NCBI GenBank assembly: GCA_007129405.1
Contig: SKVN01000077.1
Span: 1-41,184, forward strand
DNA length: 41,184 nucleotides
Source of the DNA: Kiritimatiellia bacterium
Lineage (GTDB): Bacteria; Verrucomicrobiota; Kiritimatiellia; UBA8416
Reading direction: 5' to 3'
Part shown: in pieces, positions 1 to 41,184 of the stretch
Layout of the letters: the number at the start of each line of letters is the position of its first letter
Numbering within the stretch: position 1 is the first letter of the stretch
The notes under the pieces: model-generated
What the model was told of the DNA's origin: nothing
The model's input: only the letters and a program-made list of their open reading frames with translations
Databases searched by the model: none
Translations under genes and position numbers: made by a program

Positions 1-1697
1 CAACCATTGATCGCGATATCATGGAGTGGTTGCGCACGCACGATGTTGAAACAGAAATCCCGCCCCAGAACCCCCTCCTCTGGCACATCTTATCCAGCTT
101 ATTGCCTGTACTCCTGATTTTTGGCCTGATTTATTTCATCTTCATCCGCCAAATGCGCGCCGCAGGGCATGGGGCCATGAGTTTTGGGAAAAGCCGCGCA
201 CGCATGCTGAATCGCGAAAAAAATAAAATCACATTCAAAAATGTTGCGGGTGTCAATGAAGCCAAAGAGGAGGTGCAGGAAATTATTGCCTTTCTTAAAG
301 ACCCCAAGAAATTCCAAAAATTGGGTGGACGCATCCCCAAAGGCGTCATGCTGATGGGACCTCCGGGAACAGGCAAAACCCTACTGGCTAAAGCCATCGC
401 AGGAGAAGCAGATGTGCCATTCTTCAGCATCAGTGGTTCGGATTTCGTGGAGATGTTTGTCGGCGTGGGTGCTTCGCGCGTACGCGATATGTTTGAACAA
501 GGCAAAAAAAATGCGCCCTGTATTATCTTTATCGACGAAATTGATGCCGTCGGACGCAGCCGTTTCACCGGCATTGGCGGAGGCCACGATGAACGCGAGC
601 AAACCTTGAATGCCTTGCTTGTGGAAATGGATGGTTTCGAAACATCGGAAGGTGTCATCATCATCGCTGCAACCAACCGCCCCGATGTTCTCGACCCGGC
701 CTTATTGCGCCGCGGACGCTTCGACCGCCAGATTGTCATCGACCTTCCCATGATCGATGGCCGCGAGGACATTCTCAAAATCCACTCCCGCAACATTAAA
801 CTATCCGAGGAAGTAGATCTGCGACGCATTGCACGCGGAACCCCGGGATTCTCAGGTGCTGACTTGGAGAACCTGCTGAACGAAGCTGCATTGCTCGCCG
901 CCCGACGCAACAAGGATGCCGTGCACATGACCGACCTGGAAGAAGCCCGCGACAAAGTTCTCTGGGGCAGCGAACGCCGTAGTCGCAAAATCGACGACAA
1001 GGAAAAGCGCCTTACGGCCTACCATGAGGCGGGACATGCCGTTGTGCAGCAAGTGCTGAAAGAAACCGAACCACTGCACAAGGTAACCATCATCCCACGT
1101 GGCATTGCCTATCTCGGCGCCACCATGTCGTTGCCCGAAAAAGACAGCTACACCCAGAGCCGATCCAAATTGCTAGACGAGCTGGCAGGCGCGATGGGCG
1201 GACGCTGCGCCGAAGAAATCGTCTTCGGCGAAATCACCAATGGCGCGGCACAGGATATTAAACAGTCCACCGAAATTGCCCGCATGATGGTTTGCAACTG
1301 GGGCATGAGCGAAGCACTTGGACCGCAGAAATTCGGACAAAATCAGGAGGTCATGTTCCTCGGCCGGGAGGTATCCCGCCAGCAGGACTACAGCGAAGAA
1401 ACCGCGCAAAAAATCGATGCCGAAGTAGCGCGCCTGCTGCGCGAAGCACATGAACGCGCCCACAGCATTCTCGAAGAATATCGCGAGGCCCTCGAAAACG
1501 TCTCCCAACGACTCTTGGAACTCGAAACCATCGATGGGCGCGATGTCGTTGATATTGTGGAAATCGGACGCGTGCGTACAACCGAAGAACGGAATCAAAT
1601 CGACAAGGCAGCGGAACAACCGGTCGCTTCCCAAACAACATCAGCACCACAAACGGAAACCGACCCCGAACAAAAACCTGAATCAAAAGATATGTAA
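1..1697 (+). CDS. ftsH: ATP-dependent zinc metalloprotease FtsH, 5' end truncated by window edge
   Basis: Walker [12 protein letters not shown] second region of homology ([20 protein letters not shown]), zinc motif HEAGH; frame stays open to base 3, so the true start is probably upstream of the window. Confidence 0.97.
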
Positions 1698-1702
1698 CCT
1701 TC

Positions 1703-2656
1703 ATGACGGAATCCTTTTCGCCACAGCCGGATACCTACATCCTGGCGGGAGAACCCAAACCCGGCAGTGTGCAAGCAATGCCGGCATCAAAAACAAGACA
1801 AGTATGGCAGTGTCGGGATAAACAAATCCTGCTGTCACCGGAGCCCGTGATCATGGGAGTCGTGAATGTCACTCCCGACTCTTTTTCCGACGGCGGACAA
1901 TATCTGGATGCTTCACAAGCCATTAAAAAGGCCCTGCACATGATACGCCAAGGTGCACGCATCCTGGATATTGGTGGTGAATCAACCCGACCTGGAGCAG
2001 CATCCGTTGCCCCGGAGGAACAAATCCTGCGCGTATTACCGGTCATCGAAGGCATTCTGGCAAAAGAACCGCATGCGATCATATCCATCGACACCACCAG
2101 TAGCATCGTGGCACAAAAAGCGATCTCGGCAGGCGCGTCTATTATCAACGATATCTCCGGCCTTACGCAAGATACCGACATGCCTGAGCTCGCGCGAGAA
2201 ACACGCGTGGGAATCGTGATCATGCACATGCAAGGAACCCCCGAAAACATGCAGCATGACCCGTGTTATGAAGACTGTGTGGCAGAGATTCGCGAATGGT
2301 TGCAAGCGCGCGTCAACACCGTAACCGCCATGGGTATAGATCCCGCCTCTATCGCTATTGACCCCGGAATCGGATTTGGAAAAAAACTTGCTCACAATCT
2401 TGAAATTTTACATCGATTAGCGCATTTTACATCCATAGGGGCCCCCATACTCGTAGGAGCATCGCGAAAACGTTTTATTGGAACGGTGGGAAATGTGGAA
2501 TCACCTGAGGATCGATTACCTGGCAGCTTGGCAGCACTTACCTGCGCCGTGCTGCAGGGCGCATCCATTTTACGGGTGCATGATGTGCCGGAGTCTTTGC
2601 AAGCTGCACGCATTGCTGCAGCCATACGTGAACCGGCGCGGTGGGAAAATCTATAA
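1703..2656 (+). CDS. folP: Dihydropteroate synthase
   Basis: GVVNVTPDSFSDGG, GGESTRPGA, DPGIGFGKK, GASRKRFIG motifs; directly downstream of ftsH. Confidence 0.96.
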   Translation: MTESFSPQPDTYILAGEPKPGSVQAMPASKTRQVWQCRDKQILLSPEPVIMGVVNVTPDSFSDGGQYLDASQAIKKALHMIRQGARILDIGGESTRPGAASVAPEEQILRVLPVIEGILAKEPHAIISIDTTSSIVAQKAISAGASIINDISGLTQDTDMPELARETRVGIVIMHMQGTPENMQHDPCYEDCVAEIREWLQARVNTVTAMGIDPASIAIDPGIGFGKKLAHNLEILHRLAHFTSIGAPILVGASRKRFIGTVGNVESPEDRLPGSLAALTCAVLQGASILRVHDVPESLQAARIAAAIREPARWENL

Positions 2657-2673
2657 GAAAGAGAGAGGACTCG

Positions 2674-3531
2674 ATGTTGGAAACGATACTCGCCATTGGC
2701 TGGACAGGTGTATTTGAAATCCTGATCCTGACCATTGCGTTTTACTACATCTTTCTCTTCTTCCGGGGCACGCGCGGTGCACAAGTCCTTATCGGTATGC
2801 TCCTGCTGATTGCCGTGCTGCTAACCATGACTTACTTGCTAAACCTCAGTCAACTGAACTGGCTCTTACGGCGTCTATCCGTCTACATCGCCGCCGGCTT
2901 TGTTATCATCTTTCAACCCGAAATTCGCCGCGCACTCGCCGAACTTGGCCGCCAACCCGTATTTTCCGCCAACACCGACAAGAGAACGGTGATTGACAGC
3001 GTCGTGCAGGCCGTAACCCATCTGGCAGATCACAAGGTTGGAGCACTGATTGCCATTGAACGCGAAATCGGCACACGCGGCGTCCGCGAATCAGGCATCA
3101 AGATTGATGCCCCTGTCATCCCCGAATTGCTCTCAACCATTTTCTATCCGCATACCCCTCTGCACGATGGCGGTGTTGTCATTCATGCGGGACGCATTAT
3201 GGCCGCCAGTTGCGTGTTCCCGCTATCCCAACGACTCGAATTGCACAAAAACATCGGAACCCGACACCGTGCCGCCGTTGGCCTGAGCGAAGAAACAGAT
3301 GCTGTCGTCATTGTCGTGTCAGAAGAAACAGGTGCCATATCCGTCAGCTACCGCGGTCGCTTAAGCCGCGGACTCGATGGGGAACGATTACGCCGTTTTC
3401 TCAATGCCCTGCTGAAAGGCCCCCAGGAAGATAATGTCTGGCGCCGTATGCAGGAGCAGCTCGATTTAACACCCGAGGGTATCGCAAAATCAGAGAGCCG
3501 CGGAAACAAGGAGGCACCGCATGCTTCGTAA
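2674..3531 (+). CDS. cdaA: Diadenylate cyclase (c-di-AMP synthase), CdaA/DacA type
   Basis: N-terminal TM helices then DAC domain with LHDGGVVI and GTRHRAA motifs; ATG at 2674 after GAGAGAGG. Confidence 0.93.
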   Translation: MLETILAIGWTGVFEILILTIAFYYIFLFFRGTRGAQVLIGMLLLIAVLLTMTYLLNLSQLNWLLRRLSVYIAAGFVIIFQPEIRRALAELGRQPVFSANTDKRTVIDSVVQAVTHLADHKVGALIAIEREIGTRGVRESGIKIDAPVIPELLSTIFYPHTPLHDGGVVIHAGRIMAASCVFPLSQRLELHKNIGTRHRAAVGLSEETDAVVIVVSEETGAISVSYRGRLSRGLDGERLRRFLNALLKGPQEDNVWRRMQEQLDLTPEGIAKSESRGNKEAPHAS

Positions 3532-4567
3532 ACGCGAAAATTGGCGTAAATTATACCGCGAAAATCTGCCGATCAAGATTCTCGCTTTCGTTTTGGCCAC
3601 GGCATCCATCTATTCGATTCAACGGATCACGAACCAAACGGATGAGTTTGAAGTACCCATTCAAATGGTTGTCGAACCCGGTATGGCCGTCCTACAACAG
3701 GATGCTCGCTATGCCTACATCACCTGCCGAGGATCGTTAGAGGATCTGCGCAGACTGGACCAAAGCCAGTTGCGGCTCATTGTACGCCCGCGCACCGACG
3801 GCAGAACCGGCCCCGAGCAAGTACCCATTGGTCTGCGCAACGTACATGGCGTTCCGCGTTCGATCTCCGTAACCAAAGTACGACCTAATTTGGTGCATCT
3901 CACACTGGACCGTGAAATCGAGAAACAAATCTCTGTCGCCCGGCCTGAAGTACTGGGACAACCCGCCCTGGGACGTGCTGAAATCGAGTTTTCACCCAAA
4001 ATCGTTACCGTACGAGGTCCACAACAATTGCTCCAAGACCTGAAAGTCATGCAAACGGCCCCTGTCGATGTAGAAGGAGCTGCGGTATCTTTCTCTCGTG
4101 AACTTCCCGTAGTGACAGAGGATGAAACCGGAATCCGGGAAGTAACCCCCAGCACAATCTCGGCACGCGTCAATATCGTCACAGAGCGCATCAGCCGAGA
4201 GTGGAACAACCTACCGGTACTAATCTTGAGAGCACCAGACAGCAACCTCTCCTTTGAACCCGCCCCGCCGGTTGTAAGCGTAAGCCTGCTCGGAAGCCCG
4301 CAAACCATCAACGGATTTGAGGCCCATGACATACGCGTTTTCATCGATTGCACAACCATCACCGATACGGGCGAATATCAAGTAACCGCCACCGTCAATG
4401 TCGATCGCGGAACAGACATTCGTAGCGCCATTACACCACCCGTCGTAACCGTCACGGCAAAAAAAATGATACCTATCGCTCCAGCAACGCGTGATATCCC
4501 TGATATCGGCGAAAAAACAGACCCCACCAATATCCAACAAAACACACGAGAAAAGAAAACCGAGTAA
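3521..4567 (+). CDS. cdaR: YbbR-domain protein (CdaR-like regulator of diadenylate cyclase)
   Basis: N-terminal TM segment and repeated beta-rich YbbR-like segments; overlaps cdaA stop. Confidence 0.8.
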   Translation: MLRKRENWRKLYRENLPIKILAFVLATASIYSIQRITNQTDEFEVPIQMVVEPGMAVLQQDARYAYITCRGSLEDLRRLDQSQLRLIVRPRTDGRTGPEQVPIGLRNVHGVPRSISVTKVRPNLVHLTLDREIEKQISVARPEVLGQPALGRAEIEFSPKIVTVRGPQQLLQDLKVMQTAPVDVEGAAVSFSRELPVVTEDETGIREVTPSTISARVNIVTERISREWNNLPVLILRAPDSNLSFEPAPPVVSVSLLGSPQTINGFEAHDIRVFIDCTTITDTGEYQVTATVNVDRGTDIRSAITPPVVTVTAKKMIPIAPATRDIPDIGEKTDPTNIQQNTREKKTE

Positions 4568-4586
4568 ATCCTATTTTGGAAAACGC

Positions 4587-7031
4587 ATGACGCCCACTGA
4601 AAAAATCGAATATCCTTCCAACACACGTGTCGTTGCTGGCATGCTCACAATTGCAGGCGCGCTCCTGTGCCTATTAAGTCTGTTTTCGTATGACTGGCGC
4701 GACATCTCCTTGCTCAACACCCCGCCAAACTACCCTGCCACCAATTGGATTGGACCGCTTGGCGCATGGTTCGCTTTTCTGGTATTCAACCTCGCGGGAA
4801 TCGGCGCATTCGTAATTCCGCTATGGCTATTCTCTATCGGCGGCTTATTGATTTTCTACCGGAAACAGATACGCAAAAAAGTATTCTGGATTGCCGTTAC
4901 CCTTTGCTTGCTAGCGGCCATCATCGACTTACACGGTGGTTTTTACATTCGTGAAGCCTACAATCTGACGCACGAAGGCGGACTGCTCGGCTGGTGGGTC
5001 ACGCATGGTCTATTGATCAGTTGGTTGAGCACTCTCGGGGCAGGCCTGATTCTATGGACATGCATGCTGATTGCCTTGGTCATGGCGATAGGACCTCACA
5101 ACGTATATATTGGCATCCAATATGCCATTGCAGGATCCTCCTTGGTTTGGGAATACGTCACCAGTCGTCATGCCCGACTGGATTCGCGCAACCTGGAAAT
5201 GGAAAAAGAGGCCCGATTGCTGAAACACAAACAAGCACGGCTCGAGAAAGAATTACGCAAGAAAGCTATTGCAGAAAAAATAGCAGGCAAACGCATGCCA
5301 GCCGAACCGGACACCGATTTTCCTGACGAGGCCGAACCGTCCAAGCGTCGCGTCTCCTCGGAATCCAAACCAACCCCATCTGCTTTGCGACGTGCGCTGT
5401 CGAAACCCAAACCGAAGGCTACCCCTGAAGAAGATGAGGAAACCCCGACACCGGCGCCTTTGCCGCCCCCGGTCATCGATCCGGAAAAAGCACAATTCCC
5501 GAACTATCAACTTCCACCGGTAACATTGCTGAATGCGCCTGCACGCGATGGACACAAAGGCAACCTCGCGGATAATGAAACCATTGGACATCTCTTGGTG
5601 CAAACGTTGGATGAGTTTGGCATTAGCGCTGAAATCTCGAGCATCAAACAAGGACCCGTAGTTACAAGATATGAAATCTTACCCGCTCGCGGTGTCCGGG
5701 TAGAGCGTATTGCCGCCCTCTCCAACAATCTCGCACTCGCCTTGAAAGCCCATAGTCTACGCGTGCAGGCACCCGTGCCCGGCAAAGGCGTCGTGGGCAT
5801 CGAAGTGCCCAATGAAACCGCAAAAATGGTTGTAATCCGCGATATCATCGAAAGCGATGAGTGGCGTGCCCGCACCGCACGCTTACCCCTCGTGCTAGGA
5901 AAGGACGTTGGTGGCAAAAACGTAATCGCAGATCTCGCCAAAATGCCACACCTGCTCGTAGCAGGGGCAACCGGAGCCGGCAAATCCGTCTGTATCAACG
6001 CCATGCTCTCAGGGTTGTTCATGTGCAAAACTCCTGATGAACTACGCTTGATTCTGGTAGACCCCAAAATTGTGGAATTTTCCATCTACAACGATCTGCC
6101 ACATTTGGTGGTTCCTGTCATCACCGACCCGAAAAAAGTCGCATTAAGTTTGCGGTGGGCCATTACCGAAATGGAAAACCGTTACAAAATGTTTGCCAAA
6201 GCACGCGTTCGCAACATCGAGGGATTCAATAATCGGCATACCACCACACAGGGCGAACTCTTCGCAGATGAAACGGTCGTGAAACCCAAAAAAGATGACT
6301 TGCCCGCGTCGGTACCTTACGTCGTCATTGTCATCGATGAACTGGCAGACCTGATGTTAGCTGCCGGAGCTGAAATCGAAAACAGCATTGCGCGTTTGGC
6401 ACAACTTTCGCGGGCCGTCGGAATCCATATGATTATTGCCACCCAACGCCCTTCGGTCAACGTCATCACGGGCACCATCAAGGCCAATTTCCCCGCACGC
6501 ATTGCGTTTCAAGTTGCCCAAAAAGTTGACAGCCGTACCATTCTGGATCAATCCGGTGCCGACAAATTACTGGGCCAAGGTGACATGCTATATCTACCAC
6601 CCGCTTCCAGCAAACTCATCCGCGCCCAAGGCGCCATGATCACAGATGAAGAGGTCGAACGTCTCGTCAACCATATGAAAGAACAAGCAGAGCCCGCCTT
6701 TGAAATGGAAATCAAAAATAAACTCGAAAAAAGCGCTACAGCGGCGGAATCCATCGATGACGGCGAAGATGATGAACTTGTGGAACAAGCCGTTGCGATT
6801 ATCCGCGAAACCCAGCGCGCATCCACATCATCCCTCCAACGGCGCATGCGCATTGGCTACACACGGGCTGCAAGAATCATCGACATTCTAGAAGAACGTG
6901 GTATTGTAGGGCCACCTTGTGGAGCAGGCCCCCGTGAAATCCTGATCGACTTGGATGTCGAAACAGAAGACGCTGTCCTAGAGTCACAGGACGCAGACCT
7001 AGATTTCGAAAACGACGAGGAAGATAAATAA
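4587..7031 (+). CDS. ftsK: DNA translocase FtsK/SpoIIIE
   Basis: Multi-TM N-terminus, charged/Pro linker, motor with GATGAGKSVCIN and DELADLM, C-terminal gamma winged helix (SSLQRRMRIGYTRAARIID); ATG at 4587 preferred over the longer ORF start at 4491. Confidence 0.96.
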   Translation: MTPTEKIEYPSNTRVVAGMLTIAGALLCLLSLFSYDWRDISLLNTPPNYPATNWIGPLGAWFAFLVFNLAGIGAFVIPLWLFSIGGLLIFYRKQIRKKVFWIAVTLCLLAAIIDLHGGFYIREAYNLTHEGGLLGWWVTHGLLISWLSTLGAGLILWTCMLIALVMAIGPHNVYIGIQYAIAGSSLVWEYVTSRHARLDSRNLEMEKEARLLKHKQARLEKELRKKAIAEKIAGKRMPAEPDTDFPDEAEPSKRRVSSESKPTPSALRRALSKPKPKATPEEDEETPTPAPLPPPVIDPEKAQFPNYQLPPVTLLNAPARDGHKGNLADNETIGHLLVQTLDEFGISAEISSIKQGPVVTRYEILPARGVRVERIAALSNNLALALKAHSLRVQAPVPGKGVVGIEVPNETAKMVVIRDIIESDEWRARTARLPLVLGKDVGGKNVIADLAKMPHLLVAGATGAGKSVCINAMLSGLFMCKTPDELRLILVDPKIVEFSIYNDLPHLVVPVITDPKKVALSLRWAITEMENRYKMFAKARVRNIEGFNNRHTTTQGELFADETVVKPKKDDLPASVPYVVIVIDELADLMLAAGAEIENSIARLAQLSRAVGIHMIIATQRPSVNVITGTIKANFPARIAFQVAQKVDSRTILDQSGADKLLGQGDMLYLPPASSKLIRAQGAMITDEEVERLVNHMKEQAEPAFEMEIKNKLEKSATAAESIDDGEDDELVEQAVAIIRETQRASTSSLQRRMRIGYTRAARIIDILEERGIVGPPCGAGPREILIDLDVETEDAVLESQDADLDFENDEEDK

Positions 7032-7033
7032 CC

Positions 7034-7753
7034 ATGGCCATTGGACCCATTTTACGCGAAGCGCGCCAGAACAAACAGCTCACAACCTCGCAAGTGGCAG
7101 AAATGACGCGCATGAAGGTACAGATTGTTGATGATCTGGAAAACGATGATTTCCATCGTATTGCGGCTACCATCTATGGCAAGGGATTCATTAAACTTTT
7201 TGCAGAATGCGTAAACCTGGATCCCGAACCGCTGATTGCAGACTATATGGAGCAAGTCGGCACGCCGCAGCCCCCCAAGTTACCCAAGCAAAAACCACAA
7301 ACGGAACAAGCACCGCAAACGCAATCTGAAGCAAAATCGGATTTTGCGGAAAATATGCAACCCCCCGAGGAAGAATCCTCCGATGACCTCTTTTCGTATG
7401 CCGTACACAACCAACAACGCAAGCAGAAGCTGTCCACGGAAAAGACACCTTCTGTTAACACCCATAGAAACCTGCAAGAAACACACAAGTTGCTCGCCAC
7501 CAAATTAAAACAGGCCGGCCAGCAGGCTAAAGGTCTATGCACGCGGGGATTGGAAATTATCGTAAAACGTGTTACGGAAGCAGGCGAGCATGACACATGG
7601 ATTCAGCGGAGCTTGATAGCCATCGGCATCCTGGTGATTATCATGATACTCATCCCCTTGGTGCGCATGATGTTCGCACCACGCGATGCGGCCTCGCTAC
7701 CAGACAATGAACTGATCCTTTTTGTGCCCCCTCCGGAACCGTATCTTGACTGA
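7034..7753 (+). CDS. Helix-turn-helix / single-TM protein, RodZ-like
   Basis: N-terminal Xre-type HTH (ILREARQNKQLTTSQVAEMTRMKVQIVDDLEN, IYGKGFIKLFAE) and a C-terminal TM helix (IAIGILVIIMILIPLV); position after ftsK. Confidence 0.75.
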   Translation: MAIGPILREARQNKQLTTSQVAEMTRMKVQIVDDLENDDFHRIAATIYGKGFIKLFAECVNLDPEPLIADYMEQVGTPQPPKLPKQKPQTEQAPQTQSEAKSDFAENMQPPEEESSDDLFSYAVHNQQRKQKLSTEKTPSVNTHRNLQETHKLLATKLKQAGQQAKGLCTRGLEIIVKRVTEAGEHDTWIQRSLIAIGILVIIMILIPLVRMMFAPRDAASLPDNELILFVPPPEPYLD

Positions 7754-7773
7754 TATGGCAACACAAACCGCAT

Positions 7774-8760
7774 CTACTCTTCTATGCGCACGGGCGTGCC
7801 AGAAGGAATATACACGAATAGTTCTTCAACCTCTCCGTTAAGCATCCGGATGCAACCGGCACTCTCTTCATGTCCAATGCTCTGAGGCTCCCATGTGCCA
7901 TGAATGCCATACCCTCGCACCCGGGGCGTATCACCGGTAGCTTCAATCGAAAGCCAACGCGTACCCAACACATTATCGGGATGCCCGAAGGGCACTTCCT
8001 GCCCATCAGGTGGCCACCAGGATGGTTCCACAATTTTGTCCCGTATCACAAACGTCCCGACTGGTGTCTTCCCAAACTCGCCTGTACCTACACGATAACG
8101 TTTAAAGAATTCCCCGTTCAAATATACAACCATATCACGCCGGGTCTTGTTGGCCACAATTTCAAAATCCCCGCCGAAAACCAACAAGCGGTCTCCTATC
8201 CGAATACGGTTCGGATTGGAGATATGGTTTCCACGTTGAATCAAATCCACCGTTGTCCCAAATCGCCGGGCAATCAAACGCAATTGATCCCCGCTACGAA
8301 TAATATATTCCTCTTTTTCTGGCATCGCGCGCGGTGAGAAAATCAAGTCGATATGAACCGCTCCGAGTTCTTTCTCGATCTTCGACTGTATCGCCTCATC
8401 CGTTGCAAGCGACAACGCACGCTGATAGCGTTCGCGCGCGGCCTGCAGACGATCTGCCTGACGCAACTGTGCCGCCTCTGCCATTAGCTCGGAAATATCC
8501 CCAGGCATGATCACCGCGGCCGGTTCTACCGCTGACAGCGAAGCTTGTCGTGATTGCCGCTCGGAACGCCGCGTACGCGTAGAGGCCTCTTCTGGTACGG
8601 CTGCTACATCAATGCCCTCAGATATATCCGATACACGAGCTGGACGCCGCACAAACCAAACGATAAACGCTATCAATAGAAGGGCAAACACTGCCGGTAG
8701 CCAAGGGCGATGCTTGGGAGCACGATAATTACTGAATTCTTTCACTTTCATGCCGCACAC
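7774..8760 (-). CDS. LysM-domain L,D-transpeptidase (YkuD family), membrane anchored
   Basis: N-terminal TM, LysM (YIIRSGDQLRLIARRFGTTVDLIQRGNHI), YkuD core with IHGTW...ESAGCIRM catalytic motif. Confidence 0.92.
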   Translation of the reverse strand: MCGMKVKEFSNYRAPKHRPWLPAVFALLLIAFIVWFVRRPARVSDISEGIDVAAVPEEASTRTRRSERQSRQASLSAVEPAAVIMPGDISELMAEAAQLRQADRLQAARERYQRALSLATDEAIQSKIEKELGAVHIDLIFSPRAMPEKEEYIIRSGDQLRLIARRFGTTVDLIQRGNHISNPNRIRIGDRLLVFGGDFEIVANKTRRDMVVYLNGEFFKRYRVGTGEFGKTPVGTFVIRDKIVEPSWWPPDGQEVPFGHPDNVLGTRWLSIEATGDTPRVRGYGIHGTWEPQSIGHEESAGCIRMLNGEVEELFVYIPSGTPVRIEE

Positions 8761-8796
8761 CCTAACACGCTCGCATCAACAGAATCACGAAAAAAC

Positions 8797-10599
8797 TTAT
8801 AATCCTAAAAATGTCCGGAAGGGTACCGGTTGACCGTACTGTCGGGCCACACGGGACATTTGCCGTAAATAACTTCGGTCACGGGTTGCCGTATATTGGG
8901 CAATTAAACTATACATTTTCTGCTGACTCCAGCCATCCCGAATAGAACCATCACCTTCTCCCGCACCCTTCACAGGATAGGCCAGATCAAAAACCATATC
9001 ATGCCGTTGGGCCCCGGCACGACCAGCGGCATGAAACACAAGCCGCTCTTCGCGCAACGGGTAACGACCATACAAAACCAACGGACGATCGAGATACAAA
9101 TTACCAGGACGCCGCGGAAAGCCCTCTACCGCGGTCTCCACACCAAATTGCACCCGTAAATCTGCGAGCACCGGACGACTCACAGAGCGAATAACATCTT
9201 CCAAGACCTCCGGAATATCCCAACGGCCCGTGCGAACATAGGTAGCATCGCCCATATTAAATCTACTCAACATTTCCAGCAGGTACATGTTGGCGTGAGC
9301 TGCCACACCAAAAGAGAAAATGGACATCCTGCCTGCATTGTCACGGGTAAACTGTGCAATCACCTCCGTATTATCCGTCACCCCGCTATGCATCAAACCA
9401 TCCGTAGCCACAATTACAATCACAGGACGATCCGGATCCGTGTCCAGCGCAAGAATATCTCGCATCGCAGCTAGAAAATCTGTATTGCCGCCAATCTCCA
9501 TGGATGCGAAATACTGACGAGCCGCAGCATCGGTTTCCGTACCGCGATACACCCACTCGGAAAATGCGTAGGTCGTGCGGTCAATAAACGTAGCCACATT
9601 GAACCGGTCTTGAGGACCAACATAGGCGAATCCACGACGAAAACCCTCCCGGCAAAAATGCAACCGCCGTTCGGCAATCGTGGCAGACGTATCTTGTACG
9701 AATAACACATCCTTTGGCATCACCGGCAGCACATCGGCACCTACACGATCAATCGTTAAACGAAAATAGCCATGCGATTCCCCCGGTAGCCTGAACGTTT
9801 CCACTTCCGCAACAAGCGTTCTTTCAATCGGATCCGCATCGGTGATAGCATCCGGATCCTCTATAAACAGATCGGCAACAGCTTCCCCCTCTAGGGTTCC
9901 AACCCCTGTTGCTTCTGTCAGCATCGCCGAAGGCGGTGGCAGGGGCCCCATCCCCTCCGGAATACCGCTAACAGCAGGCGCATGTAACCGCGATATACCA
10001 TCCGTAAAAGCGGGCATATCTGCAGTCGCAATGGGCAATACGATGTCCGGCGCATCGGGCACACGCTCAATCATCGGGATCGTACGACGCGGTAAAGACG
10101 TGTCGGGCCCATGTACGATTTTCGTTTCTATGGCCGCAATCTCCTGTCGTGGCTGCCACGGAATGGCAAGGGGTGTGGATGCAACCTTTGCTAATGCAGC
10201 CAAATCCGGTTCAACCTCTGGCGAACGCATCGCCGGGGGTTCAATGGCCGCAGCATCCGGGGGAACCTGAAGCCTCGATATGGGAAGTCCCATATCTACA
10301 CCCGTAGTTGGCTGCAAGGCTTGCACGCTTTCCAAAATCGGCGGCCTGTCTTCCGGAAGTTCGACCTGATCAATCACCATCGCTTCAAATCGACGCGTGG
10401 GAAGATCATGCGGTGCGGACATAACATGCGAAAAATCCACACGCGATGCAATCCAAGCCACACCAGCATGAATCACAACCGATGCCAAAGCAGCGAGAAT
10501 CGCCAATAGCCACTGGCCATGCAGCTTCGTGTCTACTTCCCAGCCCGTAAAACCAAGATCTTCACCCATGGGCCGTGTTTTAGCTTTCAAAGTGCCCAT
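8797..10599 (-). CDS. VWA (VIT/inter-alpha-trypsin-type) protein with TonB/TolA-like N-terminal TM and Pro-rich linker
   Basis: MPKDVLFVQDTSATIAERRL, GGNTDFLAAM, VIVATDGLMHSG (MIDAS-like positions), VARQYGQPVPFRTFLGL C-terminus; N-terminal LLAILAALASVVIHAGVAWI contains SxxxH. Confidence 0.85.
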   Translation of the reverse strand: MGTLKAKTRPMGEDLGFTGWEVDTKLHGQWLLAILAALASVVIHAGVAWIASRVDFSHVMSAPHDLPTRRFEAMVIDQVELPEDRPPILESVQALQPTTGVDMGLPISRLQVPPDAAAIEPPAMRSPEVEPDLAALAKVASTPLAIPWQPRQEIAAIETKIVHGPDTSLPRRTIPMIERVPDAPDIVLPIATADMPAFTDGISRLHAPAVSGIPEGMGPLPPPSAMLTEATGVGTLEGEAVADLFIEDPDAITDADPIERTLVAEVETFRLPGESHGYFRLTIDRVGADVLPVMPKDVLFVQDTSATIAERRLHFCREGFRRGFAYVGPQDRFNVATFIDRTTYAFSEWVYRGTETDAAARQYFASMEIGGNTDFLAAMRDILALDTDPDRPVIVIVATDGLMHSGVTDNTEVIAQFTRDNAGRMSIFSFGVAAHANMYLLEMLSRFNMGDATYVRTGRWDIPEVLEDVIRSVSRPVLADLRVQFGVETAVEGFPRRPGNLYLDRPLVLYGRYPLREERLVFHAAGRAGAQRHDMVFDLAYPVKGAGEGDGSIRDGWSQQKMYSLIAQYTATRDRSYLRQMSRVARQYGQPVPFRTFLGL

Positions 10600-12974
10600 G
10601 CCTGCCTCGCTTTCTCTGCCCAGATACTGTCTGGATAACGGTCCGACAATTCCGACACCACCAGCATCACGTCATCCCGACGATCTTGCGCATCAAACGA
10701 TACTGCCGCATAATATAAACTCTCCGGCACCAAGATCGGGTCATCATACAAAATACCCACACTCAGAAACAATCGGGCGGCCTCATCAGGCTGCTCTTTG
10801 GCAAGCGCAACCTTACCCAAGCCCACCAGAGATCGCGCTCGTACCGCATCCGCCTCATCTCCGACAGCAAGCGAAGAAACGCGACGCAAATATATGCCGG
10901 CATCTTCTACTTGTTCCTTTTGCAAAAGCAAAAGCCCCAATTGCAGGGCAGCTTCCCCCGCATAGATGGTCCGCGCATCGATTGCCAACGCTTTACGCCA
11001 CGCCGCCTCTGCTTCCGCATAAGCCTCTAAACCCATGTGTGCCCGCCCCAACAACGCCTGTCCCGATTGTTGCCAGGCCGGATCCTCCTGCCCTGCCAGC
11101 AAAGCCGCCACTGCTACCATTTGCTCGTATTGTTCCTTGGCGCCATGATGGGCAGCAATCCATTCCAACAAGCCAGGCGAGAAACGTTCACGTATAGGCG
11201 AGGCAATCAGTTCATCCAGCAAGAAAACCGACTCGGCAGACGCATCCAACCGTTGCAAGACCAACCCCAGATGGAACTGCGCATCACGTCGCAAATCATC
11301 ACGTGGCGCAGACTCCCATGCTTCCCGCAAAAGAGACTCTGCCTCTGCATAGCGCCCAGCATCAAAATGCAACATGCCTTGCCAATACCGACTATCAGCC
11401 AGATAACGGCTCTCCGGATATAGCCGGAGCAATTCTGACAATGTCGCTATCGCATCCCGATTGCGGGCCAATCGAATTTCTCCCATCGCCTTCTGATACA
11501 AGGACTCCTCTACCAAAGCATCCTCCGGATATTCCTGCACCAGTCGACGCCAATCTCGCACGGCCTCATCATGTGCGCCAGCTTGTGATAACGCATATCC
11601 TGATGCAAACAGTGCCTGTGAGGCCAAAGGATCATTTGGAAATGTATCCACGAGTTGCTGGTAGAATTGCGCCGACTCGCGATAAGCCCCCTGCAAACGC
11701 AAATGGTGTGCCAGTCGATATAACGCATCCCGCGTGCGCTCCGATATTCCATCCTCACGCACAACCATACGATAGTGCTGCACCGCTTCTGCCGGACGCT
11801 GCAGAGCTGCGTAGGACTCGGCCAGTAACCAATTCACGTCCTTGCGCTTCTCCTGAACCATCCGAATGGTATCGGCCACACGAATGGCGGCTTCATACTG
11901 GCCTGCCTGGTAATATGCCACGGCCAACTCATACCGCGCAGCATTCGCAAACCGACTACCCGGAAAACGCGCCAGCAAAACATCGTACGTTTGCGTAGCC
12001 GCATCCGTCTGCAATAACTGCCGCTGGCTATTCGCCTTGATATACAACCACTCGTCTACCTTTTCGCCATCTTCCGCATCCTCTAACGCCATCTGCACTA
12101 CGGCAAAAGCATCCGCATACAAACCCGCACGTAGAGCCGCCCATGCTGCTTGCAACCGCGCATCATGAGCCCGAATATCCTCGGGAAATGTACGCAACAA
12201 GGTGCGGTATAGCGCGGCAGCTTCATCAAAAGAAGCACTCCGAAAATACATGTCCGCCTTTTGAAAAAGAACTTCGGCCCGCAGCCGATCGGTACCGGCA
12301 GACTCCCGCGCTAACCGGTAAAACCCCAGCGCCTCAGCAACAAGAGCAGAATCCCATTCACCTTTTTCGGCCAACGTCCGGGATAGCCGATCACGGCGAA
12401 TGGCGGATCGTTTCATCAAGGCAAATACCTGAAATTCATTATCGGGATGCTTGTCAAGCAACGTTTCCCATATGGCGTCTGCCGCATGCAACTGACCGCG
12501 GTGATAGAGCACCTCGCCAAGATAGTAGCGCGTAGCTGCAGCTAGATCCGGCTCAGGATCGGACGCCAATATTGCCTCGTAATGTGCTTGTGCAGAATCC
12601 AGATCCCCGGCATCCGCATACAGCCGAGCACGCCGATACGCCGCCCGCAAACGATATGGACTCTCCTGAAAGCGGGAAACAACCCACCCATAATACTGGG
12701 CCGCAGTCGTATAGTCTTGCAGCAAACGCAAACCTTCCGCCAACCGGAAAGTGGCGACATCATTGCGATCACCGTCAGGAAAGGCTTCCAGAATAGCGGT
12801 ATATTCGCGTACGGCTAAATCATACATTTGCCGGGCAAACAAGCCATCTGCAAAACGTAGACGGTCCGCATAGTCATCTTCCAGCGCACCGGTATATGTT
12901 GTAACCGCCAGCAATCCAATACCCATCATGGCAACAGGGCGGCGTAACCATCTTCTTGCCATAACTACCCTCAT
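10587..12974 (-). CDS. Exported multi-TPR repeat protein
   Basis: Probable signal peptide and many TPR-like repeats (YYQAGQYEAAIRVADTI, LYPESRYLADSRYWQGMLHFDAGRYAEAE); ATG at 12974 overlaps exbD stop as ATGA. Confidence 0.85.
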   Translation of the reverse strand: MRVVMARRWLRRPVAMMGIGLLAVTTYTGALEDDYADRLRFADGLFARQMYDLAVREYTAILEAFPDGDRNDVATFRLAEGLRLLQDYTTAAQYYGWVVSRFQESPYRLRAAYRRARLYADAGDLDSAQAHYEAILASDPEPDLAAATRYYLGEVLYHRGQLHAADAIWETLLDKHPDNEFQVFALMKRSAIRRDRLSRTLAEKGEWDSALVAEALGFYRLARESAGTDRLRAEVLFQKADMYFRSASFDEAAALYRTLLRTFPEDIRAHDARLQAAWAALRAGLYADAFAVVQMALEDAEDGEKVDEWLYIKANSQRQLLQTDAATQTYDVLLARFPGSRFANAARYELAVAYYQAGQYEAAIRVADTIRMVQEKRKDVNWLLAESYAALQRPAEAVQHYRMVVREDGISERTRDALYRLAHHLRLQGAYRESAQFYQQLVDTFPNDPLASQALFASGYALSQAGAHDEAVRDWRRLVQEYPEDALVEESLYQKAMGEIRLARNRDAIATLSELLRLYPESRYLADSRYWQGMLHFDAGRYAEAESLLREAWESAPRDDLRRDAQFHLGLVLQRLDASAESVFLLDELIASPIRERFSPGLLEWIAAHHGAKEQYEQMVAVAALLAGQEDPAWQQSGQALLGRAHMGLEAYAEAEAAWRKALAIDARTIYAGEAALQLGLLLLQKEQVEDAGIYLRRVSSLAVGDEADAVRARSLVGLGKVALAKEQPDEAARLFLSVGILYDDPILVPESLYYAAVSFDAQDRRDDVMLVVSELSDRYPDSIWAEKARQAWAL

Positions 12975-13387
12975 GCATCCGGTTCTGTCGTGGCAAAAGA
13001 AATATTCCATAAATCCGATTGCCGACACAAATCGAGCGTGCGAATCAAATATTCATATGGCGTTTGCAAGTCTGCCCGTATGACAACTGGCTGGCCCGGA
13101 TATAATGCAACAATGCGCGCAAGCAGGTTCTGCAAACCTTCCCGGTCCAGTTCCCGCTGATTGACCACATGTGTGCCATCCGCACGTATGTTGATAATGA
13201 TCTCCGAGGGCAACCGGCTCGGCATTTCTCCCGTCTCGGCTGTCGGTAGCGTGATGTCAATTTCCGTTTCCCACTGTGCATAAATCTGCGCCGCAATAAA
13301 AAAACACAGCAGCAGGAACATGATATCAATCATGGGCGCCAATTGGAACCCCACACTGGGACGTTTCGATCGACCGCGAAAATTCAT
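12971..13387 (-). CDS. exbD: Biopolymer transport protein ExbD/TolR
   Basis: FQLAPMIDIMFLLLCFFIAAQ with the conserved TM Asp, periplasmic ExbD domain. Confidence 0.93.
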   Translation of the reverse strand: MNFRGRSKRPSVGFQLAPMIDIMFLLLCFFIAAQIYAQWETEIDITLPTAETGEMPSRLPSEIIINIRADGTHVVNQRELDREGLQNLLARIVALYPGQPVVIRADLQTPYEYLIRTLDLCRQSDLWNISFATTEPDA

Positions 13388-14109
13388 GCGCTCGGCCTCC
13401 TGCTTAACAACAACATCAACATCTCACTGGCATTGACTTCCAGCAAGGATACCAGCTTTGCTGCCCTACGACGAAAATAGGCATAAAAGGCCATGGCAGG
13501 AATCCCAACTACGAGCCCAAACGCCGTTGTCAGCATAGCCTTGTTCACTCCAGCAACCAATGCCGTAGGGCGAACGACAGCAATCTCCCCGGAAACAGCG
13601 TTAAAAGCAAGCATCATCCCGAAGACGGTACCCAACAATCCTACCATGGGAGCCACAACCGCAACATCCATCAGAAACTGCGTCTGTCCCTCCATCGACT
13701 CCGATTGGCGTGCCCCCTCGGCTTCAACCACATCACGTAGGAGCATCGCATCTGCCGCAGGTACGTTTTTAATATGCTCCAATGCTGCCAAAATGACAGC
13801 ACTCAGCGGACCCCCGCGAAAACTACATATACGTCGGGCATCCTCCAAACTGCCTGAACGCAACTTCTCGATCAGTTCCGTTCGAAAAGGTTCCGGAACA
13901 ACAGCCCGCCGCCGCAAAATAGCAAAAAAATACAGTATCAACGCCAACGTCAATACCGACATCATCGCCAACACGACATAAACCGTTTTAATGGCCGCGT
14001 CCATCGCCGTCTCAAAGGGAATGCCGCTTCCACTCTCGGTTGCCATAGCAAAACCGGGCAACACGATCATCCCTACCCACACCCAACACCATATCATCCG
14101 CTTTTGCAT
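13384..14109 (-). CDS. exbB: MotA/TolQ/ExbB proton-channel family protein
   Basis: VAPMVGLLGTVFGMMLAFNAV and TTAFGLVVGIPAMAFYAYF TM motifs; ATG at 14109 preceded by GGGAG (ORF track starts at a TTG at 14121). Confidence 0.92.
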   Translation of the reverse strand: MQKRMIWCWVWVGMIVLPGFAMATESGSGIPFETAMDAAIKTVYVVLAMMSVLTLALILYFFAILRRRAVVPEPFRTELIEKLRSGSLEDARRICSFRGGPLSAVILAALEHIKNVPAADAMLLRDVVEAEGARQSESMEGQTQFLMDVAVVAPMVGLLGTVFGMMLAFNAVSGEIAVVRPTALVAGVNKAMLTTAFGLVVGIPAMAFYAYFRRRAAKLVSLLEVNASEMLMLLLSRRPSA

Positions 14110-14136
14110 ACAATCTCCCAACTGGATTCTTTCGTT

Positions 14137-15522
14137 CTACTTTTCCAACACTGGATACCCAACCCCCAGCAACATGGATATCTTCTCATGATAACAAACC
14201 GTTTCCCGATTGACAAAGTCTATTGTTGATTCTGCCCTTTTTCGCAAAGCGGCAAAATCCAATCCACCGGGGGCTCCTTCGTGCTGTTTCTGCATCGCCG
14301 CCATTACCGGATCACGACCTTCCAGTGCATCCGGCTCCGCTTTTACCCGATCATAAGCATCCCGAAATGGCACGCCATCTGCAACCAACTCAAGCGCACG
14401 ATCGGTAGCAAAGATCTCAGCAATACAGCCCGCGCGCAAAGCGGATTCATTCACTTCCAAAGAGGACATCAAGGGCTGCAGGACCTTCACCGTATCATAC
14501 GTCAACCGCAGCCCTTCCATAAACGGGGCTTTGGTTTCCTGTAAATCACGTTGATACCCACCCGGCAATCCTTTCAAAATTCCTGATACCCGCAGCGCAC
14601 ACGAAAGAACATCCGAACTCCGGGCACGAGTAAGCTCGAATACATCCGGATTCTGCTTCTGTGGCATGATACTACTGCCTGTGCAATAAGCTGAAGGTAA
14701 CCGGAAATACCCAAACTCGGGCATTACATATAAAATCATATCTTCTGCCAACCGACCTACCGAAAGCATAATTTGCGACAAAACCATCAGAATGATATTT
14801 TCACAACGACCGCGCGCCATGCTAGCATACAATACATTGTGAATCGGGCGCGCAAAACCCAGCAAATCAGAGGTGCGAGCCCGATCAATCGGCAAAGGAA
14901 CCCCATACCCAGCCGCAGACCCCAGCGGCGAACGATCATTCTGACGATATGCCTCCTGCAATAATTCCAAATCATCAAGCAGACTTTCTGCGTGTGCGCT
15001 GGCCCAAAGCCCCAGCGTGCTCGGCATCGCAGGCTGCAAATGCGTACGCCCCGCCATGGGAACTTCTTTATGTTGCTCCGCAAATGTCAACAGCACCTTC
15101 GCAAAATCAGCCGTTTCCCGCAGAAGCAACAAAAGCTGCTCCTTCGCAAACAAACGCAAATCTACAGCCACCTGATCATTCCGGCTCCGCCCCGTGTGCA
15201 CGCGCTTCCCAAGATCGCCCAACCGTTTCGTAAGCGTCCGCTCCACAGCTAAATGTACATCTTGGTCGGCCGCCTGAATCTCAAAGTGCCCCCTCCGATG
15301 GTCGCGTATAATCTCAACCAATGCCGCGATGACTTGATCTTTCTCGACAGACGTAAACAAGGGCGTCGGTAGTGGCATCTCGGACAACATCGTGACATGT
15401 GCGGCCGTACCGATGCAATCGACTTCCACAAGCACACGATCCAACTGCATATCCTCACCTGCTGTGTATGCCAATACCGCTGGATCAATTTGTCCCACCA
15501 GTGTTTTTTCCCCTCGCTTCAT
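14137..15522 (-). CDS. argH: Argininosuccinate lyase
   Basis: Fumarase/ASL signature GSSIMPQKQNPD, HTGRSRNDQVA, AGRTHLQPA. Confidence 0.97.
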   Translation of the reverse strand: MKRGEKTLVGQIDPAVLAYTAGEDMQLDRVLVEVDCIGTAAHVTMLSEMPLPTPLFTSVEKDQVIAALVEIIRDHRRGHFEIQAADQDVHLAVERTLTKRLGDLGKRVHTGRSRNDQVAVDLRLFAKEQLLLLLRETADFAKVLLTFAEQHKEVPMAGRTHLQPAMPSTLGLWASAHAESLLDDLELLQEAYRQNDRSPLGSAAGYGVPLPIDRARTSDLLGFARPIHNVLYASMARGRCENIILMVLSQIMLSVGRLAEDMILYVMPEFGYFRLPSAYCTGSSIMPQKQNPDVFELTRARSSDVLSCALRVSGILKGLPGGYQRDLQETKAPFMEGLRLTYDTVKVLQPLMSSLEVNESALRAGCIAEIFATDRALELVADGVPFRDAYDRVKAEPDALEGRDPVMAAMQKQHEGAPGGLDFAALRKRAESTIDFVNRETVCYHEKISMLLGVGYPVLEK

Positions 15523-15544
15523 CTATGCTCCCTTCCCCAAACTC

Positions 15545-16741
15545 TCATTCTTCACGCCAAATACCGCCATGTTCTTCCACTTCGCCAGCAAAAAGCCGCA
15601 ACGCCAAAAGGGCCCTTTGCTCCTGTGCTTCCAATTTTTCCTGATCTTCACCAGCCACAACTCCGTCCAGAACATCCAAAAAACCATCCACCACGGCCCG
15701 GAACCTTTCCGGCCGCCCCTGCGCGACAAACTGCAAGGCATTGCGTCGATGGTTGATCGCCTCTGCAAACCAAACATTTTTTCGATGTGCACCAAGTTCC
15801 GCCAAAGGAGCACCCCATGTAATCGCCGCGTTTCGAGGAATACCATGTTGACCGGGGTAAAGCAATAGCAGCTCCTGCAAATCATCGATGTGAAATTGCA
15901 TCACCACACCTACACCGCGTACAATCCGCCGCTGCGCCAAAAGCCAACGATCCAATTGTTCATCCGGATCCGGACCCACATAGGATTGCAACCAATGCAC
16001 ATCTACTTCCTCCTGCGCGGCGAATGCCCGAAAGACATGCCTGACGATACGCGCAGAAGAAGGGCGGGTCACCAACCAATACACCACAGCTCCCGCAAAC
16101 ATCGCGTCTTCCGGATCTAATCGACCCTCCTGTGACCGCCGCAAAAACAGCCCAAGAGACGGAACATGCCCGGCACGCCATAACCGATCCACATATTCGA
16201 GCGTAATTTTAACGTCATCCGCATGCAAAACTTCAACCACACCCTGCCAGAACCAGGAGGGCGGACGAAGAATGTTTCCATCATTCTCATGTATCACATA
16301 AACAGATAACAAAGCCAAAATGAGTGCCTCATGTGCTGCCTGGACATGCGCACTCTCGTAATCAGGCAAGGTAATCCGGTGAATGACATCGCCAAGCACT
16401 GTCTCTGTTCGTAAAGAAATACCTGCTGCAACAGCACCATCTCCATCTGAAGGCAAGACCTGCAACCGTATGCGTTGACGACCCCAAGGAACCGGCACAC
16501 GCAACAGTTGTTCCAGCGCCACACGTTGCTGCTGCACAGCCTCTAACAGGTACGCATTCAAACCTGCCTGCGGACCAGATACGGCAAGGGTCCGATCAGA
16601 CGAGGATGCCGTATGAAGCCGCAACAACGCCATACGCGCACGAAGCGCCGCACGCATCGCATCTTCAGCATGCCCAGGCGCAACAAAAACCATGCCCGAG
16701 AGAATCCATACCCATAATATGTGCCAACGTATCATATCCAA
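15545..16741 (-). CDS. Exported protein of unknown function, possible degenerate gluzincin-like fold
   Basis: Signal peptide (HILWVWILSGMVFVAPGHAED); HEALILALL...PSWFWQGVVEVL resembles the peptidase-MA layout but lacks a complete HExxH. Confidence 0.6.
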   Translation of the reverse strand: MDMIRWHILWVWILSGMVFVAPGHAEDAMRAALRARMALLRLHTASSSDRTLAVSGPQAGLNAYLLEAVQQQRVALEQLLRVPVPWGRQRIRLQVLPSDGDGAVAAGISLRTETVLGDVIHRITLPDYESAHVQAAHEALILALLSVYVIHENDGNILRPPSWFWQGVVEVLHADDVKITLEYVDRLWRAGHVPSLGLFLRRSQEGRLDPEDAMFAGAVVYWLVTRPSSARIVRHVFRAFAAQEEVDVHWLQSYVGPDPDEQLDRWLLAQRRIVRGVGVVMQFHIDDLQELLLLYPGQHGIPRNAAITWGAPLAELGAHRKNVWFAEAINHRRNALQFVAQGRPERFRAVVDGFLDVLDGVVAGEDQEKLEAQEQRALLALRLFAGEVEEHGGIWREE

Positions 16742-16771
16742 AACTTACGTAAATCTACGCAACACGGGACC

Positions 16772-17596
16772 TCAAATCATACTCATCGTGCCTTTGTGAA
16801 ACGATAAATCCATCGTCATCATCATGGCCCCCTGTTTCTGGTCCAAGTCGCCAGTAATTTTTTCAATGCCCTGTAAAATCACTTTTTCATGACGAGCCGG
16901 AATCAGGGCCATGATCGTATGACTCGCATTGCGGTCTTCCCGCATAAAACGCAAGAGCCCGGCAAACAAAGGTATCGTAGAAACATATGCCCCCATACCT
17001 TTGGACTCAATAACGGAGGCACCCTCTATCCCCTGATCAATCAAAAACTCCAGCACGGCCTGTAAATCATCTTCATAGTACAAGATGAGATACAGTAACT
17101 TCATCGTCTCATCCTTGGACGGAAGTTCAGATCCCTGATCGATAGCCCGACCCACAATTTCATACAATATGGACGGATCGGTCGTCTTCAGCATTTCTCG
17201 TCTAATCGCATCCTGCGACAGTAAACGCGAAATAGCCGCCAGAAGCTGTAGATGCTCTGGAACCCGATCCCCAGGGGCAAACACGACAAAAAACACATGC
17301 ACCCGACGCTTATCCAGGGCCTCAAAATCAACACCCCGTGGGGCAATCAACACAAATAGGACAAAATCCTCCAAACCACTCATGCGTGCATGCGGAATCG
17401 CCACACCATTCCCAAGACCTGTCGTTACCGCCGCTTCCCGCTCTGCCAGATGACGGTATAACACATCACCACCCTTGTCTGCCAAGATCGCTGACTGCGC
17501 AGCAATAGCAGCCATTTGCCGCAACGCGTCTTCTTTGTTGGTAGCGGCAAAATCCACGCGCATCAAGCGCACATCTAATTTCTCGGTAATATTCAT
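16772..17596 (-). CDS. PTS EIIA (fructose/Ntr-type) domain protein with PII-like C-terminal domain
   Basis: EIIA-2 active-site context GNGVAIPHAR; C-terminal MKLLYLILYYEDDLQAVLEFLIDQGIEGASVIESKGMG...DQKQGAMMMTMDLSFHKGT resembles GlnB-like fold proteins. Confidence 0.8.
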   Translation of the reverse strand: MNITEKLDVRLMRVDFAATNKEDALRQMAAIAAQSAILADKGGDVLYRHLAEREAAVTTGLGNGVAIPHARMSGLEDFVLFVLIAPRGVDFEALDKRRVHVFFVVFAPGDRVPEHLQLLAAISRLLSQDAIRREMLKTTDPSILYEIVGRAIDQGSELPSKDETMKLLYLILYYEDDLQAVLEFLIDQGIEGASVIESKGMGAYVSTIPLFAGLLRFMREDRNASHTIMALIPARHEKVILQGIEKITGDLDQKQGAMMMTMDLSFHKGTMSMI

Positions 17597-18849
17597 CCTG
17601 CCTCCAATTCCGTGCCACGTTGCACACCGTAGCGTAAAAACAGCGGCGAAAGCAGCTCGTTTAAAAAGATGGAATACAACACAATATTCACGGCACCATC
17701 CAAAGGACCATACAGCATCGACTGTGTGCGAACGGCCTCCAGCACGGGTGATGTTCGAATCAAAAGAATGAATCCCAGTGCCACGCCTCCTTTAGAATAC
17801 GTGCAGGTCCCGAGATACGCCCCCAAACGCCAACCAAGCCCCCGCAAACGTGTCCCCAGTGCACAACCCAAGGTACGCGCAACCCCGCGAAGCAGAATGT
17901 AAGAAGTTCCGGCAATAAGCCCCGCAACGCTTGTAACTACCGCAAGATCAATTTCAAGGCCGGCAATCACAAAAAAAAGCGCATAAATGGGAGGCGTAAA
18001 TGGCTCCACGGCCCGTAAAACCCGATTGTTGGAACGATGGATGTTCACCAAAACAGCACCCATCACCATATTGACAAGCAAAGGCGACAAATGCAGCGAT
18101 ATGGTAACACCAGTAACAGCAAACACGAACCCGACAGTAATAATCATCAATTCATTGTTGCTGCGTACACGCGCAATCAGCACGGAAAACGGCACGGCAC
18201 AGAGCCCGCCGATAACCAGACTCAAAACAATCTCCCGTAACGACTGCCCCAGAATAACCCCCCCCCCGTACGTGCCCAACATATTCATCACCACCGAAAA
18301 TGCGACGCCAAACAAAATGACGGTTAGCGCATCACCCAATGCCACAAGGCCAAAAAGATATTCCACAAATCGACCATGTGTACGCATGTGATGAATCTCT
18401 GCCACAATAATGGCGGGTGAAGTAGCACAAGCAATGGCCGCCAACAAAACGGAATATGGATATTGCACATGCAGAGCAGGAACAAAATACCCCAGTACAC
18501 TACACCCTGCCAAAACCAGCAAAAAGGTAATCGATAATCCCAACAGGGTAATAACAAGAACATCGCGCCCAATCCGTTTCAGACGGTTCGCGGCAAATTC
18601 TCCTCCGATCGTTAATGCCAAAAAGCCGATCGCTACTTCCGTCAGCACATGCAACAGATGCTCCATGGCTGGAGAAACCCAGTTTCCCCAATTCCCAAAC
18701 AAAACCCCGATCAAAATAAAACCACTTATTTCCGGCAAACGAATGCGAATCGCTACCTTGCCTGCCAGATAGCCCAAAACAAGCAATAGCCCTATCAGAA
18801 ATAACGGATGCTCTAAAAAAACCTGTTGACGCTGTAATAAAAACTGCAT
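17593..18849 (-). CDS. Cation:proton antiporter (CPA2/Kef-NhaP-like)
   Basis: About 12 hydrophobic TM segments, LPEISGFILIGVLFG and ACATSPAIIVAEI antiporter motifs; ATGA overlap with the EIIA gene. Confidence 0.87.
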   Translation of the reverse strand: MQFLLQRQQVFLEHPLFLIGLLLVLGYLAGKVAIRIRLPEISGFILIGVLFGNWGNWVSPAMEHLLHVLTEVAIGFLALTIGGEFAANRLKRIGRDVLVITLLGLSITFLLVLAGCSVLGYFVPALHVQYPYSVLLAAIACATSPAIIVAEIHHMRTHGRFVEYLFGLVALGDALTVILFGVAFSVVMNMLGTYGGGVILGQSLREIVLSLVIGGLCAVPFSVLIARVRSNNELMIITVGFVFAVTGVTISLHLSPLLVNMVMGAVLVNIHRSNNRVLRAVEPFTPPIYALFFVIAGLEIDLAVVTSVAGLIAGTSYILLRGVARTLGCALGTRLRGLGWRLGAYLGTCTYSKGGVALGFILLIRTSPVLEAVRTQSMLYGPLDGAVNIVLYSIFLNELLSPLFLRYGVQRGTELEAG

Positions 18850-18994
18850 GACATAAAATCATGCATTACGGCACAAAACGCAAGTTACTATTGCCTGCTG
18901 AAAGTTGGCATTGCTCTCGCTACCCCGTATGCGATATAGGAGTTGCATACCTAATGCATCAACAAAGCAGGTCTTTGTGCAAGTAGACAACTGC

Positions 18995-19744
18995 ATGCGA
19001 TTACAAAAATTCCTGGCACAGGCTGGCATTGCGTCCCGGCGCAAGGCTGAAGACATCATCCTTGCCGGTCGTGTTGCCGTAAATGGTGCCACAACCACAC
19101 GTCTGGGAACAACCGTGAACCCATCCAACGACACCATCACTGTCGATGGCAAGGAACTTGCGGCACCCAATACCACCAGAACCTATCTACTACACAAACC
19201 CGCCGGTCTCATTTGCAGCGCCAGCGAAAGCCAGGGAACCACGATCTTTTCGCTGTTCCCACATAAAACGGCGACGCGCCTGTTTTCCGTGGGCCGATTA
19301 GATAAATACTCGGAGGGATTACTCCTGGTAACCAATGACGGGGCACTCGCCCATAAACTAACCCATCCGCGCTATGGGCATACCAAAACATATGACGTGA
19401 CCGTAAATGGACAGGTTTCCAACGAACAACTGCGGCGATTACGATCGCCCACCACCATGGATGGATACCAAACGCGGGGCGCAAAGGTCCACATCGAGCA
19501 CCAAACAACCCATCCGGAAACCACGACCTTACGCGTGATTCTCCAGGAAGGACGCAGTCGGCAAATCCGGAACATGTGTGCCGCGCAGAACCTCGCCATA
19601 CGAAAACTGCAACGCATTCGCATAGGACAACTCGAGTTGGGCAACCTCAAACCAGGCACCTATCGTCCCCTGAAACAAAAAGATCTTGCTCTCCTGCTAA
19701 AACCCGACACCTTGCCGTCACGCAAATCTCGTCCGCATCCCTAG
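18995..19744 (+). CDS. 16S/23S rRNA pseudouridine synthase, RsuA/RluB/RluF family
   Basis: N-terminal S4 domain (MRLQKFLAQAGIASRRKAEDIILAGRVAVNG), catalytic GRLDKYSEGLLLVTNDG. Confidence 0.94.
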   Translation: MRLQKFLAQAGIASRRKAEDIILAGRVAVNGATTTRLGTTVNPSNDTITVDGKELAAPNTTRTYLLHKPAGLICSASESQGTTIFSLFPHKTATRLFSVGRLDKYSEGLLLVTNDGALAHKLTHPRYGHTKTYDVTVNGQVSNEQLRRLRSPTTMDGYQTRGAKVHIEHQTTHPETTTLRVILQEGRSRQIRNMCAAQNLAIRKLQRIRIGQLELGNLKPGTYRPLKQKDLALLLKPDTLPSRKSRPHP

Positions 19745-19756
19745 AACCCGCATATC

Positions 19757-22700
19757 TCAGCGAATCTGTTCATCCAGCCGACGCCAAAGAGACAAATCGT
19801 CAGCACTCATTCGATCACGGTAAGGCGCGAACTGATCCAGGATCTCGCGGGCAGCAGCAGGGCGCCCGCGCATAATTTGCAGCTCGGCCTGATGAAGATG
19901 TGTGATGGGGCGCGAGGCATCAAGAGCGAGCGCCCGACTAAAAGCCGCTTCCGCTTCATCCAAACGCTCCGTCCGCATCAGTATATTACCCAATGTGCTC
20001 CAAGCCATAGCTTGTTCCGCATTGATATCCAACGCTTCCCGTACCATTTCTTCGGCTTCCGCATACGCCTCCCGCTGTAGCAAAAGCCAGGCGAGATCAT
20101 TGAGTGCCAACGGTAAACGTTCTGATTCCAAACTGCGACGAAGCGAATCCTCGGCCAACCGATAGTCACCATCAGCAATTTGCAAACTCCCGCGCACATA
20201 TAACGCGAGCGCATGTGATGGATCAACATGCAAAAGTGTACGCATATGCCGTTGTGCTGCATCCCGACGCTGCAAAAATAAATTTAACCGCAAAAGTTCT
20301 TCTACTAATGGCTTGTACCCCGGTCGACGGTTCAACGCCATGTTATAATAATCTAAAGCTTGTATAAAATTATTGTTCGCAAATGCGATCCGCGCCCGAA
20401 GCGTGGAGGCATAATACCCGCCGCCCCCTTCCAACATCTCAATCCGACGTAAGGCCCGATTCAGGGCCCTTTCGTTCTGCACGATCATACCAGCTTCTGC
20501 CATCAGGACCCATCCCCGCAGTGAATCACGATGATCAATCAGGAAATCGTCCAATCGGGCCAAAGCAACCTCGGCGGCTCCATCAAGGATATCCAGCAGC
20601 GATTCTTCCAAAACAACACGTTCCGCGGGCATCCCCTCTTCCAACATACGCGCGAGAAGGTCACGCGCTACAGCAATCTGACGATCGCGCAACGCGAGAC
20701 GATATAACCCTGCCATCCCGCGCAAACGCTCGGCCGGATCCTCCATCAGACGACGATAAATCAATGCGCTTTCGCCGGGACGATCATCCAATAGATACAC
20801 TTCTGCCATCAGTGCTTCGAGTGCCGGACTGCGGACATCGCCCGCCAACGCCGCTGCGCGCTCGACATCCTCGACCGCAACCCGTGCCTGGCCCGAATAC
20901 GCCCAACCCCAACCCATCTCGGCAAAAGCTTCCGGCGCACGAACAATACCATAGGTCCGCACCAACGACCAAATCCGCAAACGCTCGCTTAAACCTTCTT
21001 CAAATGCTTGCAGACGAGCTGCTATACGACCCTCTGCATCCGCAATACGTCCGCTCGCAACCATGGCATACAAATTCAAAAGACTGCTGATGTTGTCAGG
21101 ATCGATATGCAATACAGCATCATATACCGAACGAGCGGCGGCATCGTGCCCCTGATCCTCCAGTAAAACGGCAAAATCATTGCCCAACCTGCCAGCATGT
21201 GTGGCCGCCCATAGCATAACCCGAAGTTTTGCAGCATCATCCGACGTCGTAGCATAACGTTCGGCAGCCTTCCGCAGGAACGCAACCACGGCCTCCCCTT
21301 CTCCCTCCGTAATATCCAACGCCTCCGGTTCCACACCTACGTAAACCATGCGCTGCGGCACAGCCGCATACCCCGCACGACGCCAATAGTCAGGCTCACT
21401 CAAAATCGCGACCTGCGCCGCCCGTTCCGCGTCCCGAAACCACTCCGACAGAAGGGCTGGCATACTCAAACGAACCGCATTTTGCAAACGTACATCATCA
21501 AGCAAACTTGATATATAACGCTGATAGATCAGTTGGTTACCCGATGGCAGACTCAAAATTTGTAATGGTATGCCCCGCTCCCAGGCAGCAATAAAATAAT
21601 GCGCATCCAACCCCCCGTCACTTACCAGCCAAGTGCGCCCCTCCATGCTGTCAACAACATCGCCAGCAACATCCCGAACCGCGGACACCCCGCGCGGCTG
21701 TGCCTCATCGGCAAACCACCATGGTAAAACCACGGCAAAAACAACCATCGCAAGCGAAAGCACTTTCCCGAATCCAAAAAACGCGAGCGCCAAAATCCCT
21801 TGATCACGCACATCGTGCCATGCGCCAGCCAGCAAAAACCAGAAAGCCGCAAGATACCCGGTAACCATCGCCACCAGAACATATGGCGTTATGAGTACAC
21901 GCTGCGCTCCCATTAAACGCCATGGCGTAAGCGGTGCATGCAACCACACGCCCATGGCAAATAGGGTCATGATCAAGTGTAAAAACACAATCGCGATATC
22001 CCGATCATCATTCAATCCACGACGTGCCATTGTAAGCATCGTCAACCAAGGCACCGTCGTGGTGAATAAAATGATCAGCCAACCTTCGCGCGGCAAACTA
22101 TGCATAATTTGCATGGCCTGATATACCCAAATCGACCAAAGCAAATGCCAAAACCCACGATAATCACGAAAAACATATCCCGGACTTCGGTAGAAAAAAA
22201 ATGTCAAAAGCCCATACCCGACAAGGATACCCACCACACCAAGCACTGCCAAAAGCCCTAGATGACGCGGCAATAACTTGTCATGCCGCCATAATCCATA
22301 CAGTATCCCTACGCCAAACAGCGGCCCCATCACGATCATCGTGGAAAACTGTGCGGCCAGAAGACCATAGATAAGTGTCAAAATAATGGCATATCGTAGC
22401 GACCCTGTTCGCATAAACGAAATCAGCAACCAAGCTGCCAACAAAAGCAGCATAATATCAAACGACATCATGTGCGCACGCGTGGCCACACTCCAAAACG
22501 GCGCACTTAGCCCCAAAGCAGCGGCTGACACACCCCCCGCCAGAACACTTACAAAGCCTGCGCGATCTTCACGCACAGCATAGGGATCCAAACAAGCAAA
22601 AACACTATGGCGCATCACCGCATACAACAAACCAACAGAGATGGCTGCACACAACGCACTAAAAGCATTCAGGACAAGAATTGCCTGTCCGCCACTGACT

Positions 22701-22894
22701 GCCGCCAGAAACCTCGCAATGGCATGCCATAGAAGTGCCGCGGGTATCAAATTGGGGAATAGCCCCAATGCGTTGAGCACAAGGTTCGATGATGGACCCG
22801 GCACCGCTCCACGCGCAAGGGTGACCAGATATAAAACCAAACACAAAACCATCAAAATGATGGCGACAGCAGTATCAGTTTTTTTCGCATTCAT
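19757..22894 (-). CDS. DUF2723-like polytopic membrane protein with C-terminal TPR repeats
   Basis: N-terminal about 10 TM helices, C-terminal TPRs (AMAWSTLGNILMRTERLDEAEAAFSRALALD); ATG at 22894 preferred (MNAKKTDTAVAIILM). Confidence 0.8.
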   Translation of the reverse strand: MNAKKTDTAVAIILMVLCLVLYLVTLARGAVPGPSSNLVLNALGLFPNLIPAALLWHAIARFLAAVSGGQAILVLNAFSALCAAISVGLLYAVMRHSVFACLDPYAVREDRAGFVSVLAGGVSAAALGLSAPFWSVATRAHMMSFDIMLLLLAAWLLISFMRTGSLRYAIILTLIYGLLAAQFSTMIVMGPLFGVGILYGLWRHDKLLPRHLGLLAVLGVVGILVGYGLLTFFFYRSPGYVFRDYRGFWHLLWSIWVYQAMQIMHSLPREGWLIILFTTTVPWLTMLTMARRGLNDDRDIAIVFLHLIMTLFAMGVWLHAPLTPWRLMGAQRVLITPYVLVAMVTGYLAAFWFLLAGAWHDVRDQGILALAFFGFGKVLSLAMVVFAVVLPWWFADEAQPRGVSAVRDVAGDVVDSMEGRTWLVSDGGLDAHYFIAAWERGIPLQILSLPSGNQLIYQRYISSLLDDVRLQNAVRLSMPALLSEWFRDAERAAQVAILSEPDYWRRAGYAAVPQRMVYVGVEPEALDITEGEGEAVVAFLRKAAERYATTSDDAAKLRVMLWAATHAGRLGNDFAVLLEDQGHDAAARSVYDAVLHIDPDNISSLLNLYAMVASGRIADAEGRIAARLQAFEEGLSERLRIWSLVRTYGIVRAPEAFAEMGWGWAYSGQARVAVEDVERAAALAGDVRSPALEALMAEVYLLDDRPGESALIYRRLMEDPAERLRGMAGLYRLALRDRQIAVARDLLARMLEEGMPAERVVLEESLLDILDGAAEVALARLDDFLIDHRDSLRGWVLMAEAGMIVQNERALNRALRRIEMLEGGGGYYASTLRARIAFANNNFIQALDYYNMALNRRPGYKPLVEELLRLNLFLQRRDAAQRHMRTLLHVDPSHALALYVRGSLQIADGDYRLAEDSLRRSLESERLPLALNDLAWLLLQREAYAEAEEMVREALDINAEQAMAWSTLGNILMRTERLDEAEAAFSRALALDASRPITHLHQAELQIMRGRPAAAREILDQFAPYRDRMSADDLSLWRRLDEQIR

Positions 22895-23103
22895 AAGGCA
22901 GGAAGGTAATCCATTTCCACCATAGTGACAACTATGAAGATCATAAAAATTCACACGACTGACTGCCCCAACCCTCCCCGGAATAACGCGCGAAACTCAT
23001 TTTGGAATATGTATTCTTACAAGACCGCAAACGAAAGCCACACAAATCCTGTAATCACAATGTTCCATGTTTGCTTGCAATTCACGCGTTGACGCAACTT
23101 TTG

Positions 23104-23135
23104 TTTTGCCATCCAGCAAAAGATCACCGATGATC
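23104..23135 (+). promoter_or_regulatory. Two abutting short inverted repeats in the gdhA 5' region
   Basis: TTTTGC-CATCCA-GCAAAA (23104-23121) immediately followed by GATCA-CCGA-TGATC (23122-23135). Confidence 0.35.
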
Positions 23136-23180
23136 TCCCTCCATTTCAAACGCAACAATATATACGTGTGCAAATCATAA

Positions 23181-24527
<1,347 letters not shown>

Positions 24528-24529
24528 GC

Positions 24530-26179
24530 TCAGCGCTTGCGCTTGCTGCCTTTGCCGCCCTGCATGACGTCTCGCACCCATGCAGGAGCGTCATCGTGTT
24601 TACGCTTGCCAGCCGCACCAGCCTTCTGTGATGGCCGTTTTGACCCTGCAGGAGCGTCCACATCTCCGCGCTTACCCTTCTTACCCTTACGAACCATTCG
24701 TACCTTGCCTTTGGAAGCCGTTGTTGCCGGTGCAGGCTCCACGATGGACCGCTTCGGTTTGTGCACCAACATAGGCCTAGGCGCTGCGCGTTTCCCGGGC
24801 CGAGGTTTACGCCCCCCCCGCCCCGCTCCCGCGCGCACAGGTGCTTCCGGCATATAGGCATTCAAATCAGGTGCCGAACGGTAATGCTCCAGTAAATCTG
24901 CAAATTGTGCCGATAGCAAACGCGCCACCAACGCATCCCGCGACATACTTTCCAACTGCGCGAGAATCCCATGCATAAAGGGCGCAATACGCTGCTCACC
25001 CTCGGCGTCTGCCCGCATATGTTCCAACCAAGCCGCAATGCGCACCGCACAAACCGTCCGCCCATCCGGAACCGGCTGCACCAAAAATTTGCACCCCAGT
25101 GATCGTTCAATAAAAGGAATCTTCGAGCGCTCGCGTGGTGTAATCAACACCGAGGAAATGCCTCGTCGTCCCGCTCGACCCGTGCGGCCACTGCGATGCG
25201 TATACCCTTCCAATGCATCCGGCAATCGAAAACTGATCACATGTCCAAGGTCGCTAATATCAAGTCCACGAGCCGCCACATTGGTCGCCACCAGCAAGCG
25301 AATCTGACGATTGGCAAAAGCCTGCATCACGCGATCACGTTGCACTTGCGAAAGATCACCATGCAATGCATCCGCCCGATAACCATCCCGGGTTAATGCA
25401 TCCGATACATCTTGCGTCTCCTGACGCGTCCGGCAAAAAATCAAACCATATATGTCGGGTTCGGCATCCACAATGCGACGTAAAGCCTGATAACGGTTTC
25501 GTTCCTCAACCACGTAGACATGATGTTCGACGGTTTCCGCCCCCGCCCCGCGCTCCCCAATCGCAATTTCAATCGGGTCCTTCACAAAAGCTTGCACAAG
25601 CGCCGCCAACGATTTTGGCATCGTTGCCGAAAAAAGCAGTTTTTGAACCTGCGTGGGAATCGCAGCCATAATCGCTTTGAGATCTTCCTCAAACCCCATC
25701 CCCAGCATTTCATCCGCTTCATCCAGTACCACACAAGCCGCCTCCGAAAGATCAGCAGCCTGCCGGCGCAACAAATCATGCAAACGCCCCGGCGTGGCCA
25801 CCAACACATGCGAGCCCATCTGCAATGCACGCATTTGCCCAGAAAGGGAAGCACCACCATAAACGGCGGCAACTTGCAAACCGCGCACGTACTTTGCAAA
25901 CGATTTCAAGTCACCGCATACTTGCAGACAAAGCTCACGTGTCGGGCAAAGCACTACAGCCTGCACGACTTTCCGGTGCAGGTGAATCCGCTCCAAGAGC
26001 GGCAAACCGAAAGCTGCTGTTTTGCCAGTCCCTGTTTGCGCCAAAGCGATCATATTGCGCTGGCCTTCCAGCAATACGGGAATCACCGCCGATTGAACCG
26101 GCGTCGGGGTCACAAAATCCAATTCACCAATTGCCTTCAAAATCGGTTCAGAAAGTGCCAATTGCACAAAGTCAGCCAT
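24530..26179 (-). CDS. DEAD-box RNA helicase with basic C-terminal tail
   Basis: Q motif, AQTGTGKTAA, VLDEADEML, FSATMP, HRSGRTGRAGRRG; Lys/Arg/Gly-rich tail. Confidence 0.96.
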   Translation of the reverse strand: MADFVQLALSEPILKAIGELDFVTPTPVQSAVIPVLLEGQRNMIALAQTGTGKTAAFGLPLLERIHLHRKVVQAVVLCPTRELCLQVCGDLKSFAKYVRGLQVAAVYGGASLSGQMRALQMGSHVLVATPGRLHDLLRRQAADLSEAACVVLDEADEMLGMGFEEDLKAIMAAIPTQVQKLLFSATMPKSLAALVQAFVKDPIEIAIGERGAGAETVEHHVYVVEERNRYQALRRIVDAEPDIYGLIFCRTRQETQDVSDALTRDGYRADALHGDLSQVQRDRVMQAFANRQIRLLVATNVAARGLDISDLGHVISFRLPDALEGYTHRSGRTGRAGRRGISSVLITPRERSKIPFIERSLGCKFLVQPVPDGRTVCAVRIAAWLEHMRADAEGEQRIAPFMHGILAQLESMSRDALVARLLSAQFADLLEHYRSAPDLNAYMPEAPVRAGAGRGGRKPRPGKRAAPRPMLVHKPKRSIVEPAPATTASKGKVRMVRKGKKGKRGDVDAPAGSKRPSQKAGAAGKRKHDDAPAWVRDVMQGGKGSKRKR

Positions 26180-26224
26180 ACGATCCTTTCAAGTAAATAA
26201 AAAACGGCTTATCCCAGACAAGAA

Positions 26225-27325
26225 CTATACGCAGCTCGCTGCATGCGCTTCACGAAAATTCGCCTGCATCTTTTCTCCCATCGCATGCTGACGCAACGGT
26301 TCGATAACATCCGCCAAGTCGCCTTCCATGATGCGTTCGAGACTATACAAGGATAATCCAATACGATGATCCGTAAGACGACTCTGCGGGAAATTATAGG
26401 TGCGAATGCGGCCACTGCGATCTCCTGTCCCTATGAGAGAACGGCGCTCCGCACCTTGGCGGGCAGCCTCTTCCTGGCGTTTTGCATCCAGAATGCGTGC
26501 CTTCAGCACACCCATGGCCTTCTCGCGATTGCGATGCTGCGATTTTTCATCCTGACACTGCACGGTGATGCCAGTCGGCAAATGGGTAATTCGAACCGCT
26601 GAATCGGTCGTATTCACACTTTGCCCCCCCGGCCCGGAAGAGCGAAAGATATCAATACGAATTTCATCAGGAGGTAAATCCAAGTCATCCTCTTCCTGCG
26701 CTTCAGGAAATACCGCTACCGTTGCCGCCGATGTATGAATACGCCCTTGCGCCTCCGTGGTGGGAACACGCTGTACACGGTGTGTCCCACTTTCATAACG
26801 TAGAAGACCATATGCCTGATCACCTTCTACCGTGAAAATGATTTCCTTGTACCCCCCCACCTCGTTCGTACTCGCATCGATAATACCTGTGCGCCAACCC
26901 TTCGATTCTGCATAACGACAATACATGCGATATAAATCACCCGCAAAGAGGGCCGCCTCATCGCCGCCTGTCCCTGCCCGAATTTCAACAATGGCATTCC
27001 GGTCATCATCCGGATCCGGCGGCAGAAGCCCCAGCAGAAGATTTTGCTCCGCCGAAGGCAAAGCGGACTCTAATTCCGCTAATTCGAGCGCCGCCATTTC
27101 CGCCATCTCGGGATCGTCATCTTGCGCTAACTCCCGATTCTCCGCAATCCGTCGCACGATATCCCGATACACAGCAGCTTTGCCTGCTGTTTTTTTAATA
27201 TGCGCATGCTCCTTGAGTAATTTTCGATAAAGCGTACTATCCGCAGCAGTCTCTGGCAACGACAACTGGGCCTCGAGCTCTGGCAAACGGGTCAAGATCC
27301 GATCCACCATCTTTTCATCGATCAT
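26225..27325 (-). CDS. prfA: Peptide chain release factor 1
   Basis: SSGPGGQSVNTTDSAVRI (GGQ), HRVQRVPTTEAQGRIHTSAATVAV. Confidence 0.97.
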   Translation of the reverse strand: MIDEKMVDRILTRLPELEAQLSLPETAADSTLYRKLLKEHAHIKKTAGKAAVYRDIVRRIAENRELAQDDDPEMAEMAALELAELESALPSAEQNLLLGLLPPDPDDDRNAIVEIRAGTGGDEAALFAGDLYRMYCRYAESKGWRTGIIDASTNEVGGYKEIIFTVEGDQAYGLLRYESGTHRVQRVPTTEAQGRIHTSAATVAVFPEAQEEDDLDLPPDEIRIDIFRSSGPGGQSVNTTDSAVRITHLPTGITVQCQDEKSQHRNREKAMGVLKARILDAKRQEEAARQGAERRSLIGTGDRSGRIRTYNFPQSRLTDHRIGLSLYSLERIMEGDLADVIEPLRQHAMGEKMQANFREAHAASCV

Positions 27326-27365
27326 AATGCCCCCCTATCCGCACAACCCACCTGAAAAAGGCACG

Positions 27366-27412
27366 AAAAAAGGGGCCACGAAATCAGTAGGATCTCGTAC
27401 GCCCCCTTTTTT
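27366..27412 (-). terminator. Stem-loop terminator between rpmE and prfA
   Basis: AAAAAAGGGG (27366-27375) pairs with CCCCTTTTTT (27403-27412), with inner ACGA/TCGT pairing; T-run on either strand. Confidence 0.8.
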
Positions 27413-27421
27413 ACCCAGTCA

Positions 27422-27631
27422 CTACGCCTTGGCTTTTTGGCGATACCGACGGTTAAACATTTCAACACGGCCTTCCGTATCCACCATCGAAGATTTTCCG
27501 GTGTAGAAAGGATGGCAGGCCGAACAGACGTTAATATGCATATCGCGGCCCGTTGACCCAACTTCGATCACGTTACCGCAAGCACAGGAAATCGTCGTTT
27601 CCCCAAACTTTGGATGTATCTCTTTTTTCAT
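27422..27631 (-). CDS. rpmE: 50S ribosomal protein L31
   Basis: MKKEIHPKFGETTISCACGNVIEVGST...NVCSACHPFYTGK with zinc cysteines. Confidence 0.96.
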   Translation of the reverse strand: MKKEIHPKFGETTISCACGNVIEVGSTGRDMHINVCSACHPFYTGKSSMVDTEGRVEMFNRRYRQKAKA

Positions 27632-27726
27632 GATTCTCTCAACCCCTAACTCAAAAAGCATCTGATCCTACTACTAGCAAAATACCAAAGCAAGCCTTTT
27701 CCTATCCCATTCATGCATAGATCATA

Positions 27727-27800
27727 TGGAGGCGCGAACCGGAATCGAACCGGTGTACAAGGTTTTGCAGACCTCTGCCTAACCACTCGGCCATCGCGCC
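27727..27800 (-). tRNA. tRNA-Cys (GCA anticodon), encoded CCA end
   Basis: Reverse complement GGCGCGATGGCCGAGTGGTTAGGCAGAGGTCTGCAAAACCTTGTACACCGGTTCGAATCCGGTTCGCGCCTCCA folds as a cloverleaf: 7-bp acceptor, GCA anticodon, TTCGAAT T-loop, U73. Confidence 0.96.
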
Positions 27801-27836
27801 CAATTATATGATGAAATAGTAGAAAACTGAAAAAGC

Positions 27837-27929
27837 TTACTTCGAAGCGGCCTTGGCCTGCTCCTTCTTTCGCTTCAATTGGCGCTCACGCCGTTTCCGT
27901 TTCAGTCTTGCTCGTAATTGCTGTCCCAT
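27837..27929 (-). CDS. 30-aa highly basic microprotein
   Basis: Manual translation MGQQLRARLKRKRRERQLKRKKEQAKAASK; absent from the supplied ORF track (below length cutoff); TTGACA at 27963-27968 with 17-nt spacer to TACATG just upstream. Confidence 0.6.
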   Translation of the reverse strand: MGQQLRARLKRKRRERQLKRKKEQAKAASK

Positions 27930-28132
27930 AATCCCGTAACATGTATCATCCCATCCTTCGCCTGTCAAATCCAATCAAGAGTTTTATAACGTTTTGTGCC
28001 TCACATCCTACAACCAGCTTCCCAAATGACCGATATCAACCAGAAGAAACTTGCCTTTCCCATCCCCCCTACTCACAATCAAAGTCACCTCAAACATAAG
28101 AAAATTCGCCTTTTCGCATCCGTAAAAGCATC

Positions 28133-29677
28133 ATGATACCGAGCCATAAAAAAGGTCCGCAGGGTACCGCCGACAGAACGCAAAAGAAACGCCGCGTTCT
28201 CACCCATCACACGGACACCCAAACACCTCTAAACAGAATCGTTCTCGTTGCCATCAACGCTCGCTATTCGCACTGCAGTCTGGCGGCCCGTTCTCTTATG
28301 GCAAACATGCGAACCATCAAGCCACATCTTGCAGAATTTGAGATCAAACAGTCGCCGGAAATCATTGCCAACACCTTGGCCGCCAAGACCCCGACCATCC
28401 TTGCAATGGGTGTCTACATCTGGAATCGAGTGCAAATCGAGCAATTGGTGCCATTGTTGCGCAGCAGAACCCCCTCTACCAAGATTATCCTAGGTGGCCC
28501 CGAAATCAGCTACGACACGAACTCCGCTCTCGCCCTCCAAGCCGATTGCGTGATTTGCGGCGAGGCCGAGATTGCACTCCCCAAAATATGCGCGGACATG
28601 CTGGCGGGCCATAACGTAACGCACATCTACCATGCCCCCCTGCCCGATCTGTCCCAACTGCAGCTTCCCACCATAGAATATACCGATAAGGATTTGGAAA
28701 ACCGCAACCTGTATATTGAAACTTCACGCGGATGCCCCTGTTACTGCCGGTTCTGCCTCTCATCCTTGACTTGTGGCGTCCGCTACTATCCGCTACCTGC
28801 TGTATTCCACTGCCTTGATCACCTGAGCCAACGCGGTGCCACAAGATTTCGTTTCGTGGATCGGAGCTTTAATCTAACAGGAGACCGCGCTGTAGAAATT
28901 CTGAAATATTTTCTCCAAAAAAAGATACCTAACTTGTTTCTACATCTGGAGATGGTTCCCGAGTTTCTCTCTCCCGCATTACGAGACGTCATGATACGTT
29001 TTCCTCCGGGAGCTTTGCATATTGAAACCGGCATACAATCTCTTTCACCTACGGTTCTCAAACGCATCAACCGCCCCGCCCATCCCGCAGCCGCACTGGA
29101 AGGCATCCATTGGCTCTCGCAGACGGCTCAGGCAACCGTACATGCTGACCTAATTGCCGGTCTACCAGGGGAAACGCTTGAAATGTTCATGAAAGGCTTT
29201 GAAGCGTTGCTCCAGGCCAAGCCTGCCGAAATCCAACTCGGCATACTAAAACATCTGCCGGGAACCGATGTAGACCAAGAGACCGGAATGCAATTCAGCC
29301 CCCATCCTCCTTACGTGGTGATACAATCCGATGCCATGTCTGCACAAGAATTGGATCAGACATGCCGCTTTGCGGCCCATTGGGAACGGGTGGTCAATCG
29401 TAACCATTTCCCCGAAACAAGTAAATTGCTACTGCAAGGGCCAGATATTTGGCAAACCTTTGATAGATTCAGTCAAGCATTAGCACAAAAGCATGGTCGT
29501 CACGGAATCGGTCTTGTAGAAATAGCCCGCGCTTTATATCAATTTCTGCAAAACCAGAAATCCCATGACACAGAAACAATCCGTGCAGCACTAGAACAAG
29601 ACTACCTTGCAAATGGTCGCCGGACCAATCTACCCGCCTTCCTACGTCCGAGCCAATCGGAACAAACCGAAACTTGA
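28133..29677 (+). CDS. B12-binding-domain radical SAM protein (DUF4080-like)
   Basis: N-terminal cobalamin-binding-like domain (ILGGPEISYD), radical SAM CxxxCxxC as CPCYCRFC. Confidence 0.88.
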   Translation: MIPSHKKGPQGTADRTQKKRRVLTHHTDTQTPLNRIVLVAINARYSHCSLAARSLMANMRTIKPHLAEFEIKQSPEIIANTLAAKTPTILAMGVYIWNRVQIEQLVPLLRSRTPSTKIILGGPEISYDTNSALALQADCVICGEAEIALPKICADMLAGHNVTHIYHAPLPDLSQLQLPTIEYTDKDLENRNLYIETSRGCPCYCRFCLSSLTCGVRYYPLPAVFHCLDHLSQRGATRFRFVDRSFNLTGDRAVEILKYFLQKKIPNLFLHLEMVPEFLSPALRDVMIRFPPGALHIETGIQSLSPTVLKRINRPAHPAAALEGIHWLSQTAQATVHADLIAGLPGETLEMFMKGFEALLQAKPAEIQLGILKHLPGTDVDQETGMQFSPHPPYVVIQSDAMSAQELDQTCRFAAHWERVVNRNHFPETSKLLLQGPDIWQTFDRFSQALAQKHGRHGIGLVEIARALYQFLQNQKSHDTETIRAALEQDYLANGRRTNLPAFLRPSQSEQTET

Positions 29678-29709
29678 CAACAACCATACAAAAAGCTTTT
29701 ATAAAGCAA

Positions 29710-30504
29710 ATGAAAACCATTTCGAAACCCAAAGCGACGCTATCGAAAAGAAAAGAGAGCATTCTTGATATTCTGGCAGAGACACCAGAAATCACGATCG
29801 CCGATCTGGCTGGGAATTTGCAGGTTTCTGTCGTCACAATACGGAATGACCTTGCCGCGCTAGAAGAGGATGGCATGTTAGTGCGGGGACATGGTGGAGC
29901 CATGCCAGCATTCCACCCTGCAGTTTTGCAACGAATCCGTACAGCGCGCGATGCCAAGATGGAAATTGCCAGAGCTGCGGCTGCACATGTCGTGGATGGC
30001 GATACGATCATGATTGCAGCCGGAACCACGACAGCACTCATACCCCGCTATCTTCGAGGAAAGCGTCAGGTGCATATCGTAACAAATAACACCCTGCTGT
30101 TGCCTTATGTCCGCACCAACCCTCAGCTTATCGTCACAGTAGTCGGTGGCAGTTTTCGCCCTGCAGATGAATCGCTCACAGGGCCGTTGACCATGGAGGC
30201 AATGGAACGGTTTCGTGTACAACGCGCGTTCATTGGCGTCGACGGCATCGACGCACAGCAAGGAGTCTTCGCCAATAGCGTCGAAAGTGGCGACTTTGTT
30301 CGGCAAATGGCACAACATGCCAACCAAACGATCGTACTGGCAGATGCGGCGAAATTTCAAAACCCGGGATTTGTCCGAATCCTGCCCTTCAGCGACATGG
30401 ATATTCTTATCACGGATGCCACGCTTCCTACCTCCATGCAAAACGTTTTAACCGAACATGATGTAAAACTCGAAACCGTACACACGAGGAGAACAAGCAA
30501 ATGA
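29710..30504 (+). CDS. DeoR-family transcriptional regulator
   Basis: HTH TIADLAGNLQVSVVTIRNDLAALEEDGMLVRGHGGA and sugar-phosphate sensor domain (FIGVDGID); ATG at 29710 preferred over TTG at 29674. Confidence 0.93.
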   Translation: MKTISKPKATLSKRKESILDILAETPEITIADLAGNLQVSVVTIRNDLAALEEDGMLVRGHGGAMPAFHPAVLQRIRTARDAKMEIARAAAAHVVDGDTIMIAAGTTTALIPRYLRGKRQVHIVTNNTLLLPYVRTNPQLIVTVVGGSFRPADESLTGPLTMEAMERFRVQRAFIGVDGIDAQQGVFANSVESGDFVRQMAQHANQTIVLADAAKFQNPGFVRILPFSDMDILITDATLPTSMQNVLTEHDVKLETVHTRRTSK

Positions 30505-31574
30505 CAGCAAGAGAGATTGCCCCATTACTACGCGGCTGTACGTTTGACGGCAACAAAGGCGCGATTGTCGTTCATCGTGCAGGCACATTACAAGCCGATG
30601 TCACGTGCAGCGTGGACGAAATCACCGACAAAGTGAAACCCGGCATTCGTTCGGTCCACATCAAGGATGTTGGCAGCTTCAGGCTAGGCGATGATTATGA
30701 CGACGCTATAAACGGAACCAGTAACGCACCGCGTGCGACGGGACGAGGTGCGGTCGTCCATAACAAGGTCTGCGTCGTCACCGGGGGCGCCCAAGGGTTT
30801 GGAGAAGGCATTGTCAAAGAATTGATTGATCACGGAGCCTTGGTATGGATTGCTGATTTGAATCTGGCGGGCGCACAAACTGTAGCGGCACGCTGCAATC
30901 AAGCGGCTGGACGTACGGTAGCATTTCCTGTTGCCGTCAATGTCGCGGATGAAGAGTCTGTCAAAGCGATGGTGGATGAGATTGTAACCACTTGCGGCGG
31001 GATCGATCTATTCATCTCTAACGCTGGCGTACTGAAAGCGGGCAGCGTAAAAGATTTATCGGCTAAAGATTTTCGATTTGTCACGGAAGTAAACTACACC
31101 GGTTTCTTCCTCTGCACCAAACATGTAGCACCGGTAATGGAAGCAATGAATCAGCCAACCGGCAAATATTACACCGACATCATTAGCATTAGTTCCAAAT
31201 CTGCCTTGGAAGGTTCGAACCGCAATGGTGCATATGCCGGATCTAAATTCGGGTCCGTAGGTCTCGTACAAAGTTTTGCAAAGGAATTGATTGCGGATAA
31301 CACCAAAGTCAACACCATCTGTCCCGGAAACTTCTTTGACGGCCCTCTCTGGAGTGACCCCGAAAAAGGTTTGTTTACGCAGTATTTAAAAACCGGCAAA
31401 GTACCAGGCGCACAAAGCGTGGCAGATGTAAAACGGCACTACGAACAGCAAATCCCTATGCAACGCGGATGCTACCCGACCGACGTTGCACGGGCCATTT
31501 TCTATGTGATCGAACAAGTATATGAGACCGGGCAAGCCATACCTGTTACGGGCGGCCAAGTCATGTTGAATTAG
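30501..31574 (+). CDS. SDR-family dehydrogenase, sorbitol-6-phosphate dehydrogenase-like, with about 85-aa N-terminal extension
   Basis: Rossmann VCVVTGGAQGFGEG, catalytic SS...YAGSK; ATGA overlap with the DeoR gene. Confidence 0.85.
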   Translation: MTAREIAPLLRGCTFDGNKGAIVVHRAGTLQADVTCSVDEITDKVKPGIRSVHIKDVGSFRLGDDYDDAINGTSNAPRATGRGAVVHNKVCVVTGGAQGFGEGIVKELIDHGALVWIADLNLAGAQTVAARCNQAAGRTVAFPVAVNVADEESVKAMVDEIVTTCGGIDLFISNAGVLKAGSVKDLSAKDFRFVTEVNYTGFFLCTKHVAPVMEAMNQPTGKYYTDIISISSKSALEGSNRNGAYAGSKFGSVGLVQSFAKELIADNTKVNTICPGNFFDGPLWSDPEKGLFTQYLKTGKVPGAQSVADVKRHYEQQIPMQRGCYPTDVARAIFYVIEQVYETGQAIPVTGGQVMLN

Positions 31575-31601
31575 AAAACAAGAAACAACACAGGAGAAAT
31601 C

Positions 31602-32876
31602 ATGAAAACAAAAGCCGTTCGCCTCTATGGCAAAAAAGACCTGCGCCTTGAAACCGTCGAACTCCCCCCCATTGAAAAGGGAGAAATTCTTGCCCACATT
31701 ATCTCCGACAGCATCTGCATGTCTTCCTACAAAGCCTCTGCACAAGGAACAGACCACAAACGGATTCCCAACGATGTTGCTAATCATCCGATTATGATTG
31801 GACATGAATTCTGCGGGGAAATCGTTGAAGTGGGAGAACGCTGGAAGGACCAATTTAAACCCGGCGAAAAATTTTCCATACAACCGGCCATGAACGATCC
31901 GAATGGACCCGTCGGCATCCTTTCCGCACCAGGATATTCGTATCCATATATTGGCGGAGACGCCCAGTACATCGTTATCCCCGAGGCTGTCATGGAACGG
32001 AAATGCTTGCTCCCGTATGCAGGAGAAGCCTTCTACCTGGGCTCTCTGGCTGAACCCATGAGCTGTGTTATTGGCGCTTTCCATGCGAATTATCACACCA
32101 CCCCTGGAAGCTATGAGCATAAAATGGGCATTATGGAAGGTGGCGCGACGGCCATTCTTGCCGGTGTCGGACCCATGGGGCTTGGTGCCATTGATTATGC
32201 GATCCATGGCGATTGTCGCCCTGGTCTCCTCGTTGTCACCGACATCGATAATGATCGCCTGAATCGCGCCGCCGCAATCTTCACCGTGGAAGATGCCGCC
32301 AAGCATGGCGTCAAGCTAATGTATGTGAATACGTCCGAACCCGGAAAAGATGCCGATTACCTCAAATCCCTTACACCGGACGGAGATGGTTTTAATGACG
32401 TCTTTGTGTTTGCTCCTGTACGCCCATTGATTGAGCAAGCAGACCTGATACTAGGACACGATGGCTGTCTCAATTTCTTTGCTGGCCCGACCGATCCATC
32501 CTTCAAAGCAGAATTCAACTTCTACAATGTCCACTATGCAGCTACACACGTAGTCGGTACCAGTGGTGGTAACACCGACGACATGATTGAATCGCTGAAA
32601 TTGATGGAAGAAGGGCGCGTGGATCCGTCCACTATGGTGACACACATCGGCGGGTTGGATGCCGTCATTGAAACCACCTTGAATCTCCCGCAGATTCCCG
32701 GGGGGAAAAAATTAATTTATACAGGGATTCAGTTACCACTGACCCCACTCGCTGAACTACAAAACCAAACCGATCCCATGCTGCAGGAACTCGCCCGCAT
32801 TGTAGAAAAGGCAAATGGATTGTGGTCCCCGGAGGCAGAGAGATACCTGTTGGCGAATGCCACGCCCATGGAATAA
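31602..32876 (+). CDS. Zinc-type alcohol dehydrogenase, L-sorbose-1-phosphate reductase (SorE)-like
   Basis: GHEFCGEIVEVG medium-chain ADH motif, LAGVGPMGLGAIDYA nucleotide-binding region; adjacent to SDR and DeoR genes; SD CAGGAG. Confidence 0.82.
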   Translation: MKTKAVRLYGKKDLRLETVELPPIEKGEILAHIISDSICMSSYKASAQGTDHKRIPNDVANHPIMIGHEFCGEIVEVGERWKDQFKPGEKFSIQPAMNDPNGPVGILSAPGYSYPYIGGDAQYIVIPEAVMERKCLLPYAGEAFYLGSLAEPMSCVIGAFHANYHTTPGSYEHKMGIMEGGATAILAGVGPMGLGAIDYAIHGDCRPGLLVVTDIDNDRLNRAAAIFTVEDAAKHGVKLMYVNTSEPGKDADYLKSLTPDGDGFNDVFVFAPVRPLIEQADLILGHDGCLNFFAGPTDPSFKAEFNFYNVHYAATHVVGTSGGNTDDMIESLKLMEEGRVDPSTMVTHIGGLDAVIETTLNLPQIPGGKKLIYTGIQLPLTPLAELQNQTDPMLQELARIVEKANGLWSPEAERYLLANATPME

Positions 32877-32929
32877 GTGACCCCACTGACATCGTGGCTG
32901 CCGGCAGTGTGTCCTGCAGGTAGCTGTGT

Positions 32930-34114
32930 TTATCGCAAGACCGCATCGGTCAGCGAAAAGACCGGCAACAATACGGCTAGCGTAATGAGCAGGACAAAGC
33001 CACCAATCAAGAGTAAAAGCAGTGGCTCTAGCAAGGCAAGCAAACGCGCCAAGTGGTGATCAAACTGTCGATCACAACGACGCCCCGCGTGATCGAGCAT
33101 CCCGGCCAAATCCCCGCCAGCCTCTCCGACCGCAATCCACCCCGTTAAGATTTCTGCAAGCGGCGGGATCCCGTGTACAGCTTCCTCCAAGTTCTGCCCA
33201 TGTCGAACAGCGTGTGCGGCCACTTCGGCACGCTCTTCACACCAGCCGTTTCCTGTTGCTCGACCAGCTAACGCGATACCCTCAACCAAAGGAACCCCTG
33301 CCTTGGTCAATATAGCTAGCGTATGTGCAAACCGCGATGCCAGCAAATAGCGATAGACCCGCTGCCCGGGCAAACGCAACATAAAGACTTCAAGTTGAAT
33401 CCGTCTCGCAGGATCACGAAACAACTGACGAAAAAACAACACGCCCAGCACCCCGGCAACGCCAAATCCAACAATACCCCACGGGAATAGCCAACGGCTT
33501 ATCGTCAGCATAAAACGTGTAAGCGCAGGCATCGATAGAAAATCACCCGTTATCCGCTGCATACGGGGCAACAATACCCCTAACATGACCAAGGCAACCA
33601 CAATGCCCAAGGTTAGAATAAAGATAGGATAAATCATGGCGCGCTGTACACGTTCACGCAACTGCTGGTGAGATTCAATTACGTCAGCCAATTGATTGAG
33701 AACAGCATCGAGGGTCCCCGTACGTTCGGCAACCTCGATTGCCGACAATTCAAAAGATTTTGTTCCATGGGACATCTTCTCCAGTGCGGCCGCAAATCCA
33801 AGGCCTTCACGCACATGATCGCGAACACCAGATAAAACGACAAAAGCCGTATGCAACTCCGGGGTTTTCAAAAGCATCCCCAGAGCTGGAACCAGCGGCA
33901 TCCCTGAACGTAGCAAAGCCGCTAATTCGCGATAAAACATACCACGCAAAGGCTGCGGAAAATTTCCGCGTTGGGTACGACTTTCCACGATCTTGGCAAC
34001 ATAGATCTTCTGCGCGGCAAGCGTATCCCTTGCTGACTTGGCGCTTAAGGCCTCAATATGACCAGACTTCGGGGCACCCGTGTCATCATACCCCTTGTAG
34101 CTGTACGTTCTCAT
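32930..34114 (-). CDS. gspF: Type II secretion / type IV pilus inner-membrane protein GspF/PilC
   Basis: Two GspF domains with FYRELAALLRSGMPLVPALGML and FAHTLAILTKAGVPLVEGIALA; C-terminal TM. Confidence 0.94.
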   Translation of the reverse strand: MRTYSYKGYDDTGAPKSGHIEALSAKSARDTLAAQKIYVAKIVESRTQRGNFPQPLRGMFYRELAALLRSGMPLVPALGMLLKTPELHTAFVVLSGVRDHVREGLGFAAALEKMSHGTKSFELSAIEVAERTGTLDAVLNQLADVIESHQQLRERVQRAMIYPIFILTLGIVVALVMLGVLLPRMQRITGDFLSMPALTRFMLTISRWLFPWGIVGFGVAGVLGVLFFRQLFRDPARRIQLEVFMLRLPGQRVYRYLLASRFAHTLAILTKAGVPLVEGIALAGRATGNGWCEERAEVAAHAVRHGQNLEEAVHGIPPLAEILTGWIAVGEAGGDLAGMLDHAGRRCDRQFDHHLARLLALLEPLLLLLIGGFVLLITLAVLLPVFSLTDAVLR

Positions 34115-35661
34115 ACTGCAGCTGCCCGCTCGATTTCTTCCAACGTCGTAATACCGGCAAGCACTTTCTGAATACCGTCTTCTTCAAGAGGGTGCATGCC
34201 AGCCCGTAGAGCCTCTTGCCGTACACGCTCCAAATGAAAATCTGGATCTCGTACAACAGCCCGCAGGGCTTCGTTCATCGGCAATAACTCAAAGATACCC
34301 GTGCGGCCCCAATAGCCCTGCTTGCATTGCGCACACCCGACAGGTTGCCAGGCCTGCTGCCCCTGCATACGGCCAGCCAAGACACCCGCTTCATGGATCA
34401 CATACGGTTGACGGCATGACTCGCACAAACACCGCACAAGACGTTGTGCAAGAACCGCACGCACGCAAGCTGAAAGTAAATACGGCGCAATACCAATATC
34501 AGCCAAGCGCACCAATGCACCCGGGGCATCATTCGTATGCAACGTCGTAAATACCAAATGACCAGTCAACGCCGCACGTACAGCAATTTCAGCGGTCTCA
34601 GCATCACGCGTTTCCCCAACCAGAATCACATCCGGATCCTGACGTAAAATATGTCGCAATCCCGTTGCAAACGTGATGCCAATTTTCGGCTTTACTTGAA
34701 TCTGACCAATATTATCCAATTGATACTCAATCGGATCTTCGATCGTTAAAATATTGCGGCGTTCTGCATCCAATGCCCCTAACGCCGCATACAACGTAGT
34801 TGTTTTGCCAGATCCCGTTGGCCCGGAAACGATGATCATGCCATTGGGTTGGCGTAGCTGCATATGTAACTGTGCCAGACAATCAGATGTCATGCCCAAT
34901 GCGGACATGTCCAGTACCGTATGACTCTGATCCAGTAACCGCAATACCACGCGTTCTCCCTCTGCAACCGGGATCGTCGAAACGCGGACATCAATCTCGC
35001 GATCTCCCACGCGTACCCGCGCCATGCCATCCTGCGGCAGACGGCGCTCTGCTATATCCATGTGCGCCATAACTTTTAACCGCGAGACCAAGGATGTCAC
35101 CAGATGCCCCGGAGGTGCCGATTGCTCGTACAATACCCCATCAATGCGAAAACGCACGCGCAAGCGAGAGGCAAACGGCTCAAAATGGATATCGGATGCA
35201 CGCTGCCGCAAGGCATCCAGCATAATCGTATTAATGAGCTGCGTGACAGGAGCATCGCGACTGCTCAACAGCAGATCATCTCCACGCCGAACGGGAGCCT
35301 GATCCGCGAGATGCAATGCCGCAATGACATCAGAGGGCGATTCTTGGCGTTGCGCATATGCTTCTTCAATACATGACAGGAGCACATCCACCGGGGCCAA
35401 TACCGGCTCTAGCGGTTGCCCGATCAGCAGTGTCACGTAATCAAGCAAGCCCACCTTTTCCGCGCTTCCAATGAGCGCACTTGGTTCACCATGCCAGCGA
35501 ACCGGCAAAACCTCGTTCGCCCTTACCCATTCGACAGGAAGTGTCCCCAGCAACTGGGAGTCGATGACAATGCCCGAACGGTCGTCAACGAAACGCAACC
35601 CCGTTTCCGACGCCATCTGGGCAAGACGATCACTGGAAATATCATGATCATTCGGATTCAT
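34111..35661 (-). CDS. gspE: Type II secretion / type IV pilus ATPase GspE/PilB
   Basis: Walker A GPTGSGKTTTLYAAL, IEDPIEYQ, LRQDPDVILVGE, tetracysteine CLCESC...CAQC. Confidence 0.96.
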   Translation of the reverse strand: MNPNDHDISSDRLAQMASETGLRFVDDRSGIVIDSQLLGTLPVEWVRANEVLPVRWHGEPSALIGSAEKVGLLDYVTLLIGQPLEPVLAPVDVLLSCIEEAYAQRQESPSDVIAALHLADQAPVRRGDDLLLSSRDAPVTQLINTIMLDALRQRASDIHFEPFASRLRVRFRIDGVLYEQSAPPGHLVTSLVSRLKVMAHMDIAERRLPQDGMARVRVGDREIDVRVSTIPVAEGERVVLRLLDQSHTVLDMSALGMTSDCLAQLHMQLRQPNGMIIVSGPTGSGKTTTLYAALGALDAERRNILTIEDPIEYQLDNIGQIQVKPKIGITFATGLRHILRQDPDVILVGETRDAETAEIAVRAALTGHLVFTTLHTNDAPGALVRLADIGIAPYLLSACVRAVLAQRLVRCLCESCRQPYVIHEAGVLAGRMQGQQAWQPVGCAQCKQGYWGRTGIFELLPMNEALRAVVRDPDFHLERVRQEALRAGMHPLEEDGIQKVLAGITTLEEIERAAAV

Positions 35662-37567
35662 GCGGCAACAAACCTGTCTTGTTTTGCCAACGACGCCGAT
35701 ATTCCTCTTGGTCTTCCAAAGAACTCACAATCGTAGGCGTCACCAGAATGAGCAAATCATTTCGCTCCGCAACCTTTTCCGTTCGTGTAAACAACCAGCG
35801 AATCACGGGGATGGAGCCAAAAAAGGGAACCCGCCTCTCATTTTCCCGCTCATCGCGTCGCGTTAAACCGGCAATCACAATGGTGCGTCCATTTTCGACG
35901 GTTACCGTGGTTTGCACCTCACGCTTCGCAATGGTTGGGGTAAATTTTCCTTCAGGACCAGACTCTATGACGGCCTCAATGCTGGGGTTTAACGCCATAC
36001 GAATCATCCCCCCGGGAATAAAATGCGGTGTAATCTGCAGCTTGATACCAACATCCATGCGCTCGATATTTTGGATGACATCACGGGCAGTTCCTGTACC
36101 ACCCGTGATTTCTGACGTCAAAATAGGAATTTCATTCACAACACTAACTGTGGCCTCACGATTATTTTGCGATTGCAAAGATGTCTCCGACAAAATCCGA
36201 AACCGATTTGCCGTGCGGAAAGCATCAATATTCAGCAATGCGGGGAATCCCACCTGAATCTGTCCTTCGGGACCCATCGACGTTCCCTGCGCCACACCAA
36301 CACTCATGCCACGCGGGAAAACGCCTTCCTGCGCAATATTTAAAATGCCACTGGCATCTCCTAAACTGAAGCCCCCCTGCACAACCGTATCCCCGACTGA
36401 ACCCGGCGCATCCAGTGCCGCAAAATCAACGCCTAACTGCAACCCATCCGAATCGCTCACTTCAACAATCATAACCCCAATATGAATTTGTTCCGGTAAT
36501 ATATCCATTTGTTCAATGAGCCGACGCACCACTTCATAATCGCCTGGACTGGCATCGATGAGCAGCGCATTATTGGAAGGACTTGATTGAATCGCTATCA
36601 TCCGACGATCCGCCCCCTCCGCTCTTTCCTGCCGTTGCCGCAACAACGATGTCAAGGATTCTGCTGCTTCATCGGCATTCAAATGGCGTAGAAAAATAGC
36701 ATGTAGACGACCCTGCCCGGTAGGAACATCCACATCCATTTCCATAATTAATTCGCGCAACTCTTGCACTTGGTTCGCGGTTCCGGTCACGATCAGACGA
36801 TTTGCATGCGGCACCGCCACCACCGTAGCCGTTCGCCCCATGTCGCGCAGACTGCTCGCTTGACGGCTCGCAGGTAAGCGCTGCACAAGTTCTTGTGCGC
36901 GCGACACACTTTCGGCTAATGCAACATTCAACTGCCGTGCCAATTCATCAGCCTGGGCATACTGTAATGGTATCACCTCCATCACACGCGCCAGGCCTGG
37001 ACGATCTAACGCATGGAGTAATGCTGCCATACGGTGAAGCGCAGATGCCGTATCGGTAACCATGATGTGATTGGTCTCCTCCATCGCACGAACCGCTCCA
37101 CCACGTTCGGCTGCAGGCTCCAGCAAACGCGCAACATCCTTGGCCGACACATGCTCCAATTGAAAAACCTTGGTAAACGTGCCACTGGCGGGGATATCAG
37201 ATTCAGGCCCTAAAACCGTCGCTAACGCAGGCGGCCGTTCCCCTACCGGCATAATTCGGTAAAGCCCCGTTTCTTCCCGCACGGCAAAACCGGCGGCATC
37301 CATAATCGACAGAAACAACGGGAAAACCTCCGCTTGCGAAACACGGGGTGACACAACGGTTATTTGGCCAGAGATATTTTCACCCATCACAAACCGCTTG
37401 CCGGTTAATTCCCCGACAAGCCGGACAAAGGTGTCAATCTCAACACCCTCAAACGTAAAGTCCACTCTCGCATCATGGGTGGTAGAAGCCGGCACAGACA
37501 TAGCATGCCAGCACAGCACAACAGATATTCCGGCACACAGCAGTCCGCGCCCAATAAAACGTCTCAT
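35648..37567 (-). CDS. gspD: Type II secretion secretin GspD
   Basis: Signal peptide, N0/N1-type domains, secretin domain VPFFGSIPVIRWLFT, TILVTPTIV-like end. Confidence 0.95.
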   Translation of the reverse strand: MRRFIGRGLLCAGISVVLCWHAMSVPASTTHDARVDFTFEGVEIDTFVRLVGELTGKRFVMGENISGQITVVSPRVSQAEVFPLFLSIMDAAGFAVREETGLYRIMPVGERPPALATVLGPESDIPASGTFTKVFQLEHVSAKDVARLLEPAAERGGAVRAMEETNHIMVTDTASALHRMAALLHALDRPGLARVMEVIPLQYAQADELARQLNVALAESVSRAQELVQRLPASRQASSLRDMGRTATVVAVPHANRLIVTGTANQVQELRELIMEMDVDVPTGQGRLHAIFLRHLNADEAAESLTSLLRQRQERAEGADRRMIAIQSSPSNNALLIDASPGDYEVVRRLIEQMDILPEQIHIGVMIVEVSDSDGLQLGVDFAALDAPGSVGDTVVQGGFSLGDASGILNIAQEGVFPRGMSVGVAQGTSMGPEGQIQVGFPALLNIDAFRTANRFRILSETSLQSQNNREATVSVVNEIPILTSEITGGTGTARDVIQNIERMDVGIKLQITPHFIPGGMIRMALNPSIEAVIESGPEGKFTPTIAKREVQTTVTVENGRTIVIAGLTRRDERENERRVPFFGSIPVIRWLFTRTEKVAERNDLLILVTPTIVSSLEDQEEYRRRWQNKTGLLPHESE

Positions 37568-38337
37568 TTCAGAATCCCTCGTTCTGACGACTCAATAAAC
37601 GCAATCAAATGTGAAACAACATCACTCTTCGAAACATCCTTTTCGATAGCGGACAAAGCATCCTGGGTAGAAAGATGGTTTCGATACAGATAACGATAAG
37701 CCTCCTTCAACCGTTTGCGGTCCGCCTCGGATACACCACGGCGATCCAAACCAATAGAATTAAGACCGCGCACAACCGCCGGATTCCCGTCAACAATCAT
37801 GAACGGAGGTATATCCTTTACTACCTTGGTACACCCACCAACCATGCACATTTTGCCAATTCGACAAAACTGATGTACGCCGCTCAAGCCGCCAATGACA
37901 GCCTGATCTTCAACCAGCACATCACCAGCCAACGTGGCTCCATTCGCCATAATAACGCCATTTCCCACATTACAGGCATGCGCAACATGGCAATAGGCCA
38001 TAATATGACACCCCTCGCCCACTTGCGTATGCTCCCCCTCGTGCGTGCCCGAATTCACTGTCACATATTCACGTATCGTCGTCTTCGCGCCGATCGTTAC
38101 ACGCGACCTGCCGCCCCGAAATTTCAGGTCCTGCGTTTGGGAACCAATGCAAGCAAACGGAAATATGGTACATGACGCACCAATACGCGTACACCCTTCA
38201 ATGACGACATGCGATCGAATATCTACACCATCACAAATTTCAACATCAGGCCCGATTACGCTATAAGGCCCAATGGAAACACCTCCTCCAATACGCGCAC
38301 CCTCCGAAATAATTGCCGTGGCGTGAATCCCCGTCAT
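37564..38337 (-). CDS. lpxA: UDP-N-acetylglucosamine acyltransferase
   Basis: Left-handed beta-helix hexapeptides ([26 protein letters not shown]), [11 protein letters not shown]-like active-site region; ATGA overlap with fabZ stop. Confidence 0.95.
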
Positions 38338-38780
38338 GAACGATCTTCCCCTTGCGAAATCATACACATCATTTCGGCTTCCGATGCCACCTCACCGTCA
38401 ACGGTGATCTCGGCGGTAAAACGCGCAATCCGAGCCCGCAGCTTCGTGATTTTCACAGCAATACGCAACTGGTCTCCCGGCTTTACAACACGCCGAAACC
38501 GCGCGCCATCAATCCCCATAAAAAAAGGTACACCATCGGAATTCCCAGCAATGCGATTCAGCAATATCCCGGCTGTTTGCGCCATAGCCTCTAACTGCAA
38601 AACCCCGGGCATCACAGGAAGCCCCGGGAAATGACCTTGAAAAAACGGCTCATTAATCGTCACATTCTTGATCCCGACAATTGACTCCTTGTCATCACAC
38701 GATTCGATTCGATCGACCAAAAGAAATGGATAGCGATGTGGAAGTAATTTCATGATCTCTGCAATATCAATCTCTGCCAT
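38334..38780 (-). CDS. fabZ: 3-hydroxyacyl-ACP dehydratase FabZ
   Basis: [43 protein letters not shown] at 38780 spaced 7 nt from GGGAGG. Confidence 0.96.
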
Positions 38781-38902
38781 ACCCATACCTCCCGTTTGTC
38801 TTTTCTCCACCTGCCATGTGCACAGATACACAGTTATACGATTGACAAGTCTATAACATATACCCAAGCACAATGAAAGCGGATGTTGCCCTATGAACGC
38901 AC

Positions 38903-38934
38903 AGGGCGGGAAGATCAAAAGACCATCCCGCCCT
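38903..38934 (-). terminator. GC-rich stem-loop downstream of the OmpA-family gene
   Basis: AGGGCGGGA (38903-38911) perfectly complements TCCCGCCCT (38926-38934); no clear U-tract. Confidence 0.55.
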
Positions 38935-38962
38935 TGTAGTCCACAACGTACAGAACATAAAC

Positions 38963-40303
38963 TTACTTTACGTCGCCATCTTCTCTCATGGTCTCAAGTA
39001 ATACGCGACCCTGTACACGATCCTGCTGATGCTGCTCGTCACCCCGAATGTAGATTTCAACGCGACGGTTCAACGGGTTCCCATCTTGCGGATCGTTCGG
39101 GGCACGAGGCCGTTCAAAACCAAAACCACGAGCTTCTAAACGCGAACGGTCGATTCCTCCTTGCTCCACCAGATAATTTGCAACTGAACGGGCGCGTCTT
39201 TCAGAAAGCCGCAAATTGTAATCCGCTTGCGATGTAGCCAGACGGTCAGCGTGCCCTTCTACAACAGCAGTAGACGTTTCGCTACGGCGCATGACGCGCG
39301 CAACAATATCCAAATCCTGATGATATTCAGGACGTAAAATGTCTTTGTCATAATCGAACTGGATGTACAACTCGAATACCAGCAAATCGTCATACGGATT
39401 TAGCGGATCGGTCCCATCCTCGAGCACTTCATGCCCATCCGTAACGCCACCTCGATCCGTATCCGGATTCAACGGATCCGTTCCATAAATATGAATTTCC
39501 TCATAGTCCGTCAGTCCATCAAAATCCGTATCTGGATTCAGCGGATCGGTGCCATAAATGCGCACCTCTTCATAGTCCGTTAAACCATCACCATCCGTAT
39601 CCGGATTGAAAGGGTCGGTCCCATACACTTCAATCTCTTCCCAATCATATAAGCCATCTCCGTCACTATCCACGTAACGATCAGAAACCATCACTTGGGG
39701 CGGAACCTTAGCGCCCCATCGCCAGGCAACACCAACATCAAAAGTCGCATTGGCCTCTGTTCTTTCCAATGTCATATAAACCCGCGCATCGGCACGCAAA
39801 GCCCATTCATCATTAAAATGGTACATGAAACCAATACCGGATCGCAGCATCGGATCGAAATAACCGCTCTTTCTTTTGTGCTCGTAATAGACCGCCCCTA
39901 ATCCCAGAACCAGATAGGGATCGAGTCGCTCCCACCGGGTAAAGTGATACAAGGCATCGCCGAAGAAACCAACGGCGTAGGAACGACTCGCGCCCGTAGC
40001 TTCCTCTAAACGAGAAATGCTTGCTCCTGTATCACGGTCCCTGCGATAATTCTGACGCAAGCGCGGGGCAATAAAAATACCAGCTTCATAAGACCACCAC
40101 TGCGTGTGCTCATAGCCCACACGTAAAGTCGCTTGCATGCCGTCCTGCAACTCTTCATCACCTTCGAAAATAAGCACACCTAGCCCCGGACTAAAGTACC
40201 AACGAGCTTCAATGGGAAGTTCGTCTTCCACGCCCCATACTGCCGCCCCCAAACTACATACCAAAATCGCAGCAACCAACAACGTACGATGTACATATGA
40301 CAT
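38963..40303 (-). CDS. OmpA-family outer-membrane protein with beta-barrel-like N-terminus and thrombospondin-3-type repeats
   Basis: Signal peptide, C-terminal OmpA domain ([32 protein letters not shown]), repeats [31 protein letters not shown]. Confidence 0.93.
39396..39678 (-). repeat. About four 72-bp (24-aa) tandem coding repeats
   Basis: Units [23 protein letters not shown] / [23 protein letters not shown] / [23 protein letters not shown] / [23 protein letters not shown]. Confidence 0.9.
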
Positions 40304-40477
40304 ATAACATCTCCTGCTTATCAGAGTTCTTATGCTATTACTTAAACCGAATGGTAGGAACAATAACACTCCCCCCATCCCTACGCAATCGGATTCGAAT
40401 GCTTTTGGCAAAGAATCTATGATTTAACGAGACGGGCCCCAAACAAGCTGTCATCACCCAAAACGCCACGAATCGTA

Positions 40478-41184
40478 TCAGTAACGGTAATTTTCCGGCT
40501 TAAAGGGACCATCACGATGAATCCCCAGATATTTCGCCTGACGAACGCTCAAGTGATCGAGTGATACACCTAATTTACCAAGATGCAAACGTGCAACTTT
40601 TTCATCAAGCGTCTTGGGCAAGACATATACCTTGTTCTCAAGCTTACCCTGTTGCTCAATCAAAGCAATCTGCGCCATGGTCTGACAGGTAAAACTGTTC
40701 GACATCACAAAACTCGGGTGTCCTGTAGCACACCCCAGGTTAACCAACCGGCCACGCGCTAGAATGATCAAACGTTTGCCTTTCGGCATCTCAACCAAGT
40801 CAACCTGCGGCTTGATGGACGTCCATTTGTACGCCTCGAGTTTCTCCACCTGGATTTCACTATCGAAATGTCCGATATTACACACAATCGCCATATCTTT
40901 CATGCGACGCATATGCTGGATCGTGATCACATCGCAGCAACCGGTGGTCGTTACGAATACATCGCCCTCTGTGCAAGCCTGATCCATCGTCATGACCTCA
41001 TAGCCTTCCATCGCAGCCTGCAAGGCACAGATAGGATCAATCTCGGTAACAATGACCCTCGCACCTTGCCCTCGCAAGGACTGGCAGCAACCTTTGCCAA
41101 CATCACCATAGCCTGCAACAACAGCAACCTTGCCGGAGATCATCACATCCGTAGCACGGAAAATACTGTCGATTAAGGAATGCC
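40478..41184 (-). CDS. ahcY: Adenosylhomocysteinase, N-terminal part beyond window end
   Basis: [43 protein letters not shown]-terminal KPENYRY; frame open to window end ([19 protein letters not shown]). Confidence 0.97.

Follow-up and report, generated by a model that had tools for sequence, protein, structure and literature searches.

The window analysed here, a stretch of 41,184 nucleotides from a Kiritimatiellia bacterium, carries a cluster of four genes, exbB-exbD-TPR-VWA, which probably encodes a dedicated trans-envelope force system driven by the proton-motive force (PMF), with the VWA protein acting as a TonB/TolA-like force transducer. That the ExbB/ExbD pair serves the VWA protein is argued by the invariant Ser-x3-His motif of the latter, by conserved synteny, by the co-occurrence of the two components when their genes are unlinked, and by the presence of a separate ExbB/ExbD pair for TonB in the two relatives examined. 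These data agree with the proposal, made in an earlier sequence-only reading of this DNA, that the motor drives the VWA protein; the label of "effector" given there to the VWA protein is less apt than that of the force transducer itself.

The Gene Cluster and Its Conservation

The genes considered in the window are the following:

13384..14109, minus strand: exbB/tolQ-like motor subunit, 241 aa (Pfam MotA_ExbB, 1e-25)
12971..13387, minus strand: exbD/tolR-like subunit, 138 aa (Pfam ExbD, 1e-25), one copy in the cluster
10587..12974, minus strand: TPR protein, 795 aa (many Pfam TPR models and TIGR02795)
8797..10599, minus strand: candidate TonB-like VWA force transducer, 600 aa
7774..8760, minus strand: LysM-YkuD L,D-transpeptidase, GTG start (Pfam YkuD, 2e-20; LysM, 6e-11)
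4491..7753, plus strand: ftsK and a RodZ-like HTH_25 gene, convergent with the cluster

All five ORFs that had been assigned to the minus strand are present, and their spacing is as previously described: exbB/exbD and exbD/TPR overlap by ATGA, the TPR and VWA genes overlap by 13 nt, and a gap of 36 nt precedes the YkuD gene. The reported absence of a TonB C-terminal domain, TolB, and Pal at the locus was also confirmed, none of them adjoining the cluster according to the neighbourhood ORFs and their Pfam matches. The window does contain an OmpA-domain gene, at a distance of about 25 kb from the cluster.

The best relatives were metagenome-assembled genomes labelled Kiritimatiellae; in the closest named one, the VWA protein is 62% identical and the YkuD gene is also present. 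The search for neighbourhood conservation that had been proposed for this locus revealed that the exbB-exbD-TPR-VWA order recurs, on the same strand and mostly with short gaps or overlaps, in 28 other genomes (39 fetched loci, corresponding to 29 genomes, window included, once double fetches were removed), so the cluster is not a product of chance. Every four-gene cluster among the fetched loci harbors a single exbD, located between exbB and the TPR gene. Argininosuccinate lyase is frequently encoded directly upstream of the four genes.

The core module thus consists of four genes. The L,D-transpeptidase, previously counted as a fifth member of the cassette, was rejected as a component on the basis of linkage: it adjoins the cluster only in the window and in a genus-mate, while its orthologues, found in 13 of the 14 genomes searched (own genome included), are unlinked outside the genus. 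Because of this genus-limited adjacency, the YkuD gene is regarded as a neighbour outside the system.

The VWA Protein

The key feature of the cluster, overlooked in the sequence-only reading, is a TonB/TolA-like N-terminal helix with a Ser-x3-His motif in the VWA protein, whose features are arranged as follows:

10450..10509, minus strand: transmembrane (TM) helix, residues 31-50 (hydrophobic peak and AF2 helix 24-53)
10468..10482, minus strand: putative motor-binding Ser40-x3-His44, invariant in 33/33 aligned homologues
10033..10158, minus strand: conserved linker box, residues 148-189, with the consensus WxPRQEI...LPRRxIPxIERVxxAPDI (homologue alignment)
9172..9711, minus strand: VWA domain, with the MIDAS residues D303, S305, T307, T373, and D400 intact
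8800..9171, minus strand: C-terminal region, residues 477-600, beta-rich and helical

The single N-terminal TM helix contains LASVVIHAGVAW, and the AF2 monomer places a helix at residues 24-53, with a pLDDT of about 90 around residues 31-50. Ser40 and His44 belong to the just 26 positions that are invariant in the 33-homologue alignment (731 columns); moreover, all the VWA homologues scanned have Ser-x3-His, with the exception of a single gene that is broken into two pieces. The same spacing is shared by TonB Ser16/His20 and TolA Ser18/His22, which contact ExbB/TolQ in cryo-EM structures, the TonB pair touching ExbB Ser34 and Trp38 (PMC12215075). Of the full SHLS motif (S-x3-H-x6-L-x3-S), the VWA helix retains the Ser-His half only, Leu being replaced by Ala51 and the second Ser by Asp55; these two positions are less conserved in Ton as well (PMC12215075). 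No Asp occurs within residues 31-50 of the VWA protein.

Downstream of the helix, the alignment shows a loosely conserved hydrophobic pattern, for which the AF2 monomer yields no confident beta strand ("motor box") and a low pLDDT. A linker of about 200 residues (roughly 55-255) follows, mostly of low AF2 confidence, which is low in the monomer also over the conserved box. From the VWA domain to residue 600, AF2 confidence is mostly above 85; in the C-terminal region the pLDDT is mostly 86-97, with a weaker block at residues 541-550. The protein matches Pfam VWA_3 at 2e-5, slightly under the model cut-off, and its residues 288-589 align to the NCBIfam model TIGR03788 at 3.5e-25, again under the cut-off. 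The matches retrieved by Foldseek and HMMER were VWA proteins, inter-alpha-inhibitor heavy chains among them; TonB was not retrieved, and no Pfam match to TonB_C was found in the protein. The region 477-600 overlaps the stretch aligned to the inter-alpha-inhibitor heavy chain H1.

The Motor Subunits and the TPR Protein

The alignment of ExbB orthologues revealed that the TM1 serine S51 and T195 are invariant and that the TM3 proline P204 is nearly so. The position S51+4, which by sequence alignment position, not by structure, is the apparent counterpart of the Trp contacting TonB His20, is occupied by Leu or another residue. Among the proteins aligned (VWA, ExbB, and ExbD), ExbD shows the highest conservation, with an invariant pore Asp (D21) and a mean column identity of 67% over 15 orthologues.

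The TPR protein matches TIGR02795 (YbgF/CpoB) with 203 bits against a cut-off of 90, over a stretch of generic TPR repeats. Its N-terminus carries a hydrophobic segment read as a signal peptide, the orthologues being generally alike, and no lipobox was found there or, generally, in the N-termini of the orthologues. The earlier suggestion that this protein is exported and acts as a CpoB/YbgF-like periplasmic partner is therefore plausible by virtue of a score above the cut-off, with the reservation that the similarity is that of generic repeats.

Co-Occurrence of Unlinked Transducer and Motor Genes

The VWA orthologue is on its own in many other families, in several of them behind rho (as in L078 and L082), and where it has moved, ExbB, ExbD, and TPR mostly remain together at another locus. 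In two distant relatives (L226 and L227), the motor locus reads ftsK-HTH25-pgsA-exbB-exbD-TPR. We rejected the idea that the VWA locus behind rho hides a divergent ExbB: Pfam assigned its genes to Dpy19-like, CoaE, and Rho families, and the motor turned up at other loci. We set aside the more distant VWA paralogues, about 700-800 aa in length, near which the fetched loci had no ExbB/ExbD match.

The presence of the VWA family and of the window's ExbD subfamily agreed in 110 of 119 genomes (82 with both, 28 with neither), the nine discordant ones comprising two with VWA only and seven with ExbD only; both profiles were built from genomes having the system. Fisher's test gave p = 2e-18 for the genomes and p = 4e-8 for the majority state of each family (39 both, 1 VWA only, 2 ExbD only, 10 neither), values which ignore relatedness; the co-occurrence partly reflects shared ancestry. 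The stronger point is that VWA and ExbD are both absent from about ten separate families. As for the nine discordant genomes, four have a completeness below 75%, so gaps may explain part of the discordance. The first 95 genomes comprised 68 with both, 2 with VWA only, 5 with ExbD only, and 20 with neither. The corresponding figures were 14, 0, 2, and 8 for 24 genomes added later, a non-random set picked, with and without VWA, after the VWA result and at a time when their ExbD status was unknown.

Furthermore, among 145 genomes sampled from the phylum, eight of other classes have the VWA family. All eight, which are part of the 24 added later, harbor the ExbD subfamily too, either on a different contig or separated from VWA by at least 35 kb. 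Their VWA homologues carry S-x3-H in six cases, T-x3-H in one, and T-x3-Y in one. Across the class, the arm and the motor are retained jointly or lost jointly, also where a long distance separates their genes.

Proposed Mechanism and Alternative Readings

According to the scenario that we favour, a presumed ExbB pentamer and a presumed ExbD dimer would form a stator motor in the inner membrane, on which the N-terminal helix of the VWA protein would dock through Ser40 and His44. Powered by the proton gradient, the motor would move the VWA protein in the manner of a TonB-like arm. The linker of this protein, about 200 residues long and mostly disordered, would span the periplasm, and the VWA domain, with its metal-site residues, would take the place of the TonB/TolA C-terminal domain and grip a ligand in the periplasm, the peptidoglycan, or the outer membrane. 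The TPR protein may serve as a periplasmic partner or scaffold.

As for the purpose of such a system, the motor, the VWA transducer, and the CpoB-like TPR protein might support division or outer-membrane stability through an envelope constriction of the Tol-Pal kind. This possibility, which we regard as rather unlikely, concerns purpose and is compatible with the mechanism outlined above. The match of the TPR protein to YbgF/CpoB models speaks for it. So does the gene neighbourhood, which hints weakly at a part in division or at the outer membrane: ftsK and the RodZ-like HTH_25 gene are next to the cluster in the window and are found upstream of the motor genes in L226 and L227. On the other hand, the TPR similarity is that of generic repeats, the ftsK neighbourhood could be a housekeeping one, and domains of TolB, Pal, and TolA are missing from the cluster.

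Myxococcus has TolQ/TolR-like Agl motors and a VWA adhesin, CglB. By analogy with the Agl-Glt machine, the PMF motor might move the VWA protein as an adhesin in surface adhesion or gliding, the latter having been suggested for the vWA class (PMC12204202); nevertheless, the VWA protein of the window is anchored in the inner membrane rather than exposed at the surface, and this reading appears improbable.

A Ton system usually coexists with the cluster. TonB_C was found in 62 of 64 near-complete relatives, so the hypothesis that the VWA protein replaces TonB was discarded. No TonB_C was found in the window genome, which is 76% complete, and its genus-mate has one. In the two relatives examined (G001 and G002; loci L224 and L225), TonB_C adjoins an ExbB and an ExbD of its own, TonB_C and ExbD matches fall within about 1 kb of each other in many other genomes, and most genomes lacking the window's ExbD subfamily still have TonB. 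It is accordingly very improbable, despite this coexistence, that the ExbBD pair powers a TonB encoded elsewhere with TPR and VWA as co-transcribed passengers, given that TonB has its own motor in the relatives examined, that the window's ExbD subfamily tracks VWA and not TonB, and that the motor-binding motif is found in the VWA protein itself.

Comparison with Known Systems

The description of the cluster as undescribed is not supported, since a study of June 2025 (PMC12204202, Mol Biol Evol) already reported from PVC bacteria a class of vWA force transducers that have an SHLS motif in the TM helix and are encoded together with TPR, tolQ, and paired tolR genes. For Tichowtungia and other PVC members, that proposal rests on synteny and on AF3 models on the motor, and the function is stated to be unknown; the heterologous tolR pair is "often" present in PVC, not always, and in "many" members domain II is about 100 residues long (PMC12204202). 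The system of the window resembles this class in its Ser-His helix of the SHLS type (with Leu and the second Ser not kept), in the VWA domain replacing the TonB/TolA C-terminal domain, and in the gene order with TPR and tolQ/tolR-type genes, shared with 28 other genomes. In comparison with the published description, it differs in having one ExbD instead of a tolR pair, a linker that contains a conserved PRQEI box and runs to about 200 residues, against the approximately 100 of domain II, a further C-terminal region after the VWA domain, and a transducer gene often unlinked from the motor. One locus (L218), with TPR, ExbB, two ExbD, and then a VWA protein of 349 aa, fits that description better; its VWA protein aligns with the family of the window over 111 VWA columns only and would belong to the published family.

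In the second family of the same study, TPH-vWA/TolQ, a motor is likewise combined with a membrane-tethered vWA protein, but in that family the place of TolR is taken by the vWA helix, which itself provides the pore Asp (PMC12204202), whereas in the window a separate ExbD bears the invariant Asp and the VWA helix has the Ser-His pair.

With Ton, the system shares the motor subunits and the Ser-x3-His TM helix; unlike Ton, it has a VWA domain and no TonB_C, and its relatives also keep Ton with its own ExbBD. The likeness to Tol-Pal lies in the TolQ/R-like motor, the Ser-x3-His transducer, and the CpoB/YbgF-like TPR protein, and the difference in the lack of a TolA C-terminal domain, TolB, and Pal in the cluster.

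Significance

To our knowledge, TonB and TolA are the only established transducers for ExbBD/TolQR motors. Transducers of the vWA kind were proposed in 2025, and the system of the window is a version differing in parts. More tentatively, and with appreciably less confidence than in the transducer role itself, we suggest that it may be a third PMF force system beside Ton and Tol. Such a system would be lineage-wide. Its dedicated motor would have a single ExbD, and its VWA/MIDAS transducer would hold the cargo by metal-dependent adhesion; the system would be ancestral to Kiritimatiellia and neighbouring classes and would have been repeatedly lost as a unit. The co-loss and co-retention of VWA and ExbD with unlinked genes provide independent support for the transducer and the motor working together, and they define a distinct sub-variant with testable residues, namely His44, the MIDAS, and the PRQEI box.

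Neighboring, envelope and secretion genes in the window

The gene order in which a 398 aa protein, without any Pfam match, precedes argininosuccinate lyase and exbB is conserved in many relatives. Two further envelope and secretion features lie in the window, and the product of 38963-40411 is possibly an outer-membrane protein that binds peptidoglycan.

15545-16741: 398 aa protein, upstream of argininosuccinate lyase
32930-37567: genes resembling those for type II secretion (T2SSF, T2SSE ATPase, GspD-like secretin)
38963-40411: protein predicted to form a beta-barrel in the outer membrane; it carries TSP3 repeats and, at the C-terminus, an OmpA domain

Further ExbB-ExbD loci

The same genome harbors one more ExbBD system on contig C126 (locus L044), whose 251 aa membrane protein has no Pfam match. 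At L042, the 337 aa protein carries an N-terminal hydrophobic helix. The cluster of contig C184 (L223) is of the same double-ExbD type as four other loci (L216, L217, L221, and L222); its downstream gene is missing because the cluster runs into the contig edge.

L044:6318-10776 (own genome, C126): TPR (833 aa)-ExbB-ExbD-251 aa membrane protein
L042:8006-10349 (own genome, C75): ExbB-ExbD, then 337 aa protein
L223 (own genome, C184): TPR-274 aa-ExbB-ExbD-ExbD
L216:4821-5897, L217:3697-5376, L221:5128-8164, L222:4844-6343: double-ExbD motor and downstream toroid-type protein

The proteins downstream of these four motors are 360-560 aa long. Their C-terminal part resembles terpene-cyclase-like alpha/alpha-toroid models (SQHop_cyclase_C, best 1e-11), and those of L221 and L222 have the S-x3-H motif in their TM helix. 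The toroid-type proteins possibly represent another sort of motor-driven transducer.
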